Shown here: piece after piece, positions 1-64,000 of the stretch
Layout of the letters: the number at the start of each line of letters is the position of its first letter
Numbering within the stretch: the first letter of the stretch is position 1
DNA from: Cryptosporangium phraense
GTDB lineage: Bacteria; Actinomycetota; Actinomycetes; Mycobacteriales; Cryptosporangiaceae
NCBI RefSeq assembly: GCF_006912135.1
Contig: NZ_VIRS01000014.1
Coordinates: 124,001 to 188,000 of the forward strand
DNA: 64,000 bases
Direction of reading: 5' to 3'
The notes under the pieces: model-generated
What the model was told of the DNA's origin: nothing
What the model saw: only the letters and a program-made list of their open reading frames with translations
Databases searched by the model: none
Translations under genes and position numbers: made by a program

Positions 1-301
1 CCGGAGCAACTCGGGGCGCTCGGCCGCCGGGCTGGAGAAGAACCGGACGGCGATCGAGGCCTACGAGAAGCTCTGCGCCGACCTCGGGCACGACCCGGCC
101 GAGGTCGGGCTGGCCTGGCTGCTGGCCCAGGACGGCGTCACCGCGCCGATCGTCGGCCCGCGCACCGGCGAGCAGTTCGACAGCGCGCTGCGCGCGCTCG
201 ACCTCACGCTCGAGGAGAGCACGCTCACCGCGCTCGACGACCTGTTCCCGGCCCCGTTCCCCAACCCGGGTAAGCCGGCCCCGGAGGCCTACGCCTGGTG
301 A
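1..301 (+). CDS. Aldo/keto reductase, C-terminal fragment (cut by window edge)
   Basis: Only the last 99 codons are present, read in the frame that begins at base 2. The product would be an NAD(P)H-dependent aldo/keto reductase acting on carbonyl compounds in the cytosol. The visible part has the typical end of the TIM barrel: a helix resembling EVGLAWLLAQ, then the dinucleotide-binding strand and loop APIVGPRTGEQ, then the C-terminal helix with ALRALDLTLEE and a tail ending EAYAW. The APIVGPRT stretch is the usual NADP-binding segment of YajO/YghZ-like members. The catalytic tetrad lies outside the window, so the substrate cannot be judged. The stop overlaps the convergent downstream gene by 13 bp. 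Confidence 0.85.
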   Translation, partial: RSNSGRSAAGLEKNRTAIEAYEKLCADLGHDPAEVGLAWLLAQDGVTAPIVGPRTGEQFDSALRALDLTLEESTLTALDDLFPAPFPNPGKPAPEAYAW

Positions 302-816
302 ACCACCCACGAGTCGAGTGACTCGTAGCGGACCCCCTGGGCCCCGGTCGTGCTGCTCATCAGGTGGTAGCGGTCGGCGGCCCAGGTCGGTCCGCGGTAG
401 GTCCGCAGGCGGTCGACGTCCTCGCGGAGCTCGTCCCTGGTGATCCGCGCCCGCGGCCGGGCCAGCGTCAGATGCGGCTGGTACGGACGCGGCTCGGCCT
501 CGACCCCGAGATGCCGACGCAGCACCTCCGCGTTGTGGGCCAGCGCTCCCACGTCACCCGCGACGCCGGCCCAGAGCACCCGCTCGCCGAAGCGTCCGGC
601 CCCGGCCAGCGCGAGCGGGCCACTCCGCGCGTCCCCGGCCGCGGCCGCGAGCCGGCCGAACACCGGCTCCGACACCTCGCCCAGGAACACCAGCGTCAGG
701 TGCCAGCGCTCGGGCGGTTCGAGCACCCCCGCGCGCACCACGTGCAGGCCGTCGATCGCCTCGCGCAGATGGTCGACGGCTTCCGGCGGCGGCAACACCG
801 CGACGAACAGACGCAC
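289..816 (-). CDS. thpR: RNA 2',3'-cyclic phosphodiesterase (LigT/ThpR family)
   Basis: The 175-residue protein fits the LigT/2H phosphoesterase family in length. These cytosolic enzymes open 2',3'-cyclic phosphates at RNA ends and can ligate tRNA halves in vitro; the biological substrate is usually unknown. Both HxTx signatures are visible: HLTLVFLG near residue 39 and HLTLARPR near residue 115, about 75 residues apart as expected for the duplicated fold. The start MRLFVAVLPP is the canonical N-terminus of the family. The gene converges on the aldo/keto reductase with a 13-bp overlap at the 3' ends and is divergent from the MarR gene, so the palindromes at 862-892 lie in a shared promoter region. 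Confidence 0.88.
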   Translation of the reverse strand: MRLFVAVLPPPEAVDHLREAIDGLHVVRAGVLEPPERWHLTLVFLGEVSEPVFGRLAAAAGDARSGPLALAGAGRFGERVLWAGVAGDVGALAHNAEVLRRHLGVEAEPRPYQPHLTLARPRARITRDELREDVDRLRTYRGPTWAADRYHLMSSTTGAQGVRYESLDSWVVHQA

Positions 817-861
817 GCCACACAGTTTCTCACTGGCGGAATGCCGCGAATCGCGAGATCG

Positions 862-892
862 TTACCAGAGGTAATGAGTTGAGCGGCACAAC
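862..892. promoter_or_regulatory. Two palindromes in the thpR/marR divergent promoter (candidate MarR operator)
   Basis: Two inverted repeats sit side by side upstream of the MarR gene: TTACC-AGA-GGTAA at 862-874 and GTTG-N7-CAAC at 878-892 (extended by one base on each side to AGTTG/CAACT). MarR-family proteins bind such short imperfect palindromes and usually repress their own operon. The location 20-50 bases before the marR start fits autoregulation of marR and the following MFS gene. Binding itself is inferred. Confidence 0.45.
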
Positions 893-912
893 TGAGGAGG
901 CCCCGAGCGGGC

Positions 913-1338
913 ATGCTCCATTACGAAGACCTCGCGGCGGACGTCCGGTCCACGACCGGTCGCTTCTTCCGTCGCCTACGGGCCGAGCGCCCCGCGCACG
1001 GCCTGACCATGACCCAGATCTCCGCGCTGTTCTCGATCTCGAAGGCCGAGGGCGGCCTGACCCCCCGGCAATTGGCCGAGATCGAGCGCGTTCAACCCCC
1101 GGCCGCCACCCGCACGGTCGCCGCCCTCGAGGACCGCGGGCTGATCCGCCGGGCCCCGCACCCCACCGACGGACGCCAGATCGTCCTGTCGACGACCCCG
1201 GCCGGCGACGCGCTGATCGTCGCCGACCGGCAGGCCCGCGAGGCCTGGCTGGCCGCGCGCCTGGCCGAGCTCGACGAGTCCGACCGGGAGGTCCTGCGCG
1301 CCGCGGTGACGATCCTCGACCGGCTGGCCCGCGCATGA
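913..1338 (+). CDS. MarR family transcriptional regulator
   Basis: A 141-residue protein of the usual MarR length. It should act as a dimeric winged-helix repressor relieved by small phenolic or lipophilic ligands. The winged helix runs from about residue 34 to 98: the recognition region LTPRQLAEIERVQPPAATRT is followed by LEDRGLIRRAPHPTDGRQ, the conserved DGR-containing wing. The C-terminal helix contributes to dimerisation. GGAGG-type bases lie about 14 nt before the ATG, slightly far. Its stop overlaps the start of the MFS gene in an ATGA, so the two are co-translated, and the likely role is control of that exporter through the palindromes just upstream. The ligand is not predictable. Confidence 0.9.
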   Translation: MLHYEDLAADVRSTTGRFFRRLRAERPAHGLTMTQISALFSISKAEGGLTPRQLAEIERVQPPAATRTVAALEDRGLIRRAPHPTDGRQIVLSTTPAGDALIVADRQAREAWLAARLAELDESDREVLRAAVTILDRLARA

Positions 1339-2612
1339 GCCCGGCCCTCCGGACGATGGTCTCGTCGCTGCGCGTCCGTAACTACCGCCTGTTCGCCGGC
1401 GGCCAGATCATCTCGCTGACCGGCACCTGGATGCAGACGACGGCCCAGGACTGGCTCGTCCTCGACCTCTCCCACAACTCCGGCACCGCGCTCGGCGTGA
1501 TCACCGCGCTCCAGTTCACCCCGGTGCTCCTGCTGACGCTCTGGGCCGGCGCGCTGGCCGACCGGCTCGACAAGCGCAAGGTGCTGCTCGCGACCCAGCT
1601 CGCGTCGATGCTGCTCGCGCTGGGCATGGGTGCGCTCGTCGTCACCGGTAGCGCCCAGCTCTGGAACGTCTACGTGTTCGCGCTGCTGCTCGGCACCGTC
1701 AACGCGTTCGACACCCCGGTCCGGCAGTCGTTCATCTCCGAAATGGTCGGACCGGACCGCCTGCCGAACGCGGTCTCGCTGAACTCGGCGACGTTCAACT
1801 CGGCCCGTCTGCTCGGCCCCGCGGTCGGTGGTCTGGTGATCGCCGCGGTCGGCGTCGGACCGGCGTTCCTGATCAACGGCGCCACCTACGTGGCGGTGCT
1901 GGTCGGCCTGCTCGCGATGCGCTCGTCCGAACTGATCACCGCGACCCAGGTGGCGCGGGCCCGCGGCGGGGTCATGGAAGGCCTCCGTTTCGTCCGCGGC
2001 CGCCGGGACCTGCTGCTGGTCATCGCGATGATGTCGGTCCTCGGCACGCTCGGCATGAACTTCAACCTGACGCTCCCGCTGCTGGCCAAGGTCGAGTTCG
2101 ACGTCGGTCCGGCGTCGTTCGGTCTGCTCTCGACCGCGTTCGCGGCCGGCGCGCTGCTCGGTGCCCTCGCCGGGGCCCGGCGGACGACGCGTCCGTCGGC
2201 CCGCGTGGTCCTCAGCTGCGCGGCCGCGTTCGGGGTCCTCGAGTGCGCGGTCGCGTTCACGCCGACGTTCGGCCTGGCCTGTGTCGTGCTGCTGTTCGTC
2301 GGGCTGGCGTTCATCGCCCACAACAACGCGGCGAACGCCCGGGTGCAGCTCGGCACGCCCGCGCACCTGCGGGGCCGGGTGATGGCGCTGTACATGCTGG
2401 TGTTCCTGGGTGGCACGCCGATCGGCTCGCTGATCGTCGGCCCGATCTCGCAGCACTACGGCGCCCGCGTCGGCCTGCTGATCGGTGGGGTGGCGACGCT
2501 GCTCGCGGCCGGTTTCCTGGCCTTCGCCCGGACCCGGGCCCGCCGTCGTGGGACCGCGCCGGTCGCCGAACCGGCCAGACCCCGCCCGGCGGAGCTCCCC
2601 GCGACCGGGTAA
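1335..2612 (+). CDS. MFS transporter (probable drug/metabolite exporter)
   Basis: A 425-residue integral membrane protein with the length and hydrophobic pattern of a 12-helix major facilitator. The start is the ATG in the ATGA overlap with the MarR gene; a longer upstream reading frame in the same phase is only the shadow of marR. The family's A-motif is seen as GALADRLDKRK between helices 2 and 3. The sequence QISLTGTWMQTTAQDWLVLDL is typical of the EntS/transmembrane-secretion-effector-like MFS_3 group, whose members export siderophores, macrolides or other compounds. MarR control supports an export or detoxification role; the substrate is unknown. A proline-rich cytosolic tail follows the last helix. 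Three bases after the stop begins the left arm of an inverted repeat. Confidence 0.9.
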   Translation: MSPALRTMVSSLRVRNYRLFAGGQIISLTGTWMQTTAQDWLVLDLSHNSGTALGVITALQFTPVLLLTLWAGALADRLDKRKVLLATQLASMLLALGMGALVVTGSAQLWNVYVFALLLGTVNAFDTPVRQSFISEMVGPDRLPNAVSLNSATFNSARLLGPAVGGLVIAAVGVGPAFLINGATYVAVLVGLLAMRSSELITATQVARARGGVMEGLRFVRGRRDLLLVIAMMSVLGTLGMNFNLTLPLLAKVEFDVGPASFGLLSTAFAAGALLGALAGARRTTRPSARVVLSCAAAFGVLECAVAFTPTFGLACVVLLFVGLAFIAHNNAANARVQLGTPAHLRGRVMALYMLVFLGGTPIGSLIVGPISQHYGARVGLLIGGVATLLAAGFLAFARTRARRRGTAPVAEPARPRPAELPATG

Positions 2613-2614
2613 CC

Positions 2615-2679
2615 GGGTGGATCCCCACTGCTACCGTTCGGCGCCAGTCAGGGTCGACCGAAACCGGAGGGATCCACCC
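2615..2679 (+). promoter_or_regulatory. Long-range hairpin covering the ribosome-binding site of the next gene
   Basis: GGGTGGATCCC at 2615-2625 and GGGATCCACCC at 2669-2679 are perfect 11-bp inverted repeats separated by 43 bases. The left arm starts right after the MFS stop; the right arm overlaps the GGAGG ribosome-binding site (2666-2670) and ends one base before the ATG of the lipoprotein. If the transcript reads through from the MFS gene, the two arms would pair and hide the ribosome-binding site; a transcript starting inside the spacer would not be affected. No U-run follows, so a simple terminator is less likely. Confidence 0.5.
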
Positions 2680-3072
2680 ATGCCTTTACTGGTCCGGCGC
2701 TTCGCGGGTGTGGCGGCGGTCTTGGTGACGCTGGCCACCGTGTCCGCCTGCGGTGGCCTGGGCAGCGACGACGACGACCAGGCGGTCTGCGACTCGGTCA
2801 AGGAAGAGCTGCGGTCGGTCACGACCGAGGCCGCGGCCCAGGTCGAGACTCCGGCCGTGGCCTCGGAGACGTACCAGGACGGCGCGGCCCGGGTCCGGGC
2901 GTTCGCGAAGAAGGCCCACGGTGACGTCGCCGACGCCTCCTACGACATCGCCGACGCGCTGAACCATCTCGGCGGCCTGCTCGCCGTGGACGGCCCTCCG
3001 AACAACCCCGCCACGCTGGACCTCACCGCGCTCAACACGGCCGGCGCGAAGCTCCAGTCCGCCTGCGCGTAG
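2680..3072 (+). CDS. Small secreted lipoprotein of unknown function
   Basis: The 130-residue product starts at the ATG after a clear GGAGG with a 9-base spacer. It has a lipoprotein signal: positive MPLLVRR, a hydrophobic stretch, and the lipobox VSAC near residue 24, so the mature protein should be lipid-anchored to the outer face of the membrane. The mature part is acidic at its start (GSDDDDQ), then predicted helical, with two further cysteines (the AVCDSVKEEL and LQSACA regions) that could form a disulfide tying the two ends. I do not recognise the family. It may be co-transcribed with the upstream MFS gene, but the hairpin over its ribosome-binding site suggests separate control. Confidence 0.75.
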   Translation: MPLLVRRFAGVAAVLVTLATVSACGGLGSDDDDQAVCDSVKEELRSVTTEAAAQVETPAVASETYQDGAARVRAFAKKAHGDVADASYDIADALNHLGGLLAVDGPPNNPATLDLTALNTAGAKLQSACA

Positions 3073-3116
3073 ACGCCGCCGTCCGACCGGCGTTTCTCAC
3101 GCGTTACGCTGCTGAT

Positions 3117-3440
3117 ATGGCTCGCCGTCCGTCTCGTCCGACGCCGCAGCCGTTGGACGTCGATGCGGTCAGCGTCGTCACGATCGGCACCGTGCTCTGG
3201 GGCGTCGGCTCGCTGGTGCTGGCCACGGTCGCCCGCGGCTGGCTCGAGCGCCATGACGACACCTGGTGGATCTGGACCTGCGTGGCCGGGTTCCTGCTCG
3301 GGCTGGTCGGCACGTGGTTCGTCCGTCATCGCCGGTCCCGGCTCGCCCGCGCCGCCGAGGCCCACCCCGAGACCCCGGCCGGCCCCGCGGCGCCCGCGGC
3401 TGCCGCGTCCCCATCGAAAGAAGAACCGGCCGGGACCTGA
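3117..3440 (+). CDS. DUF2530 family membrane protein
   Basis: A 107-residue protein with two predicted membrane helices (about residues 20-38 and 50-67) joined by the short loop RGWLERHDDTWWIWTC. The pattern of a proline-rich N-terminus, GTVLWGVGSLVL, WWIWTC and GFLLGLVGTW followed by an RHRRSR basic patch matches the actinobacterial DUF2530 family, whose function is unknown. The C-terminus is alanine- and proline-rich and probably disordered in the cytosol. It lies alone between the lipoprotein and the ABC operon; an inverted repeat begins one base after its stop. Confidence 0.8.
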   Translation: MARRPSRPTPQPLDVDAVSVVTIGTVLWGVGSLVLATVARGWLERHDDTWWIWTCVAGFLLGLVGTWFVRHRRSRLARAAEAHPETPAGPAAPAAAASPSKEEPAGT

Positions 3441-3441
3441 G

Positions 3442-3470
3442 CCTGTCAGCCGGATGTGCGGAGCCTGACA
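3442..3470. promoter_or_regulatory. 7-bp inverted repeat in the DrrAB-like promoter
   Basis: CTGTCAG (3442-3448) and CTGACAG (3464-3470) are perfect inverted repeats whose centres are 22 bp apart, about two helical turns. They lie between the DUF2530 stop and the ABC transporter start at 3494, where a repressor or activator dimer could sit on one DNA face. No regulator gene for the exporter is adjacent, so the binding protein is unknown. Confidence 0.35.
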
Positions 3471-3493
3471 GCACCGTCGCCGACAGTGGGGTC

Positions 3494-4441
3494 ATGTCCA
3501 TCGCGATCGAGGCCGAAGGCCTCGTCAAACGGTTCGGGACGACGACCGCGCTCGACGGCGTCGACCTGTCCGTCCCGGCCGGGACGATCCTCGGCGTGCT
3601 CGGCCCCAACGGGGCCGGGAAGACCACCGCGGTCCGGGTCCTGGCGACCCTCCTCACGCCCGATGCGGGCTACGCCCGCGTCTGCGGCTTCGACGTCGTC
3701 CGCTCACCCGCGGCGGTCCGGTCGCGGATCGCGCTCACCGGTCAGTACGCCTCGGTGGACGAGGACCTGAGCGGCACCGAGAACCTGGTCATGCTGGCCC
3801 GGCTGCTCGGCTTCCCGCGCCGGGACGCCAAGGCGGCCGCGCGCGATCTGCTCAGCCGGTTCGCGCTGACCGACGTGGCCGGCCGCTCGGTGAAGACGTA
3901 CTCGGGCGGAATGCGTCGACGGCTCGACCTGGCCGCCAGCCTGGTCGGCGACCCGGACGTCCTCTACCTCGACGAGCCGACCACCGGCCTCGACCCGCGC
4001 AGCCGGGGCGAGGTCTGGGACACGATCCGCGGGCTCGTCGCCGACGGGGTGACCGTGCTGCTCACCACCCAGTACCTCGACGAGGCCGACCAGCTGGCCG
4101 ACTCGATCGCGGTGATCGACCGCGGGCAGCTCATCGCGACCGGCACGCCCGACGAACTCAAGGCACAGGTCGGCGACCAGACGATCGAGGTGCGGCCGGT
4201 CGACCCGGGCCGGCTGGAGGAGGTCGCGGCGATCGTCGCCTCGGTCACCCGGGTCGAGCCGGCCCGGGACCTCGCCCGGTCGCTGGTCACCGCCCCGGTG
4301 GTCGAGCCGGCCATGCTCGCCGACGTCGTCCGGCGCCTGGACGACGCCGGGATCGTGCCCGGTGAGCTCGGCCTGCGCCGGGCCAGCCTGGACGAGGTGT
4401 TCCTGACGCTCACCGGTCACCCGGCCGAGGAGGCAGCATGA
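3494..4441 (+). CDS. ABC exporter ATP-binding protein, DrrA/daunorubicin-resistance type
   Basis: The 315-residue ATPase would energise a two-component ABC-2 exporter together with the next gene. Walker A GPNGAGKTT is near residue 39, the signature YSGGMRRRLDLA near 136, Walker B LYLDEPTTGLDPRSR near 157, and the H-loop region LLTTQYLDEAD near 192. The extended C-terminal part after residue 220, ending in the LDEVFLTLTGH motif, is typical of the DrrA subfamily, where it contacts the permease. The start MSIAIEAEGLVKRFG is chosen because it gives the family N-terminus; there is no strong ribosome-binding site, so the message may be leaderless or short-leadered. The stop forms ATGA with the permease start. 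Confidence 0.92.
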   Translation: MSIAIEAEGLVKRFGTTTALDGVDLSVPAGTILGVLGPNGAGKTTAVRVLATLLTPDAGYARVCGFDVVRSPAAVRSRIALTGQYASVDEDLSGTENLVMLARLLGFPRRDAKAAARDLLSRFALTDVAGRSVKTYSGGMRRRLDLAASLVGDPDVLYLDEPTTGLDPRSRGEVWDTIRGLVADGVTVLLTTQYLDEADQLADSIAVIDRGQLIATGTPDELKAQVGDQTIEVRPVDPGRLEEVAAIVASVTRVEPARDLARSLVTAPVVEPAMLADVVRRLDDAGIVPGELGLRRASLDEVFLTLTGHPAEEAA

Positions 4442-5265
4442 CGGCGACGCTGGCCGCGCCCGCGGTCTACCGATCCGAGCCGCCGCGTCCGCCCCGGATC
4501 GGCCCGCTCCGGACGATCGGTCAAGGGCTCACGCTCACCTGGCGCAACCTGCTCAAGATCAAGCACTCGCCCGAGCAGCTGCTCGACCTGACGCTGCAGC
4601 CGATCATCTTCGTCGTGCTGTTCGTCTACCTGTTCGGCGGGGCGATCGCCGGCGACCAGCACACCTACCTGCAGTTCGTGCTGCCGGGGATCCTGGTCCA
4701 GACGATCGCGTTCGCCAGCCTCGGCATCGGCACCGGGCTCTCCACCGACCGGCAGTCGGGCGTGTTCGACCGGTTCCGGACGATGCCGATCGCCCGCTCG
4801 GCGCCGCTGATCGGCGCGGTGCTCGGGGACGTCGTCCGGTACGTCGTGTCGGTCGCGATCGTGCTCGGCTTCGGGGCGCTGATCGGGTTCCGCATCCAGA
4901 CCGACCTGCTCTCGACGCTGGCCGCCTGCGGGCTCGTGCTGGTGTTCGCGTTCGGGCTGTCGTGGCCGATGGCGCTGATCGGGCTGCTGCTGAAGAACCC
5001 GCGGACCGTGCAGGGCATCGGCGCGTCGCTGATGTTCCCGCTGACGTTCGGCAGCAACCTGCTCGTGGAGACCAGCACGATGCCGGGCTGGCTGCAGGCC
5101 TGGGTGAAGATCAACCCCGTGTCGTTCGTGGTCGAGGCCACCCGCGGGCTGCTGCTGGGTCAGGGGCCGGTGGCCGCGCCGGCGGCCAGGACGCTGCTCG
5201 CGGTCGCGGTGCTGTGCGCGGTGTTCATCCCGCTGTCGCTGGCGGTGTATCGCCGGCGGACGTGA
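4438..5265 (+). CDS. ABC-2 type permease, DrrB-like
   Basis: This 275-residue membrane protein has six predicted helices and is the partner of the ATPase with which it shares an ATGA overlap. The N-terminal cytosolic part carries WRNLLKIKHSPEQLLDLTLQP, followed by the helix IIFVVLFVYLFGGAI; this arrangement and the later GLSTDRQSGVFDRFRTMPIARSAPL loop are hallmarks of the DrrB/NodJ ABC2_membrane family. The complex would export a hydrophobic compound such as an antibiotic or lipid; the substrate cannot be read from sequence. The 3' end overlaps the convergent SARP gene by 41 bp. Confidence 0.92.
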   Translation: MTATLAAPAVYRSEPPRPPRIGPLRTIGQGLTLTWRNLLKIKHSPEQLLDLTLQPIIFVVLFVYLFGGAIAGDQHTYLQFVLPGILVQTIAFASLGIGTGLSTDRQSGVFDRFRTMPIARSAPLIGAVLGDVVRYVVSVAIVLGFGALIGFRIQTDLLSTLAACGLVLVFAFGLSWPMALIGLLLKNPRTVQGIGASLMFPLTFGSNLLVETSTMPGWLQAWVKINPVSFVVEATRGLLLGQGPVAAPAARTLLAVAVLCAVFIPLSLAVYRRRT

Positions 5266-8200
5266 GGAGCCGGTGGGCCACCTTGGGGATGTCGTCCCGG
5301 GCCAGCTGTTCGCCCTCCCGGTAGCGCGCCTCGAACTGCTCGGCGCCCAGCGCGTCGCCGGCCCCCGTCCGGGTACGGGCGACGTCCGGGCTGCCGAGGT
5401 CGGGTAGCCCGCGGATCGTCGCGGCCGCGCCGAGCAGCACGGCGGCGCTGCCCGGGTCGCCGAGCGCCAGCACCACCGCGGCGGCCGAGTCCACCGCGCC
5501 ACCGAGGATCGGCGAGTCCCGGGACTCCTCGGCGACGTCCAGCGCCTCGTGGGCGTTCTCGCGGGCCTCGTCCAGCCGGCCGACGTCGAGAAGGACGTAG
5601 CAGTAGTCGGCGAGCAGCAGCGACTTGATCTGCGGCGGCCCGTAGGGGTTGGCCCGGTAACGGGCCAGCTCGGCGGTCAGGATCTCGGCGGCCGCCTCGA
5701 CGTCGCCGAACAGCCGGCGGATGCTGCCCTCGATCGCGCTGAGGAACCCGCGGACGTGCACGTCGTCGCCCAGGTGCGCGAACATCGCCCGGGTCTCGTC
5801 GACGTACTGCTGGGCCCGCTCCTCGTCGCCGACGCGGGCCCACTCCAGCGCCAGCCAGAGCAGCACCCGGGGCTGGTCGTCGAGCCCCTGCAGCTCCGTG
5901 AGCAGCACGTTGGCTTCCTCGAGCGCGTCGATCGCCCCCGCGTGGTCGCCGCGCAGCGCCTTGATGCTGGCCAGCGCGCCCAGCGCGGCTCCCCGGCCCC
6001 AGCGGTCGCCGATCACCGTGAACTCGGCCCGGGCCTGTTCGAGCAACGGCTCGACAAGGTCGATGTTGCCGTCGTTCTCACGCAGCTGGGCCTCGAGGAA
6101 CAGCGCCAGCGCCCGGATCCACGGGTCGTCGCTGGCCCGGGCCCGCACCAGGGCCGCGGGCACCCGCTCGTTCTCCTCGGCCAGGAACGCGAGGATCGTG
6201 TCGGCGAGCACCAGGACCGGGTGCGAGTTCGGGTCGGTGGCGAACGGGGCGATCTCGGCCGCGGTGCGCTTGGCCCGCTCCCGCGCGACCTCGTAGTCCT
6301 GGCCCATCCCCATCTCCGACAGCCCGGCGAACGCGGCGATGATCGCCCGGTCGACCGGGTCGACGTCGTCGGCCAGCGGCAGCACCGCCTTGGTCCAGCG
6401 GGCGACCTCCTGGTGGGCCCCGCGGAGCGCGAGGTACCAGGTCAGCGAGGCGGCGATGTGGACCGCGGCCGCGCCCCGGCGCTGGTCGATGGCCCAGCGC
6501 ATCGCGGCCGAGATGTTCTCGTACTCGATGGTCAGCCGGGCCGTCCACTCGGCCTGCTCGGCCGTGCGGAGCTTGGGCTCGGACTTCTGGACGAAGTCCT
6601 CGTAGTAGTCGAGCAGCGCGTCCCGGACGGCGACGGCCTCGCCCGCGTCCTCGAGCCTCTCGGCGCCGTAGGCGCGGACGGTCTCGAGCATGCGGTAGCG
6701 CGGTGGCCCGGTGTCGAAGGCGTCGACCGGGTCGACGGTCTCGACCAGCGACTTGTCGACCAGCGAGGCGAGCGTGTCGAGCACCTCGCCGGCCGGGAGC
6801 ACCGCGTCGTCGGCGCACACCTGCTCGGCCGCTTCCAGCGTCGCGCCGGCCGGGAAGATCGAGAGCCGCCGCCAGAGCGCCTGCTCCCGGACGTTGAGCA
6901 GGTCCCAGCTCCAGGCGACGACCGCGCGGAGCGTCTGGTGGCGGGGGAGCGCGGTGCGGCTGCCGCCGGTGAGCAGCCGGAACCGGTCGCCGAGCCGGTC
7001 GGCCAGCTGCTCCGGCGTCACCGAGCGGAGCCGGGCGGCGGCCAGCTCGAGCGCGAGCGGCATCCCGTCCAGGCGGCGGCAGATCTCGACGACCGCGTCG
7101 ACGTTCTTCGGGTCGAGCGCGAACCCGGAACGCACCGCCGCGGCCCGGTCGACCAGGAGCTGCACGGCCGGGTAGCGCGCGGCCTGGGCCGGCGTCACCT
7201 TGCCGTCGGGCGGGAGCGCGAGGCTCGGCACCGGGTGCAGGTGCTCACCCGGGACGCCGAGCGGCTCCCGGCTGGTGGCCAGGATCCGCAGCTCCGGGCA
7301 GTCGAGCAGCAGCGAGTGGGCCAGCTCGGCCACGGCCGAGATCAGGTGCTCGCAGTTGTCGAGGACGAGCAGCGTCGGGCCCGCGCTCAGCGCCTTCGTC
7401 ACCAGGACCAGCACGTCCTGGGGCGGCGGCGAGTCGACCCGGTCGAGCATGCTGCCCTGCCGCCGGCCGAGCGTGTTGAGGATCGTCTGCGGTACCTCGC
7501 CGCCGTCGCCGACCGGCGCGAGACCCACCATCCAGACGCCGCCGGGGCTGCGGTCGGCGAGCCGGGCCCCCGACTCCTCGGCCAGCCGCGTCTTCCCGGC
7601 CCCGCCCGGGCCGATCAGCGTCACCAGCCGTTCGGCCGCGAGTAGCTCGGCGACTTCGGCCAGCTCGTCGCGTCGGCCGACGAAGCTCGTCAGCTGCGGC
7701 CGCAGGTTGTTCCGGGAAGCGGGGGCCGGGGCGGGAGCGGGGGCCGGGGGCTTCGGCGGGGCCTTGCGGGGGGTGTGGCCGTTGGGGGAGGTCGGGCCGC
7801 CGAGCACCGTGGCGTGGGCGGCGGAGAGCACCGGGCCGGGGTCCATGCCGAGCTCGTCGGCCAGCCGTCGCCGGATCCGGTCGTAGGTGGCCAGCGCCTC
7901 GGCCTGCTGGGACGACCCGTTGAGGGCCAGCATGAGCTGCGCGTGCGGCCGCTCCCGCAGCGGGTGCTCGGCGGTCAGCGCCTCCAACTCGGCGACGACG
8001 TCGGGGTGCCGATCGAGCGCGAGGTCGGCGTCGATCCGGTCTTCCAGCGCGGCCAGGCGGGCGTTGTCCAGGCGGGCGGCCGCGGCCGCGCGGAACGGCG
8101 CGTCGCCGACGTCGGCCAGTGCCGGGCCGCGCCAGAGCGCCAGCGCCTCCTGCAGCGTGGTGGCCGCGCCGAGCGGGTCGCCGCTGGTCAGCGCCCGGCG

Positions 8201-8518
8201 TCCGGCACCGGCCAGACGCTCGAAGCGGTGGGCGTCGACGGCATCGGGCGGGAGGGCCACCCGGTAACCGGCCGGGACCGACTCGATCAGGCCCTCGGGG
8301 AGCGTCCGGCGCAGGCGGCTGACCAGGGACTGCAGCGCGTTGACGGCCCCGGACGGCGGATCGTCGCCCCAGACCGCGTCGACGAGCGCGCCGACCGTGA
8401 CCAGGCGTCCGGCGTCGAGGGCGAGACGGGCCAGGACGGCACGCAGCCGCTGGCCACCGACCGGGACGCGGACGTCGCCCTTCGTGACCTCGACTGCACC
8501 GAGCAGCCCGATTTGCAC
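5225..8518 (-). CDS. AfsR/SARP family regulator: DNA-binding, BTAD, NTPase and TPR-like domains
   Basis: A 1097-residue regulator. The first 95 residues form an OmpR-like winged helix (QIGLLGAVEV ... VNALQSLVSRLRRTLPEG), followed by a bacterial transcriptional activation domain to about residue 245. A proline-rich linker leads to an NB-ARC-like NTPase with Walker A LIGPGGAGKTRLAEE near residue 305 and the sensor-like LVLDNCEHL. The C-terminal 450 residues are helical repeats. Such proteins activate secondary-metabolite or stress genes by binding direct heptamer repeats. I prefer the GTG start at 8518 because GGAGG lies 10 bases before it; an ATG 36 bases further out is possible. The DedA gene lies 75 bp upstream on the same strand. 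No biosynthetic cluster is visible, so the target is unknown. Confidence 0.88.
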   Translation of the reverse strand: MQIGLLGAVEVTKGDVRVPVGGQRLRAVLARLALDAGRLVTVGALVDAVWGDDPPSGAVNALQSLVSRLRRTLPEGLIESVPAGYRVALPPDAVDAHRFERLAGAGRRALTSGDPLGAATTLQEALALWRGPALADVGDAPFRAAAAARLDNARLAALEDRIDADLALDRHPDVVAELEALTAEHPLRERPHAQLMLALNGSSQQAEALATYDRIRRRLADELGMDPGPVLSAAHATVLGGPTSPNGHTPRKAPPKPPAPAPAPAPASRNNLRPQLTSFVGRRDELAEVAELLAAERLVTLIGPGGAGKTRLAEESGARLADRSPGGVWMVGLAPVGDGGEVPQTILNTLGRRQGSMLDRVDSPPPQDVLVLVTKALSAGPTLLVLDNCEHLISAVAELAHSLLLDCPELRILATSREPLGVPGEHLHPVPSLALPPDGKVTPAQAARYPAVQLLVDRAAAVRSGFALDPKNVDAVVEICRRLDGMPLALELAAARLRSVTPEQLADRLGDRFRLLTGGSRTALPRHQTLRAVVAWSWDLLNVREQALWRRLSIFPAGATLEAAEQVCADDAVLPAGEVLDTLASLVDKSLVETVDPVDAFDTGPPRYRMLETVRAYGAERLEDAGEAVAVRDALLDYYEDFVQKSEPKLRTAEQAEWTARLTIEYENISAAMRWAIDQRRGAAAVHIAASLTWYLALRGAHQEVARWTKAVLPLADDVDPVDRAIIAAFAGLSEMGMGQDYEVARERAKRTAAEIAPFATDPNSHPVLVLADTILAFLAEENERVPAALVRARASDDPWIRALALFLEAQLRENDGNIDLVEPLLEQARAEFTVIGDRWGRGAALGALASIKALRGDHAGAIDALEEANVLLTELQGLDDQPRVLLWLALEWARVGDEERAQQYVDETRAMFAHLGDDVHVRGFLSAIEGSIRRLFGDVEAAAEILTAELARYRANPYGPPQIKSLLLADYCYVLLDVGRLDEARENAHEALDVAEESRDSPILGGAVDSAAAVVLALGDPGSAAVLLGAAATIRGLPDLGSPDVARTRTGAGDALGAEQFEARYREGEQLARDDIPKVAHRLLTSAGDTPPATAG

Positions 8519-8593
8519 TGTGAAAGCACCTCCGCCGTCCCGACCGCTCCTCATTCTCCGCCTGCCGTCACGCCGGGCGCGACTGAGATGCGG

Positions 8594-9328
8594 TCAGGGT
8601 CGGCGCGGGTCCGTCCGCCGCCGGGGGCGGACGATGCCGACCGAGCCCGCCGGGCTCACCGGCCCGACGCTACCGGGGTCGTAGACGTCGTCGGCGTGAG
8701 GCGTGGGTTCCTCGTCGGTGGTGGCGCGGTGCGCCGCGCGGCGGCGACGGAGGCGGACGGCCCAGGCGACGACCAGGATCAGCGCGACGACGACGATCCC
8801 GGTGTTGCCCATGACCTCCTCCACCCGGTGGTACTGGTCGGCCGCGAAATAGCCCAGTACCGGGCACCCGACGCCCCATAACAGGCAGCCGGCGAAACTC
8901 GCGGCGAGAAACGTCGGATAGGGCATCAGCGAGACCCCGGCCGCCCCCGGGGTCACCGTCCGCAGGAAGGGTAGGAAGCGGCTGACGACCACGACGAGCC
9001 ACCCCCGGCGCCGGAGCGTAGCGCCGGCGCGGTCGATCTGAACCCGGCGGCGGCGCAGGAGCCGGCCCTCGAGCAGCGCCGGACCGAACCGCCGGCCGAG
9101 CAGGTAACCGGTGGAGTCACCGGCCCAGGCGGCCAGGACCAGCAGCGGGACGACCAGTTGCAGGGAGAGCTGGTGCTGCCCGGCGAGGACACCGGCGACG
9201 ATCGCCGCGGTCTCGCCGGGCAGGAACATGCCCAGCAGGATCGCGGTCTCGGAGAACACGACCGCGACGATCAACGCGTAGAGGACGGGGCTACGGAGGT
9301 CGGTCACCAGGGCGACGACCGTGTCCAT
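8594..9328 (-). CDS. DedA family (SNARE-associated) membrane protein
   Basis: The 244-residue protein belongs to the DedA/VTT superfamily, whose members move lipids (undecaprenyl phosphate in known cases) across the membrane and support envelope homeostasis. The family signatures are FSETAILLGMFLPGETAAIVAG with the conserved glutamate and proline near residues 27-38, GDSTGYLLGRRFG near 73, and the SRFLPFLRTVTPGAAGV motif near 117 with the conserved arginine and proline. Four to five hydrophobic helices precede a charged, probably disordered C-terminal tail. AAGGAGG lies 4-5 bases before the ATG. It is followed on the same strand by the SARP gene. Confidence 0.92.
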   Translation of the reverse strand: MDTVVALVTDLRSPVLYALIVAVVFSETAILLGMFLPGETAAIVAGVLAGQHQLSLQLVVPLLVLAAWAGDSTGYLLGRRFGPALLEGRLLRRRRVQIDRAGATLRRRGWLVVVVSRFLPFLRTVTPGAAGVSLMPYPTFLAASFAGCLLWGVGCPVLGYFAADQYHRVEEVMGNTGIVVVALILVVAWAVRLRRRRAAHRATTDEEPTPHADDVYDPGSVGPVSPAGSVGIVRPRRRTDPRRP

Positions 9329-9345
9329 TCATCCTCCTTCGCGCC

Positions 9346-9371
9346 GCCGGACGCCGCTAACAGCGTCCGGC
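9346..9371 (-). terminator. Hairpin after the first MMPL gene
   Basis: GCCGGACGC (9346-9354) and GCGTCCGGC (9363-9371) make a perfect 9-bp stem with an 8-base loop, 37 bases beyond the MMPL stop and before the DedA ribosome-binding site. There is no U-run, as usual for actinobacterial terminators. Confidence 0.5.
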
Positions 9372-9407
9372 GACGAGTTCCCTAGATCAAGGTGTTTATC
9401 CGGGGAT

Positions 9408-11606
9408 TCACCCCACGGGGACCGGTTCGCGCTGCTCCTCGGGACGCTCCGGCTGGACCGGCTCGTCGGCCGGCTCCACCGTGAGGTGCGGCAGCCAGCG
9501 GTCCAGCCACTTCGGAATCCACCAGTTGCCGGCTCCGAACCAGTGCATCAGCGCAGGCACGAGCAGCGTCCGCAGGATGAACGCGTCGATGAAGACGGCG
9601 CTCGACAATCCGATGCCGAACTCGGCGATCACCCGCTGGCCCTCGAAGATGAACGCGCCGAAGACGAAGATCATGATCGTCGCCGCGGCGGTGATCACCC
9701 GCCCGGTGCTGGCCTGGCCGACCGTCACCGCCCGGCGGTTGTCGCCGGTGTGCACCCACTCCTCGTGCATCCGGCTGACCAGGAACACCTGGTAGTCCAT
9801 CGACAGGCCGAACAGGATCGCCAGCATCATCACCGGCAGGAACGCCTCGACCGGCCCGGCCGCGCCGATGTTCAGCGCGTCCGCGCCCCAGCCCCACTGG
9901 AACACCGCCACGATGACGCCGAACGACGCGGCCGCGGCCAGCACGTTCATGATCGCCGCGGTCAGGGGCACGAGCAGGCTGCGGAACGCGACCATCAGGA
10001 GCAGGAAGCCGAGCGCGATGATCACGCCGAGGAACAGCGGCAGCTTGCCGGTGAGCACGTCGGCGAAGTCGTCGAAGATCGCGGTCGAGCCTCCGACGTA
10101 GACCTGGATCGTGTTGCCCTGCTCGACGTCCGGCACCACGTCCTCGCGGAGGTGCTTGATGAGGTTGCTGGTCTCCTCGGACTGGGGTGACGTGGTCGGG
10201 ATCACCTGGACGATGCCGAGGTCGGCGCCGGGGGGCGTCGGGAGCGCGACGACGGCGGCGACGCCCTTTTCGTCCTGGACGCGCTGGACGAGCTCGTTGA
10301 GTGCGGCCGTGTCGCCGGGCGACTTCAGTTCGGCGACCAGCTGCAGCGGGCCGTTGGAGCCCGGCCCGAAGCCGTCGGCGAGCAGGTCGTAGGCCTTCCG
10401 GGTGGTCGAGTCGGCCGGGTCGTTGCCCTGGTCGGACGAGCCGAGCCGCAGCGAGAGCGTCGGGATCGAGAGCACCGCGATCAGCAGGATCGCGATCCCG
10501 GCCAGCATCCGCGGACGCCGCTGCACGATCCCGGCCCAGCGGGCCCAGAAGCCGCGGGTGTGGGCCTCGTACGGGCCCTCGGCGGCCAGGCGCTTGCGCT
10601 CGCGGCGGGAGAGCACCCGCGTCCCGAAGAACCCGAGCAGCGCGGGGAGCAAGGTGATGGCGCTGGCCACCGAGAACAGCACCACGACGGACGCGGCGAC
10701 GCCGATGCCGGTGAGGAACGTCAGGCCGAGCACGAGCATGCCGAGCAGCGCGATGCAGACCGTGATGCCGGCGAACACCACCGCGCGACCGGACGTGTTC
10801 AGCGCCCGGACCGCGGACTCCTCGACCGACAGCCCGGCCATCAGCCCGTTGCGGTGCCGGGTGACGACGAACAACGCGTAGTCGATCCCGACGCCGAGCC
10901 CGATCAGCGCGGCCACCGTCGGCGCGATCGTGCCGATCGTCATGACGTGGCTGAGCAGGATGATCGACGAGGTGCCGACGGCCAGCGCGAGCACCGCGGT
11001 GATCAGCGGGATCACCATCGCGAGCAGCGAACCGAACGCGATCAGCAGGATCACCGCCGCGGCCGCGATGCCGTACGCCTCGGAACTGCCCGGCGGAGCC
11101 TGGTTGACCTGCTGGATCGCGTTTCCGCCGAGCTCGACGTCGAGACCGTCGGTGCGGGCCTTCTCGGCGGTTTGTATGACCTTGTCGACGTCATCGAGAT
11201 TCAGGTCGTCGAGCTGGCCCGTGAACGTGACGGTCGCGTAGGCGATCGTGCCGTCCTTGCTGATCTGGGCCGCGCCCTCGGGCGTGTACGGGCTGGTCAC
11301 CGACGCCACCGAGGGGGCGTTCGAGACCGCCTTCAGCATCCCGTTGATGCGGTCGGTGACGTCGGCGTCCTTGACCGAGCCGCTCTTCGCGTGCCAGACG
11401 ATCGTGTCCGACTCTCCGGCCGCGTCGGGGAAGGCCTTCTGGAGCAGATCCAGGGCCTTCGTCGATTCAGTACCTGGTAACGCGAAGCTATCGTTGTAAG
11501 CGTTTCCGGCGGCCGTTCCCGCGGCGCCGAGCCCGAGCAGGCCCACGACCCAGAGGACCACCACCACGATCCGATGCTGGTAGCACCACCTCGCTAACCC
11601 AGCCAT
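9408..11606 (-). CDS. MMPL family RND transporter
   Basis: The product of about 732 residues is an RND-type MMPL protein, which uses the proton gradient to move lipids or other hydrophobic compounds across the membrane. It has the duplicated layout: one N-terminal helix, a roughly 150-residue external loop, five helices, then the same again. GVGIDYALFVVTRHR in the first half and FGLSMDYQVFLVSRMHEEW in the second contain the conserved Asp-Tyr pairs of helices 4 and 10 used for proton relay. I choose the ATG at 11606, preceded by GGGGTGAGG, over a GTG three codons earlier. It is divergent from a tetR gene, with an operator directly upstream, so it is probably repressed by that regulator. Confidence 0.9.
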   Translation of the reverse strand: MAGLARWCYQHRIVVVVLWVVGLLGLGAAGTAAGNAYNDSFALPGTESTKALDLLQKAFPDAAGESDTIVWHAKSGSVKDADVTDRINGMLKAVSNAPSVASVTSPYTPEGAAQISKDGTIAYATVTFTGQLDDLNLDDVDKVIQTAEKARTDGLDVELGGNAIQQVNQAPPGSSEAYGIAAAAVILLIAFGSLLAMVIPLITAVLALAVGTSSIILLSHVMTIGTIAPTVAALIGLGVGIDYALFVVTRHRNGLMAGLSVEESAVRALNTSGRAVVFAGITVCIALLGMLVLGLTFLTGIGVAASVVVLFSVASAITLLPALLGFFGTRVLSRRERKRLAAEGPYEAHTRGFWARWAGIVQRRPRMLAGIAILLIAVLSIPTLSLRLGSSDQGNDPADSTTRKAYDLLADGFGPGSNGPLQLVAELKSPGDTAALNELVQRVQDEKGVAAVVALPTPPGADLGIVQVIPTTSPQSEETSNLIKHLREDVVPDVEQGNTIQVYVGGSTAIFDDFADVLTGKLPLFLGVIIALGFLLLMVAFRSLLVPLTAAIMNVLAAAASFGVIVAVFQWGWGADALNIGAAGPVEAFLPVMMLAILFGLSMDYQVFLVSRMHEEWVHTGDNRRAVTVGQASTGRVITAAATIMIFVFGAFIFEGQRVIAEFGIGLSSAVFIDAFILRTLLVPALMHWFGAGNWWIPKWLDRWLPHLTVEPADEPVQPERPEEQREPVPVG

Positions 11607-11626
11607 CTGCCTCACCCCGCTGCTAA

Positions 11627-11646
11627 TTAATCGGTCGGTCGATTAA
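11627..11646. promoter_or_regulatory. TetR-type operator between mmpL and tetR
   Basis: TTAATCGGTCGGTCGATTAA is a 20-bp sequence with 7-bp inverted arms (TTAATCG/CGATTAA), AT-rich in an otherwise GC-rich region, sitting about 20 bases before the mmpL start codon. Size and symmetry match operators of TetR dimers, and a tetR gene is divergent from it. Its position would block the mmpL promoter or start point. Binding is inferred. Confidence 0.7.
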
Positions 11647-11776
11647 ATACTAGGGGCAGCCTAAGAAGGCGTGTCAACCGGTGGGTCGTAGGCGTCACAC
11701 GGATTTCACAGACCTGTCCGCGAGGCGCTGAAGTTCGTACTCTTGGAGCCCGGGGCACGTAGCAGGCATGGCTCCG

Positions 11777-11861
11777 GGGCTGGCCGGGCCTTCGGGCTGG
11801 CCGGGCCTTGGGGCAGGCCGAGCCTCAGGGCAGACAGGGCCTCAGGGCAGGCAGGGGAGAG
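11777..11861 (+). repeat. 17-bp tandem repeat, about five copies, in the tetR leader
   Basis: Units begin at 11777, 11794, 11811, 11828 and 11845. The first two are identical over 16 bases (GGGCTGGCCGGGCCTT); the next three drift (GGGCAGGCCGAGCCTCA, GGGCAGACAGGGCCTCA, and a partial one). The array lies directly before the ribosome-binding site of tetR. It may vary in copy number between strains and so alter tetR translation or spacing. Confidence 0.75.
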
Positions 11862-11870
11862 GAGCGCGAC

Positions 11871-12461
11871 GTGGCGCGTACGGCTGGTAGCACGGCCGAG
11901 GGCACCCGGCAGCGGATCCTCGATGCCGCGACCGAGCTGTTCGAGCAGCGCGGCTTCGCCGGCACGTCCATTCGCGACCTGGCCGTGCGGGTGGGCATGA
12001 CGAAGGCCGCGCTGTACTACCACTTCCCGTCGAAGGAAGAGGTGCTCGAGGCGCTGATCAGGCCGTTCCTCGACGACATGGACCGGATCATCGCGGCGAC
12101 CGCGGCCGGGCAGTGGTCGCGGGCCGAGCTGGTCAAGCGGCTGATCACGCAGATGAACGACCGCGGCGAGTTCCTCACCGCGGTGCTGAGCGACCCGTCG
12201 GTGAAGCACGCGATGTTCGAGCGGCTCGGCATGGCGAACCGGGTCGCGTCGCTGCTGCGGGTGCTGGCCGGGTCCGACGATCCGGTGGCGTTGCTGCGTA
12301 GTCGGTGTGCGATGGGGGCGTTGATGTCCGGCCTGATCGGCCACGACGAGCACGACCCGCCGGCCGGCCTCCGCCGCTTGTCGTCCACCGAACAGAACGT
12401 GATCTGCCACGCGGTTCTAGCTGTGCTGAACTCGGACGTGGACGAGCCCGCCGCCGTCTGA
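11871..12461 (+). CDS. TetR family transcriptional regulator
   Basis: The 196-residue repressor has the standard TetR helix-turn-helix at residues 10-55: TRQRILDAATELFEQRGFAG, then TSIRDLAVRVGMTKAALYYHF, closely matching the family consensus. The rest is an all-helical ligand-binding and dimerisation domain without close relatives that I recognise. I choose the GTG at 11871 because GGAGAGGAG precedes it by about 7 bases; an upstream ATG would translate the tandem-repeat leader. Its role is most likely autoregulation and repression of the divergent MMPL exporter via the operator at 11627-11646. Confidence 0.9.
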   Translation: MARTAGSTAEGTRQRILDAATELFEQRGFAGTSIRDLAVRVGMTKAALYYHFPSKEEVLEALIRPFLDDMDRIIAATAAGQWSRAELVKRLITQMNDRGEFLTAVLSDPSVKHAMFERLGMANRVASLLRVLAGSDDPVALLRSRCAMGALMSGLIGHDEHDPPAGLRRLSSTEQNVICHAVLAVLNSDVDEPAAV

Positions 12462-12766
12462 GCCCCGCCGGCCGCGGGGACGCTGCCGTCGGCGAACCCG
12501 GGTGGGGGTCGCCGCGTCCGCGGCGGAAGGTCACGTCGTGGCGGGATCTGTATGGGCGGCGGGAGAGCGCCTCCGGGCCGATCCGCGATCGGCAGCGCGC
12601 CGGCACGTGGGCGCGGGTGGGGCAGCACCCCGAAGTGCGTGCAGCATCAGGCCGGTGAGGTCGACCAGCAGTGCCGTTCGCGGCCCCGGACCCGCGTGCG
12701 ACGTGTCGTCGCCGAGGGCCTCACCGCCCCGGACCGGGCAGGGAAGCGGCTCTGAGGAATTCGCCG
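12462..12766. other. Intergenic region with a short hairpin after tetR
   Basis: Two bases after the tetR stop, CCCCGC-N5-GCGGGG (12463-12479) forms a 6-bp stem that may end tetR transcription. The remaining 290 bases up to the convergent gabT stop hold no reading frame with convincing codon use, and I see no other structure. Confidence 0.5.
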
Positions 12767-14149
12767 TCAATCGGTGTCGGGACTCGGGGCGGGGGCTTTC
12801 TCGGCTCGGGGGAGATTCGCGGCCACCTCGTCGAAAGCTTCCGTCACCAGCGTGAACGCTTCCTTCAAAAGATCCTCGCCGATCACCAGGGGCGGCAGGA
12901 AGCGCAGCACGTTGCCGTAGGTGCCGCAGCTGAGCGTGACCAGTCCTCGCTGGTGGCACGCCTGGTTGACCGCCCCGGTGAGCTGGGGCGCGGGCGTCAT
13001 CATGCCGGGTTCCACGATCTCGACGGCCAGCATCGCGCCCCGTCCGCGCACGTTCCCCACCCAGTCGTACCGCTCGGCGAGTCCGTCCAGCACCGGCCGC
13101 ACGATCTCCTCGATCCGGCGGGCCTTGCCGGCCAGATCGTCGGACTCGATCGTGTCGATCGCGGCCAGCGCGGCCGCGCACGCGACCGGGTTCCCGCCGT
13201 ACGTGCCGCCCAGGCCGCCGACGTGGGCGGCGTCCATGATCTCGGCCCGGCCGGTGACGCCGGCCAGCGGCATCCCGCCGGCGATGCCCTTCGCGGTCGT
13301 GACCAGGTCGGGCACGATCCCCTCGGCCTCGCAGGCGAACAGCGTGCCGGTGCGCCCGAACCCGGTCTGGATCTCGTCGGCGACGAACACGATGCCGTTC
13401 GCCCGGCAGTACTCGGCCAGCGCGCCCAGGAACCCCGGCGCCGGCTCGACGAACCCGCCCTCGCCCTGGATCGGCTCGATGATCAGCGCGGCGACGTTCT
13501 CGGCCCCGACCTGCTTGTCGAGGATGCTCAGCGCCCGCTCGGCCGCGGCCGGCCCGGACGCGTCGAGTCCGGCCGCCTCGTCGCGGTACGGGTAGGACGT
13601 CGGCAGCCGGTACACCTCGGGCGCGAACGGCCCGAACGAGTTCTTGTACGGCATGTTCTTCGCGGTCAGCGCCATCGTCAGGTTCGTCCGGCCGTGGTAG
13701 CCGTGGTCGAACACGACGACGGCCGAGCGCCGGGTGTACGCGCGGGCGATCTTCACCGCGTTCTCCACCGCCTCAGCACCGGAGTTGAACAGCGCCGACC
13801 GCTTCTCGAAGTCACCGGGCGTCAGGCGGTTGAGCGCCTCGCAGACCGCGACGTACCCCTCGTACGGCGTGACCATGAAGCACGTGTGGGTGAACGCCTC
13901 GGCCTGGGCGGCCACCGCGGCCGCGACCGCCGGGTTCGCGTTGCCCACGTTGGTGACCGCGATACCGGCCCCCAGGTCGATCAACTGGTTTCCGTCGACG
14001 TCGACCAGAATGCCGCCGCCGGCGGCCGTGACGAACACCGGCAGCATGACGCTGACGCCGCGGGCCACCGCGGACGTCCGGCGTTCGAGGAGCTCCTGCG
14101 AGCGCGGGCCGGGGATCTCGGTGAGCAGCTTGCGCTCCTGCGGAACCAT
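12767..14149 (-). CDS. gabT: 4-aminobutyrate aminotransferase (class III PLP enzyme)
   Basis: The 460-residue enzyme should transfer the amino group of GABA to 2-oxoglutarate, giving succinate semialdehyde and glutamate. Class III features are in place: the cofactor phosphate loop FNSGAEAVENAVK at about 121-133, DHGYHGRTN at 148-156, the aspartate that pairs with the pyridine nitrogen in VADEIQTGFGRTG (Asp258), and the Schiff-base lysine in TTAKGIAGG (Lys287). The start at 14149 follows GGAGGAG and gives a family-like N-terminus; a longer frame lacks this support. No succinate-semialdehyde dehydrogenase is adjacent. The leader contains alternative hairpins whose last arm abuts the ribosome-binding site. 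Confidence 0.88.
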   Translation of the reverse strand: MVPQERKLLTEIPGPRSQELLERRTSAVARGVSVMLPVFVTAAGGGILVDVDGNQLIDLGAGIAVTNVGNANPAVAAAVAAQAEAFTHTCFMVTPYEGYVAVCEALNRLTPGDFEKRSALFNSGAEAVENAVKIARAYTRRSAVVVFDHGYHGRTNLTMALTAKNMPYKNSFGPFAPEVYRLPTSYPYRDEAAGLDASGPAAAERALSILDKQVGAENVAALIIEPIQGEGGFVEPAPGFLGALAEYCRANGIVFVADEIQTGFGRTGTLFACEAEGIVPDLVTTAKGIAGGMPLAGVTGRAEIMDAAHVGGLGGTYGGNPVACAAALAAIDTIESDDLAGKARRIEEIVRPVLDGLAERYDWVGNVRGRGAMLAVEIVEPGMMTPAPQLTGAVNQACHQRGLVTLSCGTYGNVLRFLPPLVIGEDLLKEAFTLVTEAFDEVAANLPRAEKAPAPSPDTD

Positions 14150-14159
14150 CGCTCCTCCA

Positions 14160-14206
14160 AGGGGGTGCGGCTGTGAACAGCAGTATCGCACCCCCTCGGA
14201 GGGGGT
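14160..14206 (-). promoter_or_regulatory. Mutually exclusive hairpins between gabT and the esterase-like gene
   Basis: On the plus strand three segments are AGGGGGTGCG (14160-14169), CGCACCCCCT (14187-14196) and AGGGGGT (14200-14206). The middle one can pair with either neighbour: a 10-bp stem with a 17-base loop, or a 7-bp stem with a 3-base loop. Both genes are read leftward. The region is downstream of the gabT start (its leader), and upstream of nothing translated rightward. In the gabT leader the segment nearest the start abuts the GGAGGAG site, so one fold could affect translation. The compact hairpin is also near the 3' edge of the esterase-like gene, whose coding ends at 14208. Confidence 0.4.
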
Positions 14207-14207
14207 C

Positions 14208-15434
14208 TCAGCGCTTGCGCAGGCCGGGGACGACGATCTCGATCAGCTCGATGTCGTCGGCCTTACCGGCGATGCGGCCGTCGTTGCCCGGGAAATTGTT
14301 GTCGTTGGTGACAAATACCCGGTCGCCGCCCAGCGGCAGGATCGTCTCGACCGACTGCAGCGGGAACGAGTAGGTCGGCCCGACCCCGAACTCGCCGGTC
14401 CGGGCCGGCGTCGTGATCCCGCGGGGGTCGGCGATCTTCAACAGGTCGGCGACGGTCTTCGAGGCGACCGGCCCGGGCTTACCCAGCTCGGCCACCTTGA
14501 TCTGCTTGACCTTGGCCTCGGCGCCCTCGAAGTTGTCCCGCTCGAGCCAGGCGATCCGCCTGCCGTCGAGCACCTGGGCGTCCGCGACGCTGAACGCCGG
14601 GTCGTCGACGGAGATCGTCCAGGTCTTGCCGGTGTAGGAGTTCTTGCGGATGTCGAACTCGTAGACAGTCCGACGAGTCTTGTCGGTTTCCGCGACCTTC
14701 GCACCCTCGAGGATCGGGTAGAGCGTGCGCCCGTCCGTCGAGATCGCCATCGCCTCGAAGCCGGACGACGCGTTCACCGACGGCGTCTCGCCGGTCTTCA
14801 GGTAGGGCGACTGGGGCGACTTCGTGCCGTCGGCCAGCGGCACCGGCGCCTGCAGCACCTTGCCGGTCTTGTCGACCTCGACCAGGAACGGACCGAACTC
14901 GTCGCCGATCCACAGGTTGCCCGCCGCGTCCCGCTGCAGCGACTCGATGTCGAAGTCGGCGCCGGTCAGCAGGCGGTCCTTCGTCGACTCGTTGACGATC
15001 GGGAACGGGATCTTGTGGTCGGGGTCGCGGAAGCTGACGAACCCGTCGATCGACACCGGGGCCAGCGCGGACGACGTCGACGGCCCGGTCCGGTAGCGCG
15101 GGGTGACGTAGTACGCGCGAAGCAGGAAGTCGGCGGAGTTCGTCTTGGCCCCGAAGCCGTTGTCGGGCATGGCCAGCAACTGACCCCGGTGACGACCGGT
15201 GATGGCGGCCGAGAAGCCGGGGATCGGCTGGCCGTCGAACGGCGGGGTCACGCCGTTCACGGTGGCGGGATCGAGCGCGGTGCCCGAGACCGGGCCGGGC
15301 TGGTAGTCGGTGGCCGGGATGCCGGCCCGCCCGATCAACGTGGTTCGCGCGGAGTGGGCGTCCGATGGGGTCGCAGTCAGCACGACCGCGGCGAGCGCCG
15401 CGACGGCCGGGACGACGGCGAGACGGGTGCGCAC
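14208..15434 (-). CDS. Secreted esterase-like activity of phytase family protein
   Basis: The 408-residue protein starts at a GTG six bases after GGAGG and has a Sec signal: MRTRLAVV, a hydrophobic core and a cleavage site near SDAHSA. The mature part matches the phytase-like esterase domain (PF13449): LLAMPDNGFGAKTN, GFVSFRDPDHKIPFP, DFDIESLQRDAAGNLWIGDEFGPFLVEVD and a repeating beta-propeller pattern with acidic residues likely binding calcium. Family members hydrolyse phosphate or carboxylic esters outside the cell, though few have been assayed. A TTG start 39 bases upstream is possible but gives a charged extension before the signal peptide. Confidence 0.82.
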   Translation of the reverse strand: MRTRLAVVPAVAALAAVVLTATPSDAHSARTTLIGRAGIPATDYQPGPVSGTALDPATVNGVTPPFDGQPIPGFSAAITGRHRGQLLAMPDNGFGAKTNSADFLLRAYYVTPRYRTGPSTSSALAPVSIDGFVSFRDPDHKIPFPIVNESTKDRLLTGADFDIESLQRDAAGNLWIGDEFGPFLVEVDKTGKVLQAPVPLADGTKSPQSPYLKTGETPSVNASSGFEAMAISTDGRTLYPILEGAKVAETDKTRRTVYEFDIRKNSYTGKTWTISVDDPAFSVADAQVLDGRRIAWLERDNFEGAEAKVKQIKVAELGKPGPVASKTVADLLKIADPRGITTPARTGEFGVGPTYSFPLQSVETILPLGGDRVFVTNDNNFPGNDGRIAGKADDIELIEIVVPGLRKR

Positions 15435-15539
15435 CAGTTGCCTCCAAGTGGTTCGGGTTCTGGCCCGATCCAAAAGGATCCGTCCTAATTTCGCATTAAC
15501 CGCAGAGGTACCGGTGGCGTAACCCTGGCACTATCGAGG

Positions 15540-15576
15540 GGCCTCGCGCGGCCCACGGCTGCGGCCGCGCGAGGCC
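15540..15576 (-). terminator. Strong 14-bp terminator hairpin after the DUF202 pair
   Basis: GGCCTCGCGCGGCC (15540-15553) and GGCCGCGCGAGGCC (15563-15576) form a perfect 14-bp stem with a 9-base loop, two bases beyond the stop of the second DUF202 gene. It separates that operon from the esterase-like gene on the same strand. Confidence 0.8.
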
Positions 15577-15578
15577 AC

Positions 15579-15887
15579 TCACCGCAGCAGGATCGCTCCG
15601 CCGAGCGCCGCGGTGATCAACGACCCCGCCATCACCGCCACCGGAAGCGCCGGGTTCGGCGCCCCCGGCCTCGGCTTCCGCAGCGCCCGCCGACGTCGGT
15701 CGCCGAAGAAGCACGCGACCACCACGTGGATCCCGACCACGACGATCGTCAGCACGGCGGCCGGCGGCGGCCAGTGGAGCAACACCGCCCGGAAGACCAG
15801 CAGGCTCACCCCGACCAGCCCGGTCAGCGTCCGGACCCAGGCCAGCGCGGTGCGCTCGGCCGCCAACCCAGGACCCCGTCGCCTCAC
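15579..15887 (-). CDS. DUF202 family membrane protein (second of pair)
   Basis: A 102-residue protein with three predicted membrane helices. The DUF202 signature is the stretch GLAAERTALAWVRTLTGLVG at residues 7-26, where the conserved ERT-AWxRT motif begins helix 1. The short loop between helices 2 and 3 is basic (GDRRRRALRKPRPG). The GTG start at 15887 overlaps the upstream gene's stop in a GTGA, so translation is coupled. DUF202 is related to the VTC4-type and YidH/YidG inner-membrane families; no biochemical role is established in bacteria. Two adjacent, diverged copies suggest a heteromeric complex. Confidence 0.82.
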   Translation of the reverse strand: MRRRGPGLAAERTALAWVRTLTGLVGVSLLVFRAVLLHWPPPAAVLTIVVVGIHVVVACFFGDRRRRALRKPRPGAPNPALPVAVMAGSLITAALGGAILLR

Positions 15888-16273
15888 CGGTCTCCGCCGA
15901 GCAGAACCACCATCAGCAGGACGACCGCGCCGAGCGCGAGCACCACGGCCAGCGCCTGCGGGAACCGCGATCCCGGCAGGTCGCGACCGGAGTGCATCTC
16001 CTTCTCGACCCGCACCCACCGGTAGGCCGAGTGCACCGCGGTCGCCGCCCCGAGCACCAACAGCACCGCGGCGATCGACGTCCGCAGTACCGGCCGCCCG
16101 AGGTCGGGGAGCAGCTGATCCACGGCCAGGCCACCACCGACCAGGGCCAGCGCGGTCCGGATCCAGGCCAGGAACGTCCGCTCGTTGGCGAGCGAGAACC
16201 GGTAGTCGAGTTCATCCCCCGGCCCGGTAGGCCTTGTCTCGTTCGGCTGGCGCAGATGCAGGTCATCCGCCAT
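15884..16273 (-). CDS. DUF202 family membrane protein (YidH-like, first of pair)
   Basis: A 129-residue protein starting at an ATG seven bases after GGAGG. The motif FSLANERTFLAWIRTALALVGGGLAV, broken here only by spacing, marks the YidH-type DUF202 domain; three membrane helices follow, with the middle loop RWVRVEKEMHSGRDLPGSRFP on the cytosolic side as in YidH. It is the first gene of a two-gene operon with the second DUF202 protein and ends at the strong hairpin at 15540-15576. Function unknown; a structural or transport-accessory role in the membrane is the usual guess. It is divergent from the ArsR-MMPL operon. Confidence 0.83.
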   Translation of the reverse strand: MADDLHLRQPNETRPTGPGDELDYRFSLANERTFLAWIRTALALVGGGLAVDQLLPDLGRPVLRTSIAAVLLVLGAATAVHSAYRWVRVEKEMHSGRDLPGSRFPQALAVVLALGAVVLLMVVLLGGDR

Positions 16274-16366
16274 AGCCGTACCTCCGAGCGCAGCGTGCCC
16301 CTCCATCCTCGCACTCCGACGAACGCCCGGTGTTTAACAGTCGGGGAAGTACGGGAACATGGGTCC

Positions 16367-16444
16367 GGGGAGGACCACCCGTTTTGCTGGTACTTCGGTA
16401 CCAGCGATCTCGCCCGCAAGGGCACGCGGTGGTCTTCCCTTTTT
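16367..16444 (+). ncRNA. Candidate structured RNA (three-way junction with U-run)
   Basis: A closing stem pairs GGGGAGGACCACC (16367-16379) with GGTGGTCTTCCCT (16428-16440) over 13 bp including two G-U pairs. Inside it are two perfect hairpins with very stable tetraloops: GCTGGTAC-TTCG-GTACCAGC (16386-16405) and GCCC-GCAA-GGGC (16412-16423). TTTT follows the closing stem. On the opposite strand no U-run follows, so plus-strand transcription is favoured. GGGCACG (16420-16426) can instead pair with CGTGCCC (16445-16451). I do not recognise a known Rfam family. It could be a short independent RNA or the leader of the ArsR operon that starts at 16496. Confidence 0.5.
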
Positions 16445-16476
16445 CGTGCCCGCAATTGACAGCTCGAGTCGACACC

Positions 16477-16494
16477 TGTCAGAGTTCTCTGACA
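16477..16494. promoter_or_regulatory. Perfect 18-bp operator touching the arsR-like start codon
   Basis: TGTCAGAGTTCTCTGACA is a perfect inverted repeat (8-bp arms, 2-base centre) that ends one base before the ATG of the ArsR-like gene at 16496. There is no room for a ribosome-binding site after it, so the transcript is either leaderless, starting at or inside the site, or the site also serves as leader. The position is ideal for autorepression of the three-gene operon. Confidence 0.7.
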
Positions 16495-16495
16495 T

Positions 16496-16831
16496 ATGGA
16501 AGAGACTGCCGACCCTACCGGCGACGAGCTGTTGCTGATGCTGAGCGCACTGGCGAACCCGCATCGGCTCCGCATCGTGGCGACTCTCGCCGCCGGACGG
16601 AACTACGTCAGCCGGCTCGCCCGCGAGATGGGCATGAGCAGGCCCCTGCTGCACATGCACCTGCAGCGGCTCGAGGCCGCGGGGTTGGTGTCCGGTCATC
16701 ACGAGATCTCGGAGGACGGGAAAGCGATGAGGTACATCGAGGTGACGCCGTTCGCGCTGCGGCTGACCCCCCAGCAGATCGCGGTCGCCGCCCGATCGCT
16801 GTCCGGCCCCACCGACGAGGGAGCGCGCTGA
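16496..16831 (+). CDS. ArsR-like winged-helix transcriptional regulator
   Basis: A 111-residue protein with an ArsR/SmtB-type winged helix: LMLSALANPHRLRIVATLA at residues 13-31, the recognition region VSRLAREMGMSRPLLHMHLQRLEAAGLV at about 38-65, and the wing EISEDGKAMRYIEV. It lacks the cysteine metal sites of ArsR and SmtB, so it may respond to something other than metal. It would bind the palindrome directly in front of its own start. The stop shares one base with the next start (TGATG), so the regulator and the small membrane protein are translationally coupled, with the MMPL gene following. Confidence 0.85.
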   Translation: MEETADPTGDELLLMLSALANPHRLRIVATLAAGRNYVSRLAREMGMSRPLLHMHLQRLEAAGLVSGHHEISEDGKAMRYIEVTPFALRLTPQQIAVAARSLSGPTDEGAR

Positions 16832-17103
16832 TGGATTGGCAAACCGCCGCGGTCTCCTGTGCGGCGATCTTCTTCGCCGCGGTGCTGACCTGGCAGATCT
16901 TCGCGACCGGCCGGGTCGCCGTGGTCCACGGCATCCGCAAGGAGATCGCGGTCGAGGTCCAGAAGGACAATGCCGCCTCGCTGGCCGATTTCCGAACCGC
17001 CATCGATGAGCTCGCGGCTGCCCAACGCGAGCTCACCGAAGTGACGACTGACGTCCGCGCCCGCCTCACGGCGATCGAGAAGCTCCTGCGCGAGGTCGGC
17101 TGA
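16831..17103 (+). CDS. Small membrane-anchored coiled-coil protein
   Basis: A 90-residue protein with one N-terminal membrane helix (AAVSCAAIFFAAVLTWQIFA, about residues 6-25) and a charged helical remainder whose heptads (FRTAIDELAAAQRELTEV and VRARLTAIEKLLREV) predict a coiled coil in the cytosol. I do not recognise a named family. It sits between the ArsR-like regulator (one-base overlap) and an MMPL transporter (84-bp gap), so it may be an accessory or oligomerisation partner of that transporter, as small membrane proteins are for some RND pumps. That role is inference. Confidence 0.75.
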   Translation: MDWQTAAVSCAAIFFAAVLTWQIFATGRVAVVHGIRKEIAVEVQKDNAASLADFRTAIDELAAAQRELTEVTTDVRARLTAIEKLLREVG

Positions 17104-17187
17104 CCCACCGGAAAGACAAGTGGGCCGCCGGGCTGCCACCCGACGACCCACCGCACAGCGGAACTCCCATTCCACTGAAGGAGAGCC

Positions 17188-19278
17188 ATGAACTCCCCGC
17201 TGAAGTATGCCCGTCCGGCGGTCGGCCGAACTGACCTGCCGAAGAAGCGATCCCGCGCCCGCTGGGGCGCCTGGGGAATCGTCCTGTTCTGGGTCGTCGT
17301 CATGATCGGCGTCGGCCCGTTCGCGGGCCGGGTGTCCGACGTCGAAGACAACGGACCGACCGCGTTCCTGCCCCGGGAGGCCCAGTCGACCCGGGTAGCC
17401 GAGTCGCTCCAGCGCTTCGGCCAGAGCGACCTGCTCCCGGCCGTGATCGTCTTCGCCCGCGACGGTGGTCTGACGGCCGCCGACAAGGCGGCGATCACCG
17501 CCGAGGGTCCGAGGATCGAACGCCTCGGCACCGGCGGCATCGACGGCCCGATCCCGTCGGCCGACGGCGCCGCGCTGATGTACGTCGTCCCGATCAGCAC
17601 CAACGACGACCCGCTGGGCGCGGTCGAGCGGATGCGCGACCAGGTCGGGAAGGCCTCTCCACCGGGCGTCGACGCGCACGTCGCCGGGGCCGCGGGCAAC
17701 CTCTACGACCAGGTCTCGGTCTTCCAGGACCTCGACTCGACGCTGCTGCTGGCCACCGTCGGCGTCGTCACGGTGCTGCTGCTGCTCACCTACCGCAGCC
17801 CGGTGCTCTGGTTGCTGCCGCTGATCGCGGTCGGGTTCGGCAGCCAGCTCGCGACCGCGGTCGTCTACGTGCTGGCCAAGTACGCCGACCTGCCGGTCAA
17901 CGGTCAGAGCGGCGGCATCCTGACCGTGCTCGTGTTCGGCGCCGGCACCGACTACGCGCTGCTGCTGATCTCCCGCTACCGCGAGGAGCTGCGCCGGCAC
18001 GCCGACCGCTACCAGGCGATGGCGCTCGCGCTCCGCCGCACGGCTCCGGCCGTGCTCGCGTCGGCGGGCACGGTCGTCGTCGGACTGCTCTGTCTGCTCG
18101 CGGCCGACCAGAACTCGACCCGCAGCCTCGGTGCCGTCGGTGCGGTCGGGGTGGCCGGCGCCGCACTGGTGATCTTGACCCTGCTGCCGGCGCTGCTCGT
18201 CGGGTTCGGCCGCTGGGTGTTCTGGCCGCTGGTGCCGCGGGTCGGCAGCGAGCCGAAGAACTCCGGCTGGGGCACGGTCGCGGCCGCGGTCGGCCGGCGT
18301 CCGCGGTTGCTCTGGACCTCGGCCGTCGTGTTCCTGCTCGCGATGATGGTCGGCCTGACCACGCTGACGCTCGGCGCGAGCGATGCCCAGCAGTACCGGA
18401 CCCCGCCGGATTCGGTCCGCGGTCAGGAACTGGTCGCGAAGCACTTCCCGGCCGGCTCGACCGAGCCGACCCAGGTCGTCGCCGCGTCCGGCGCCTCCGA
18501 TCGAGTGGTGGCGGCCGCACGGTCCACGCCCGGCGTCTCGTCGGTGCAGGCCCCGGTCCGTTCGCGCGACGGCGGTCTGGTCCTGGTTCCGGTCACTTTG
18601 TCCGACGCTCCGGACAGCGCCGCCGCCGAACGGACCGTGCAACGCCTCCGCTCCGCTCTGGCCGACGTCCCTCAGGCGGACGCCTCGGTCGGCGGACGTA
18701 CCGCGTCGACGTTGGACACTCGCGAGACCGCCGTCCGGGACCGGTGGGTCGTGATCCCGCTCGCGCTGGTGGCGATCGCGCTGATCCTGGTCGCGGTGCT
18801 CCGCTCGCTGGTCGCACCGCTGCTGCTGATCGGCACCGTCGTGCTCTCGTACCTGGCCGCGCTGGGCGGTACGTCGCTGATCCTCGAGGCGGTGTTCGGC
18901 GTGGACGCCGTCGACTACTCGCTACCGCTGCTCGGTTTCCTGTTCCTGGTGTCGCTCGGCGTCGACTACAACGTGTTCCTGATGACCCGGGTGCGTGAGG
19001 AAGTCGCGGCCCGCGGCCATCGCGAGGGCGTCCTGACCGGGCTGCGCACGACCGGCGGCGTGATCACCAGCGCCGGCGTCGTCCTGGCCGGGACGTTCGC
19101 GGTGTTCCTGGGGATGCCGCTGGTCGCGATGCTGGCGATGGGGCTGCTGGTCGCGGTCGGCGTCCTGGTCGACACGCTGGTCGTCCGGACGCTGCTGGTG
19201 CCCGCGCTGGCGCTGGACCTCGGGCCGGTGATCTGGTGGCCGAGCTGGCTCGGCCGTCGCTGGCGGGTGCGGCCCTGA
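17188..19278 (+). CDS. MMPL family RND transporter
   Basis: The 696-residue protein has the two-half MMPL layout with an external loop of about 135 residues after helix 1 and again after helix 7. The proton-relay segments are VFGAGTDYALLLISRYREELRRH in the first half and LGVDYNVFLMTRVREEV in the second. An early motif, DVEDNGPTAFLPREAQSTRVAE, is the conserved start of the first porter loop. AAGGAGAG precedes the ATG by five bases. It shares no close similarity in loop sequence with the MMPL protein at 9.4-11.6 kb, so the two probably have different cargoes. It ends the ArsR-controlled operon and is followed by a hairpin. Confidence 0.92.
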   Translation: MNSPLKYARPAVGRTDLPKKRSRARWGAWGIVLFWVVVMIGVGPFAGRVSDVEDNGPTAFLPREAQSTRVAESLQRFGQSDLLPAVIVFARDGGLTAADKAAITAEGPRIERLGTGGIDGPIPSADGAALMYVVPISTNDDPLGAVERMRDQVGKASPPGVDAHVAGAAGNLYDQVSVFQDLDSTLLLATVGVVTVLLLLTYRSPVLWLLPLIAVGFGSQLATAVVYVLAKYADLPVNGQSGGILTVLVFGAGTDYALLLISRYREELRRHADRYQAMALALRRTAPAVLASAGTVVVGLLCLLAADQNSTRSLGAVGAVGVAGAALVILTLLPALLVGFGRWVFWPLVPRVGSEPKNSGWGTVAAAVGRRPRLLWTSAVVFLLAMMVGLTTLTLGASDAQQYRTPPDSVRGQELVAKHFPAGSTEPTQVVAASGASDRVVAAARSTPGVSSVQAPVRSRDGGLVLVPVTLSDAPDSAAAERTVQRLRSALADVPQADASVGGRTASTLDTRETAVRDRWVVIPLALVAIALILVAVLRSLVAPLLLIGTVVLSYLAALGGTSLILEAVFGVDAVDYSLPLLGFLFLVSLGVDYNVFLMTRVREEVAARGHREGVLTGLRTTGGVITSAGVVLAGTFAVFLGMPLVAMLAMGLLVAVGVLVDTLVVRTLLVPALALDLGPVIWWPSWLGRRWRVRP

Positions 19279-19297
19279 CCCGCGTTGCTGCCCGCGC

Positions 19298-19326
19298 TGC
19301 TGCCCCGGCACCCGTCCGGGGCAGCA
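19298..19326 (+). terminator. Terminator hairpin after the second MMPL gene
   Basis: TGCTGCCCCGG (19298-19308) pairs with CCGGGGCAGCA (19316-19326): a perfect 11-bp stem with a 7-base loop, 19 bases after the MMPL stop. No U-run. Confidence 0.7.
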
Positions 19327-19387
19327 ACATGCCGGTAACGCAATCGTGGCAGGCTGGGGAACGTCGCTGGTCAGGTAGGGGGTTGGG

Positions 19388-20020
19388 ATGCTGCTTCGGG
19401 TTCGGGTCTCGCTGCCGGACCGGCCCGGCGCGCTCGGTGCCGTCACCCGCACGCTGGGTGCGGGTGGGGCCGACATCCTGCAGGTGACCGTGCTCGAGAG
19501 CGTCGCCGGGCGCGCGCTCGACGAGTTCACGGTCGCGGTGGCCAACCCGGCGGTGCGCGAGCGGGTCACGGCCGGGCTGGAAGCCGCGCCGGGCGTCCGG
19601 CTCGAGGGCATCTGGGAGACCGTCGAGCCGCCCGGCGCGTTCCCCGACCTCGGCGTCCTGGCCCAGGTGGCGACGAACCCGTCCCGCGGGCTGGCCACGC
19701 TGGTCGACGCCGCACCCGCGCTGTTCAGCGCCGAGTGGGCCGCGCTCGTCGAGACCGACCCCGAGCCCCGGGTGATCACGACGAGTTGGCAGGCGCCGGA
19801 CGACCTGATGCTGCCCGAGCTGGCTCCGCTGCGTCCGCGGATCCTCAGCATCCCCGGCGGCCCGCACCTGGCCGCGACGCCGTTCGACGGCACGTCGACC
19901 GTGCTGGTCGTCGCCCGGCGGCAGGCCCCGCCGTTCCACGACGTCGAGCTGACCCGGCTGACCGTGCTGGCCGACATCGTGGGGGCGATCGTGGGCAAGG
20001 GCGCCCACTCCCTCGGGTAA
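19388..20020 (+). CDS. ACT-domain protein of unknown function
   Basis: The 210-residue protein opens with an ACT domain: VRVSLPDRPGALGAVTRTLGAGGADILQV spans residues 4-32 in the usual strand-helix-strand order with the conserved ligand-loop DRPGAL. ACT domains bind amino acids. A second, GAF-like region occupies about residues 90-205 (VATNPSRGLATLV ... DVELTRLTVLADIVG), which resembles the C-terminal part of actinobacterial amino-acid-binding ACT proteins. No catalytic domain is present, so a regulatory or sensing role is likely. GGGG lies eight bases before the ATG. Neighbours give no pathway. Confidence 0.8.
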   Translation: MLLRVRVSLPDRPGALGAVTRTLGAGGADILQVTVLESVAGRALDEFTVAVANPAVRERVTAGLEAAPGVRLEGIWETVEPPGAFPDLGVLAQVATNPSRGLATLVDAAPALFSAEWAALVETDPEPRVITTSWQAPDDLMLPELAPLRPRILSIPGGPHLAATPFDGTSTVLVVARRQAPPFHDVELTRLTVLADIVGAIVGKGAHSLG

Positions 20021-20314
20021 TCGTCGGGTTCACGACTCGCCATTGGACCGCCTACGGAGAGTTGCCTGGTAGGCGCGGTGCGCGGTGTGTTCTTCGCCAT
20101 GAAATCGGTGTCGCCGGCGTGACATCGTTCGTTACCGTCTGCGGTTGAAACTGGTGCAGGAGTTCACAGCCCTCGGGGGAGTCCCCGGGTTCGGGCTGGG
20201 TACTTGGCCAGGGCCAGAACCAGTGAAATCCCTGACGCACTCGGGCACCGTCCGCGAGCACGATGGGCACACGCCGGAAGACGTCCGGCCCGAGAACGTC
20301 GAGGAGGGGTTCGA
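20021..20314. other. Intergenic region before the DUF4870 gene
   Basis: About 290 bases without a supportable gene. A minus-strand frame (20052-20330) is open but has noticeably weaker G/C preference at third positions than the real genes here and overlaps the DUF4870 start. Short G/C hairpins occur near 20172-20190. The region probably holds the DUF4870 promoter and a long leader. Confidence 0.4.
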
Positions 20315-20797
20315 ATGAGCGTGCTGACACCGACGCTGGACGCGCCGGTACTGCGGCCGCGCCCGGCCCGGCGCCCGGTCGTGGCGACGAAGCCGTTCCC
20401 CCTCCCGGCGAAGGCGCCGAGCAAAGCGCCGGTCACTGTGGAGCGTCGGACCGCTCACCGTGTTCTCTCGCCTACGGTGAGTGAGCGCTCTTGGGTGATG
20501 CTGGCGCACCTGTCCGGCGTCGTCTCGAGTGCGGCCGGCCCGCTGGCGATCGCCCGGGTGGTCGGGCCGCGCTCGGCCTACGTGCGCCAGCAGGCTCTCG
20601 CGGCGGCGAACTTCCAGCTGGCGTTCCTGGCCGCGCTGGCGCCGATGCTGCTGCTCGGCGTCCTGACGTTCGGCCTGGCCGCACTGTTCGTCGTCCCGCT
20701 GGTGCTGGCCTGGGGCGTCACCACGTTGCTGGCCACGTTCGCCGCGGCCGGCGGCGAGCGCTACCGCTACCCGGTCGCCGTCCCGGTTCTTCGATAA
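20315..20797 (+). CDS. DUF4870-like membrane protein
   Basis: A 160-residue protein starting at an ATG that follows GAGGAGGGG. The first 65 residues are proline- and arginine-rich and probably disordered. The remainder carries the DUF4870 pattern: SERSWVMLAHLSGVVSSAAG, then RSAYVRQQALAAANFQLAF and two hydrophobic helices (LAALAPMLLLGVLTFGLAAL and VVPLVLAWGVTTLLATFAA). The HLSG and RQQALxAxNFQ segments are the family's conserved core. Function is unknown. The gene ends 15 bases before a strong terminator shared with the convergent rpsD. Confidence 0.8.
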   Translation: MSVLTPTLDAPVLRPRPARRPVVATKPFPLPAKAPSKAPVTVERRTAHRVLSPTVSERSWVMLAHLSGVVSSAAGPLAIARVVGPRSAYVRQQALAAANFQLAFLAALAPMLLLGVLTFGLAALFVVPLVLAWGVTTLLATFAAAGGERYRYPVAVPVLR

Positions 20798-20812
20798 CGC
20801 ACGACGCACAGC

Positions 20813-20837
20813 GGCCCCCCGGAGTCTCCGGGGGGCC
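20813..20837. terminator. Bidirectional terminator between DUF4870 and rpsD
   Basis: GGCCCCCCGGA (20813-20823), a GTC loop and TCCGGGGGGCC (20827-20837) form a perfect 11-bp stem with a 3-base loop, placed between two convergent stop codons (20797 and 20850). Confidence 0.85.
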
Positions 20838-20849
20838 CCTGTCGTGTCG

Positions 20850-21461
20850 TCAGCGCGAGTAGAACTCGACGACCAGCTGCTCGTTGCAGATCACCGGGAC
20901 CTCGCTGCGCTCCGGGTCGCGCAGCACCCGGGCGGTCAGCGAGCTCATCGACACGTCGAGGTACGGCGCCGACGGCCCGGCCCCGGCGTTCGCGCCCGAG
21001 GCCGCGACCACGAACGGCGTCAGCTGGCGGCTGCGCTCGTGCACGGCCACGACGTCGCCCGGCTCCAGCCGGTACGACGGGCGGTCGACCCGCAGGCCGT
21101 TCACCGTGATGTGACGATGGGTGACGAATTGCCGGGCCTGGTAGATCGTCTTCGCGAAGCCCGCGCGCAGCACGGTCGCGTCGAGCCGGCGCTCGAGCAG
21201 CGACACGAACACCTCGCCGGTCTTGCCGGGCTTCTTCACGGCCTCGTCGAACACCCGGCGGAGCTGCTTCTCCCCGATGTCGTACTGGTAGCGCAGACGC
21301 TGCTTCTCCCGCAGCCGAAGCGAGTAGTCGCTCTGCTGGCGGCGACGCCGACCGTGGTCACCCGGCGGGTAGGGGCGCTTCTCGAAGTACGGGACGCTCT
21401 TCGGAGTCAGCGGAATCCCCAACGCTCGCGACAGGCGCACCTTCGGTCGGGACTTGTTCAT
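20850..21461 (-). CDS. rpsD: 30S ribosomal protein S4, cysteine-free form
   Basis: The 203-residue protein is ribosomal protein S4, which binds 16S rRNA early in 30S assembly. It starts [20 protein letters not shown], as in the stand-alone S4 of Streptomyces rather than the rpoA-operon type. The [19 protein letters not shown] motif and the S4 RNA-binding domain ([34 protein letters not shown]) are intact. None of the zinc-binding N-terminal cysteines is present, so this is a C-minus form that needs no zinc. The ATG at 21461 follows AAGGA. It lies alone, away from other ribosomal genes, behind an IdeR-like iron box, which raises the possibility that it is a second, conditionally expressed S4. 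Confidence 0.95.
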
Positions 21462-21472
21462 TGAAAATCCTT

Positions 21473-21511
21473 CTGGGTTAGGCTTCACTAACTAAGGCCA
21501 GCCTAACCGAA
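21473..21511. promoter_or_regulatory. Two adjacent IdeR/DtxR-like iron boxes in the rpsD/DUF2470 promoter
   Basis: Compared with the 19-bp iron-box consensus TTAGGTTAGGCTAACCTAA, the plus-strand site at 21473-21491 matches at 14 of 19 positions and the minus-strand site at 21493-21511 at 15 of 19. Both contain an exact GGTTAGGCT. Together they form a 9-bp inverted repeat with a 15-base spacer. One site lies 12 bases before the rpsD start, the other 13 bases before the DUF2470 start, so an iron-loaded IdeR/DtxR repressor could control both genes. Match counts were made by eye. Confidence 0.65.
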
Positions 21512-21523
21512 TTTGGAGGCGTG

Positions 21524-22330
21524 ATGGAACCGACCCCGGCGGAGATCGCTCGTACGCTGGCGGCCGGCCACCTACCGGCCCGGGTCCGCACCGAGTGCGG
21601 CTCCGAGCGCACGCCCGTCACCGAGTTCGCGGTGACCCACGTGACCGACCGGATGGGCCGCGTCCTCCTGCTCCTGGCCGAAGACAGCCCGGTCGACCGC
21701 GCGCTCCGCCCGGTCGCCGCCGACGGCGACGCGGTCGCCCAGCTGCTGATCGCCGACCGGCAGCCGGTTCCCGGCGGCCCGTGGCACGGCCGGATCACGA
21801 TGTCCGGCTGGGCGACGCGCCTGGCCGGCGTCTCGTCGCACCGCGCGGCGATGGACTTCGCCGAGGTGAGCCCGGTCGGCGAGCTGCTCGACGTCGGCCG
21901 GGGCAGCGTCCTCTACCGGCTCGACCTGGCCGAGATCGAGTGGGCCACGCCCGGCTACGACGCTCCGGACACCGATCCGGACGGCCTCCGCCGAGTCGAC
22001 GTCGACGTCGACGCCTTCCTGGACGCCGAGCCCGACCTGTTCGGGGCCGAGGAGCAGAAGCTGCTGGCCGACCTGGCCGACCACCACGAGGACCTGCTGT
22101 CCGAGCTGTGCGCGCAGGCCCGGGAGACCGTGGTTCCCGGCGCCCGCAACGCCCGGGCGCTCCGCCTCGACCGCTACGGCCTGACGCTGGGCGTCGACGT
22201 GGACGACGAGGAGCGCTGGATCCGGGCCGGGTTCCGGCACCCCATCTCCGACCTGCGTGAACTGGCCGAGATCTTCCACCTGCTGGCCTGCTGCCGCTGC
22301 CGCCCGGAATCGCACCAGCACGCGCACTGA
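21524..22330 (+). CDS. DUF2470 domain protein, haem/iron utilisation type
   Basis: The 268-residue protein contains a DUF2470 domain at its C-terminus: LLADLADHHEDLLSELCAQA, then ARALRLDRYGLTLGVDVDDEERWIRAGF near residues 205-245. Upstream is a split-barrel-like region (VTHVTDRMGRVLLLLAEDSP ... VAQLLIADRQPVPGG), as in the HugZ/pyridoxamine-oxidase-like proteins that often carry DUF2470 and act in haem iron utilisation. The usual haem-ligand histidine cannot be assigned with confidence. A cysteine pair and histidines end the protein (LLACCRCRPESHQHAH), which could bind metal. GGAGG lies four bases before the ATG; a GTG one codon earlier is possible. The iron boxes upstream support an iron-related role. 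Confidence 0.8.
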   Translation: MEPTPAEIARTLAAGHLPARVRTECGSERTPVTEFAVTHVTDRMGRVLLLLAEDSPVDRALRPVAADGDAVAQLLIADRQPVPGGPWHGRITMSGWATRLAGVSSHRAAMDFAEVSPVGELLDVGRGSVLYRLDLAEIEWATPGYDAPDTDPDGLRRVDVDVDAFLDAEPDLFGAEEQKLLADLADHHEDLLSELCAQARETVVPGARNARALRLDRYGLTLGVDVDDEERWIRAGFRHPISDLRELAEIFHLLACCRCRPESHQHAH

Positions 22331-22406
22331 TTGTTCACAGAATGTCCACGCCAGTCCGGGCGTGAGTTCCTTACGCCCGAAGCCGTCGCCGCAGTACACC
22401 TCCGGC

Positions 22407-23126
22407 ATGCCTTCACCTGTTGTCGTTTCAGCGGGATATTCGGTGGTCCTCGCCACCGAGCCGGCGGAAGTCCGCGCAGCCCAGGAGCTGCGCTACCAGG
22501 TATTCGGGCTCGAGCTCGGTGCTGAGCTCGAGGGGGTCGGCATCGACGCCGACCGGTTCGATTCGCTCTGCGACCACCTGCTGATCCGCGACGACCGCAC
22601 CGGCGCGTGCGTCGGCACGTATCGGATGTTGCCGCCCGGGCGCAGCGCCGAGCTCTACTCGGACGGTGAGTTCCGGCTCGACCGGCTCGCGCACCTGCGC
22701 GGGGAACTGGTCGAGACCGGGCGCTCGTGCGTCCACCCCGACCACCGATCGGGCGCGGTGATCGGCCTGATGTGGGCGGGGATCGCGCGCTACATGCACC
22801 TGGCCGGGCACCAGTGGCTGGCCGGCTGCGCGTCGGTGCCGCTCTTCGACGGCGGCGACGCCGCCGCCGCGACCTGGGCGGTGATCCGGGCCAAGCACCT
22901 CGCGCCGGACTCCCTCCGGGCCGAGCCGCTGCACCCGTGGCCGGTGCGCGAGGGCGCGCCGAAGGCGTCGATGATCCCGCCGTTGCTGCGCGGCTACCTC
23001 CGGCTCGGGGCGAAGGTCTGCGGCCCGCCCGCGCACGACCCGGCGTTCGGCACCGCCGACTTCCTGGTGCTGCTCTCGATGGCCGACGTCGACCAGCGCT
23101 ATCTCCGACGGTTCCTCGGCGCATGA
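22407..23126 (+). CDS. GNAT-fold N-acyltransferase, OlsB/haemolysin-like
   Basis: A 239-residue protein of the Acetyltransf_5 family. Its members include OlsB, which transfers a 3-hydroxyacyl chain from ACP to ornithine to make lyso-ornithine lipid. Family features: RAAQELRYQVFGLELGAEL near residue 24, the DSLCDHLLIRD segment near 52, CVGTYRMLPPG near 71, and FRLDRLAHLRGELVETGRSCVHPDHRSG at about 91-118, containing the E-x-GRSCVHP motif. The stop overlaps the acyltransferase that follows in an ATGA. This pairing is the genetic signature of ornithine lipid synthesis, so I infer a lyso-aminolipid synthase; the amino acid accepted is not provable here. Confidence 0.8.
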   Translation: MPSPVVVSAGYSVVLATEPAEVRAAQELRYQVFGLELGAELEGVGIDADRFDSLCDHLLIRDDRTGACVGTYRMLPPGRSAELYSDGEFRLDRLAHLRGELVETGRSCVHPDHRSGAVIGLMWAGIARYMHLAGHQWLAGCASVPLFDGGDAAAATWAVIRAKHLAPDSLRAEPLHPWPVREGAPKASMIPPLLRGYLRLGAKVCGPPAHDPAFGTADFLVLLSMADVDQRYLRRFLGA

Positions 23127-24079
23127 CTCCGCACCTCAGGCCGGCCGGGCCGCCGTGGGCGCCGTTCTCGCCGTGCGAGGTCGAGTGCCTGGCCGACGAC
23201 GAGCCCCGGGTGCCGATCCCGGTCGCGATCCTGCGGCTGGTCGGCGTGGTCGGGGCGCTGCTCGGCGCGCTGCCGCTGGCGATCGTCTACCCGGTGCTCC
23301 GCGGGGAGTGGCGGGTCGCGGTCGTCCGGGCCTGGTTCCGGGCGCTGCTGTGGACGCTGTCGATCCGGGTGCACGGAACCGTTCCGCCCGCTACCCGTGG
23401 CGGCTCGCTCGTCGTCGCCAACCACGTCTCCTGGGTGGACGTGCTGGTGCTCGGCGCGGCGCGGCCGGGCCGGATCGTCGCGAAGTCGGACCTGCGGGCC
23501 TGGCCGGTGCTCGGTGCGCTGGCCGTCCGGGCCGGCACGCTGTTCGTCGACCGGAACCGGCTCTCGGCGCTACCCGACTCGGTCGCCGAGGTCCGGTCCG
23601 CGCTCGAGGCCGGCGCCCGGGTGCTGGCGTTCCCGGAGGGCACGACGTGGTGCGGCGTCGAGGGCGGACGGTTCCGGCCCGCGCTGTTCCAGGCCGCGAT
23701 CGACGCCGGAGTTCCGGTCGAGCCGATCCGGATCCGGTACCTGATCCGCGGCCGGACCCCGTCCCCGACGACGGCGACCGCGCCGGCGTTCGTCGGCGAC
23801 GACCCACTGGTCGCGTCCGTGTGGCGGGTCGCCAGGGCCCGCGGGCTGGTCGCGAGCGTGCACTGCCATCCGTCGCTGTCGCCGGTCGTCGATCGGCGCG
23901 ACCTGGCCGCCGAGGCCGGCCGGCTCGTCCGGGGCGAGCCGTCGGCGACGGCGGCCGGAGCGCCGGCCGCGGCGACCGGGTCAGTCCAGCGGCCAGGTGT
24001 GCGCAGGCGCGTTCGAGTGCATCAGGTCGAGGTAGTCGACGGTCATCCGGCGCAGCGCCTCGTCCCGGTCGAGGCCTGA
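23123..24079 (+). CDS. PlsC-type 1-acyl acyltransferase, OlsA-like
   Basis: The 318-residue membrane-associated acyltransferase has the PlsC motifs: NHVSWVD (HX4D) near residue 100, GTLFVDRNR near 138, and FPEGTTW near 171. Two hydrophobic segments near residues 34-60 anchor it. Being translationally coupled to an OlsB-like enzyme, it probably adds the second acyl chain to a lyso-aminolipid rather than acting in bulk phospholipid synthesis; lysophosphatidate is the alternative acceptor. The last 33 codons overlap the convergent glutamate-cysteine ligase gene by 99 bp, and this tail (arginine- and valine-rich) has no domain features, so the functional protein probably ends near residue 285. 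Confidence 0.82.
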   Translation: MTPHLRPAGPPWAPFSPCEVECLADDEPRVPIPVAILRLVGVVGALLGALPLAIVYPVLRGEWRVAVVRAWFRALLWTLSIRVHGTVPPATRGGSLVVANHVSWVDVLVLGAARPGRIVAKSDLRAWPVLGALAVRAGTLFVDRNRLSALPDSVAEVRSALEAGARVLAFPEGTTWCGVEGGRFRPALFQAAIDAGVPVEPIRIRYLIRGRTPSPTTATAPAFVGDDPLVASVWRVARARGLVASVHCHPSLSPVVDRRDLAAEAGRLVRGEPSATAAGAPAAATGSVQRPGVRRRVRVHQVEVVDGHPAQRLVPVEA

Positions 24080-25456
24080 GCGCTCGTACTTCTCGACGCT
24101 GGCCACCTGCCAGTCGGCCCCGGTCCGATGGGTCAGGCACCGGCCCTCGATGACGCCGAGCAGCCGGTCGCGCTCCTCGGCCGAGACGCCCCAGGCGTCC
24201 AGGCCGTCGGAGGCCAGCGGCAGCAGGTGACGCAGTACGAGCTCGGAGACCGGCACCTCACCGGCTCCGGGCCAGTACTGCCTGCTGTGGATGCCGTCCC
24301 GGGCTCCGGCCTGGAAATTCTCCTTGGCCGCGGCGAACGACATCTGGCTCCAGACCGGCCGCTCGGAGTCGACCAGCGCCCGGATCAGCCCGTAGTAGAA
24401 CGCCATGTTCGCGGCGATGTCGACCACGGTCGGGCCGCCGGGCAGCACCCGGTTCTCCACCCGCAGGTGCGGACGATCGTCGACGACCGCGTACACCGGC
24501 CGGTTCCAGCGCCAGATCGTCCCGTTGTGCAGCGTCAGCTCGGACAGCGACGGGGTGCCGCCGGCCTCGAGCACGGCCGCCGGATCCTCGTCCTCGGTGA
24601 GCGGCAGCAGCGCCGGGAAGTACCGCGAGTTCTCCTCGAACAGGTCGAACACCGACGTGATCCAGCGCTCGCCGAACCAGACCCGGGGCCGGACGCCCTG
24701 GGCCTTGAGCTCGGCCGAGCGGGTGTCGGTGGCCTGCTCGAACAGCGGGATCCGGGTCTCCGCCCAGAGCCGGTGCCCGAACAGGTACGGCGAGTTCGCC
24801 CCCAGCGCCACCTGGGCCCCGGCCGCGGCCTGGGCCGCGTTCCAGTACGACCCGAACGTCGCCGGGCTGACCTGGAGGTGGAACTGGACGCTGGTGCAGG
24901 CGCCCTCGGGCGCGACGCTGTCCGCGTAGGTGTCCAGCCGCTCGACGCCGTCGATCCGGATCGGCAGGTCCTCACCGCGGGCGGCGAAGATCTGCTCGTT
25001 GAGCAGCCGGTACCGGTCGTTGGCCGAGATCGTGTCCGGGCCGACGTGCGACTCGCGCAGCGTCGGCAGGATCCCGATCAGCGCGAGCTGGGCGCCGATC
25101 GTCCGCGCCTTGTCGTCGGCGTGGTTGAGCGCGTCCCGGACCTCCTTCTCCAGCGCGCCCGGGCCGTCCTCGGCGATCCGCCGCGGAGGCAGGTTGATCT
25201 CCAGGTTGAACTGCCCGATCTCGGTCGCCCAGGCGTCGTCGGCGATGACGCCGAGAACCTCGGCGTTGCGCATCGCCGGCCGCCCGTCGGCGTCGACCAG
25301 GTTCAGCTCGATCTCCAGCCCGGTCAGTGGCCGGTCGAAGTCGAAGCGAGACTCCGCGAGCATGCGTTCCAGCACGTCCAGGCTGGCCCGCACCTTCTCG
25401 CGGTAACGGCGGCGGTCCTCTCGAGTGAATTCGACCGCCGGAACGTCGCGACCCAT
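23981..25456 (-). CDS. Glutamate-cysteine ligase family protein (GCS2)
   Basis: The 491-residue enzyme matches the GCS2 family of ATP-dependent carboxylate-amine ligases, which couple glutamate to cysteine or a related amine. Visible signatures are TGLEIELNLVDADGRPA near residue 45, the metal/substrate region ATEIGQFNLEINLPPR near 76, PEGACTSVQFHLQVSP near 183, ANSPYLFGHRLWAETRIPLFEQ near 220, and HLRVENRVLPGGPTVVDIAAN near 335. Actinobacteria use such enzymes for gamma-glutamylcysteine in ergothioneine or related pathways; no egtBCD genes are adjacent. GGGGAGAAG precedes the ATG. The 3' end overlaps the PlsC gene by 99 bp. Confidence 0.88.
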   Translation of the reverse strand: MGRDVPAVEFTREDRRRYREKVRASLDVLERMLAESRFDFDRPLTGLEIELNLVDADGRPAMRNAEVLGVIADDAWATEIGQFNLEINLPPRRIAEDGPGALEKEVRDALNHADDKARTIGAQLALIGILPTLRESHVGPDTISANDRYRLLNEQIFAARGEDLPIRIDGVERLDTYADSVAPEGACTSVQFHLQVSPATFGSYWNAAQAAAGAQVALGANSPYLFGHRLWAETRIPLFEQATDTRSAELKAQGVRPRVWFGERWITSVFDLFEENSRYFPALLPLTEDEDPAAVLEAGGTPSLSELTLHNGTIWRWNRPVYAVVDDRPHLRVENRVLPGGPTVVDIAANMAFYYGLIRALVDSERPVWSQMSFAAAKENFQAGARDGIHSRQYWPGAGEVPVSELVLRHLLPLASDGLDAWGVSAEERDRLLGVIEGRCLTHRTGADWQVASVEKYERSGLDRDEALRRMTVDYLDLMHSNAPAHTWPLD

Positions 25457-25598
25457 GCTTCTCCCCTCAGGTCATGGCATCGGTCTCCGGACCCCGATAC
25501 CCGCACTACCCCGGTGAGAACCCCCTACCTAGGAACCATCGCACCGGGTGGGCCGTTGCGAACTGGGAATGCCGGATCAGGTGAAAGGTGTGCACCGC

Positions 25599-26267
25599 GT
25601 GGCAGAAATGGCCCCCGCTCTGGCCGCGAACGAGCCCCACGAGCTGACCGGCCTGTCCGGTTGGGTGGTGGATGTGGTCGAAGCGCTCGGACCGTTCGGT
25701 GTCGGGCTGCTGGTGCTGCTGGAGAACCTGTTCCCGCCGGTACCCAGCGAGATCATCCTTCCGCTGGCCGGCTATCTGGCCGGTGCGGGCCGGCTCGACT
25801 TGGTGGCGGTGATCATCGCCGCGACGGTCGGTTCGGTGCTGGGGGCGCTGGCGCTCTACTGGCTCGGGGCCGCGTTCGGGGAGCAGCGGATCCGGGTCTG
25901 GCTGCGCCGTCTACCGCTGCTGGACGAGGGTGATCTCGATCGCTCGCAGAGCTGGTTCGACCGGCACGGCGGCCGCGCGGTGCTGATCGGCCGGGTGATC
26001 CCGGTCGTCCGGAGCCTGGTGTCGATCCCGGCCGGGGTCCAGCGGATGCCGGTCGGGAAATTTACACTGTATACAACGATCGGCAGTGGAGTCTGGAACA
26101 CGATTTTTGTGGTTCTTGGTTACGCTCTCGGCTCCCACTGGACCACTGTGGGTGACTACAGCGACGTCCTGAACGCGGTGGTGCTCGGGGCGATCGGGAT
26201 CGCTGTGGCGGTCTTTGTCGGCAAACGCGCGGTGGCCGCCCGGCGCGCCCGGACGTCCGATAGCTGA
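25599..26267 (+). CDS. DedA family (SNARE-associated) membrane protein
   Basis: A second DedA/VTT-type protein, about 222 residues. It has the full set of family motifs: LLENLFPPVPSEIILPLAGYLAG at about 33-55 with the conserved glutamate and proline, ATVGSVLGALALYWLGAAFG, and DRHGGRAVLIGRVIPVVRSLVSIPAGVQRMPVGKF near 125-160, including the conserved arginine pair. It is closer to the classical YqjA/DedA type than the protein at 8.6-9.3 kb. The start is uncertain: GTG at 25599 follows AAAGGTG, but ATGs at 25569 and 25608 are possible. Role: probably undecaprenyl-phosphate or phospholipid translocation and envelope stress tolerance. Confidence 0.88.
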   Translation: MAEMAPALAANEPHELTGLSGWVVDVVEALGPFGVGLLVLLENLFPPVPSEIILPLAGYLAGAGRLDLVAVIIAATVGSVLGALALYWLGAAFGEQRIRVWLRRLPLLDEGDLDRSQSWFDRHGGRAVLIGRVIPVVRSLVSIPAGVQRMPVGKFTLYTTIGSGVWNTIFVVLGYALGSHWTTVGDYSDVLNAVVLGAIGIAVAVFVGKRAVAARRARTSDS

Positions 26268-26354
26268 CCGCTACGCAGCGTCAGGTAGACGCTGGTCAGC
26301 GCGTCGTCGCCGGGCGGTCGGGGAAGCCTGGACGCCCGTGTTTGGATAGAAAGC

Positions 26355-27554
26355 ATGGCCAACGGCGAAGAGCAGAACCTGTTCACCCTCAGCGATCCGG
26401 CAACCGCAGAGGTCACGTTCGACCTCGCTCTCCGCGGCTACGACCGACGTCAGGTCGACCGGTACATCGCGCAGCTCGAGAGCGAACTCTCGCAGTTCGC
26501 CGCGCGCCGGGACGACGCGCTCGCCCAGAACCACGCACTGGCCGCGCAGATCAGCGATCTGCAGACGCAGATGGTGGAGGTCCAGCGCCGTCCGACGACC
26601 GAGAAGCCGTCGTACAAGCACCTGGGCACCCGGGTCGAGCAGATCTTCGCGCTGGTCGAAGACGAGGCCGCCGAGGTCAGGGCCCGCGCCGAGGCCGAGG
26701 CCGCGCAGTCCCGCTCGAAGGCCGAACAGGACATCGAAGCCGTCAAGGCCGGGGTCGAGAAGGCGTTCGCCGAGCGCCGGGACGCGATCGAGGCCGAGTA
26801 CGGCCAGAAGACCGCGCACGCCGACAAGCTGGTCGCCGAGGCCGAGCAGCACGCGGTCGCCACGCGCCAGGAGACCGAGCAGTTCCGCGCCCAGGCCGAG
26901 CGCGAGATCGAGGAGCTCCGCGAGCGCACCAAGGCGCACGCCCGCGAAGTCCAGGACGACGCCAGCCAGTTCTCCGCCCGGGTGCGCGGCGAGGCCGAGA
27001 AGCACGCCGCCGACGTGCTGGCCAAGGCCGACGCCCAGTCGGCCGAGGTCCGCCGCAAGGCCGACGAGGCCGCCCGCGGCGCCACCGACGCGGCCCGTCG
27101 CCAGTCCGAGCAGACGATCACCAACGCCCGGGCCGAGGCCGACGCGATCCGCGCCAAGGCCAAGACCGACGCCGAGCAGATGGTCGCCGAGGCCCGTCGC
27201 ATCGTGGCCGAGCTCGACCAGCGCCGGAAGCAGATCAAGTCGGAGATCACCCGCCTGCGGGAGGCCGTCGCCAGGCTCACCGGCGGTGCGGCCGGGTTGT
27301 TCGGCGAGGAGGAGCCCGAGGAGACGTTAAAGGGTGAAGCCCCGTCGAGCGGTGGCCCGGCCGGGGCCACCGCTCCCGCGCAGCAGCCGGTCGACCCGGC
27401 GGCGGCGACCCAGCGGATCGCGGTGCCCTCCCCCAACCAGCCCACGCCCAACCAGCAGCAGCTGGGGTCGCGCCCGAACAACGGGATCGGGCCGCACCCG
27501 AACGGTCCGTCGGTGGCGGCGTCCGAGGTCACCCGGGTCAGCGCGGACAAGTAG
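26355..27554 (+). CDS. DivIVA-like coiled-coil protein
   Basis: The 399-residue cytosolic protein begins with a DivIVA-type segment, ATAEVTFDLALRGYDRRQVDRYIAQLESEL (broken up: the GYDRRQVDRY core is at about residues 29-38), then a coiled coil from about 40 to 315 rich in Ala, Glu, Arg and Lys (AEAEAAQSRSKAEQDIE, EEARRIVAELDQRRK-type heptads). The tail is proline-, asparagine- and glutamine-rich and disordered. Proteins of this build mark cell poles or organise polar growth and cytoskeleton in actinobacteria (relatives of DivIVA, Scy and FilP). The exact orthologue cannot be named. A very strong terminator follows. Confidence 0.85.
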   Translation: MANGEEQNLFTLSDPATAEVTFDLALRGYDRRQVDRYIAQLESELSQFAARRDDALAQNHALAAQISDLQTQMVEVQRRPTTEKPSYKHLGTRVEQIFALVEDEAAEVRARAEAEAAQSRSKAEQDIEAVKAGVEKAFAERRDAIEAEYGQKTAHADKLVAEAEQHAVATRQETEQFRAQAEREIEELRERTKAHAREVQDDASQFSARVRGEAEKHAADVLAKADAQSAEVRRKADEAARGATDAARRQSEQTITNARAEADAIRAKAKTDAEQMVAEARRIVAELDQRRKQIKSEITRLREAVARLTGGAAGLFGEEEPEETLKGEAPSSGGPAGATAPAQQPVDPAAATQRIAVPSPNQPTPNQQQLGSRPNNGIGPHPNGPSVAASEVTRVSADK

Positions 27555-27563
27555 GCCGGTCGT

Positions 27564-27603
27564 GACGAAGGGGTGGGCTGCCTGAGCAGCCCACCCCTTC
27601 GTC
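27564..27603. terminator. 18-bp bidirectional terminator
   Basis: The arms 27564-27581 and 27586-27603 are perfectly complementary over 18 bp with a CTGA loop; the core is GGGGTGGGCTGC/GCAGCCCACCCC. It lies between the convergent stops of the DivIVA-like gene (27554) and the DUF397 gene (27613). Confidence 0.92.
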
Positions 27604-27612
27604 GTCTCTATT

Positions 27613-27840
27613 TCAGTTCGCGAGCTCGCCGTCTTCGTCGAGATCGAATTCGCCGTCGTTCACGCCGGCCAGGAATGCGTCCCACTCTCCCTGAGTGAAG
27701 AGCAGTACCGCGTCCGGGTCGGTCGAGTCACGCACCGCGATCTGGTCCCCGACGAACGCGACCTCCACGGTCGGGCCTTCGTCTTCGATGCTGCGCGAGC
27801 TCCGCAGCCACACGGCGTCGGAGAGGTCGACGTCGGGCAT
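27613..27840 (-). CDS. DUF397 domain protein
   Basis: A 75-residue protein with one DUF397 domain: the VWLRSSRS start near residue 10, VEVAFVGDQIAVRDS in the middle, then the typical LLFTQGEWDAFLAGV near 47-61, followed by a very acidic tail (NDGEFDLDEDGE). GGAGG precedes the ATG by five bases. DUF397 genes are usually paired with an XRE-type helix-turn-helix gene and resemble antitoxin/BldB-like partners (WhiJ systems of Streptomyces). No such partner is next to it here. A CCAATATTGG palindrome (27869-27878) lies 29 bases upstream, where a promoter element would be expected. Confidence 0.88.
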   Translation of the reverse strand: MPDVDLSDAVWLRSSRSIEDEGPTVEVAFVGDQIAVRDSTDPDAVLLFTQGEWDAFLAGVNDGEFDLDEDGELAN

Positions 27841-27996
27841 GGTGCCTCCGGTTCTGCACGCCCCGTAACCAATATTGGGGGCTGACGCCGAGAGGGTACA
27901 CCGCGCGTCACTGCCGCCGTTGACCCTCGGACGCCCTGGCGCTGACCTCCCCGCGTAGAACGTGAAGACCGCGGGGGTCGACCCGGGAAACGACAT

Positions 27997-28551
27997 CTAG
28001 CTGGCGCGATTGGCTCGTTCTTCGGCCCACCAGGGGGCTCGCCCGTGCGGGTTGCAGCGGCCGCCGTGGTGGCGGTAGTACATCCGCCAGTCCTCCGGGA
28101 CGGCTCCGGAGCGTAGGCGCTCGCGCCACTCGCGACGGCGCTTCCGATGCTTAGCGTGAAATATCAGGCTGAGCGCCAGGAAGCCGAGCGGCCAGGCCGG
28201 CCAGAAGAACCCGGCGCCGGACAACGCCCAGATCCCGACCAGCACGGCGGCGAGCACGAACACGAACCCGAAGTGCCGGCCGAACTCGTCCCGCTCGTTC
28301 CGGCGGTCGCGTTGCTGCTCCTCCGGGTCCGGCGGAATCAGTTTCCGGCCGCCGTCGGGCAGGTCGGCGACGAGCGGCGCGAGCTCGTCCCGGTACTGCG
28401 ACTGGTAGCAGGCCGCCATCCGCTCGTCGGCCTCGTCCAGCGAGAGCAGCCCGGCCTCGGCCGCGGCGCGCAGGATCGAGACGATCTTCTCCCGCTCGGC
28501 CGTCGAGGATCGGATCCGGCCGGGTTGCGGTGGGGTCTGGTCGGCGGACAT
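27997..28551 (-). CDS. DUF1707 (SHOCT-like) protein with two membrane helices
   Basis: The 184-residue protein has an N-terminal DUF1707-type region: STAEREKIVSILRAAAEAGLLSLDEADERMAACYQSQYRDEL covers residues 15-56 in the expected order, ending LAPLVADLP. This is followed by a basic segment, a two-helix membrane hairpin (GFVFVLAAVLVGIWALSGAGF and WPLGFLALSLIFH, about 110-147) and a basic, Arg- and Trp-rich tail. Such proteins are common in actinobacteria and of unknown function. GGAGCGAG precedes the ATG. It is divergent from the tryptophan-repeat kinase, 208 bases away, so the two may share regulation; the kinase could sense the same membrane state. Confidence 0.82.
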   Translation of the reverse strand: MSADQTPPQPGRIRSSTAEREKIVSILRAAAEAGLLSLDEADERMAACYQSQYRDELAPLVADLPDGGRKLIPPDPEEQQRDRRNERDEFGRHFGFVFVLAAVLVGIWALSGAGFFWPAWPLGFLALSLIFHAKHRKRRREWRERLRSGAVPEDWRMYYRHHGGRCNPHGRAPWWAEERANRAS

Positions 28552-28759
28552 GTCTCGCTCCGTTCGTCGGGGCCGGCAGGTTGGGGGGCCGACGCTCTCC
28601 ATGCTCGGTCGTCCGGACCGGCTCCGCGTCGGCTCGCGGGCTGCCGTTGCGCTGCGCCGCCGGGCGCAGGACGCGGGCGCGTGTACTCCGCTGGTGGTAC
28701 GTGCGCGGGCCACCGCGGGCCGATGACCGGGACCACCGACTGGCCTACGGTCTTCAGGT

Positions 28760-30307
28760 ATGACGACCCCACCCGAGCCGGGAGACCCCCGGGCGCCCGA
28801 CGACGCCCGGGAGGGTGGGCACCGGCACCCCTGGGAGCGGTGGGAAGCGCGCTGGGAGCAACGGGCCCGCCGCCGCGCCGGCGGCCCGGGCCGGGCCGGG
28901 CACTGGGGGATGCGGGCCGAACGTCAGGCCCAGGAGTGGGAGCGCCTCGCCGAGCAGCACGCGAACCAGTGGGAGCGGCACGCGCACCAGCAGACCCGGC
29001 ACTGGGAGCGGCACGCCGAGCGGCAGGCCCAGCAGTGGGAGCGGCACGCCCGGCGCTGGGAGGAGCAGGCCCGGCGCTGGGAGGCGCGCGAGCACCGGCG
29101 CTGGGACTGGGAGAACCGCGGCGAACGGCACCCCGGCGGCGCGGCCTTCGGCATCCTGGTCCTCACCGTGCTCGGGACGCTGCTCGCGTCCTCGGCGCTG
29201 GACGGGTACGCCCCCCTCGACGTCCGCGGCTGGGCGCTGGCGGTCGCCGGGCCGCTGCTGCTCGGCGCCCGGAAGAAGGCCCCGATCCCGGTCGCGATCG
29301 TCATCAGCGTCGTGATGTCGGCCTACTACCTGCTCGGCTACCCGCCCGGGCCGGCGTTCCTGGCCCAGGTCGTCGCCCTGAACGCGGTCCTGCTGGCCAG
29401 CCGGCGCTGGGTCGCCTGGACGATCGCCGGCGTCGGGTACGCGGGCTTCGTCGTGGCCGAGAACACGATCGGCCGCGGACCCGGCGTCCCGCTCGGCGGG
29501 CTCATCGCGGCCGCCCTGTGGACGGCGCTGGTGCTGGTCGGCACCGAGGCCGGTCGCGCGGCCCGGGAGCGCGCCGAGGAGTACCGGGCCCGCCGGGTCG
29601 AGGTGGAGCGCAGCAAGCAGGAGGGCGAGCGACGCCGGGTCTCCGACGAGCGGCTGCGGATCGCCCGCGAGGTGCACGACCTGCTCGGCCACCATCTCTC
29701 GCTGATCAACGTCCAGTCCGGGGTCGCGCTGCACCTGATGGACAGCGGGACCGGCGCGGCCACCGAGGCCGACCTCCGCTCCGCGCTCGCCGCGATCAAA
29801 CAGTCCAGCAAGGACGCTCTGGTCGAGCTGCGCGCGACGGTCAACGCGCTCCGGGGCGTCGACGAGGACGCCCCGCGCCAGCCGACGCCGACGCTCGACC
29901 GGCTCGACGACCTGCTGGCCGGCGCCCGCAACACCGGTCTGGACGTCTCGACGGTGATCGTCGGCGAGAGGCGCCCGCTTCCGGCCCGGGTCGACCTGGC
30001 CGCGTTCCGGATCATCCAGGAGGCGCTGACGAACGTGCGGCGGCACGCCGGGCCGGTCCCCGCCGTTGTGACGTTGGAGTACGGCGGCGACCTGCTCGTC
30101 GTCCGGATCGAAGACGGCGGCCTCGGCAGCGACGACGCCGAGCCGCCGGACGTCCACCTGGACATCGACGAGCCACCGGAAGGTGGCGGAAACGGGATAC
30201 CTGGCATGCGGGAGCGAGCCCAGTCGGTCGGCGGGACGTTGCAGGCAGGGCCGTTGCCCGACGGCGGGTTCCGGGTCTGCGCCGAGCTACCGACGGACGA
30301 AGCATGA
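28760..30307 (+). CDS. NarL-type sensor histidine kinase with tryptophan-repeat N-terminus
   Basis: The 515-residue kinase has four parts. Residues 20-120 are highly charged and carry regularly spaced tryptophans: W49, 60, 71, 82 and 93 at exact 11-residue spacing, then W100, 107, 115 and 117, in WERHAxxQ-type units. Residues 130-275 contain about five membrane helices. The HisKA_3 segment has DERLRIAREVHDLLGHHLS with the phospho-accepting His306. The ATPase domain has IIQEALTNVRRHAG (N box) and a GGNGIPGMRERA G box. It overlaps the response regulator gene in an ATGA and surely works with it. The repeat is not a known sensor domain that I recognise; it may form an amphipathic helix on the cytosolic membrane face. 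Confidence 0.9.
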   Translation: MTTPPEPGDPRAPDDAREGGHRHPWERWEARWEQRARRRAGGPGRAGHWGMRAERQAQEWERLAEQHANQWERHAHQQTRHWERHAERQAQQWERHARRWEEQARRWEAREHRRWDWENRGERHPGGAAFGILVLTVLGTLLASSALDGYAPLDVRGWALAVAGPLLLGARKKAPIPVAIVISVVMSAYYLLGYPPGPAFLAQVVALNAVLLASRRWVAWTIAGVGYAGFVVAENTIGRGPGVPLGGLIAAALWTALVLVGTEAGRAARERAEEYRARRVEVERSKQEGERRRVSDERLRIAREVHDLLGHHLSLINVQSGVALHLMDSGTGAATEADLRSALAAIKQSSKDALVELRATVNALRGVDEDAPRQPTPTLDRLDDLLAGARNTGLDVSTVIVGERRPLPARVDLAAFRIIQEALTNVRRHAGPVPAVVTLEYGGDLLVVRIEDGGLGSDDAEPPDVHLDIDEPPEGGGNGIPGMRERAQSVGGTLQAGPLPDGGFRVCAELPTDEA

Positions 30308-30966
30308 TCCGGGTTCTGCTCGCGGACGATCAGGCGCTCGTGCGGGCCGGATTCCGGGCGCTGCTGGACTCGCAGGCCGACCTCGCGGTGGTCGGCGAGG
30401 CCAAGGACGGCGCCGAGGCGGCCAAACTGGCCGACGCGCTGACCCCCGACGTCGTGCTGATGGACATCCGGATGCCCGGCGTGGACGGGCTCGAGGCGAC
30501 CCGCCGGATCACCGCCAGCCCGCGGCTGACCGCGACCAGGGTCGTCATCCTGACCACGTTCGACCTGGACGAGTACGTGTTCGAGGCGATCCGGGTGGGC
30601 GCCAGCGGGTTCCTGGTGAAGGACACCGAGCCGGCCGACCTGGTGCAGGCGGTCCGGGTCGTGGCCCGGGGCGACGCGCTGCTCTCGCCGGGCGTGACCC
30701 GTCGGCTGATCGCCGAGTTCGCCGGGCACCTGCGCCGACCGGCGCCGACCGCCGACCTCGACGTGCTGACCGACCGCGAGCGCGAGGTGGTCGCGCTGGT
30801 CGCGGCCGGGCTGTCGAACGCGGAGATCGCCGACCGGCTGGTCGTGTCGCCGGCGACCGCGAAGACCCACGTCAGCCGGGCGATGGCCAAGGTCGGAGCG
30901 CGCGATCGGGCCCAGCTCGTCGTGCTCGCCTACGAGACCGGTCTGGTGCGCCCCCGGACGGCGTAA
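30304..30966 (+). CDS. NarL/LuxR family response regulator
   Basis: The 220-residue regulator has a receiver with acidic pocket DD8-9, phospho-acceptor Asp54 in VLMDIRMPGVDG, Thr near 84 in ILTTF and Lys106 in FLVKDT, then a LuxR helix-turn-helix from about 150: LTDREREVVALVAAGLSNAEIADRL and VSPATAKTHVSRAM. All key residues are intact. The ATGA overlap makes it the cognate partner of the tryptophan-repeat kinase. Targets are unknown; the DUF1707 gene divergent from the operon and the operon itself are the first to consider. Confidence 0.94.
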   Translation: MIRVLLADDQALVRAGFRALLDSQADLAVVGEAKDGAEAAKLADALTPDVVLMDIRMPGVDGLEATRRITASPRLTATRVVILTTFDLDEYVFEAIRVGASGFLVKDTEPADLVQAVRVVARGDALLSPGVTRRLIAEFAGHLRRPAPTADLDVLTDREREVVALVAAGLSNAEIADRLVVSPATAKTHVSRAMAKVGARDRAQLVVLAYETGLVRPRTA

Positions 30967-31084
30967 GCGCTGGTGGACGCCACTATGTGTGAGTTGTCCG
31001 TCGCGGATTGCGATCGTCGTCGCCATTGGGTCACGATGCCCCGGTTCGTTACTCGGGGGCGCACCCGGGCGAAGGAGCGGGCTC

Positions 31085-31990
31085 ATGGCCCATGTCCATC
31101 ACTTCACATACGGCTTGATCACTTTGGTACTCGCCTATTCGGTCTCGGTCCTGGGGTGTCTGCTCGGGCTGATCTGTACGGCGCGGGCACGGGAGACCGT
31201 CCGGCTCAGCTGGCGGGTGCGCTGGCTCGCGCTGGGCGCGGTGTCGATCGGGGGCACCGGCATCTGGCTGATGCACTTCCTGGCGATGCTCGGGTTCACG
31301 GTCTCGAACACGTTCGTCTTCTACGACCCGGCGCTGACCGCTCTGTCGGCGCTGATGGCGGTCGCGATCGTCTCGGTCGGCATCTTCCTGGTCGGGCTGG
31401 GACGCCCGTCGATGGTGAAGGTGCTGGCCGGGGGAGTGATCACCGGGCTCGGCGTGGCCGGCATGCACTTCACCGGAATGGCCGCGATGCGGGTGCTGGA
31501 CGGCCAGGTCGAGTACGACCCGGTGCTGGTCGTGTCGTCGGTGGTGATCGCGATCGTCGCGTCGACGGTGGCGCTGTGGTTCACGATCGTGATCAAGAGC
31601 CGGCCGGCGCTGGCCGCGGCCTCGCCGATCATGGCGATCGCGGTGACCGGCATGCACTACACCGGGATGTTCGCGGCCTCGGTGCGCGAGGTCAGCGTCA
31701 ACGGCCGGGTCGAGGGTGTGGACGTCACGACGCTGCTGATCCCGAGCGCGGTGATCGTCGGGACCGTGCTGATCGCTCTGCTCTACGCGACGCTCTCCGC
31801 GCCGGCCGCCGAGGAGCGGGCCGCGCAGGCGCTCACGGTCCGGCTGCTCCAGGAGTGCGACGAGCAGATGCCGCCGCCGGCGGCCCGGCCGACCCGGGCG
31901 ACGATGCGCACCCAGCTCCGTCATCACCTCACCGTGCGTGACGACGACGAGTCGGAGGCAACTCCTAGTGGTGCGTTCGTACCGCGGTAG
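31085..31990 (+). CDS. MHYT domain membrane sensor (first of tandem pair)
   Basis: The 301-residue protein has seven predicted membrane helices and the three MHYT-type motifs: MHFLAM near residue 62, MHFTGM near 127, and MHYTGM near 190. In this family the His and Met residues are proposed to bind copper and sense oxygen, CO or NO. There is no GGDEF, EAL or kinase domain attached, only a charged cytosolic tail of about 60 residues, so any output must pass to a partner. AAGGAG precedes the ATG. The next gene is a paralogue in the same orientation. Confidence 0.88.
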   Translation: MAHVHHFTYGLITLVLAYSVSVLGCLLGLICTARARETVRLSWRVRWLALGAVSIGGTGIWLMHFLAMLGFTVSNTFVFYDPALTALSALMAVAIVSVGIFLVGLGRPSMVKVLAGGVITGLGVAGMHFTGMAAMRVLDGQVEYDPVLVVSSVVIAIVASTVALWFTIVIKSRPALAAASPIMAIAVTGMHYTGMFAASVREVSVNGRVEGVDVTTLLIPSAVIVGTVLIALLYATLSAPAAEERAAQALTVRLLQECDEQMPPPAARPTRATMRTQLRHHLTVRDDDESEATPSGAFVPR

Positions 31991-32213
31991 TCCTTAAATC
32001 GGGCTAATGGTTCGCTACATGTGATCTAGCGCACCACGCCCATTGCCGTTGCAACACGTGCTTTTCCTGTGTGAACGGTGCGACAAAACGTCGTTGTCTG
32101 CATGCAACGAGTGAGGGGTTCAATACCGTTCGAGTTGGTCCGATTTAGGCCTTGAGAAACCTCCGGTGATGAACCAACGTGTTCGGCCGCAGAGCCTGCC
32201 GGGAGGTTTTCCG

Positions 32214-33371
32214 ATGGCCGAGGTCCATCACTTCGCTTATGGGTGGCTCACGCCTGCCCTTGCTTACGGTGTGTCAGTTCTGGGGTCGTTGCTCGGCCTC
32301 GTCTGCACCGCCCGCGGGCGTCAGGCGATCACGCCGAGGAAACGGTTCGGCTGGCTGACGCTCAGCGCGCTGGCGATCGGCGGCACCGGCATCTGGCTGA
32401 TGCACTTTCTGGCCATGCTGGGCTTCTCGGTCGTCGGCAGCGACGTCCGGTACGCGGTGCTGCCGACGATCTTCAGCGCGGTCCTCGCCGTGGTGGTCGT
32501 CGGGATCGGCCTGGTCGTGCTGGGCACCGGGAAGATGAAGTGGTGGCGGGTGCTGGCCGGTGGTCTGTTCGCCGGCCTCGGCGTCAACGTCATGCACTAC
32601 ACGGGCATGGCCGCGATGCGCGTCGACGGCACGATCGGGTACGACCCGAAGCTCGTCGCGCTGTCGGTGCTGATCGCTGTCGTCGCGGCCACCGCGGCGC
32701 TCTGGTTCACGGTCGTGGCCCGGAACCTCTGGCTGATCAGCGGGGCCGCGCTGATCATGGGCGTCGCGGTCACCGCGATGCACTACGTGGGCATGGCGGC
32801 CGCGCGGGTGAAGCTCGACAGCACGCACAGCGCGATGAGCGGCGTCGACGTGACGACCGCGCTGCCGGTGATCGCCGGTCTGTCGGGGATCATCGTCGTC
32901 ATCCTGCTGTACTCGGCGCTCTCGGCGCCGATCGACGAGGAGACGCGGGCCGAGGAGGACCGGCAGCGGTCGGTGACTCCCGACTCGTTCGGGTCCGACT
33001 CGCTGTGGACGCCGCGGACGGCGGCTCCGGCGTCGGCCGGTGGCGCGCAGTCGGCGCAGGTCGCCGGCGCTGTCCGGGGCGGTCAGCCGTCGGCCGCGGA
33101 CTGGCTGGGTGCGGGACGAGGCCCGGCCTCCGGGGGGCCGGCCCCGACGGCGGCGGCTCCCGGGCCGCTGAACGGCCCGGCCTGGCCCGGCGGCGCAGTG
33201 ACACCCGCGCCGAACGGCACTGCCCCGAACGGTGTGGGCGGCCCGCAGGGCGCGTCGTCGCGCTGGGAGGCACTGCGTCAGAAGCCCGAGACCGCAGGGC
33301 CTGAGTCGTCGCCCTGGGCCGACGGCGACGAGCCCGCGCGCCGTAGGCACGCGTCCGATCCGTGGTCCTGA
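32214..33371 (+). CDS. MHYT domain membrane sensor (second of tandem pair)
   Basis: The 385-residue paralogue of the preceding gene starts MAEVHHFAYGWLTPALAY, aligning with MAHVHHFTYGLITLVLAY of the first copy. The three motifs are MHFLAM, MHYTGM and MHYVGM in seven helices over residues 1-250. Its cytosolic tail is longer (about 130 residues), rich in Pro, Gly and Ala and probably disordered. GGGAGG lies seven bases before the ATG; an upstream ATG in frame lacks a ribosome-binding site. The pair arose by tandem duplication followed by divergence of the tails. The 220-base gap between them is less GC-rich and probably holds a separate promoter. Confidence 0.86.
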   Translation: MAEVHHFAYGWLTPALAYGVSVLGSLLGLVCTARGRQAITPRKRFGWLTLSALAIGGTGIWLMHFLAMLGFSVVGSDVRYAVLPTIFSAVLAVVVVGIGLVVLGTGKMKWWRVLAGGLFAGLGVNVMHYTGMAAMRVDGTIGYDPKLVALSVLIAVVAATAALWFTVVARNLWLISGAALIMGVAVTAMHYVGMAAARVKLDSTHSAMSGVDVTTALPVIAGLSGIIVVILLYSALSAPIDEETRAEEDRQRSVTPDSFGSDSLWTPRTAAPASAGGAQSAQVAGAVRGGQPSAADWLGAGRGPASGGPAPTAAAPGPLNGPAWPGGAVTPAPNGTAPNGVGGPQGASSRWEALRQKPETAGPESSPWADGDEPARRRHASDPWS

Positions 33372-33415
33372 CCACCGGAGGGTTCGGCGAAGCCGATTGA
33401 CGGGTAGCTCCACAC

Positions 33416-33433
33416 TGTCACCGGCCGGTGACA
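33416..33433. promoter_or_regulatory. Perfect 18-bp palindrome upstream of the DUF4230 gene
   Basis: TGTCACCGGCCGGTGACA is perfectly symmetric and lies 34 bases before the DUF4230 start. It shares the geometry TGTCA-N8-TGACA with the operator of the ArsR-like gene at 16477-16494. It may be an operator, or a hairpin ending the MHYT transcript (stop at 33371). Confidence 0.5.
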
Positions 33434-33467
33434 TCGCCGGGCCGACGACCGGGTGAGGTGAGCGACC

Positions 33468-34214
33468 ATGCCCCACGAGCACGAGTCCGGAACCGCTCGA
33501 ACTGAGCCGTTGCCGGAAAATCAGAAGCCGACCCGTCCGCTGCCCTCCGGGGTTCCCGAGGCCGACCGCCGGGTCGACCGCCGGTCCCGGATCTGGGGAC
33601 TGATCCTGCTCGCAGTGATCGTCCTGGTCGGCGTCGGCTCGTTCCGCGCCTGTTCCTGGTGGAACAGCGACGACCGCCCGCTGGCTCAGAGCACGGTGGA
33701 CCGCAGCGGGCCGGTGGTACTCAAGTCGATCCAGGACCTGGCCCGCTTCCAGGCCGCGACCGGCACGTTCCAGGTCGTCGTCGATCTGGAGAAAGACACC
33801 AAGTACGTCCCGAAGGCGATCTCCGGGCAGCGGACGCTGTTCGTCGGCGTCGGCACGGTCGACGCCTACGTCGACTTCTCCGGCGTCACCAGCGACGCGC
33901 TGAAGATGTCCGAGGACCGGAAGTCGGTGTCGCTGCGGCTGCCGCCGCCGGCGCTGGAGAAGGTGAACCTCGACCAGGACAAGAGCTACGTCTTCGCCCA
34001 GGAGCGCGGGGTCATCGACCGGTTCAAGTCACTGTTCACCGACGACCCGAACAAGCTCGCGGATGTCTACAAGGCGGCGGAAGCCAAGATCGCGGACGCG
34101 GCCAAGGAGACCGACCTCTCCAGCCGGGCCCAGGACAACACCCGGACGCTGCTGACCGGGTTGTTCAAGTCACTCGGTTTCACGTCCGTCACGGTGACGT
34201 TCTCCTCCACCTGA
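33468..34214 (+). CDS. DUF4230 domain membrane-anchored protein
   Basis: The 248-residue protein has a disordered N-terminus, one membrane helix (IWGLILLAVIVLVGVGSFRA, about 42-61) and an external DUF4230 domain: VVLKSIQDLARFQAATGTFQVVVDLEKD, then GQRTLFVGVGTVDAYVDFSG and SVSLRLPPPALEKVNLD. This order matches the family, which is widespread and uncharacterised. The C-terminal ADAAKETDLSSRAQDNTRTLL helix and LGFTSVTVTF strand complete the domain. It is followed after 12 bases by the fused MFS/spermidine-synthase-like gene, suggesting one transcript. Confidence 0.82.
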   Translation: MPHEHESGTARTEPLPENQKPTRPLPSGVPEADRRVDRRSRIWGLILLAVIVLVGVGSFRACSWWNSDDRPLAQSTVDRSGPVVLKSIQDLARFQAATGTFQVVVDLEKDTKYVPKAISGQRTLFVGVGTVDAYVDFSGVTSDALKMSEDRKSVSLRLPPPALEKVNLDQDKSYVFAQERGVIDRFKSLFTDDPNKLADVYKAAEAKIADAAKETDLSSRAQDNTRTLLTGLFKSLGFTSVTVTFSST

Positions 34215-34226
34215 TGAAATGAGCAG

Positions 34227-35708
34227 GTGACCGACGAGAAGCGCTGGCAGCCGGGGGCGGGACTGGCCGGATTCCTGGTCGTCCTCGCCTCCGGCTCCGT
34301 GTTGGTGCTGGAGATCCTGAGCCTGCGGCTGATCGCGCCGTACGTCGGGGTCACGCTGGAGACGAACACCGCGGTGATCGGGGTCGCCCTCTCGGCGATC
34401 GCGGTCGGGGCCTGGCTCGGTGGGGCGGCGGCCGACCGGCTGTCGCCGACCGCGCTGCTCGGGCCGCTGCTGCTGGGCGGCGGCGCGCTGGTGTTCGTCG
34501 TGACGCCGCTGGTCCGGTTCGTCGGTGACCTGGTCCGGGGCGCGGACGCGTCGGGCGTGCTGCTGGTGGCGTTCGCGGCCGTCTTCGCCCCGGCGGCGCT
34601 GCTCTCCGCGGTGCCGCCGGTCGTCGTCAAGGCCCGCCTGGCAAACCTCGACGAGACCGGGACGATCGTCGGGCGGTTGTCGGGGCTGGGCACGGTCGGG
34701 TCGATCGTGGCGACGTTCGGCACCGGGTTCGTGCTGGTCGCGATGGTGCCGACGACCGTCATCCTGACCGGGCTGGGCACCGTGCTGGTGCTCGCCGGGC
34801 TGGTCGTGCTGTGGGTGAGCCGGGGGCGGGTCGACCGGCCGGTGGCCGGCTCTCTGGTGCTGGCGCTGATCGGGGTCGGAGCCACGACCGTCGCGCCGAA
34901 CCCGTGCGATCTGGAGACCGCGTACCACTGCGCGAGCGTCACGACCGACCCGCAGCGGCCCACCGGGCGCACCCTGCAGCTCGACACGCTGCGCCACTCC
35001 TACGTCGACCTGGCCGACCCGACCTACCTGCAGTTCGAGTACCTCAAGGTGATCGCCGCGGCCACCGACGTGTTCCGCCCGCCCGGCGCGCCGGTGCGCG
35101 CGCTGCACCTCGGCGGGGGCGGGCTCACGCTGCCCCGGTACCTGGAGGCCGTCCGCCGGGGGAGCACCAGCCTGGTCTACGAGATCGACGCCGGGGTCCT
35201 CTCGCTGGACCGATCCGACCTCGGCCTCCGTGAGGGCGACGGGATCCGGACCCGGGTCCAGGACGCCCGCGTCGGGCTGGGCGAACAGCCGGCCGGGCGC
35301 TACGACCTCGTCGTCGGGGACGCGTTCGGCGGCGTCGCCGTGCCCTGGCACCTCGCGACCCGCCAGGTCGTCGACGAGGTCGCCCGCACGCTGGGGCCGA
35401 CCGGCCTCTACGCCGTCAACCTCATCGACCACGGCCGGCTGGCGTTCGTCCGGGCCGAGACCGCGACGATCGCGGCCACGTTTCCGCACGTCGCGCTGAT
35501 CGGCGAGCCGGACACGTTCGGCGGGGACGGCGGCAACTTCGTCGTGCTGGCCTCGCGGACGCCGCTGCCGCTCACCGCGCTGCAGCCGCGCCTCGACGGG
35601 ATGCAGATCAAGTCCGGCGACGAGCTCACACGTTTCGTGGGGGATGCGAGGGTACTAACCGACGACTTCGCACCGGTCGACCAACTCGTCACGCCCTACC
35701 GTTCTTAG
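34227..35708 (+). CDS. Fused MFS/spermidine synthase-like protein
   Basis: The 493-residue protein joins about six membrane helices (residues 12-215) to a cytosolic spermidine-synthase-like methyltransferase fold. The second part has LGGGGLTLPRYL near 292 (the SAM/decarboxylated-SAM loop), LVYEIDAGVL, and DLVVGDAFGGVAVPWHL near 355, where the aspartate of the aminopropyl donor site is expected. LTDDFAPVDQL closes the fold. Such fusions are common in actinobacteria; few have been tested and they may not make polyamines. It starts at GTG after GAGCAG, in line with the DUF4230 gene, and the NADH dehydrogenase follows after 11 bases. Confidence 0.85.
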   Translation: MTDEKRWQPGAGLAGFLVVLASGSVLVLEILSLRLIAPYVGVTLETNTAVIGVALSAIAVGAWLGGAAADRLSPTALLGPLLLGGGALVFVVTPLVRFVGDLVRGADASGVLLVAFAAVFAPAALLSAVPPVVVKARLANLDETGTIVGRLSGLGTVGSIVATFGTGFVLVAMVPTTVILTGLGTVLVLAGLVVLWVSRGRVDRPVAGSLVLALIGVGATTVAPNPCDLETAYHCASVTTDPQRPTGRTLQLDTLRHSYVDLADPTYLQFEYLKVIAAATDVFRPPGAPVRALHLGGGGLTLPRYLEAVRRGSTSLVYEIDAGVLSLDRSDLGLREGDGIRTRVQDARVGLGEQPAGRYDLVVGDAFGGVAVPWHLATRQVVDEVARTLGPTGLYAVNLIDHGRLAFVRAETATIAATFPHVALIGEPDTFGGDGGNFVVLASRTPLPLTALQPRLDGMQIKSGDELTRFVGDARVLTDDFAPVDQLVTPYRS

Positions 35709-35719
35709 AAGGAGCCACC

Positions 35720-37030
35720 GTGAACTCCCGGAAGCGAATTGTCGTGGTGGGGGCCGGGTTCGCCGGCTTGCACGCGGCCAAGACCGCACTGCGCCAGACC
35801 CAGGGCCGCGTTGAGGTCGTGATCGTCAACCCGACCGACTACTTCCTCTACCTGCCGTTGCTCCCCGAGGTGTCGGCCGGTGTCCTCGAGCCCCGGCGCA
35901 TCACGGTTCCGCTGGTGAACGCGGCTCGCGGAGTGCGGCTCGTGCTCGGCTCGGTCGACGGCATCGACACCGACGAGCACCGCGTCTACTTCCAGGGCCC
36001 CGAGGACGAGCGTGGTTCGATCCGCTACGACCGGCTGATCCTGGCTCCGGGCAGCGTCAACAAGCTGCTGCCGGTGCCCGGGGTGTCCGACCACGCGCAC
36101 GGGTTCCGGAGCATCGCCGAGGCGCTGTACCTACGCGACCACCTGATCCGTCAGATGGAGATCGCCAGCAACGAGACCGACCCGGTCGAGCGGGCCGCCC
36201 GCACCACGTTCGTCGTGGTCGGCGCCGGCTACACCGGCACCGAGGTGGCCGCGGCCGGCCAGCTGTTCACCGAGGCCGCGATGCGCCGGCTGCCGAACCT
36301 GCGCGACCAGCGGTGCCGCTGGCTGCTGCTCGACCTGGCCCCCAACGTGCTGCCCGGCCTCGATCCGCGGCTCGGGCGGGCCACCGACGCGATCCTGCGC
36401 CAGCGCGGGCTCGAGGTCCGGATGAAGACGTCGGTCGCCGAGGCGACCGCCGACGGCGTCAAGCTCTCCGACGGGGAGTTCGTGCCGACCCGCACGCTGA
36501 TCTGGTGTGTCGGTGTGCGGCCCGACCCGCTGATCGAGAGCCTGGGTCTGCCGACCCAGTCCGGCCGGCTGACCGTCGACACTTACCTGACCGTCGCCGA
36601 CCATCCGGACGTCTACGCCGCCGGCGACAGTGCCGCGGTGCCCGATCTGACCCGGCCGGGCGAGATCACGGCGATGACCGCGCAGCACGCGCAGCGTCAG
36701 GGGGTGCAGGCGGGCAAGAACGTCGCCGCGTCGCTCGGATTCGGCGAGGCGGCCCAGTACAAGCACCACGACCTGGGGTTCGTCGTCGACCTGAGCGGGG
36801 CCAAGGCGGCCGCGAACCCGCTCGGGATCCCGCTGTCCGGGTTCCCGGCCAAGGTCGTGACCCGGGGGTACCACCTGCTCGCGATGCCGGGGAACCACCC
36901 GCGCGTGGTGGCCGACTGGATCCTCGACGCGACGTTCCGGCGCCAGGTCAGCCAGCTCGGCCTGGTGCGGGGCACGTCGGTGCCGCTCGACACCGCGTCC
37001 GGAGTGGAACGCCCGAGCGGAGAGCACTAG
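35720..37030 (+). CDS. Type II NADH dehydrogenase (NDH-2), FAD-dependent
   Basis: The 436-residue flavoprotein should pass electrons from NADH to quinone at the membrane without pumping protons. It has the two Rossmann signatures: VVVGAGFAGLHAAK near residue 8 for FAD and FVVVGAGYTGTEVA near 158 for NADH. Other family marks are FLYLPLLPEVSAG near 37, VYAAGDSAAVPD near 297 and MTAQHAQRQG near 318, the quinone-site region. It uses a GTG start with AAGGAG six bases before. It lies 11 bases after the spermidine-synthase-like gene and ends at a clean terminator, so it is the last gene of that transcript. Confidence 0.9.
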   Translation: MNSRKRIVVVGAGFAGLHAAKTALRQTQGRVEVVIVNPTDYFLYLPLLPEVSAGVLEPRRITVPLVNAARGVRLVLGSVDGIDTDEHRVYFQGPEDERGSIRYDRLILAPGSVNKLLPVPGVSDHAHGFRSIAEALYLRDHLIRQMEIASNETDPVERAARTTFVVVGAGYTGTEVAAAGQLFTEAAMRRLPNLRDQRCRWLLLDLAPNVLPGLDPRLGRATDAILRQRGLEVRMKTSVAEATADGVKLSDGEFVPTRTLIWCVGVRPDPLIESLGLPTQSGRLTVDTYLTVADHPDVYAAGDSAAVPDLTRPGEITAMTAQHAQRQGVQAGKNVAASLGFGEAAQYKHHDLGFVVDLSGAKAAANPLGIPLSGFPAKVVTRGYHLLAMPGNHPRVVADWILDATFRRQVSQLGLVRGTSVPLDTASGVERPSGEH

Positions 37031-37035
37031 ACGCA

Positions 37036-37071
37036 CCGATGCCCGGTGGCTGACGGTCCACCGGGCATCGG
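37036..37071. terminator. 14-bp terminator after the NDH-2 gene
   Basis: CCGATGCCCGGTGG (37036-37049) and CCACCGGGCATCGG (37058-37071) pair perfectly around an 8-base loop, five bases after the NDH-2 stop and 13 bases before the end of the convergent small gene. It can serve both. Confidence 0.85.
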
Positions 37072-37083
37072 GTACTGCGACGG

Positions 37084-37266
37084 TCAGCGACGGCGGCGCC
37101 ACCGCCCCGGGTACGCCGTACCGAAACCGCACATGTGCAGGGCCATGAAGAGCAGGCCAAGCGCTACGAGCGTGTTCCAGTTGAAGAGGTCGCTCACCGG
37201 AAGCTGGTCGATCAGGTCCAGGAACAGCAAGATCCCGAACGTGATCGCGGCCAGGATGGCAAACAT
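37084..37266 (-). CDS. Small membrane protein, 60 residues
   Basis: A short protein with two hydrophobic stretches: MFAILAAITFGILLFLDLI (residues 1-19) and LVALGLLFMALHMCGFG (about 33-49), ending in a basic GRWRRRR tail that should stay in the cytosol. AAGGAG lies six bases before the ATG, which supports translation. Proteins of this type, with a first helix, an LFNW-type middle and a second helix, are common and unnamed in actinobacteria. Function unknown. Confidence 0.7.
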   Translation of the reverse strand: MFAILAAITFGILLFLDLIDQLPVSDLFNWNTLVALGLLFMALHMCGFGTAYPGRWRRRR

Positions 37267-37352
37267 GCAGGGCTCCTTGGGGGATTAGGAGTACTACGTT
37301 GCGCCCCCAGTTCCCCGGTGCGGAAGTTCCGAAACTTTGCTCCCGTCTGGGG

Positions 37353-38642
37353 CTACCAATTCTCCAGTGAAGCGGCGAAAATGCCCGCCAGATCCTCAGG
37401 AGTCGGCGTCCGCGGCGACACGTCGAGTAGCCGCTGCTGCTTGAGCGTGCCCTCGACCAGGGCGTCCACATCGTCCGAACCGAAGCCGACCGCGGCCACG
37501 CCGGACGGGATGTCGATGTCGCGCATCAGCGCGATCAGCGCCTCGGGCAGCCGCTCGGACGGGGGAGCGTCGGACGCGGCCCCGCCGGAGAGCAGGTCGG
37601 CCGCCCGCAGGTGGCGGGCCGGATCGGTCGGGAACGTGAAGCGGAACGCGGCCGGAGCGGTCAGCGACACCGACTGGCCGTGCGGAACCATCGCGTGGTC
37701 GGCGTCGTAGCCGGCCGGACGGTACTCGCGCACCATGCCCGCGATCGGGTACGCGCAGGCGTGCGGGATGTGGACGCCCGCGTTGCCGAAGCCCATCCCG
37801 GCGAACGTGGCCGCCATCATCATGTCCGAGCGCGCGTCCAGGTCGGTGCCGACCAGCACGGCCCGGCGGAAGCTCCGCGCCACCAGCGCGAGCGCCTTCT
37901 CCGACCAGGTGTCGGAGACCGGGTTCGAGCCGTTGTAGGCGACCCGGTCCTGCGGCTCGTGGCGGAGGAACGTCGTGTAGTGCCGGGCGGTGTACGACTC
38001 GAGCGCGTGGCAGACGATGTCCATTCCGGACGCGGCCGTGACCGCGGCCGGCAGCGACATCGTGAGCAGCGGATCCACGACGGCCAGCACCGGGCGCAGC
38101 GACGGGTGGCTGATCCCGCTCTTCACCTTCAGCCCGAGGATGTCGAGCACGCAGACCGGCGTGCTCTCCGACCCGGTGCCCGCCGTGGTCGGCACCGCGA
38201 TCAGCGGCTTCGGCGGCTTGCGCGGAGCCAGGCCCTCGCCGACCGGCTTGTTGACGTAGTCCATCAGGTCGCCGCCGGACGTGCTGAGCAGGTTCACCGC
38301 CTTGCCGGTGTCGATCACCGACCCGCCGCCGACCGCCACGTACGCGTCGAACTCCCCGTCTCCGGCGAGTTCGGCCGCGGCCGTGGCTGCGGCGCGCAGG
38401 CTCTCGTCGGTCGGTTCGGTGTGCGCGCGGTCGTAGACCGCGTGGTCCACCCCGGCCGCTTTCAGCGCCTCCCCGATGCGGGACGGCAGACCGGTCGCGG
38501 CGATCCGCTGGTCGGTCAGCACCAGCACCCGGCGGACGCCGAGCCGAGCGACGTCGAAGCCCACCTCGTCGGCCGCTCCGGGACCGAACTTGAGCGGCGG
38601 TGCGCCCCAGGTGAAGACGGATTCGGTCATCAGGTCGGTCAT
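37353..38642 (-). CDS. Hydroxyacid-oxoacid transhydrogenase (iron-containing ADH superfamily)
   Basis: The 429-residue enzyme resembles ADHFE1-type hydroxyacid-oxoacid transhydrogenase, which oxidises 4-hydroxybutyrate to succinate semialdehyde while reducing 2-oxoglutarate to 2-hydroxyglutarate. Superfamily features: the GGGSVIDTGKAVNLL nucleotide motif near residue 91, PTTAGTGSESTPVCV near 131, and the metal ligands in SGMDIVCHALESYTARH, HIPHACAYPIAG and HGQSVSLTAP. The EPQDRVAYNGSNPVSD insert is typical of the HOT branch. GGGGAG lies seven bases before the ATG, and its start shares a base with the stop of the thioesterase upstream (TGATG). The gabT product elsewhere in the window also yields succinate semialdehyde. 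Confidence 0.85.
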   Translation of the reverse strand: MTDLMTESVFTWGAPPLKFGPGAADEVGFDVARLGVRRVLVLTDQRIAATGLPSRIGEALKAAGVDHAVYDRAHTEPTDESLRAAATAAAELAGDGEFDAYVAVGGGSVIDTGKAVNLLSTSGGDLMDYVNKPVGEGLAPRKPPKPLIAVPTTAGTGSESTPVCVLDILGLKVKSGISHPSLRPVLAVVDPLLTMSLPAAVTAASGMDIVCHALESYTARHYTTFLRHEPQDRVAYNGSNPVSDTWSEKALALVARSFRRAVLVGTDLDARSDMMMAATFAGMGFGNAGVHIPHACAYPIAGMVREYRPAGYDADHAMVPHGQSVSLTAPAAFRFTFPTDPARHLRAADLLSGGAASDAPPSERLPEALIALMRDIDIPSGVAAVGFGSDDVDALVEGTLKQQRLLDVSPRTPTPEDLAGIFAASLENW

Positions 38643-39094
38643 CAGTGACTCCCCTCGGCGGCGCTCTTCTCGGCGACCAGCTCCAGCGCCGTGCGGATCA
38701 CCGGCGGGATCTCGCACTTGCGCCGGGTCGTGCTGTCGACGTAGACGTGTACGAACCTTCCCACCGCGACCGCGTCCGCGTCACCGTGACGGAACACCGC
38801 GAGCCGGTAGACGACGCTCGAGTGGCCGAGCCGGTCCACGGCCAAGCCCACCTCGAGCGGGTCGGGAAAGCCGACCGGCCGGAAGAACTGGCAGGACGTC
38901 TCGACGACGAGCCCGATCGCCGGCAGGTCGCGGATGTCGCAGCCGGTGGCGTCGATCAGCCAGCCGTTCACGGCCGTGTCGAAGTACGAGTAGTACACGA
39001 CGTTGTTCACGTGGCCGTAGTGATCGTTGTCGGACCAGCGGGTCGGGACGGCCCGGAGCACCGGAAACGCAGCTCGGGTCGGTTGGTTCGGCAT
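38642..39094 (-). CDS. Acyl-CoA thioesterase, 4HBT hotdog family
   Basis: The 150-residue hotdog protein matches the 4-hydroxybenzoyl-CoA thioesterase type in length. The active-site region is TRWSDNDHYGHVNNVVYYSYFDTAVN near residue 18-43: the DxDxxGHVNN pattern includes the catalytic aspartate. GLVVETSCQFFRPVGFPDPLEVGL forms the long helix-strand pair. Substrate is not predictable. It is translationally coupled to the transhydrogenase downstream, so a role in acyl-CoA or 4-hydroxyacyl-CoA release feeding that enzyme is plausible but inferred. It is divergent from the winged-helix regulator. Confidence 0.85.
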   Translation of the reverse strand: MPNQPTRAAFPVLRAVPTRWSDNDHYGHVNNVVYYSYFDTAVNGWLIDATGCDIRDLPAIGLVVETSCQFFRPVGFPDPLEVGLAVDRLGHSSVVYRLAVFRHGDADAVAVGRFVHVYVDSTTRRKCEIPPVIRTALELVAEKSAAEGSH

Positions 39095-39126
39095 GAGCTC
39101 ATCGTGCCTTGGTGCGCGCCTTGCGG

Positions 39127-39175
39127 CCTATCGGCAATTTCGCCGAGCGAATTGTTAACCTACCTTGCCGATAGG
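39127..39175. promoter_or_regulatory. 11-bp inverted repeat in the thioesterase/regulator divergent promoter
   Basis: CCTATCGGCAA (39127-39137) and TTGCCGATAGG (39165-39175) are perfect inverted arms with centres 38 bp apart. They frame an AT-richer core containing GTTAAC, where promoters for the divergent genes are expected. Looping or paired dimer binding by a regulator such as the winged-helix protein at 39329 is possible. Confidence 0.5.
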
Positions 39176-39212
39176 AATTGTGTTTCTGTCGAGCCTCTGA
39201 AAGACTGACGTC

Positions 39213-39293
39213 ATGAGCGACGCTTGGTACCTCACCAGTCGCCTCCACATCGACTTCGGGCACGCGTCCAGTGCCTGGTGTCGGCGCTCCTGA
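39213..39293 (+). CDS. Putative cis-acting leader peptide (cysteine attenuation type)
   Basis: A 26-residue peptide, MSDAWYLTSRLHIDFGHASS followed by AWCRRS, encoded 36 bases before the winged-helix regulator. It fits the actinobacterial leader-peptide pattern R-x-H-[IV]-D-x-x-R/H-x-x-S-A-x-C, which is found before sulfate and cysteine genes and thought to sense charged cysteinyl-tRNA by ribosome stalling. The Cys is near the end, as expected. The pattern is from memory of such families. If correct, the regulator downstream responds to cysteine supply. Confidence 0.65.
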   Translation: MSDAWYLTSRLHIDFGHASSAWCRRS

Positions 39294-39328
39294 CCAAGCG
39301 ACCCCCTTCCCACGTCAGGAGTAGACCC

Positions 39329-40078
39329 ATGAGTGTGCAATCCCTTACCCCGGCGCGGCGCAAGCCCCGGGCCGGCGCCGGGCCGTCGTCCGCGTCGATC
39401 GTCGTCGAGGTCGCGGTGAGCGGGGCCGACGCGCTGGAGGCGGCCACGCGGCTCGCACGCGAGATCCGCGATCTGGTCGACTCGGCCGGTGCCGAACCGT
39501 CCGGCGTCGAGGTGTCGGCCTCGGTGGGCCTTCACATCGGGGCCGGCGCGCCGCGGGCCGCGCGCACGCCGTTGAGTTCGGTGCCGCAGCAGAGCCGGTC
39601 GAGCGCGAATAGTGCCTGGGCGCCCGGCCCCGGCTCGGACGGAGCGGCCCGGGTGCAGCTGCCGTCGTTCGTCGCGCCCTCGCCGTTCGCGGCCGCCGTC
39701 GAGCCGGGCGGTCGGCCCGCGGCTGCATCGGGTGCTGGTCCGAGGGCCGTCGGCGCGGCCGTGAGCACCGCGCCGCTGCAGATCTACCCCGAGCGACGGG
39801 TGGCGCTGCTCGACGGCGAGCAGGTCTCGCTCACCCGGCGGGAGTTCGACCTGCTGCTGTTCCTGGCCGAGCACGCCGGGCGGGTGTTCGACCGCCCGCA
39901 GCTCCTGCGGCTGGTCTGGGGCCACCAGGTCATCTGCGGCGAGCGCACGGTCGACGTCCACATCCGGCGGCTGCGCGCGAAGGTCGAGGAGACCGGGCCG
40001 GTCATCTCCACCGTGCGTGGCGTCGGCTACCGGCTGGATTCGGCCGAGCGGGTCGCGGTCGTCCGCGAGAGCAACTGA
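39329..40078 (+). CDS. Winged-helix (OmpR/PhoB-type) transcriptional regulator without receiver
   Basis: The 249-residue protein starts at an ATG eight bases after AGGAG. Residues 20-75 form a small alpha/beta region (SIVVEVAVSGADALEAATRLAREI), followed by about 70 residues of Ala/Pro/Ser-rich linker. The C-terminal 95 residues are a PhoB-type winged helix: VSLTRREFDLLLFLAEHAGRVFDRPQLL, then TVDVHIRRLRAKVEETG and ISTVRGVGYRLD, all standard. No receiver domain or phosphorylation site is present, so activity is not set by a kinase in the usual way. The N-terminal domain may sense a ligand. A cysteine-type leader peptide lies before it, suggesting sulfur control. Confidence 0.85.
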   Translation: MSVQSLTPARRKPRAGAGPSSASIVVEVAVSGADALEAATRLAREIRDLVDSAGAEPSGVEVSASVGLHIGAGAPRAARTPLSSVPQQSRSSANSAWAPGPGSDGAARVQLPSFVAPSPFAAAVEPGGRPAAASGAGPRAVGAAVSTAPLQIYPERRVALLDGEQVSLTRREFDLLLFLAEHAGRVFDRPQLLRLVWGHQVICGERTVDVHIRRLRAKVEETGPVISTVRGVGYRLDSAERVAVVRESN

Positions 40079-40121
40079 CACCACGTCGAGGTGAACGCTG
40101 ATCTCGTCGTGTGAACCTTGC

Positions 40122-40832
40122 TCACGGCCGGGTCGGGACGCCCGGCAGCCGGGAGGCGAGGGACCGGCGGGCCTTGGGCGTGGGCATCGCGGTGAACGCG
40201 ATCGTCTCGATGTCGCTGGGCGCCGGCATCGCCTGCGGCGCCGGGTCGAGCCGGGGCGTCGAGCGCATGTGCACGGCCAGCCCGGCCACGCCGGTCAGCG
40301 CCACCGTGAGCGTGGCCAGCACGGTGAACCCGGCCAGCGCGCCGAGGTCGGAGAACACCCCGCCGCCGGCGATCAGGTGCTGGTAGGCCCAGTAGCCCTC
40401 GAGGGTGGTGGCGGTGGTGCCGATGGCCGCGACGACCGACCAGTGCAGCGGCCTCCGCTCGGATTCGGCGCGGTCGAGCGTCCGAATGGTGTTGAGGGTG
40501 AGCGTGATGTCGGACGCCCCGGCCGGGCGGACCGGCATCGACCGGTGCGCATCCCGACGCCGTCCGAACAGGATCAGCGCGTGGTCGGCCGACTCGGCGC
40601 GGGTCTCCAGCGCACGGCGGGTGAGCCGGTGCACGGCGTAGCCCAGCGACGCGCCGACCAGCGCGACGAGCACGACCGGGACACCACCGACGATCGCCAG
40701 ACCGGCCGCCGCGGCCGACCAGAGCGCCGCGCCGACGATCGCGATCACGGTCGTTCCGCGTTTCCGCGGACCGGAACTCACGGTGGTGGCGACGGCCACC
40801 GCCAGAGCGACCATGGTGACGTAGAGAATCAT
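40122..40832 (-). CDS. Membrane protein of unknown function
   Basis: The 236-residue protein has about five hydrophobic segments: residues 1-18, 29-45, 50-66, a central helix around residue 133-150 and another near 162-185. The cytosolic loop between the third and fourth contains RRALETRAESADHALILFGRRRDAH. GGAGG lies 13 bases before the ATG, with GTGAGG nearer. I recognise no family. It is convergent with the winged-helix gene and divergent from the HAD phosphatase. The C-terminus is proline- and arginine-rich. Confidence 0.7.
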   Translation of the reverse strand: MILYVTMVALAVAVATTVSSGPRKRGTTVIAIVGAALWSAAAAGLAIVGGVPVVLVALVGASLGYAVHRLTRRALETRAESADHALILFGRRRDAHRSMPVRPAGASDITLTLNTIRTLDRAESERRPLHWSVVAAIGTTATTLEGYWAYQHLIAGGGVFSDLGALAGFTVLATLTVALTGVAGLAVHMRSTPRLDPAPQAMPAPSDIETIAFTAMPTPKARRSLASRLPGVPTRP

Positions 40833-40934
40833 CGGCGCCTCACCTCCGGGATCGCGGTCAGTCTAAGCCATCCTTCACAAGACCCTGTTAAACCCATCGC
40901 GTGTTCCTGGGTTCATTCCGGGTAGTGCGCGTCA

Positions 40935-41579
40935 ATGGCAGACATCGCGGTGTTCGACGTGGACGGCACCCTGGTCGACACGAACTATCAGCACGCGCTG
41001 GCGTGGTTCCGGGCGTTCCGGCGATATGACCTGACGCTCCCGGTGTGGCGGCTGCACCGGGCGATCGGGATGGGCGGCGACCAGCTGGTCGAGGCCGTCG
41101 CCGGCGGGGACGTCGAGAAGGAGCACGGCGACGACCTCCGGGCCGCCTGGGAGGAGGAGTACGCGCCGCTCCTCCCCGAGGTCCAGCCGTTCGAGGGCGC
41201 CCGCCGGGTGCTGGAAGACGCCTCCGAGGCCGGGCAGCGGGTGGTGCTCGCCAGCTCCGGGAAGGCCGAGCACGTCGAGCACTACCTCGACCTGCTGGAC
41301 GCCCGGCCGCTGGCCGCCGCCTGGACCACGTCCGACGACGTCGAGCGGACCAAGCCCGAGCCGGATCTGGTCGCGGTGGCGATCGAGAAGGTCGGCGGCG
41401 GGACTGCGGTCATGGTGGGCGACTCGGTCTGGGACTGCGAGGCCGCCCGGCGGCTCGGCGTCGCCTGCTACGCGGTCCGGACCGGCGGTTTCTCGGTCGA
41501 CGAACTCCGCGACGCCGGCGCCCGGGACGTCTTCGACGACCTGAACGATCTGCGGGACGGACTCCGCCGGAGCCGGTGA
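40935..41579 (+). CDS. HAD family hydrolase (phosphoglycolate phosphatase-like)
   Basis: The 214-residue enzyme has all four HAD motifs: FDVDGTLVDT at residues 5-14 (nucleophile and acid Asp), LASSGK near 104 (motif II), KPEPDLV near 138 (motif III lysine), and VMVGDSVWDCEAA near 154 (motif IV). The helical cap between motifs I and II (about 15-90) is of the C1 type, as in phosphoglycolate phosphatase and beta-phosphoglucomutase, and sets substrate choice. No strong ribosome-binding site precedes the ATG, which fits a leaderless transcript. Substrate unknown. Confidence 0.9.
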   Translation: MADIAVFDVDGTLVDTNYQHALAWFRAFRRYDLTLPVWRLHRAIGMGGDQLVEAVAGGDVEKEHGDDLRAAWEEEYAPLLPEVQPFEGARRVLEDASEAGQRVVLASSGKAEHVEHYLDLLDARPLAAAWTTSDDVERTKPEPDLVAVAIEKVGGGTAVMVGDSVWDCEAARRLGVACYAVRTGGFSVDELRDAGARDVFDDLNDLRDGLRRSR

Positions 41580-41632
41580 GCGTAGCCGCCCTATCCTGTG
41601 AGTTCGTTGATGACGCGGGAGGGGGCGGGTGA

Positions 41633-43138
41633 ATGGCCAAGCGGCGCGCCCTGCCCGGCTACGCCCGGAACGTCTGGCAGTGGGTAGCGGCCGGACGTCC
41701 GGGCGGCCGGCACCGCGGCGGGGCGGCAGAACCCGGGCCGGACGCCACCGAGCAGCCCGAGCGTCCGGACCCGCGGCGGGCGGCCTCGGTCGACGACCTC
41801 GGCGACCCGACGTTCGGCCGGCCCGACCACGAACGTGCCCACCGGGAGCCCGGCGAGCGTCGTCGCAGCGATCAGATGCCCCGCTGGCTGCCCCGGGCGT
41901 TCATCGTCGCCGGGCTGACCGTGACCGGCTTCGTCCTCACCTGGTGGCTGCTCGGCCGCCTGCGTGACCTGATCGGGCTGCTGCTGCTCGCGCAGTTCCT
42001 GGCGTTCGCGCTCGAGCCGGCTGTGAACTGGCTGGCCCGGCGGGGCTGGAAGCGGGGCGCCGCGACCGGCGTCACGATGCTGGTCGTGCTGGCCGCGCTG
42101 GTCGGGTTCATGGTGGCGGTCGGCTCGCTGCTCGTCTCGCAGATCTCGACGCTGTCGGCGCGGCTCCCGCAGTACCTCGACCTGACCGTCGAGTGGGTCA
42201 ACGACACGTTCAACTCCCACATCTCGATCCAACAGATCCAGAGCCAGTTCACGGCCGACGACGGGCCGTTCCGGCGCTGGGTGGAGGGCATCGCGAGCAA
42301 CGCGGTCGACCTGAGCACGAGCGCGCTCGGCGTGGTCTTCCAGACGCTGACCGTGCTGCTGTTCGGCTACTACCTGTGCGCGGACGCGCCCCGGGTGCGC
42401 CGCTCGCTCTGCTCGGTGCTGCCGCCGGCCCGCCAGCGGGACGTGATGCGGGCCTGGGAGATCGCGGTCGACAAGACCGGCGGCTACCTCTACTCGCGGC
42501 TGGTGCTGGCGCTGGTGTCGAGCCTGGCGCACTACATCGTGCTGTCGATCCTCGGCATCCAGTACTCGGTGGCGCTGGCGCTCTGGGTCGGGCTCGTCTC
42601 CCAGCTGATCCCGACCGTCGGTACGTACCTGGCTGCGGCGCTGCCGCTGATCGTCGCGCTGGTCGCCGACCCGCTGGACGCGGCGATCCTGCTCGTGTTC
42701 GTGATCATCTACCAGCAGATCGAGAACTACCTGCTGCAGCCGCGCATCACCGCGCGGACGCTCGACCTGCATCCGGCGGTCGCATTCGGGGCCGTGCTGG
42801 CCGGTGCGGCCGTGCTCGGGCCGACCGGTGCCGTGCTGGCGATCCCGTTCGCGGCGATCAGCCAGACGTTCGTCGGGTCGTACATCCGCCGGTACGACGT
42901 CGAGGAGCACCCGATCCACGATCCGGTGGCGATGGCGCGGATACCGATCGCTCCCGCGCCGCCGATGCCGCCGCGCTCCGGCGACGACGCTCCGCACCAT
43001 GCCGACGGCTCGGTCGCGGCTCCGGCCCCGGCGGAAGTGTCGGCGGAACCCGGGCCGGCGGTCGAGGACGAAGAGACGGGGCAGCGGGAGACGGGGCAGC
43101 GGGAGACGGGGCAGCGGGAGACGCCGGCCGCGCCCTAA
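41633..43138 (+). CDS. AI-2E family transporter
   Basis: A 501-residue membrane protein of the AI-2 exporter superfamily (PF01594), which includes TqsA and various small-molecule or ion exporters. The charged N-terminal 85 residues precede about eight helices. Family marks include LLLAQFLAFALEPAVNWLARRG near 116-137, LFGYYLCADAPRVRRSL near 244, VDKTGGYLYSRLVLALVSSLAHYIVL near 280, LWVGLVSQLIPTVGTYLAAALPLIVAL near 318 and the conserved YQQIENYLLQPRI near 362. GGGAGGGGGCGGG precedes the ATG. The cytosolic tail contains three ETGQR repeats. The cargo cannot be named; autoinducer-2 export is only the family label. Confidence 0.87.
   Translation: MAKRRALPGYARNVWQWVAAGRPGGRHRGGAAEPGPDATEQPERPDPRRAASVDDLGDPTFGRPDHERAHREPGERRRSDQMPRWLPRAFIVAGLTVTGFVLTWWLLGRLRDLIGLLLLAQFLAFALEPAVNWLARRGWKRGAATGVTMLVVLAALVGFMVAVGSLLVSQISTLSARLPQYLDLTVEWVNDTFNSHISIQQIQSQFTADDGPFRRWVEGIASNAVDLSTSALGVVFQTLTVLLFGYYLCADAPRVRRSLCSVLPPARQRDVMRAWEIAVDKTGGYLYSRLVLALVSSLAHYIVLSILGIQYSVALALWVGLVSQLIPTVGTYLAAALPLIVALVADPLDAAILLVFVIIYQQIENYLLQPRITARTLDLHPAVAFGAVLAGAAVLGPTGAVLAIPFAAISQTFVGSYIRRYDVEEHPIHDPVAMARIPIAPAPPMPPRSGDDAPHHADGSVAAPAPAEVSAEPGPAVEDEETGQRETGQRETGQRETPAAP
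43073..43117 (+). repeat. 15-bp tandem repeat, three copies, inside the AI-2E transporter tail
   Basis: GAGACGGGGCAGCGG repeats exactly at 43073, 43088 and 43103, with a partial fourth copy, encoding ETGQR three times near the protein's C-terminus. The unit is a multiple of three, so copy changes would keep the frame. Confidence 0.9.
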
Positions 43139-43148
43139 AGTCCGGGAT

Positions 43149-44573
43149 ATGCCGCATGTGTACCAGCGTCCCGCTGGTGCGGACGGTCCCCGAACTCGTC
43201 GACGCCGTACCCGCCGGGCCCGCCGCCGGGCGGCCGCGGTCGCCGGCGGCGTCGCCGCGGTGTTCCTCGGCGGCCTCTCGGTGGCGAACTCGATGCTCGA
43301 CGTGCGGCCGGTGGGCCACGGGCGCGGGGGCGGTACCGTGGCCGATGAACGCCGTTCGGCCCGCCAGCCGGACGTGCCCGCACCGGCACAGGGGGCCGCA
43401 CTGTATCCGCAGGGACCGTCCGTTCGAGTTCCGTTCGGCAGCCTCTCCCGGGCGCGGTACCGCGGCGCGGTGATCCGTCCGTCCGGGCCGCAGGAGAACC
43501 TCAACGCGACCGTGGCCGCGTACTACCGGCACTGGCAACGCGCGTTCGTCCGCTCGCGGCCGTGCGGCCGCGACTGGTCGGCGGTCGTCTCACCGGACGC
43601 CGGGCTGCCCTACATCGGTGAGGCCCAGGGCTGGGGCCTGGTGATCACCGCGCTGATGGCCGGTGCGGATCCGCACGCGAAGGAGCAGTTCGACGCGATC
43701 CTGCGGTACGTGCTCGGGCACCCGTCGTCGATCGATCCCGACCTGCACGCGGCCGAGCAGAACGAGCGCTGCGAGAGCATCAACGGCGGTGACTCGGCCA
43801 CCGACGGCGACCTGGACATCGCCTACGGCCTGCTGCTGGCCGACGAGCAGTGGGGCGGGTATCGCGAGGTGGCGCTCCGCCGGATCGAGGCGATCAAGCG
43901 CAGCCTCGTCGACCCGCGGTCGCACCTGCTCCGGGCGGGCGACTGGGCCCGCGACGGCGACGACGAGGTCAGCCGGATCTCCCGCTCGTCGGACTGGATG
44001 CTCGGGCACTTCCGGGCGTTCCGCGCGGTCACCGGCGACCCGTTCTGGGATCGGGTGCTCGACGCGCACCTGTCGCTGATCACCCGTCTGCAGGGGTCGT
44101 ACTCGCACGGCACCGGGCTGCTGCCGGACTTCGTGACCGGCATCGACCGCGAGCCGCGCCCGGCCGACGGCGAGATCCTGGAGAGCGAGAACGACGGTCG
44201 GTACTGGTGGAACGCCTGCCGGGTACCGTGGCGGATCGGTACCGACGCGGTGCTCTCGGGTGACCCACGGTCGGTCGCGGCGGCCGGTGCGCTCAACACG
44301 TTCGCCCGGAACGTCTCGGGTGACGATCCGACGCGCATCCGGGCCGGGTACTCGCTGAAGGGTCGGGCGCTCACCGACGACCTCGAGCCGGCGTTCGTGG
44401 TGCCGTTCGCGGTGCCGGCGATGCTCGATCCGGGTGGTCAGCGGTGGATCGACAATCAGTGGCACTATCTGACGTCGACGCCGGTGCGGTCGGATGCGTA
44501 CTACCCGGCGACGATCGGCCTGCAGGTGATGATCGTGCTCACCGGCAACTGGTGGACCCCGGGAGTCTTCTAG
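43149..44573 (+). CDS. Glycoside hydrolase family 8 (endoglucanase-like), secreted or membrane-anchored
   Basis: The 474-residue protein has an N-terminal basic segment and hydrophobic stretch (AAAVAGGVAAVFLGGLSVA, about residues 27-45) acting as a signal or anchor. The catalytic domain (about 120-470) carries the GH8 landmarks: YIGEAQGWGLVITALMAG, holding the proton-donor glutamate near residue 158, GDSATDGDLDIAYGLLLADEQW with the aspartates of the active site, and YWWNACRVPWRIGTDAV. GH8 enzymes cut beta-1,4-glucan, chitosan or related chains. The ATG at 43149 lies ten bases after the AI-2E stop and lacks a clear ribosome-binding site, so the start may be slightly different. Confidence 0.85.
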   Translation: MPHVYQRPAGADGPRTRRRRTRRARRRAAAVAGGVAAVFLGGLSVANSMLDVRPVGHGRGGGTVADERRSARQPDVPAPAQGAALYPQGPSVRVPFGSLSRARYRGAVIRPSGPQENLNATVAAYYRHWQRAFVRSRPCGRDWSAVVSPDAGLPYIGEAQGWGLVITALMAGADPHAKEQFDAILRYVLGHPSSIDPDLHAAEQNERCESINGGDSATDGDLDIAYGLLLADEQWGGYREVALRRIEAIKRSLVDPRSHLLRAGDWARDGDDEVSRISRSSDWMLGHFRAFRAVTGDPFWDRVLDAHLSLITRLQGSYSHGTGLLPDFVTGIDREPRPADGEILESENDGRYWWNACRVPWRIGTDAVLSGDPRSVAAAGALNTFARNVSGDDPTRIRAGYSLKGRALTDDLEPAFVVPFAVPAMLDPGGQRWIDNQWHYLTSTPVRSDAYYPATIGLQVMIVLTGNWWTPGVF

Positions 44574-44603
44574 GGGTTGTGTGACCGGCCGGGTTCTCGG
44601 GTG

Positions 44604-45054
44604 CTTCGTCGGTGGGATGTCCCGGACCGATACCGGTCCCGGACCGCCCCTGAGCGCCTGCGCCGCTGGACCGCGGCGGGCTGAGCAGCACGTCCGCCTC
44701 GCCGCGGACGGGCCGGGAACGGCCCCGCAAAACGCCTTGACCGGGTGGTCGGGAACCAGGCGTATACGCATCCCCGACCCCGGGTCGCGCTGCGGCGGCG
44801 CGGGATCGCGGTGGCCGATAAGGCCTATTCTCATCCCTCGACCCGCGCCGCGCTAGGGCGCCGCAAGGTCGCGGTGACAATTCCTGAGCGGTCCGACCAG
44901 ATCGCCCGGCGCGCCGCAAAGGGCTCGGCCGGAGGCCGGCCCCCGGTCTTCCACCGGCAACGTAACCTCGTTGAACGATGCTTCAACCGGCTCATACAGT
45001 TCCGCGCGGATCGCGACCCGGTATGCCAAACGCGGCCGCTGGCCGAGCCCTTAG
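44604..45054 (+). pseudogene. Decayed IS5-type DDE transposase (plus-strand relic)
   Basis: The frame reads WDVPDRYRS then ERLRRWTAAG, typical of the N-terminal part of IS5-group transposases, then a stop at 44682. After a deletion of the central region it continues with RLDRVVGNQAYTHPR, DKAYSHPSTRAALGRRKVAV, TIPERSDQIARRAAKGS and NLVERCFNRLIQFRA, the C-terminal DDE half with the last glutamate. A one-base frameshift near 45009 restores IATRYAKRGRW in the next frame, ending at 45054. Part of the DKAYSHP segment is duplicated. With a stop, deletion and frameshift it is not functional. No terminal repeats were found. Confidence 0.8.
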
Positions 45055-45059
45055 CTTCA

Positions 45060-45300
45060 GCCGGACGGCCATGGGCCGTCCCCGCCCCTCGACCGCGGAT
45101 CTTGCTGCTCAGCCCGCCGCGGAACCGCCCGATCGCCTCGCCTTGATGCGCCCGAACGACGCTGGAATCAACGTGGAAGGTGCACTCGATCTCCCCGACC
45201 GCGTCGTCGTGGACCTGGACGTGTTCCAGGATCCGGTCTCGAGTTCCGTCCGCGGACCAGCGGCGCAGCCGCTCATGAGCGGTACCGGTCCGGACCCGGC
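45060..45300 (-). pseudogene. Decayed IS5-type transposase (minus-strand relic)
   Basis: Read leftward, the frame gives TAHERLRRWSADGTRDRILE, HVQVHDDAVGEIECTFHVDS and SVVRAHQGEA, then GGLSSKIRG. This is the N-terminal and central part of the same transposase type, including the first catalytic aspartate in VDSSVVRAH. It lacks both ends. It sits tail to tail with the plus-strand relic, and the ERLRRW segment occurs in both, so two separate copies in opposite orientation are required rather than one inverted piece. No target-site duplication could be seen. Confidence 0.75.
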
Positions 45301-45350
45301 AACAACGACGCGATCCGCTCCCGCCCCGGCGGCGTGCCGGGGCGGTGGGG

Positions 45351-47348
45351 CTAGCTGTTCGGGGCGGGTTGGAACGTATTGGCGAAGTTCTGGAAGATCG
45401 GTCTGCCGGAGTTCCAGAGATTCGACGGCGTCTCCCAGTACAGGCTGTACGCCTGGGTCTTCGACGTCGCGAAGCCGCGGTTGATCACGTGGATCTGCTG
45501 GCCATCGCGGTTGAACGTGAACTCCCAGTCGGCCGCGGTGAGCGAGTTCAGGTAGTCGATCTTCTTGATGTAGATCCGGTTGTAGCCGTTGCCCTGGTCT
45601 CGGCGGTACTGCTCCTGACCCCGCCAGTCCGCCACGGCGTCGGGCTTCGGCTGGTCGGACTGCTCGATCAGCAGGAAGAAGCCCTTGCCGTCCTGGATCC
45701 GGAAGTCGGTGCCCCGGACCTCGGTCCGCCAGCCGTTGGGGATGCCGATCGTGAAGCCGCCCGGGCCGGTGACCCGGCGCCAGCCGGCCGGCAGCGCGGT
45801 GGTGCCGGTGCCGGTGCCGTTGCCGTTACTCGCGGACGCCGACGGGCTCGCCGGGGCGCTGGGGGAGGCCGACGCGGGCGCCGACGGGCTGCCGCTCGGT
45901 GCGGCCGACGATGCCGACGGCCCGGCCGGCGACGCCGAAGACGTCGACGGGGTGGCCGCGTTGTCGTCCCCATTGCGGTTCGAGAGCACGTAGGCGAGAC
46001 CGGCCACCACGACCAGCACGATGACCACGGCGGCGATCGCGCCCAGCAGCGGGCCGCGGGATTTCGGGCGCTCGGCGGGAGCCATCGGCGTGCTGCCGGG
46101 CGGCGGAATCGACGCCCGCCTCGGCGTCTTGACCGCCGGCTCGGAGCCGAAACCGGCCACGGCGGGCTCGTCGGCGTCGGCACCGGCGGCGGCCGGCGAG
46201 ACCGGGGCCGGGCTGACCGAGGCCTCCTCCGGGGAGGTCCGCTGCGCGGGCGCGGCGGAGCCGGCCGGAGCCGCCTCGGCCGCGGGCGCGGCCGGGCTCG
46301 TCGGCGCGGCCGGGCTGATGGGCGCAGCCGGACTGACAGGCACCGCCGGGCTGGTCGGCTTCACCGATGCCGGACCCGCAGCCGCCGCCGGGCCTGAGCC
46401 CGCCGCCGGGCTGGTCGGCTTCACCGCACCGGCCGCGGAACCCGCGGCCGAAGCCGCCTCGACGGCCGGCAGCACGGCCGTCCGGGTCGGCGTCCGACGA
46501 CGGGGACGCTCGGGCGCGGGTGGCAGCGCGGCCAGCGAGATCTTGCGCAGCGCGAGCCGCGCGTCGTCGACCGACGGACGCTTCGCCGGCTCGCGCTGGA
46601 GCAGCGCGGTGAGCACCGGCGCCAGCGGACCGGCCTTCACGAACGGATCGGGGTCTTCCATCGCCGCGGCGGTCAGAATCGGGACGATCCCGTCCCGATC
46701 GTACGGCGGACGCCCCTCGACGGCCGTGTAGAGCGTCGCGCCGACGGCCCACAGGTCGCTGGCCGGGCCGGCGGGCAGGCCGCGGGCGCGCTCCGGCGCG
46801 ATGTACGACGGCGAACCGAGGATCAGGCCCGACCGGGTCATCGCCGGGTCACCCTGCACGCTGGCGATGCCGAAGTCGGCCAGCACCACCCGGCCGTTGT
46901 CGCCGACCAGCACGTTGCTGGGCTTCACGTCCCGGTGGAAGATGCCGGACGCGTGCGCGACGCCGAGCGCGTTGAGCAACTGGACGCCGATCGAGGCCAC
47001 CCGCTCGGGCGGCAGCGGCCCCTCGTCGCGGACGACCTGGTTCAGGCCGCGGGCCTGGACCAGCTCCATCACGATCCACGGCCGGCCCTCGACCTCGACG
47101 ACGTCGAAGACCGTGACGACGTTGGGGTGGCTCAGCCGGGCGGCGGCGCGGGCCTCACGCTTGGTGCGCTCCATGAGGTCGTCGCGGGTCTCGTCGTCGA
47201 CGCCCGGGGGCAGCAGCACTTCCTTGACCGCGACATCGCGGTCGAGCAGCTCGTCATGGGCGCGCCACACCGTGCCCATACCCCCGCGACCAAGCTGGTC
47301 GACGAGGCGGTAGCGGCCCGCCAAGACCGTCTGCTGCGTGTCGGCCAT
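45351..47348 (-). CDS. Eukaryotic-type Ser/Thr protein kinase with external C-terminal domain
   Basis: The 665-residue kinase has an N-terminal catalytic domain: glycine loop GRGGMGTVW near 20, Lys42 in VAVKEV, HRDVKPSNVL with Asp140 and Asn145, DFG at 158-160 and SPSYIAPE near 179. A linker of about 150 residues follows, rich in SPAAP-type repeats, then a membrane helix near 433-455 (GAIAAVVIVLVVVAGLAYVL), a Ser/Pro-rich spacer and an external domain of about 140 residues (GWRRVTGPGGFTIGIPNGW to the end). The external part is not PASTA; it resembles domains seen on other actinobacterial kinases. A PP2C phosphatase lies at 58.2-59.0 kb and could be its counterpart. Confidence 0.92.
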   Translation of the reverse strand: MADTQQTVLAGRYRLVDQLGRGGMGTVWRAHDELLDRDVAVKEVLLPPGVDDETRDDLMERTKREARAAARLSHPNVVTVFDVVEVEGRPWIVMELVQARGLNQVVRDEGPLPPERVASIGVQLLNALGVAHASGIFHRDVKPSNVLVGDNGRVVLADFGIASVQGDPAMTRSGLILGSPSYIAPERARGLPAGPASDLWAVGATLYTAVEGRPPYDRDGIVPILTAAAMEDPDPFVKAGPLAPVLTALLQREPAKRPSVDDARLALRKISLAALPPAPERPRRRTPTRTAVLPAVEAASAAGSAAGAVKPTSPAAGSGPAAAAGPASVKPTSPAVPVSPAAPISPAAPTSPAAPAAEAAPAGSAAPAQRTSPEEASVSPAPVSPAAAGADADEPAVAGFGSEPAVKTPRRASIPPPGSTPMAPAERPKSRGPLLGAIAAVVIVLVVVAGLAYVLSNRNGDDNAATPSTSSASPAGPSASSAAPSGSPSAPASASPSAPASPSASASNGNGTGTGTTALPAGWRRVTGPGGFTIGIPNGWRTEVRGTDFRIQDGKGFFLLIEQSDQPKPDAVADWRGQEQYRRDQGNGYNRIYIKKIDYLNSLTAADWEFTFNRDGQQIHVINRGFATSKTQAYSLYWETPSNLWNSGRPIFQNFANTFQPAPNS

Positions 47349-47478
47349 CGCTCTGAGGTACCCCCGAGTCCGTCACCGAAACGATACCGATTCTCCACTG
47401 TGTCCGTTGAACGGGGGATCGGTGCTGTACTTGCCCAGGTCAGAATGGGTCAGCAGGTCAAGTGGCCTGCGTCATAGC

Positions 47479-47500
47479 AAACCGGTCAGTTTGCCGGTTT
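47479..47500 (+). other. Hairpin in the leader of the ABC importer operon
   Basis: AAACCGG (47479-47485) and CCGGTTT (47494-47500) form a 7-bp stem with an 8-base loop, in a 320-base gap between the divergent kinase and solute-binding protein genes. A second hairpin, GGTTC-N4-GAACC, lies just before the ribosome-binding site (about 47638-47652). I do not recognise a known riboswitch here. Confidence 0.35.
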
Positions 47501-47670
47501 TGGGCCAACGCGGAGTTTCGGGCAGCTGAATGTCTGATCGGGCTTGGTCCCAAAACGGAAACAGCTATGGAGCTCAGGCCCACCACGGCGGTACGAAGTT
47601 GCAGGTCCCGCCGTCATTTGCGGGGCCACCACGGACGGTTCAGGGGAACCGCCCGCGTGAAGGAGGACCT

Positions 47671-48816
47671 GTGCGTAACCCTCTCGCCCGCCGGTTCAGC
47701 CGGGTTGCGGCGCTGACCACGGCGGCAGCGCTCGCGCTGGCGATCACGGCCTGCTCGCCGCCCGAGAAGAACGACGACTCGAGCAGCAGCGGCGACACGG
47801 CGAAGGCGGCCACCGCCACCAGCGCCAAGGACCTCGGGAGCCTCGACGACCTGGTCGCGGCCGCGAAGAAGGAGGGCGCTCTCAACGTCATCGCGCTCCC
47901 GCCGGACTGGGCCAACTACGGCAACATCATCAAGGCCTTCGAGAGCAAGTACGGCCTCAAGGTCACCTCGGCCCAGCCGGACGCGTCCAGCGCCGACGAG
48001 ATCACCGCGGCCAAGCAGCTCAAGGGCCAGGACCGCGCGCCGGACGTGTTCGACCTCAGCCCGGCCGTCGCCGCCGCGAACACCGACCTGTTCGCGCCGT
48101 ACCAGACAGAGAAGTTCGCCGACATCCCGGCCGACCTCAAGGACCCCAAGGGCACCTGGGTCAACGACTACGGCGGCTACATGTCGATCGGCTACGACTC
48201 GGCCAAGGTCCCGGCTCCGGCGTCGATCGCCGACCTGCTCAAGCCCGCCTACAAGGGCAAGGTCGCGCTCAACGGTGACCCGACGCAGGCCGGCGCCGCG
48301 TTCAGCGGTGTCGTGATGGCCGCGCTGGGCAACGGCGGTTCGGCCGACGACATCGCCCCGGGCGTCGAGTTCTTCAAGAAGCTCAAGGCCGCCGGCAACT
48401 TCCTGCCGGTCGACCCGACCCCGGCGACGATCGAGTCGGGCCAGACCCCGGTCGTCATCGACTGGGACTACCTGAACGTCGCCGAGGCGGCCAAGCTCAC
48501 GACCTGGAAGACCGTCGTCCCGGCGAACGCCGTGCTCGGCAGCTACTACGTCCAGGCGATCAGCAAGGACGCTCCGCACCCGGCCGCGGCGCGGCTCTGG
48601 CAGGAGTTCCTCTACTCGGACGAGGGTCAGAACCTGTGGCTCGCCGGTGGCGCCCGCCCGGTGCGCGCCGACTCGATGGAGAAGGCCGGCACGATCGACA
48701 AGGCCGCCTACGGGAAGCTCCCGGCCGTGACCGGCACGCCGGTCTTCCAGACCGACGAGCAGACCACGAAGACCAAGGAATACCTCGCCGCGAACTGGGC
48801 GAAGGCCGTTGCCTGA
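47671..48816 (+). CDS. ABC importer solute-binding lipoprotein (PotD/AfuA-like)
   Basis: The 381-residue protein starts at GTG, preceded by AAGGAGG at a five-base spacer. It has a lipoprotein signal ending in the lipobox ITAC with Cys28, so it is anchored outside the membrane. The mature part follows the type-1 periplasmic fold of the extracellular solute-binding protein 1/6 families: GALNVIALPPDWANYGNIIKAF near 70, PDVFDLSPAVAAA near 120, WVNDYGGYMSIGYDSAKVP near 160 and QEFLYSDEGQNLWLAGGARP near 312. Substrates of the family are polyamines, iron(III), thiamine or phosphonates. It is the first gene of a complete four-gene import operon. Confidence 0.88.
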   Translation: MRNPLARRFSRVAALTTAAALALAITACSPPEKNDDSSSSGDTAKAATATSAKDLGSLDDLVAAAKKEGALNVIALPPDWANYGNIIKAFESKYGLKVTSAQPDASSADEITAAKQLKGQDRAPDVFDLSPAVAAANTDLFAPYQTEKFADIPADLKDPKGTWVNDYGGYMSIGYDSAKVPAPASIADLLKPAYKGKVALNGDPTQAGAAFSGVVMAALGNGGSADDIAPGVEFFKKLKAAGNFLPVDPTPATIESGQTPVVIDWDYLNVAEAAKLTTWKTVVPANAVLGSYYVQAISKDAPHPAAARLWQEFLYSDEGQNLWLAGGARPVRADSMEKAGTIDKAAYGKLPAVTGTPVFQTDEQTTKTKEYLAANWAKAVA

Positions 48817-49750
48817 GTCAGCTCCTCCGATTGAGGTGCTGACCCGTCCGACCCCGCCTCCCGCACCAGGGGGCGGGGTCGGGCGGTCACGCCTCCGGTC
48901 ACTGCCGTCACTGCTCGGCGTCGTGCCGTTCGGCGCCTACGTCGTCATCTTCCTGATCATTCCGACGCTCGTCGTCGCGATCGGGGCGTTCACCGCCAAC
49001 CCGGAGGACGGGGGCGGCGTCACGCTGGCGAACATCAAGGCGCTGGGTGAGCGGCAGGTGCTCGACGCGTTCGTCTTCAGCATCTCGCTGTCGGCGGCGT
49101 CGGCGCTGATGGGCGCGATCCTGGGTGCGCTGCTCGCGTACGCGGTGGCGACCGCCAAGCCGAACGGGATGCTGCGCCGGGTCGTCACGTCGGCCTGTGC
49201 GGTGCTCGCGCAGTTCGGCGGCGTCACGCTGGCGTTCGCGTTCCTGGCGACGATCGGCCTCACCGGCTTCATCACGCTCTACCTGCAGAACCACTTCGAC
49301 GTGAACATCTTCTCGGGTGGCGTCTGGCTGTTCGAGTTGCCGGGCCTCACGCTGGTCTACACGTACTTCCAGATCCCGCTGATGGTGATCGTGTTCCTGC
49401 CCGCGCTGGACGGGATCCGTCCGCAGTGGCGGGAGGCGGCCGAGAGCCTCGGCGGCTCGACCTGGCAGTACTGGCGCCTGGTCGGTGGCCCGCTGCTGGC
49501 CCCGGCGTTCCTCGGCTCGACGCTGCTGCTGTTCGCGAACGCGTTCTCGGCCTACGCGACCGCGGCCGCCCTGGTCAGCCAGGGCTCGCCGATCGTGCCG
49601 CTGCAGATCCGGAACGCGCTCACCAGCGAGGTGCTGCTCGGCCAGCAGAACGTCGGCAAGGCGCTGGCGCTCGGCATGGTCGTCGTCGTCGCGATCGTCA
49701 TGTGGCTCTACGCGCTGCTGCAGCGTCGGACGTCACGGTGGCTCGGGTGA
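48809..49750 (+). CDS. ABC importer permease (PotB-like)
   Basis: The 313-residue permease has six predicted helices and the BPD_transp_1 domain. The EAA loop, which contacts the ATPase, is LDGIRPQWREAAESLGGSTWQYWRLV near residues 196-222 with the conserved EAAxxLGG. A proline-rich cytosolic start precedes helix 1 (LGVVPFGAYVVIFLIIPTLVVA). The TTG at 48809 overlaps the upstream stop by 8 bp; a GTG at 48833 is an alternative, so the start is uncertain. It would pair with the next gene as a heterodimeric channel. Its stop overlaps the second permease in a GTGA. Confidence 0.86.
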   Translation: MPESAPPIEVLTRPTPPPAPGGGVGRSRLRSLPSLLGVVPFGAYVVIFLIIPTLVVAIGAFTANPEDGGGVTLANIKALGERQVLDAFVFSISLSAASALMGAILGALLAYAVATAKPNGMLRRVVTSACAVLAQFGGVTLAFAFLATIGLTGFITLYLQNHFDVNIFSGGVWLFELPGLTLVYTYFQIPLMVIVFLPALDGIRPQWREAAESLGGSTWQYWRLVGGPLLAPAFLGSTLLLFANAFSAYATAAALVSQGSPIVPLQIRNALTSEVLLGQQNVGKALALGMVVVVAIVMWLYALLQRRTSRWLG

Positions 49751-50553
49751 ACGCGGCCCGGCGCCGGAAGCTGGCGCTCTTCCGCTGGATCGTCGTCGTC
49801 GTGCTCGGCCTGTTCTTCCTGCTCCCGCTGTACGCGATGCTGGAGTTCACGACCCGCGCGGCGAACGGCCGCACCGCGCAGACGTGGAAGACGCTGGCCG
49901 ACTGGCGGCAGATCCAGGAGAACTATCCCGATCTGTCGACCGGCATCGTCTACTCGCTGGAGCAGGCGGCGTTGACCGCCGTGCTGATGCTGATCCTGCT
50001 CGTCCCGACGATGGTCTGGGTCCGGCTCCGGCTGCCCTGGCTCCGCCGTCCGATGGAGTTCCTCTGCCTGCTTCCGCTGACGATCCCGGCGATCGTCCTC
50101 GTGGTGGGTCTGGCTCCGGTCTACGCCTGGGTGACGTACCTGGTCAACGGCTCGTCGATCTGGCTGACGTTCGCCTACGTGATCCTCGTCCTGCCGTTCG
50201 CGTACCGGGCGCTGGACGCCGGGCTCTCGGCGATCGACGTCAAGACGCTGTCCGAGGCGGCCAGGAGCCTCGGCGCCGGCTGGGGCACGGTGCTCTGGCG
50301 GGTCGTGCTGCCGAACATCCGCTCGGCGGTGCTGTCGTCGGCGTTCCTCTCGGTCGCGCTGGTGCTCGGCGAGTTCACGATCGCGTCCCTGCTCAGCCGG
50401 GAGAACCTGCAGGTCGCGATCAACCTGCTGGGTAAGAGCGACACGCAGATCTCGGTCGCGGTGTCGCTGGTCGCGTTGGTTCTCGCGTTCGTCCTGTTGT
50501 TCGCGCTCTCGTTCGTCGGTGGCCGACGACGGTCTTCGAAGGAAGCCTCATGA
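49747..50553 (+). CDS. ABC importer permease (PotC-like)
   Basis: A 268-residue inner-membrane permease, the second channel subunit. It starts at the GTG in a GTGA overlap with the first permease. Six helices are predicted; the EAA loop is DAGLSAIDVKTLSEAARSLGAGWGTVLWRVVLPN near residue 160-192, in the canonical place. The C-terminus ends in a basic stretch GGRRRSSKEAS. The stop overlaps the ATPase start in an ATGA. All four genes are thus translationally coupled and should be expressed at matching levels. Confidence 0.88.
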   Translation: MNAARRRKLALFRWIVVVVLGLFFLLPLYAMLEFTTRAANGRTAQTWKTLADWRQIQENYPDLSTGIVYSLEQAALTAVLMLILLVPTMVWVRLRLPWLRRPMEFLCLLPLTIPAIVLVVGLAPVYAWVTYLVNGSSIWLTFAYVILVLPFAYRALDAGLSAIDVKTLSEAARSLGAGWGTVLWRVVLPNIRSAVLSSAFLSVALVLGEFTIASLLSRENLQVAINLLGKSDTQISVAVSLVALVLAFVLLFALSFVGGRRRSSKEAS

Positions 50554-51617
50554 CGGTTGCTACGGATTTGCGCCAGGACAGCCTGGAAGTCGCGCTGGCC
50601 GGCCTGCGCCGCTCGTACGGCCCGGTGCACGCGCTGGACGGGCTCGACCTCACGCTGGCGCCGGGTGAGCTGGTCGCGCTGCTCGGCCCGTCCGGGTGCG
50701 GCAAGACCACCGCGCTACGCGTGCTGGCCGGTCTCGAGGACGCGGACTCGGGCACGGTGACCGTCGGCGGGAAGGACCTGACCCGGGTTCCGGCCAACAA
50801 GCGGAACATGGGCATGGTCTTCCAGGCCTACAGCCTGTTCCCGCACCTCACCGCGGTCCAGAACGTCGAGTTCGGACTGCGGTTGCGCGGGATCGGATCG
50901 GCCGAGCGCCGGAAGCGGGCGTCCGAGGCGCTCGACCTGGTCGGGCTCTCGGCGCAGTCGGGCCGGTTCCCGCACGAGATGTCCGGCGGGCAGCAGCAGC
51001 GGGTCGCGCTGGCCCGGGCGCTGGCGATCCGGCCGGCCGTGCTGCTGCTCGACGAGCCGCTCTCGGCGCTGGACGCGAAGGTCCGCGTGCAGCTGCGGGA
51101 CGAGATCCGGCGGATCCAGCTGGAGGTCGGCACCACCACGCTGTTCGTGACCCACGACCAGGAGGAGGCCCTCGCGGTCGCCGACCGGGTCGGCGTCATG
51201 CGGGCGGGCAACCTGGAGCAGATCGGGGCTCCGGAGGAGGTCTACGCTCGCCCGTCGACGGCGTTCGTCGCCGAGTTCGTCGGGCTGAGCAACCGGCTTC
51301 CCGGTGAGGTCCGGGACGGCGGGGTGGTCGAGGTCCTCGGGCAGGTGCTGCCGATGGCGTCGGCCGAGGCCGCCTCCCGTGGGACGGCGGTGACCGCCTA
51401 CGTGCGGCCGGAGGCCGTGCAGGTCTCCGCCGACGACACTGCGGACGCCCGGGTGGTGGCCGCCGCGTTCCTCGGGCCGAGCAGCCGGGTGACGGTGACG
51501 ATGCCGGGCGGTGAGACCGTGATCGCGCAGGTGCCCAGCTCGACCGTGTCGTCGCTGGGTCCGGGCACGGCGGTGCGGGTGTCGTTCGCGCCGACCCCGG
51601 TCGCGGTCTCCGTCTGA
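50550..51617 (+). CDS. ABC importer ATP-binding protein (PotA-like)
   Basis: The 355-residue ATPase powers the importer. Walker A GPSGCGKTT is near residue 48, Q-loop GMVFQAYSLFPHL near 90, the signature MSGGQQQRVALARAL near 143, Walker B VLLLDEPLSALDAKVR near 163, and the H-loop VTHDQEEALAVADR near 198. Residues 240-355 form a TOBE-type regulatory domain, as in PotA, FbpC and sn-glycerol-3-phosphate importers (VAEFVGLSNRLPGEV onwards). It ends the operon; the gene is followed by a G/C hairpin and a convergent response regulator gene. Confidence 0.92.
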   Translation: MTVATDLRQDSLEVALAGLRRSYGPVHALDGLDLTLAPGELVALLGPSGCGKTTALRVLAGLEDADSGTVTVGGKDLTRVPANKRNMGMVFQAYSLFPHLTAVQNVEFGLRLRGIGSAERRKRASEALDLVGLSAQSGRFPHEMSGGQQQRVALARALAIRPAVLLLDEPLSALDAKVRVQLRDEIRRIQLEVGTTTLFVTHDQEEALAVADRVGVMRAGNLEQIGAPEEVYARPSTAFVAEFVGLSNRLPGEVRDGGVVEVLGQVLPMASAEAASRGTAVTAYVRPEAVQVSADDTADARVVAAAFLGPSSRVTVTMPGGETVIAQVPSSTVSSLGPGTAVRVSFAPTPVAVSV

Positions 51618-51620
51618 TCG

Positions 51621-51649
51621 GTGGGGCCGCGACTACCCGCCGCGGCCAC
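51621..51649. terminator. Hairpin between the ABC operon and the convergent response regulator
   Basis: GGCCGCG (51625-51631) pairs with CGCGGCC (51641-51647) across a 9-base loop; a GTG/CAC pair can extend the stem with a bulge. It starts a few bases after the ATPase stop (51617) and lies before the end of the convergent gene at 51678. Confidence 0.5.
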
Positions 51650-51677
51650 GCCCCCTCCTACGTGTGTGTTCCTGGGC

Positions 51678-52547
51678 TCACTCCAGCCGGGGTGAGCTCA
51701 GGACTCCGTCTTCGACCGCGCGGTCGCGGAGTTCGAGCTTCGTGCGGGCCGCGCGCCCGGCCTGCTCGTACTTGTCGCGGACGCGGTCCAGGTAGCTCTT
51801 CGCCGTGCCCTGCTTGACGTTCAGGCGCCGCGCGACGCTGGACATCGTCAGGCCCGAGGCGTAGAGGCGCAGGGCCTCGCGCTCCTGGCCGGAGAGTTCC
51901 GGCACGCCGTAGGTCTTCGTCCGCTGGATCAGCGCCGCGTGGCTCTGCGACACGTGCCGCTCGCCGTTGGCCGCCGCGGCCAGCGCCTGGCGCATGTCGG
52001 TCGCGTCCTGCGATTTGCGGACGTAACTGAGCGCACCGGCGCGGCCGGCCTCGTGCACCAGGCCGGCGTCGTCGATCGTGCTGCACGTGACGACCGCGAA
52101 ACCGGCCTGGATCAGCGCCATCACGTTCTCGGCGACCCTCCGCCCGTCGCGCAGGCGCAGATCGAGCAGTGCGACCGGAGCGAGCGGGGTGATCGGGCCG
52201 TCGTCGGCGAACGTTCGCGGGCGCATCGACGGGACCGAGGCGGTGCCCCGCGCCGGTTCGCCCGGGTGCACGCCGTTGTTGCGCCGCAGCGTCTCGTACG
52301 GCGTCCGGCTGTACCCGCCGGTGCCGTTGGTTCTCATTCCGTTGGGTTGAGCGACGCGCGCGAGCAGCTCGGTCACCGACTTCGCGGTCCCGACCACCCG
52401 GACGTCGAGTCCGTCGGTCGTCCCGTCGGGTCTCGGGGCCGCGTGGGAGAGCCAGGCGGCTATCCCGTGCAACAGGATCTCGTCATCGTCGATGACCACC
52501 ACGCGGACCACGCCACCACGGCTCAGGCCGCTGTCTTCGTGTCCCAT
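51678..52547 (-). CDS. LuxR-type response regulator with a long insertion in the receiver
   Basis: The 289-residue protein has a receiver starting VVRVVVIDDDEILLHG with the acidic pocket at Asp20-22, and a C-terminal LuxR-type helix-turn-helix: LSGQEREALRLYASGLTMSSVARRLNVKQGTAKSYLDRVRDKY in three pieces around residues 218-260. The likely phospho-acceptor is Asp129 in VALLDLRLRDG. In ordinary receivers the pocket and acceptor are about 45 residues apart; here the gap is about 108, because 60 extra residues (from about 65 to 122, polar and Pro/Gly-rich) are inserted. The ATG follows GGAGG by four bases and overlaps the kinase gene by 25 bp, so the two form an operon. Confidence 0.85.
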   Translation of the reverse strand: MGHEDSGLSRGGVVRVVVIDDDEILLHGIAAWLSHAAPRPDGTTDGLDVRVVGTAKSVTELLARVAQPNGMRTNGTGGYSRTPYETLRRNNGVHPGEPARGTASVPSMRPRTFADDGPITPLAPVALLDLRLRDGRRVAENVMALIQAGFAVVTCSTIDDAGLVHEAGRAGALSYVRKSQDATDMRQALAAAANGERHVSQSHAALIQRTKTYGVPELSGQEREALRLYASGLTMSSVARRLNVKQGTAKSYLDRVRDKYEQAGRAARTKLELRDRAVEDGVLSSPRLE

Positions 52548-55069
52548 GTCACCTCCAGCCAGGCGATGCTCGTCATTTCGGGTTCTACGTCAACGCGGAT
52601 ATGTCGATCAGGAATCAGTTGGTTGCCGGTGCCGACCGCCACCGCCTCCAGTACCGGCGCGGGCGTGCCGGTAGGGAAGCAGAACGTGATCGCGATCTCC
52701 TCGGGCGTTCCCCGGACGGTGAACGTGGCCTCACCGGGCAGCGCCTCCATCAGCATCCGATCGGCCAGCCGCGTGAACGTGCGCTGCCAGTCGGGGGAGA
52801 GGGCGTCCAGGCCGTCGCCGAGATGCAGGATCGGTACGACGTCGCGCTGCCTCGCGCTGCGGGTGACGGCGGCGACGGCGTCCAGGGTGGCTATCGGGGT
52901 CGTGAGGTCGTCGTGGTCGACCAGCGCGCGGACCTCCGCGGCGGCGAGCTCGCACCGTCTTCGAACGACTGGGGTCTCCGGGTTCGCGCTGCCGTTGGCC
53001 AGGGCCCGGAGCAGCGGGAACAGGTCGCGGTTGAGGGCCGCGTCGCGTTGCTTGCGATCGGCGGTCACGGCCTCGCGCGCTGCGCGCGCAGCGTCCAGAT
53101 GGTGCTGTTCGGACAGCGCGGCCGCCGCGTCGGTCGCGTGCTGACGGAGCTGGAGGACGATCACCAGCGCGCCGACCTGGGGAATTCCGGCACCGAAGAC
53201 GACGCCGAGCGCGTACGCGAAGGCCGGGCCGGAGCCGCTCCACTCGATCGTCACCGCGCTGAGCGTGGTGAGCGCCAGCGACAACCAGGCCAGGTCGAAC
53301 CACCGCGGACGCTGGACCGCGAACACCGAGAGGATCCAGCCGAGGACGCCGATCGGCCAGTTGGCCGGCGTGAGCAGGCCGGCCGGGGTGCAGTCGAGCA
53401 GGACGGCGAGCGCGGCGACGACCGAGAGGCCGGTGAGCCACCACGCGTGCCGGTCGATCAGGTCCGAGGGGAACCGGCCCTTGCCCTGCACCGTGACCAG
53501 CGCGACCTGGATCAGCGTGACGACGAACAGCACCAGCCAGCCGGAGAGCGCGGCCCAGCCCGAGCGGTACTCCGACCAGCTCGTGATCAGCAGGCCCAGG
53601 CTCAGCGCCTGCCAGAAGTGGCCGATCCAGGCGAGCGCGAGCAGCCCGTAGCGGGTGAAGCGGTCGGCGAGGACGCGCTCCTCGATCAGCGGGCCCGGCT
53701 CGGCCTCGCCGGGCGCCGGCGCGGGGTCGGCGACGCCGGACGGCGCGGGCTCCCACTGGGCCCCGGGCCGGACCAGGCGGGCCTCGGCCAGCGACCAGCG
53801 GAGCGTGACGACGGTGCCGCGCCCGATCGCGGACCGGACGTACGCGGCCCCGCCGACCGCGGCCATCCGGCCGGTCAGCGACTTCGACAGGCCGAGCCCG
53901 CCGCTGCCCGCGTTGGCCGGGTCGAAGCCGCGGCCGCGGTCGTGGATCGTGAGCTCGAGCGCGTCCGCGGTACCCCGGGCGGCGATGCCCACCTCGGTGG
54001 TGCCCGCGTGCTTCTCGACGTTCGACAGCGCCTCCCGGCTGGCGGCCGCGAACGCCGCGGTCACCTCGGCCGGGAGCACGTCGTCCGGAGCGCCGTCGGC
54101 GAGGTAAGGCCGCAGCCCGCGGTAGGACGCCTGCCGGGCGGCGACGGCGACGAGCTGGCGGCCGGTGCGCAGCGGCTCGTCGGACTCGGAGTCGCGGGAC
54201 AGGGCCTCGAGGTCGTCGGTGCAGCGGGCGCGCACGATGTCGGCGCGGCCCCGCAGGCCGCCACGGGCGATCGCGGTCAGCGTCGTCAGCACCGTGTCGT
54301 GCAGCAGGAGACGGCGGGCGCCGCGGTCGTGCAGACGGGCCTGCTCCACCGTGTCGGTGCGGCCGGTGATGTTGCGCCTGGCGATCGTGGCGCTCGCGTT
54401 GGTCGCACCGAGCCGGACCAGGTGGACCAGCATGAGGCCGATCGCGGCCAGGGCCAGCAGCACGCCTGCGGCCTGCGCGGTGCCCTCGAGCGGACGGGCC
54501 AGCCCGAGCGGTTCGTTGCTGCCGGCCTGGATGCCGGCGACCCGGGAGCCGAACAGATACGCGGCGATCTCGACCAGGGCGACCGCCCAGACCAGCGGAG
54601 CGCGAAGCCGCCAGGCCGCGAGCAGGATCGAGACGCCGGCCCAGCCGACGACCCAGCTCCCGGCGGCGCCGACGAACTCGGTGGGGAGCAGACGAACCAT
54701 GGCGATCAGCAGCCCGACTGAAACGAGCGTGTCGCCGAGAACCGCCCAGACCGGTAACTGTCCGCCACGCCAGCACGTCCAGGCCGCGATCAGCCCCCAG
54801 GCGATCGCGCCGGCGAGGAGCACGTCCCGCCAGTACGACGGCGCGGCCACCGGCCCGCTGGCGTACGCGACGACCGGCGCGATGACGCACCAGGCCGTCC
54901 GCAGAATCGCCGCCGATCGGGCCGCCACCGGCCCCAACCCGACTTCGCGGGAGAGGAGTGTCGGCGCCGGGAGCGCGGAATCCGTAGGTGTAGCCGGGTC
55001 ACCGTCGTGGTACTCGGGCGGCACGTGCGCCGGTCTACCGCGTAATGCGTAGACCAATGTCAGTGGCAT
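52523..55069 (-). CDS. Large histidine kinase-like protein with duplicated membrane and kinase modules
   Basis: The 848-residue protein consists of two similar halves. The first has about six membrane helices (residues 48-235), then a helix with LLLHDTVLTTLTAI near 255, and an intact ATPase domain: SREALSNVEKHAG (N box), HDRGRGFDP (G1) and GGLGLSKSL (G2), ending near 430. The second half has a new block of helices (about 485-665), a coiled segment (DAAAALSEQHHLDAARAAREAV) and a region near 700-840 that follows kinase layout but lacks recognisable N and G boxes. So only the first module seems able to bind ATP. The 25-bp overlap with the response regulator marks it as the partner of that protein. 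Confidence 0.82.
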   Translation of the reverse strand: MPLTLVYALRGRPAHVPPEYHDGDPATPTDSALPAPTLLSREVGLGPVAARSAAILRTAWCVIAPVVAYASGPVAAPSYWRDVLLAGAIAWGLIAAWTCWRGGQLPVWAVLGDTLVSVGLLIAMVRLLPTEFVGAAGSWVVGWAGVSILLAAWRLRAPLVWAVALVEIAAYLFGSRVAGIQAGSNEPLGLARPLEGTAQAAGVLLALAAIGLMLVHLVRLGATNASATIARRNITGRTDTVEQARLHDRGARRLLLHDTVLTTLTAIARGGLRGRADIVRARCTDDLEALSRDSESDEPLRTGRQLVAVAARQASYRGLRPYLADGAPDDVLPAEVTAAFAAASREALSNVEKHAGTTEVGIAARGTADALELTIHDRGRGFDPANAGSGGLGLSKSLTGRMAAVGGAAYVRSAIGRGTVVTLRWSLAEARLVRPGAQWEPAPSGVADPAPAPGEAEPGPLIEERVLADRFTRYGLLALAWIGHFWQALSLGLLITSWSEYRSGWAALSGWLVLFVVTLIQVALVTVQGKGRFPSDLIDRHAWWLTGLSVVAALAVLLDCTPAGLLTPANWPIGVLGWILSVFAVQRPRWFDLAWLSLALTTLSAVTIEWSGSGPAFAYALGVVFGAGIPQVGALVIVLQLRQHATDAAAALSEQHHLDAARAAREAVTADRKQRDAALNRDLFPLLRALANGSANPETPVVRRRCELAAAEVRALVDHDDLTTPIATLDAVAAVTRSARQRDVVPILHLGDGLDALSPDWQRTFTRLADRMLMEALPGEATFTVRGTPEEIAITFCFPTGTPAPVLEAVAVGTGNQLIPDRHIRVDVEPEMTSIAWLEVTWDTKTAA

Positions 55070-55653
55070 CCCGTCGATCCTTCGGTCTCGTCGGTCGGGC
55101 GGAATTCGTCTCTATTCGGGCTTAACACATCGGCTAGGAATGCGAAAACCTTTCAGGTATCGATTTCTGTGCTGTACTTCCCCGTTGGCGGGGCTGCTCA
55201 CTCGTGCTGGTTCCGACCGGTACCAAAGATTCTTATTCGGTGGGTGACGCTGAGTGACTATTTCGGAGCCGGTCGATCGGTGACGCTCTGCAATGGGCTG
55301 GTGTCGCTGCTGCATTAGTGACGGATCGAGTCGCGGAATTGCGGGTGCGGCCCGCGCTCGGTCGGACACTGTGGATTCCCCGGAACCGGATTCCGTAGTG
55401 ACGCGGATCGGAGTATGCCCCCAAACTGGAGCCAGTGGGGGGCAGGGCTCGTGGGCAGGGACGGTTCGGCGGGTCGGCTGAGGAGCGGGTAGTCCGTCCG
55501 GCCGAGGCGACTGGGTCGTGTGACCGGTGGGTGCTCTGAGGCTGGTGTTCGGCGGGCCGGCGGCGCGGCTTAAGAGAGCCCGAAGGCTCGCGTAAACCGG
55601 GCACCCGAATTGACCGGAGGGCAGTGGCACCCGGCACGATGAGACCCGTTTAG
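55070..55653. other. 584-base intergenic region before the expansin-like gene
   Basis: The first 300 bases are less GC-rich than the surroundings, consistent with promoters for the divergent kinase and expansin-like genes. A plus-strand frame at 55293 with a cysteine-rich start (MGWCRCCISD) lacks a ribosome-binding site and coding bias. I looked for the ydaO-type cyclic di-AMP riboswitch often found before cell-wall genes in actinobacteria and did not see its conserved core. The transcript start and any leader structure remain unknown. Confidence 0.4.
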
Positions 55654-57594
55654 ATGAGCACCGGTCTGTACGGCGGGTGCGGGGGTACTGGACGCATTCA
55701 GCGTCCGGTGTGGAGTGCGGAGGAACGGCTTGACCAGCAGGGCGTCAACCGACAAAGGCGTTCGGGCGTGACCCGGAATCGCCCGGAGGATGACTCGCGG
55801 GACGCGCTGGCCGAGACCGACTTCTTCGGAGCACCGCGTTCCCGGGACGGTGGCGCGCGAGCGCGGGCGCGTTCCGGGGATACGGGAGAGCTCCGATTCG
55901 GCACCGATCTGCCCGACTCCGGCCGTGGCCGTCATCGTGGTCAGCTCGGGCGGGACGCCGACACCGATCCGGGCCGTGGGCCCGGGGGGATAGCCGAATG
56001 GCGTCGTGATCTGGACGCCTACCGGACGCCGGAGCCGCGCCGCGAGCCCGAGCCGCAGCGGGAGCTCGAGGTTCGGCCGGAGGCGCAGTCGCGGCGCGAC
56101 CTGGATTGGCGCCGGGAGCCGCCGGCCGGTGAGCGGGAACCCGGGGAGGCTCCTCGGCGCGCGGTGACCGGCGGCGCGGTGACCGGTAGAGCGGTGACCG
56201 GTAGCGCGGTGACCGGTAGCGCGGTGGCCGGCAGCGCGGTGGCCGGGGTGGCCGGGGCGGTGGCCGCCCGCTCGACCGGTGGGACCGACGGCGGGCGCCC
56301 GGACGACGCATTCCGGACGGCCGGCCTGGCCTCGGAACGACCGAGTAGCTTCTTCGCGCCGGTCAGCGCTGTGCCCGACCGGTCGTCCAGGCCCGAGGGG
56401 CCGGCCGCTTTCGCCGGCCCGACCGGCTGGTCGGCCTCGCCGACCGCTCCGCCGACGGCCACGGCTGAGGCGGACGCCGAGACCCGGGTGATCAGCAAGC
56501 CGCGGGCGGCGGCCGGTGGAGCCGCTGCTCCGGGCGGGCGGCTGGCCGGGTTGCGGCGGGTGCTGCGCCGGCGGTGGTTCGCGCCGGGGCTGGCCGGTGG
56601 GGCCGTGCTCGGCTCGGTCGCGCTGGTCACCGGCGTCGCGCAGTTCGCCGGTACCGCCTGCGCGGCCGCCCCGGTCGCCGTCCACGCCGCGGTACCCGCG
56701 CCGGGCACGACCGTCACCGGCAACGCCACGTTCTTCGACGGCGGAGTCGGCAACTGCTCGTACCCTTCGTTACCCGCCGACGACCTGTACGTCGCGCTGG
56801 GCCCCTCGGAGTACGCCGGATCGGCCGCCTGCGGCGAGTACCTCGACGTCACCGGCCCGGACGGCAAGGTCCGGGTCAAGGTCGTCGACCAGTGCCCGGA
56901 GTGCGCGGCCGGCCACATCGACCTCAGCCGCGAGGCGTTCGCCCAGATCGCCGACCCGGACGCCGGCGACGTCCCGGTGACCTACACCGCGGTCGCCAAC
57001 CCGCCGGTGCCGGGCAACCTGAGCGTCCAGGTGAAGGACGGTTCCTCGGAGTTCTGGCTCGCGCTACTCGTCGACAATCACGGGAACCCGCTGACCAAGG
57101 TCGAGGTCTCGTCCGGCGGAGCTTTCACGGCGCTGAGCCGCACGACGTTCAACTTCTGGGTCGCCGAAGGCGGCCTCGGCGCGGGACCGTTCTCGGTGCG
57201 GGTCACCGACAACCAGGGCCGGACCGCGACGATCCCGGACATCGGGCTGAACCCGGGCGAGGTGCAGCAGTCGGACGTCGCGATGGGCGACGGTCCGGTG
57301 ATCGCCCCGGTCGCACCGACGAAGTCGGCCTCGGCCTCGACTTCGGCTTCGCCGAAGCCGGCCGGGTCCTCCCAAACGTCGGACTCGGCTTCGGCCGATT
57401 CGGACGACACACCGCTCGCGGCTGGCGTTCCGGACAGCAGCACCCGAGCCGGGAGCGGCTCGACCACGGCGGCGACCCCGGACGCGGACGCGTCCGAGGA
57501 ACTCGCGGCCAACCCAGTACCGTCGACGTCGGCCGCGACACCTCGCGCGTCCGAATCGACGGCCGGATCCACGGGGCGGAACACATGTGGCTAG
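55654..57594 (+). CDS. Membrane-anchored expansin-like protein (DPBB plus expansin C-terminal domain)
   Basis: The protein of up to 646 residues has a charged, low-complexity cytosolic part of about 300 residues with AVTGxx repeats, a membrane helix near 306-330 (FAPGLAGGAVLGSVALVTGVAQ), and an external expansin unit. The double-psi beta barrel starts at GNATFFDGGVGNCSYP (about 355) and includes AACGEYLDV and VKVVDQCPECAAGHIDLS with the conserved aspartates and cysteines. The second domain (about 440-530) resembles the cellulose-binding expansin C-terminal domain. A Ser/Thr-rich tail follows. Bacterial expansins loosen cellulose or peptidoglycan without hydrolysis. The ATG lacks a clear ribosome-binding site; GTG at 55768 is an alternative start. 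Confidence 0.82.
   Translation: MSTGLYGGCGGTGRIQRPVWSAEERLDQQGVNRQRRSGVTRNRPEDDSRDALAETDFFGAPRSRDGGARARARSGDTGELRFGTDLPDSGRGRHRGQLGRDADTDPGRGPGGIAEWRRDLDAYRTPEPRREPEPQRELEVRPEAQSRRDLDWRREPPAGEREPGEAPRRAVTGGAVTGRAVTGSAVTGSAVAGSAVAGVAGAVAARSTGGTDGGRPDDAFRTAGLASERPSSFFAPVSAVPDRSSRPEGPAAFAGPTGWSASPTAPPTATAEADAETRVISKPRAAAGGAAAPGGRLAGLRRVLRRRWFAPGLAGGAVLGSVALVTGVAQFAGTACAAAPVAVHAAVPAPGTTVTGNATFFDGGVGNCSYPSLPADDLYVALGPSEYAGSAACGEYLDVTGPDGKVRVKVVDQCPECAAGHIDLSREAFAQIADPDAGDVPVTYTAVANPPVPGNLSVQVKDGSSEFWLALLVDNHGNPLTKVEVSSGGAFTALSRTTFNFWVAEGGLGAGPFSVRVTDNQGRTATIPDIGLNPGEVQQSDVAMGDGPVIAPVAPTKSASASTSASPKPAGSSQTSDSASADSDDTPLAAGVPDSSTRAGSGSTTAATPDADASEELAANPVPSTSAATPRASESTAGSTGRNTCG
56161..56250 (+). repeat. 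15-bp tandem repeat, six copies, in the expansin-like gene
   Basis: Units based on GCGGTGACCGGTAGC begin at 56161, 56176, 56191, 56206, 56221 and 56236; the last two carry GGCC in place of GACC. They encode AVTGG/R/S then AVAGS/V repeats in the cytosolic part. Copy changes would be in frame. Confidence 0.88.
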
Positions 57595-57746
57595 GCCCAG
57601 GGGGGCGTCGGCGGTTGGTGGCCCGGCGAGGGCGTCGTCGCCCGGCGTCCGCACGGAGGGGGCCGGTCGGCCCGCAGCTGAGCCGGCCGCCGGCCGGTCA
57701 GCCCAAATCATCCCGCTGAGGGGTCCATCGGTTCGACAATGACCGG

Positions 57747-58229
57747 ATGGCGCACGCCACGGTCACCGTCGACCTCGTCGTCCGCGATCTCCTCCACGAG
57801 GACCTCGCGGGCTGCGCGTGGACCGGCCACGTGCCGTTCATCTCGGCCGCCCTCGGGCGGCGGACGGCCGGTGCGGTCGACTACCTGGCCGTGTGCGGTC
57901 CGAGCGACTTACCGGTCGGCGTCGGCGGCGTGGACTACAGCCGCCAGGCGGACGCGGGGTGGCTCTGGCAGTTCGCCGTGCACCCGGCGTTCCGTTCGTG
58001 CGGCGTCGGCACGCTGCTCGTGCGCAGCGCCGAGGACCGCATCCGGCAGCGCGGGCTGTCCTTCGCCGAGTTGGGCGTCGAGCAGACGAACCAGGGTGCG
58101 CGTCGGCTGTACACGCGGCTGGGCTACGAGGTCACGCGCGAGCAGGACGAGGAGTGGGATGCGCTGGACGCCGCCGGACGGCCGGTCCGGCGGCGGGCGC
58201 ACTGCGTCATGATGCGGCGGGCGCTGTGA
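57747..58229 (+). CDS. GNAT family N-acetyltransferase
   Basis: The 160-residue enzyme has the GNAT fold: motif A is WLWQFAVHPAFRSCGVGTLLVRSAEDRI at about residues 70-97, where the R-x-x-G-x-G-type loop RSCGVG binds the pyrophosphate of acetyl-CoA, and motif B covers AELGVEQTNQGARRLYTRLGYEV near 105-128. No substrate can be named. It begins at the ATG at 57747 with only a weak ribosome-binding site, and is convergent with the PP2C gene with 15 bases between the stops. Confidence 0.87.
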   Translation: MAHATVTVDLVVRDLLHEDLAGCAWTGHVPFISAALGRRTAGAVDYLAVCGPSDLPVGVGGVDYSRQADAGWLWQFAVHPAFRSCGVGTLLVRSAEDRIRQRGLSFAELGVEQTNQGARRLYTRLGYEVTREQDEEWDALDAAGRPVRRRAHCVMMRRAL

Positions 58230-58244
58230 TGGTGCGTCGGCCGT

Positions 58245-59006
58245 TCAGTCTCCGACCTCGACGACCTTGAGCAGGACGATCGAGACGTTGTCCTTGCCGC
58301 CGCCCTCGAACGCGGCGTGCAGGAGCGCGTTGACCGACTCGATCGGGTCGGCGTGCGGGTTGGCGAGCGCGGCGGGCAGGGCCTCCGGCTCGCTGTAGTC
58401 GGTCAGGCCGTCGCTGCAGAGCAGGAAGCGGTCGCCCGGCACCACGCGGTGCTCGGAGACGTGCGGGTGGATGACGCTCTCCTGGCGGGTGCCGCCGAGC
58501 GTCTGCGTCACGATCGTGGTGAACCGCCGGCCCGACGACGGGTCGAGCGGCGGCGAGTCGTCGACCGAGAGCTGCTCGAGCGCGCCGTCGTCGTGCACCC
58601 GGTAGCAGCGGCTGTCGCCGACGTTCAGGCAGAACGCCCGGTCGCCGTCGAGGACCAGGCCCACGACCGTGGTGCCCATGCCGTACCAGTCGGGGTTGTG
58701 CGCCATCTCGGCGAACACCGCGTCGCTGGCGCCCCGGACGGCTCCGACGATGGCTTCCTCGTCGTGCAGGTCGGGGGTGGCGTCGGACAGCAACGCGGCG
58801 GCCAGCCGGCTGGCCCGGAAGCCCTCGACGTGCCCGCCGAGCCCGTCGGCGACGAGGAACGACACCGGGCGATGGGTGTTCACGTCCAACCGCACGGGCT
58901 CGTTCTCGAACGCGCCGGAGAGGAACCCAGCGACCGCCAGGGTGTCCTCGTTGCGGCCGCGGACCAGGCCGCGGTGCGTCACCGCGACTACGTCGACCCT
59001 GGTCAC
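58245..59006 (-). CDS. PP2C-type Ser/Thr protein phosphatase
   Basis: The 253-residue phosphatase has the metal-binding motifs of the PPM/PP2C family: THRGLVRGRNEDTLAV near residue 10 (Asp of motif 1), VADGLGGHVEG near 53 (the DGxGGH motif), TTVVGLVLDGDRAFCLNVGDSRCYR near 111, LLCSDGLTDYSE near 199 and GGGKDNVSIVLL near 236 (last Asp). All catalytic aspartates are seen. The GTG start follows GAGGAGG at six bases. It probably removes phosphate from targets of Ser/Thr kinases such as that at 45.4-47.3 kb. Confidence 0.93.
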   Translation of the reverse strand: MTRVDVVAVTHRGLVRGRNEDTLAVAGFLSGAFENEPVRLDVNTHRPVSFLVADGLGGHVEGFRASRLAAALLSDATPDLHDEEAIVGAVRGASDAVFAEMAHNPDWYGMGTTVVGLVLDGDRAFCLNVGDSRCYRVHDDGALEQLSVDDSPPLDPSSGRRFTTIVTQTLGGTRQESVIHPHVSEHRVVPGDRFLLCSDGLTDYSEPEALPAALANPHADPIESVNALLHAAFEGGGKDNVSIVLLKVVEVGD

Positions 59007-59358
59007 CGTGGACCTCCTCTACCGGCTCTGTGGCGACAGGCTATGCCCCGCCAGCATCCTGTGCTGCTCTCCGCGCCGCGCACGGCCGGAAAGCAACAGC
59101 GTCCGACGCGCGACGTGTGGCTGACGCCGCGGCCCCGGACCGGCAATCACTATGGACGCCGTCTACCGACGTCACCGCGCGGATGGTACCCAGTCGGCGC
59201 CAACCCGTCCGCTCGCGGCCCGGGTTTGTGGGTGTGGCGAGGTCTGGGGGCAAGACCCTTCGGGCGTTCTGGGGATATCCGGCCGGGTTGTGGACGGGCT
59301 AATCGGCGAGTGGATTCCGCGCATTCTGAGTGCCTCTTCGGAAATGGGAGGTGTTCTC
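59007..59358. other. Divergent promoter region between PP2C and a secreted protein gene
   Basis: About 350 bases with no supportable gene. The half nearer 59300 is less GC-rich and may carry the promoter for the plus-strand gene. No palindrome or tandem repeat stands out. Confidence 0.4.
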
Positions 59359-59763
59359 ATGGCGGGCAGTTTCGTGGGCGTGGCGGTACTCGTCGCCGGT
59401 GCGCTGGCCCTGAGTGCGGGCGGGCCGGCCCCGGTGACGTTCCACGTCCGGTACCAATCGGAGGGCGGCAGCCACCAGACGTACCTGGATGCCCTGCAGA
59501 GCGGGGGTGTGGCGGGGGAGGCGTGGCTCGATTCGTCCGAGCACGACGAGCGGCGGGCGCGCACGCTGACGGTCTGCGACCGGCGGGCCGACGGGGTCGG
59601 GGTCGCGGCCCGCATTCTCGTTCCGGACGGTCGCCGAATTGTCTATTCGGCGTCGGTCGGGAAGCGTTGTTTCGAGCGCGTGCTCGGTTATCCGATCGTG
59701 CGCTGGCAATTGTGGTTCGGCGGCGCGTTCTCCGGCGAGGTGCCGGCGCCGCCGCTGGTGTGA
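59359..59763 (+). CDS. Small secreted protein of unknown function
   Basis: A 134-residue protein starting at an ATG seven bases after GGGAGG. Its first 24 residues look like a signal peptide (MAGSFVGVAVLVAGALALSAGG). The mature part has two cysteines (LTVCDRRADG and GKRCFERVLG, about residues 75 and 107) that may form a disulfide, and an LDSSEHDERRARTLTV-type strand pattern reminiscent of small beta-rich exported proteins. No family is recognised. Its last 76 bases overlap the convergent gamma-glutamylcyclotransferase-like gene, so one of the two ends may be misassigned. Confidence 0.6.
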   Translation: MAGSFVGVAVLVAGALALSAGGPAPVTFHVRYQSEGGSHQTYLDALQSGGVAGEAWLDSSEHDERRARTLTVCDRRADGVGVAARILVPDGRRIVYSASVGKRCFERVLGYPIVRWQLWFGGAFSGEVPAPPLV

Positions 59764-60386
59764 AGCTCGTGGAGCCAGGCCTGGTCGGCGACGGCGTCCC
59801 GGGTCCAGTGCCCGCGGACGCCGGGCCGGCCGGCCAGGTAGTCGGTGACGGTCTCGGGGTCCCAGCCGTGCGCCTCGGCCAGCCCGCCCGCGATCATCCC
59901 GAGGTAGCGGGGCGCCGGTGGGTTCGGTTCGACGTCCGCGCAGGCCCACGGTGCGGTGAACGTCACCATCGGGTGCCCGTCCAGCCGGCCCGGGCTGACC
60001 AGCGTCTCGTACCGGCCCGGGCCCAGCTGCGCCCGGCCGTCGGCCAGCGCCGTGCCCAGGTCGAGGTCGACGTCGGGCACGCGGGCCATCTCCTGCGCGG
60101 CGATGTCGGCGAACTGACCGGCGGTGACCAGGTAGCCGCGGGCGGCGGCCCGGCCGGGTAAGGCCGGGTCGTAGAACGCCATGCCGCCGGTCCAGGTGAG
60201 CGACTCGAGCGCGAAGTAGATGCCGCCGGGCAGGAACACCGGGGCGGTGCGGCGGGGCGGGCGGGCGTCGCGGCAGCCGGGGTAGACCCGGGCGGCGCCG
60301 GGCGGCTGCCCGCCGGCCAGGTAGTAGCGGAGCCGGTCGGCGTGCAGGTTCGACCCGTAGGCGACGTACCACACGAGCTCGGCCAC
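59688..60386 (-). CDS. Gamma-glutamylcyclotransferase-like protein
   Basis: The product of up to 232 residues opens with WYVAYGSNLHADRLRYYL, the signature YGSN loop of the GGCT/BtrG fold that cyclises a gamma-glutamyl group to release 5-oxoproline. Other segments, GGIYFALESLTWTGGMAFYDP and ARGYLVTAGQFADIAAQEM, fit a member with inserts; the catalytic glutamate could be in one of these but I cannot fix it. The GTG at 60386 lies 22 bases from the divergent SEC-C gene and lacks a strong ribosome-binding site. The C-terminal tail overlaps the convergent secreted-protein gene by 76 bp and may not be essential. Confidence 0.75.
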   Translation of the reverse strand: MAELVWYVAYGSNLHADRLRYYLAGGQPPGAARVYPGCRDARPPRRTAPVFLPGGIYFALESLTWTGGMAFYDPALPGRAAARGYLVTAGQFADIAAQEMARVPDVDLDLGTALADGRAQLGPGRYETLVSPGRLDGHPMVTFTAPWACADVEPNPPAPRYLGMIAGGLAEAHGWDPETVTDYLAGRPGVRGHWTRDAVADQAWLHELHTSGGAGTSPENAPPNHNCQRTIG

Positions 60387-60408
60387 TGCCCCAGCGTAGG
60401 CTCGGGGC

Positions 60409-60879
60409 GTGACCGAGCCCGCGAAGCCCGCTGAGCCGACGCTGGACGTCCGCATCGACACCTGGCTGCGTGGTCTGGCCAAACGGCGCGACGGGGGGCA
60501 GGGGAAGAAGCGCACGAAGACCGTCCGCGTGCTCGTGTACTGGCCCGAGGCCGAGTGGGACGCGATGGCCGCTCGCTGGCCGGCGTTCGTCCCGGAGTAC
60601 GGCGACGACCACGACACGCACCGCCGGAACGTCGAGGACATGCTGCGGCGGCACGCCGAGGAGCCGAACGCGTCGCTCGGCGTGGCGTCGCTGACCGTCG
60701 ACGGCTTGGTGGAGTTCGCGGAGGCCCGGGAGCTCGACCCGGCGGCCTCGGAGACGCGGGCCGCGTACGCGGCCGAGCTCGGGCGGGCCGGGAAGGTCAC
60801 GTCGTGGCCGCCGTCGCTGCGCCAGAAGTGCTGGTGCGGGTCCGGGATCAGCTACCGCGACTGCTGCGCGGCTATCTGA
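60409..60879 (+). CDS. SEC-C motif protein
   Basis: The 156-residue protein ends in a SEC-C zinc-binding motif, KCWCGSGISYRDCC, with the CxC-x8-CC pattern in the last 20 residues. The upstream part is mixed helical: VRVLVYWPEAEWDAMAARWP and HRRNVEDMLRRHAEE. SEC-C motifs bind zinc and mediate contacts with proteins or RNA in SecA and many small proteins; this one has no SecA similarity. The GTG start leaves only 22 bases before the divergent gene, so both transcripts may be leaderless. The stop overlaps the convergent gene end by 8 bp. Confidence 0.82.
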   Translation: MTEPAKPAEPTLDVRIDTWLRGLAKRRDGGQGKKRTKTVRVLVYWPEAEWDAMAARWPAFVPEYGDDHDTHRRNVEDMLRRHAEEPNASLGVASLTVDGLVEFAEARELDPAASETRAAYAAELGRAGKVTSWPPSLRQKCWCGSGISYRDCCAAI

Positions 60880-61753
60880 CCAGCTCGGGCCGGGCGTTGC
60901 GGACCGGGTAGGTCGTCGTCGACGTCACGATCAGCGGGGCCAGTGCGCCGCTGCTGCCGTCGGAGCCGGACCAGATCACGGCCCAGGTGATCGCGATCGT
61001 CGGGCGGTAGGCGCCGGGGACGCGGTAGGTGTGGCCGCAGTCGGGTGAGCCGGCGGGGCCTTCGGCCGGGTCGCTGAGCGGGGCGCCGGGGGTGCGGCAG
61101 ACGATCCTGGTGCCGTCGCCGGGGCGCCAGGTGAGGCGGACCGGGGCCGCGGTGACCGTGGCTCGGAGGGTGCCGGCTCGGACCGTGCGGGTGAGCGGGG
61201 TGCGCCAGGGGGCCGGGTCCGTCCAGAGCCAGACCGGGACGCCGGTGAGGCCGCCGGGTCGGGCGTCGGGGAAGCGGACGAGGGGGCGGAGGGTCGGGGC
61301 CGGGAGCGGGAGGGCGAGTCGGCTGCGGGCTTCGGCGGCGAGCCGGGTGACGCCGGTGCCGAGGTTTTCGCCGCCGGGGGCGGCCAGGCAGAGCGCGTTC
61401 ACCGAGGCGTTCGGGACGACGCAGGCCTCGTCCCAGGCCTCGGGTGCGTCGGCGGCTCGCGGGGGACGCGGCTCTTGGGTTCGGGTGGCGTCGTTCCGGA
61501 CGCGGATGTCGACTGATCGATGGTTGTCGCCGGTGACGGTGATCGGGTCGTCGTCGGCGACGGCCGGCTGCGCCGCGAGCGCCACCAACACCGCGGCGAC
61601 CGCCGCGACGCTCCAGCGCCGCAGCCCGGCGACGCGCCTGGGTGCGGCGGGGCGCCTGAGGTCGGCGGGGCGCCTGAGCGCGGCGGGGCGCCTGGGCGCG
61701 GCGGGGCGCCTGAGGCCGGCGGCGCGCCTGAGCGCGGCGGGATGGTTCAGCAT
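60872..61753 (-). CDS. Secreted protein of unknown function with arginine-rich repeat at its N-terminus
   Basis: The 293-residue protein starts MLNHPAALRRAAGL and contains seven hexads of the LRRPAA type over residues 5-45, then a signal-peptide core (VAAVAAVLVALAAQPAVADD, about 50-70). The mature part (about 220 residues) has four cysteines, including DEACVVPNASVNALC and TRIVCRTPG...SPDCGHTY, and an immunoglobulin-like strand pattern ending TYPVRNARPELVR. No family recognised. The ATG overlaps the upstream gene by 7 bp, so it is translationally coupled to the lipoprotein gene. The very basic N-region is unusual for a signal peptide; a later start is possible but no ATG or GTG is well placed. 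Confidence 0.7.
   Translation of the reverse strand: MLNHPAALRRAAGLRRPAAPRRPAALRRPADLRRPAAPRRVAGLRRWSVAAVAAVLVALAAQPAVADDDPITVTGDNHRSVDIRVRNDATRTQEPRPPRAADAPEAWDEACVVPNASVNALCLAAPGGENLGTGVTRLAAEARSRLALPLPAPTLRPLVRFPDARPGGLTGVPVWLWTDPAPWRTPLTRTVRAGTLRATVTAAPVRLTWRPGDGTRIVCRTPGAPLSDPAEGPAGSPDCGHTYRVPGAYRPTIAITWAVIWSGSDGSSGALAPLIVTSTTTYPVRNARPELVR
61626..61740 (-). repeat. 18-bp tandem repeat, about six copies
   Basis: Units of the type GCGGCGGGGCGCCTGAGC begin near 61626, 61644, 61662, 61680, 61698 and 61716, with a partial copy after 61734. Several are identical over 16 or more bases. On the minus strand they encode the LRRPAA hexads of the preceding gene, in frame. Confidence 0.88.
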
Positions 61754-62439
61754 GTCGGGGTGGCGGGGTAGGTGATCGCGGAGATGCGCCAGGTTCCGTC
61801 GGGGCCGCGGAGAAGCGTGGCACGGACGGCGTTTCGGGCGACTCCTCGGGTGACCGGGGCGCCGGTGGCGGTGTCGGCGACCCCGGATCCTCGTGAGTCG
61901 AGGCACCCCTCGACGAGCGCGAGCCCGCCCTGCACCCGGACGGTCGATTCCAGCGGTCGGTCGCGCCCGTAGTTGCGCTGCCCGTCGGCGTCGAGGGCCG
62001 CCCAGTTGGTGAGGAGGTGGCTCAGCTCGGGCTCGGTGGTGACCGGAGCCAACAGCGCCTCCCGCCGCCCCGCCGGCGCAACCCCGGCCCGAGGCAGCAC
62101 GTCCACCCAAAACGCCGTGTACTGCGCTAACACTAGATCTGCGACCCCACCGGACGGCGCCGCAGAGGCCTGCGGCGCCCCATCGGCATCCGCCCCGCCT
62201 GGCGACCCCGCGGTCGCCGCAGCCGTGGTAGGCGCCGCGTCGGTAGCCGCCGACGGCAACGACCCGTACTCCTCACCCGAACCACAACCCGAGCCCACCA
62301 CCAGCACCATTGCCCCGGTCACCCCCGCAACCGCGGCACGGCGCACGGCGGCGGTGCGCACCGCCGCGGCGGTGCGCACCGAGAGGGGTGGAGCTAAGCC
62401 GCCCAGGCGGCGGCGCCGAAGCCGAGAGCGCGAACGCAT
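61747..62439 (-). CDS. Putative lipoprotein of unknown function
   Basis: The 230-residue protein has an arginine-rich start, a hydrophobic stretch (AVAGVTGAMVLVVGS) and the lipobox VGSGC near residue 52, followed by a Ser/Ala/Thr-rich spacer. The folded part (about 110-230) contains ADLVLAQYTAFWVDVLPRAG and a region RNAVRATLLRGPDGTWRISAITYP that looks like a small NTF2-like or mce-associated type beta domain, typical of exported actinobacterial proteins. No enzymatic motif is visible. The ATG at 62439 has a weak ribosome-binding site; the GTG codons just downstream are alternatives. It is 22 bases after the HAD-PlsC gene and overlaps the next gene by 7 bp. Confidence 0.72.
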   Translation of the reverse strand: MRSRSRLRRRRLGGLAPPLSVRTAAAVRTAAVRRAAVAGVTGAMVLVVGSGCGSGEEYGSLPSAATDAAPTTAAATAGSPGGADADGAPQASAAPSGGVADLVLAQYTAFWVDVLPRAGVAPAGRREALLAPVTTEPELSHLLTNWAALDADGQRNYGRDRPLESTVRVQGGLALVEGCLDSRGSGVADTATGAPVTRGVARNAVRATLLRGPDGTWRISAITYPATPTC

Positions 62440-62461
62440 ACGCCCCAAGGTAGCGAGCCGG

Positions 62462-63907
62462 CTACCCCTCGTACTCGTTTTCCACAGGCCAATCCGCCAG
62501 CGTGGACTCGAACCGCGACCGCACCAAATCGACCAGCTTCTCGACCTCCCCACCCGGCCAATCCACCGTCTCGATCGGCTCGAGAACAGCCACCTCCACC
62601 ACCCCCGGATGCACCAGCAAAGAATCCCGCCACATCAGATCCCCAGCGTTCCGGATGACGATCGGCACGATCGGAACCCCGGCCTCGACGGCCAGATAGA
62701 ACCCACCCTTCTTAAACCGCCCCAGCCGAGGCGTCGGCGACCGCGTTCCCTCCGGAGCGATCGCGATCGACACCCCGGCCCGCAGCTTCTCCACCGCCGG
62801 CGCCAGCGCCGACCGCCCGCGTCCGGCCGACCGGTCGACGTACGCGACGTCCAGCAGCGCCCCGATCGCCGCGAAGCGCGGGTCGTTCCGCGCCTCCTTC
62901 TTCACGACCGCGGTCACGTCCCGCCGGATCAGGCTCCCCAGCACCCCCAGATCCAGGCTGCTCTGATGGTTGAACATGAACACGGCCGGCCGCCGCGCCC
63001 ACAGGTGCGACTCACCCACCACCGACAGCCGCACCCCGGCCAGCGCCAACGCCAGATCCGGCCCGATCGACCCGGCCAGGTTCGCCGCGGTCGCCCGCGA
63101 CCTGCTCAGCACCCCGACGCCGGCCGAGAGCCCCACCGACCCCAGCAACGCCCCCAGCGCCACCGACGTCCGCACCAGCGGCCCGACCCCGAACCGCGAC
63201 CCCGGAGCCGCCAGCCGCAGGATCGGCCACCCCTGCGTCAGCGCCAGAGCGGGCAGGTCACCGTCCGGGTTCAACGCCACCGGATGCCCCGCCAGCGCCA
63301 GGAACGGCACGTCCTCGGCCCCGTTCGAGTATGCGTAGCTGGTCGCCAGATCCACACCGGCCCGGGAAGCGAACCCGGACACCGCCGCGGCCTTGCCCGC
63401 CCCCCACAGCGTCCCGCCGTCCAACTCGCCGGTCAGCATCCCGTCGCGCACCTCGTGCCGGGTGCACAGCACCTCGTCGAACGACAGGTCGCGGGCCACC
63501 GGACAGGCCTGGAACCAGGTCGCCGACGTCGCCATCACCAGCGTGTGCCCGGCCTTCCGATGGGCCTCGACCAGCCGTCGCGCGCCCGGGTAGATCAGCC
63601 CGGCGATCTCCTGCCGGAACAGGCGCTCGCCCCACTCCTCGAGATCCTCTTCCTGGCGTCCGGCCAGGGCCCGGACCGCGAACGCGGCCAGCGCGTCGAG
63701 GTCGGCCCCGCGCAGCCGCATGTCCAGTGCCAGCCCCAGCGTCTGCCCGAATTCGAGCAGGCCGACGTCCCGCTTCCGGATCCGGTCGCGGTAGACCGCG
63801 ACCGCGGTGTACCCGTCGATCAACGTCCCGTCGAGGTCGAAGAACGCTCCGACGGTCGGACCCTGCGGGCCGTCGGCGATCGCCGCCAGCCGTTCCTCCA
63901 GCTTCAC
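62462..63907 (-). CDS. Bifunctional HAD-IB phosphatase / PlsC acyltransferase
   Basis: The 481-residue protein joins an N-terminal HAD-IB domain to a 1-acylglycerol-3-phosphate acyltransferase. HAD motifs: FFDLDGTLIDGYT near 22, VMATSATWF near 123 (motif II), and AYSNGAEDVPFLALAGHPVALNPD near 190 (motif IV). PlsC motifs: NHQSSLD (HX4D) near 314, DVAYVDRSAGRGRS near 350, APEGTRS near 384, and VPIVPIVIRN near 410. The arrangement matches mycobacterial PlsC and related fusions, which act in phospholipid or triacylglycerol synthesis. GTG start overlapping the previous stop in a GTGA. It heads or continues a minus-strand operon with the two exported proteins. Confidence 0.93.
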   Translation of the reverse strand: MKLEERLAAIADGPQGPTVGAFFDLDGTLIDGYTAVAVYRDRIRKRDVGLLEFGQTLGLALDMRLRGADLDALAAFAVRALAGRQEEDLEEWGERLFRQEIAGLIYPGARRLVEAHRKAGHTLVMATSATWFQACPVARDLSFDEVLCTRHEVRDGMLTGELDGGTLWGAGKAAAVSGFASRAGVDLATSYAYSNGAEDVPFLALAGHPVALNPDGDLPALALTQGWPILRLAAPGSRFGVGPLVRTSVALGALLGSVGLSAGVGVLSRSRATAANLAGSIGPDLALALAGVRLSVVGESHLWARRPAVFMFNHQSSLDLGVLGSLIRRDVTAVVKKEARNDPRFAAIGALLDVAYVDRSAGRGRSALAPAVEKLRAGVSIAIAPEGTRSPTPRLGRFKKGGFYLAVEAGVPIVPIVIRNAGDLMWRDSLLVHPGVVEVAVLEPIETVDWPGGEVEKLVDLVRSRFESTLADWPVENEYEG

Positions 63908-64000
63908 GGCTGGGACACTCCCGGCCGACGAGCGCTCACGGTCACCGAGCCGAGAAACCCGGGGGACGCCTCGTCGGCGACCGGACCGAGCGCCGCGTCG
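63904..64000 (-). CDS. C-terminal fragment of an upstream gene (cut by window edge)
   Basis: The last 31 codons of a gene read leftward into the window, ending DEASPGFLGSVTVSARRPGV then SQP and a stop. Its stop overlaps the GTG of the HAD-PlsC gene in a GTGA, so it belongs to the same operon. Too little is present to name a family. In mycobacteria a wax ester synthase/diacylglycerol acyltransferase often precedes plsC, but nothing here confirms that. Confidence 0.6.
   Translation of the reverse strand, partial: DAALGPVADEASPGFLGSVTVSARRPGVSQP

What the first reader, a model, noticed from the sequence alone, without database searches (positions are those of the whole stretch)
21473..21511. 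Iron boxes between a zinc-free ribosomal protein S4 and a DUF2470 gene
Two adjacent sites match the IdeR/DtxR consensus at 14/19 and 15/19 positions, on opposite strands, each 12-13 bases from a start codon. One gene is a stand-alone S4 without cysteines; the other is of a haem/iron-use type. Zinc-controlled spare ribosomal proteins are known (Zur regulon), but iron control of an S4 would be new. If this is a second S4, iron starvation might switch ribosome composition. Match counts and promoter position are seen; the regulator and effect are inferred.
Basis: partly seen in the sequence, partly recalled or inferred. Interest (0 to 1): 0.72.

Follow-up and report, generated by a model that had tools for sequence, protein, structure and literature searches.

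The report
Iron-controlled spare ribosomal protein S4
An actinobacterium carries, besides its normal ribosomal protein S4, whose cysteine motif holds an iron-sulphur cluster in the ribosome of another bacterium, a second S4 without that motif behind an apparent iron-starvation switch, so it may rebuild its ribosomes to save iron.

Summary
Two adjacent iron boxes (14/19, 15/19) lie between divergent rpsD and DUF2470 genes; 0.035 such sites are expected per window. A second S4, next to rpoA, has the CXXC...CXXXXC motif that binds [4Fe-4S] in Thermus uS4 (PMC6555806). The window S4 lacks those cysteines (it has one elsewhere). Among 100 genomes with this S4 form and a counted S4 number, boxes of at least 14/19 stand in 49 of 51 two-S4 genomes. 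Where no DUF2470 neighbour was found, the box is present in 5 of 6 two-S4 but 1 of 29 one-S4 genomes, suggesting that it serves rpsD too. In Planobispora a second S4 rose with iron transporters when iron was limiting (PMC8269224). An earlier Zur-site search at such S4 copies found none (PMC3087516). Against: 20 of 20 one-S4 genomes with DUF2470 keep the box; phylogeny-corrected pairs are too few for significance; no DtxR-type C-terminal domain was found in this genome or in G458, which holds a key comparison locus. Best reading: an iron-sparing S4 switch, untested at the bench.

The parts
20850..21461 (-). spare rpsD: 203-aa ribosomal protein uS4 lacking the N-terminal CXXC...CXXXXC metal site (C- form)
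   Evidence: NF003717 236.8 bits, TIGR01017 217.1 bits, both over cut-off; Ribosomal_S4 and S4 Pfam domains; one Cys only
21468..21474 (-). Shine-Dalgarno-like AGAAGGA of spare rpsD, overlapping box 1 by two bases
   Evidence: read from sequence
21473..21491 (+). iron box 1 (rpsD side), 14/19 to the IdeR/DtxR consensus
   Evidence: conserved in 3 of 3 same-genus genomes read
21493..21511 (+). iron box 2 (DUF2470 side), 15/19 to the IdeR/DtxR consensus
21515..21519 (+). Shine-Dalgarno-like GGAGG of the DUF2470 gene
   Evidence: read from sequence
21524..22330 (+). DUF2470 gene, 268 aa, predicted haem-binding split-barrel protein
   Evidence: PF10615 24.6 bits against a cut-off of 22; AlphaFold model pLDDT 90.3; best fold match MSMEG_6519 haem-binding protein, E 2.3e-14

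Best explanation
The pair of iron boxes is an IdeR/DmdR-type operator that represses both divergent genes when iron is plentiful. When iron is short, the haem-binding DUF2470 protein and a spare S4 are made. The housekeeping S4 beside rpoA carries the four-cysteine motif that holds a [4Fe-4S] cluster in Thermus uS4. The spare S4 has no such site, so ribosomes made under iron starvation could be assembled without spending an Fe-S cluster on every 30S subunit. Shown here: the boxes, their conservation, the second four-Cys S4, and boxes at two-S4 loci without a DUF2470 neighbour. Inferred: binding by IdeR, induction of rpsD, the cluster in the actinobacterial S4, and exchange in ribosomes.
For: Boxes beyond chance, in a genome-wide set lying mostly beside siderophore and iron-uptake families. 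Second S4 with CRRC...CESPKC next to rpoA. Box of 14/19 or more in 49 of 51 two-S4 genomes. Six boxed loci have no DUF2470 neighbour (L103, L107, L208, L209, L274, L277) and five of these genomes have two S4 genes; at L103 a tRNA gene and at L208 and L277 a same-strand frame lies upstream, with no divergent frame next to the box among those listed. Zur-like 15-mers in 51 two-S4 upstream regions score as in shuffles, and Chen et al. 2009 found no Zur sites at such S4 copies (PMC3087516, section 8 read). Fe4S4 in Thermus uS4 confirmed by long-wavelength X-ray (PMC6555806, passages). In Planobispora rosea the one ribosomal-protein gene with the opposite trend is a second S4, 45% identical to the core one, in the expression cluster of most iron and phosphate transport genes, with iron shown to limit growth (PMC8269224, passages). 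Twelve spare S4 proteins of Streptomyces (three of them assigned to it by group code only) are 90-95% identical to a sole S4 of another genome, so probably ribosome-competent.
Against: 20 of 20 one-S4 genomes with a divergent DUF2470 keep the box, so an iron box can stand before an only S4; there repression of rpsD must be partial, bypassed or absent. On the tree the box follows DUF2470 (5.4 agreeing, 0.0 opposing, 2.6 undecided pairs; median p 0.06) more than S4 number (2.3, 0.1, 2.6; median p 0.5); among DUF2470-less rows only 3 pairs exist (1.8, 0.0, 1.2), and among rows with DUF2470 S4 number makes no difference. Two-S4 locus L200 has no box. PF02742 found no DtxR-type regulator in the own draft nor in G458, the genome of L103; 10 of 12 genomes had one, the three same-genus ones included. 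The main text of a study of the S. coelicolor DmdR1 network does not contain SCO1505 (rpsD, recalled) or 'ribosomal protein' (PMC12161575, term search). In Planobispora phosphate was limiting too, and its promoter was not read. Fe-S in an actinobacterial S4 is not shown.
Confidence: 0.57

Rival explanations
1. The boxes serve only the DUF2470 haem gene; rpsD is a bystander with its own, iron-independent transcription.
For: Rv3839, a DUF2470 gene, is induced by iron limitation in an IdeR-dependent way (PMC13258150, passages); a DmdR1-like motif was reported at a DUF2470 gene of S. griseus (PMC8914203, passage). 64 of 65 genomes with a divergent DUF2470 have a box of 14/19 or more, one-S4 genomes in 20 of 20; the box follows DUF2470 best on the tree.
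Against: Without a DUF2470 neighbour the box is present at 5 of 6 two-S4 loci and absent at 28 of 29 one-S4 loci; at L103, L208 and L277 no divergent frame adjoins the box. The window has two boxes, one close to each gene. Opposite expression of a second S4 in Planobispora.
Confidence: 0.27
2. The spare S4 is a zinc-starvation (Zur-type) paralogue like other C- ribosomal proteins.
For: C- S4 forms were classed as zinc-free paralogues; other C- paralogues are Zur-controlled (PMC3087516, section 8). The window itself has the best 15-mer of the set, 11/15, where 0.2 such are expected over the 51 regions.
Against: That 15-mer lies over the Shine-Dalgarno stretch and differs in the three same-genus genomes. 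The other 50 of 51 regions score 6-10, as shuffles do (recalled consensus). No Zur sites at S4 copies in PMC3087516.
Confidence: 0.05
3. The spare S4 is no longer a ribosomal protein but a neofunctionalised duplicate, as proposed for Planobispora rosea.
For: 45% identity to the core S4 and opposite expression there (PMC8269224); the window S4 is at most 68% identical to any sole S4 in the set.
Against: Streptomyces spare copies are 90-95% identical to sole S4 proteins of other genomes; full-length S4 equivalog models match the window protein.
Confidence: 0.1

Closest known systems
Zur-controlled C- ribosomal protein paralogues (S14, S18, L28, L31, L33 and others; PMC3087516, passages)
   Same: a metal-site-free spare copy of a ribosomal protein placed under a metal-sensing repressor
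   Different: iron boxes instead of Zur sites; the protein is uS4, whose full site holds [4Fe-4S] in Thermus; no conserved Zur-like site found
C+/C- S4 pairs of Chen et al. 2009 (PMC3087516), incl. Salinispora and Frankia EAN1pec
   Same: a four-Cys S4 plus a C-(IV) S4 in one actinobacterial genome
   Different: that work found no Zur site at the C- S4; the word iron has 0 occurrences in its main text
IdeR/DtxR/DmdR regulons
   Same: 19-bp palindrome near siderophore, uptake and DUF2470 genes
   Different: an S4 gene as a target was not met in the passages read here
Second S4 of Planobispora rosea, EV45_RS15600 (PMC8269224)
   Same: spare S4 that rises together with iron-transport genes
   Different: the authors proposed neofunctionalisation; the passages seen name no iron box, and its promoter was not available here
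MSMEG_6519 / At3g03890 haem-binding proteins
   Same: fold of the divergent gene product
   Different: 14-23% identity in the top 13 matches; haem binding not tested

Membership tests
IdeR/DtxR iron-box operator | 19-bp palindrome close to the consensus, beyond chance | tested here: met
   14/19 and 15/19; 0.035 expected per window at 14 or more
IdeR/DtxR iron-box operator | same motif at iron-uptake genes of the genome | tested here: met
   5 of 7 other places beside named siderophore or iron-uptake families
IdeR/DtxR iron-box operator | cognate regulator in the genome | tested here: inconclusive
   none in this draft by PF02742, only weak PF01325 hits (best 28.1 bits); present in 3 of 3 same-genus genomes, 10 of 12 searched
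IdeR/DtxR iron-box operator | bound by the regulator and iron-responsive | not testable with these tools
   needs gel shift and transcript assay
C- uS4 ribosomal protein | full-length S4 lacking the four metal-site cysteines | tested here: met
   no CXXC in the first 40 residues of 159 C- proteins, the window's included
C+/C- uS4 pair | C+ S4 elsewhere in the genome, in the rpoA operon | tested here: met
   L001:1495-2121 with CXXC...CXXXXC, rpoA downstream
Zur-controlled C- paralogue | conserved Zur site in the promoter | tested here: not met
   51 two-S4 upstream regions score like shuffles; the window's own 11/15 match is not conserved in its genus (recalled consensus)
Fe-S containing uS4 | C+ S4 of this genome binds [4Fe-4S] | not testable with these tools
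   motif met; among bacteria shown for Thermus (PMC6555806, PMC11791143, passages)
DUF2470 haem-binding proteins | DUF2470 domain and split-barrel fold | tested here: met
DUF2470 haem-binding proteins | binds haem | not testable with these tools
   fold only

The most novel reading that the evidence does not exclude
Many actinobacteria carry an iron-sparing ribosome switch: under iron starvation an IdeR-repressed, cluster-free S4 replaces the [4Fe-4S] S4 in new 30S subunits, the iron counterpart of the Zur-controlled zinc switch. In some lineages the cluster-free S4 is now the only S4, and where DUF2470 is gone as well the box is almost always absent.
Probability: 0.43. Interest if true: 0.92.

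Novelty: new variant of a known kind. Interest (0 to 1): 0.8.

Why it matters
Zinc-controlled spare ribosomal proteins are known; an iron-controlled S4 was not met in my ten searches of open-licence papers (capped listings). If true, it ties ribosome composition to the iron budget, gives a use for the little-understood Fe-S site of uS4, names a regulator for the C- S4 copies for which Chen et al. 2009 found no Zur sites, and reinterprets the odd second S4 of Planobispora. It is testable with ordinary transcript and ribosome proteomics.

Tried and rejected
Zur control, tested with a recalled consensus, was not supported. 'Only S4 in the genome' was rejected. Chance match was rejected. A pure DUF2470 operator is kept as the main rival. 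The small divergent ORFs at L107 and L274 had no Pfam hit at E 0.1. PF02742 and PF01325 did not reveal the regulator in this draft. A family search around G150 held one genome. PMC13061897 was seen in a listing only. One search used an off-by-one S4 frame; its S4 rows were discarded and redone.

Limits of the counts. The 31 of 80 named loci whose genomes were counted were picked with box status known, so the DUF2470-less table is a case-control count, uncorrected for kinship. The 50 class genomes are a hand-picked spread of the 120 matched. Upstream regions of 110 of the 120 were obtained (own, L068-L096, L099-L178); 10 were not fetched. 'DUF2470 neighbour' means a divergent frame matching my own profile at E below 1e-20 within the fetched stretch; DUF2470 elsewhere in those genomes was not sought. 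The profile reaches beyond Pfam: L099 (family f30) counts as DUF2470 but its frame had no Pfam hit; four such f30 genomes are among the 45. The threshold matters little: at 13, two-S4 5 of 6 and one-S4 4 of 29 (p 0.002); at 15, 4 of 6 and 1 of 29 (p 0.001). That the second S4 of class and named two-S4 genomes is the four-Cys form is inferred from Pfam scores, except where read (33 of 34 rpoA-type S4 read have the motif; the 34th, L040, is itself a C- form).

On the required re-check the missing regulator in G458 and the DmdR1-network paper were added; odds were lowered slightly for that (0.6 to 0.57; novel case 0.45 to 0.43; DUF2470-only rival raised from 0.25 to 0.27).

Full report
What is there. 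The intergenic stretch 21462-21523 separates rpsD (minus, 20850-21461) from a DUF2470 gene (plus, 21524-22330) and contains two adjacent 19-bp palindromes, 21473-21491 (14/19) and 21493-21511 (15/19). They are the only sites of 14 or more in the window; 0.035 are expected. In the draft genome the motif with up to three mismatches occurs at 8 separate places, control 0. At five of the seven other places a tested neighbour is a siderophore or iron-uptake family (Peripla_BP_2, lysine/ornithine monooxygenase, FecCD, SIP, SIP); at one it is a class-III aminotransferase; at one it had no Pfam hit. In the three same-genus genomes both boxes are nearly unchanged.

The S4 is a spare. PF00163 finds two S4 genes. 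The other lies between rpsK and rpoA and has CRRC...CESPKC, the CXXC-CXXXXC pattern (pattern as in PMC10450194, passages). The window S4 scores as a full S4 but lacks these cysteines. In Thermus this site holds a [4Fe-4S] cluster: confirmed by long-wavelength diffraction in PMC6555806 (passages) and listed among the few ribosomal Fe/S clusters shown in PMC11791143 (passages). So the housekeeping S4 may be an iron user and the spare an iron-free substitute; that step is inference for this organism.

Conservation. In the order sample 18 C- S4 loci were fetched. Fourteen have a box of 15 or more (one of them, L053 in G004, with no second S4), one has 13 with an apparent one-base deletion (L051), and three (genus g39, one S4 each) have none. 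In the class sample 120 of 344 genomes have this S4 at E 1e-56 or better; 110 of the 120 upstream regions were obtained. Eighty named loci came from one capped scan, many Streptomyces, some Actinomadura and Geodermatophilus. Two separate boxes side by side were seen clearly in the window's genus; elsewhere there is usually one.

Whose box is it? S4 genes were counted in 100 genomes (own, 18 order, 50 class, 31 named) and box of 14/19 or more tabulated by S4 number and divergent DUF2470: two S4 with DUF2470, 44 of 45; two S4 without, 5 of 6; one S4 with DUF2470, 20 of 20; one S4 without, 1 of 29. The one in the last class (L274) is a metagenome bin in which a second S4 may be missing. Fisher for the DUF2470-less rows gives p = 1e-4, uncorrected for kinship. 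On a tree of the S4 proteins the independent pairs seldom oppose this (2.3 agree, 0.1 oppose, 2.6 undecided on average) but are too few for significance, and DUF2470 follows the box better (5.4, 0.0, 2.6). The telling loci are the boxed ones without a DUF2470 neighbour: L103 (tRNA-Met upstream on the same strand), L208 and L277 (same-strand frame upstream), L209 (nearest divergent frame about 170 bases beyond the box), L107 and L274 (small unknown divergent ORF). The pattern fits an operator serving both genes. A caveat: PF02742 finds no DtxR-type regulator in G458, the metagenome-derived genome of L103.

Independent data. In Planobispora rosea 56 of 64 ribosomal protein genes changed during fermentation and almost all fell together. 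The only exception was a second S4, EV45_RS15600, which peaked at 39 h in the cluster that holds most iron and phosphate transport genes; supplying either nutrient raised biomass (PMC8269224, passages). The authors suggested a non-ribosomal duplicate. Chen et al. 2009 searched 26 genomes with several S4 genes, Salinispora included, for Zur sites and found none near the S4 copies (PMC3087516, section 8 read). My Zur scan agrees, apart from an unconserved 11/15 match in the window. The main text of a DmdR1-network study in S. coelicolor contains neither SCO1505 nor 'ribosomal protein' (PMC12161575, term search).

The partner. The DUF2470 protein model (pLDDT 90.3) matches the haem-binding MSMEG_6519 (E 2.3e-14) and plant glutamyl-tRNA-reductase-binding proteins. 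The DUF2470 gene Rv3839 is induced by low iron in an IdeR-dependent way (PMC13258150, passages), and a DmdR1-like motif was reported at a DUF2470 gene in S. griseus (PMC8914203, passage).

Limits. Twenty of twenty one-S4 genomes with DUF2470 keep the box, including the complete Streptomyces lavendulae chromosome (L216). There full repression of rpsD would presumably be lethal, so another promoter or weak repression must exist, or the box acts on DUF2470 alone. The regulator is not found in this draft genome. Nothing here measures binding, transcripts or ribosome content. Iron control of an S4 gene was not met in ten capped searches of open-licence texts, most of whose papers were seen as listings only.

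Noticed in passing
whole genome G000: No DtxR-family C-terminal domain (PF02742) was found in this draft, although 3 of 3 same-genus genomes have one; perhaps an assembly gap.
   Followed up: partly
L107 and L274, upstream of the C- S4: A small divergent ORF of unknown family, sharing a WPNDEPDAVG stretch, sits across the iron box in place of DUF2470.
   Followed up: partly
L117, L120, L121, L122 (one S4 counted); L144, L166 (not counted): Family f29 loci without a DUF2470 neighbour keep a weaker palindrome (12-14/19) starting 50-63 bases before rpsD, with flanking arms that look complementary by eye.
   Followed up: no
L216 and other one-S4 Streptomyces: The only S4 gene found stands directly behind an iron box.
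   Followed up: partly
window 22257-23126: GNAT-domain gene next to DUF2470; OlsB-type ornithine N-acyltransferase models match below their cut-off. The next frame looks like a PlsC-type acyltransferase by eye.
   Followed up: no
literature, Myxococcus xanthus: Two S4 paralogues with opposite expression in development (PMC9548883, passage); a possible non-actinobacterial parallel.
   Followed up: no
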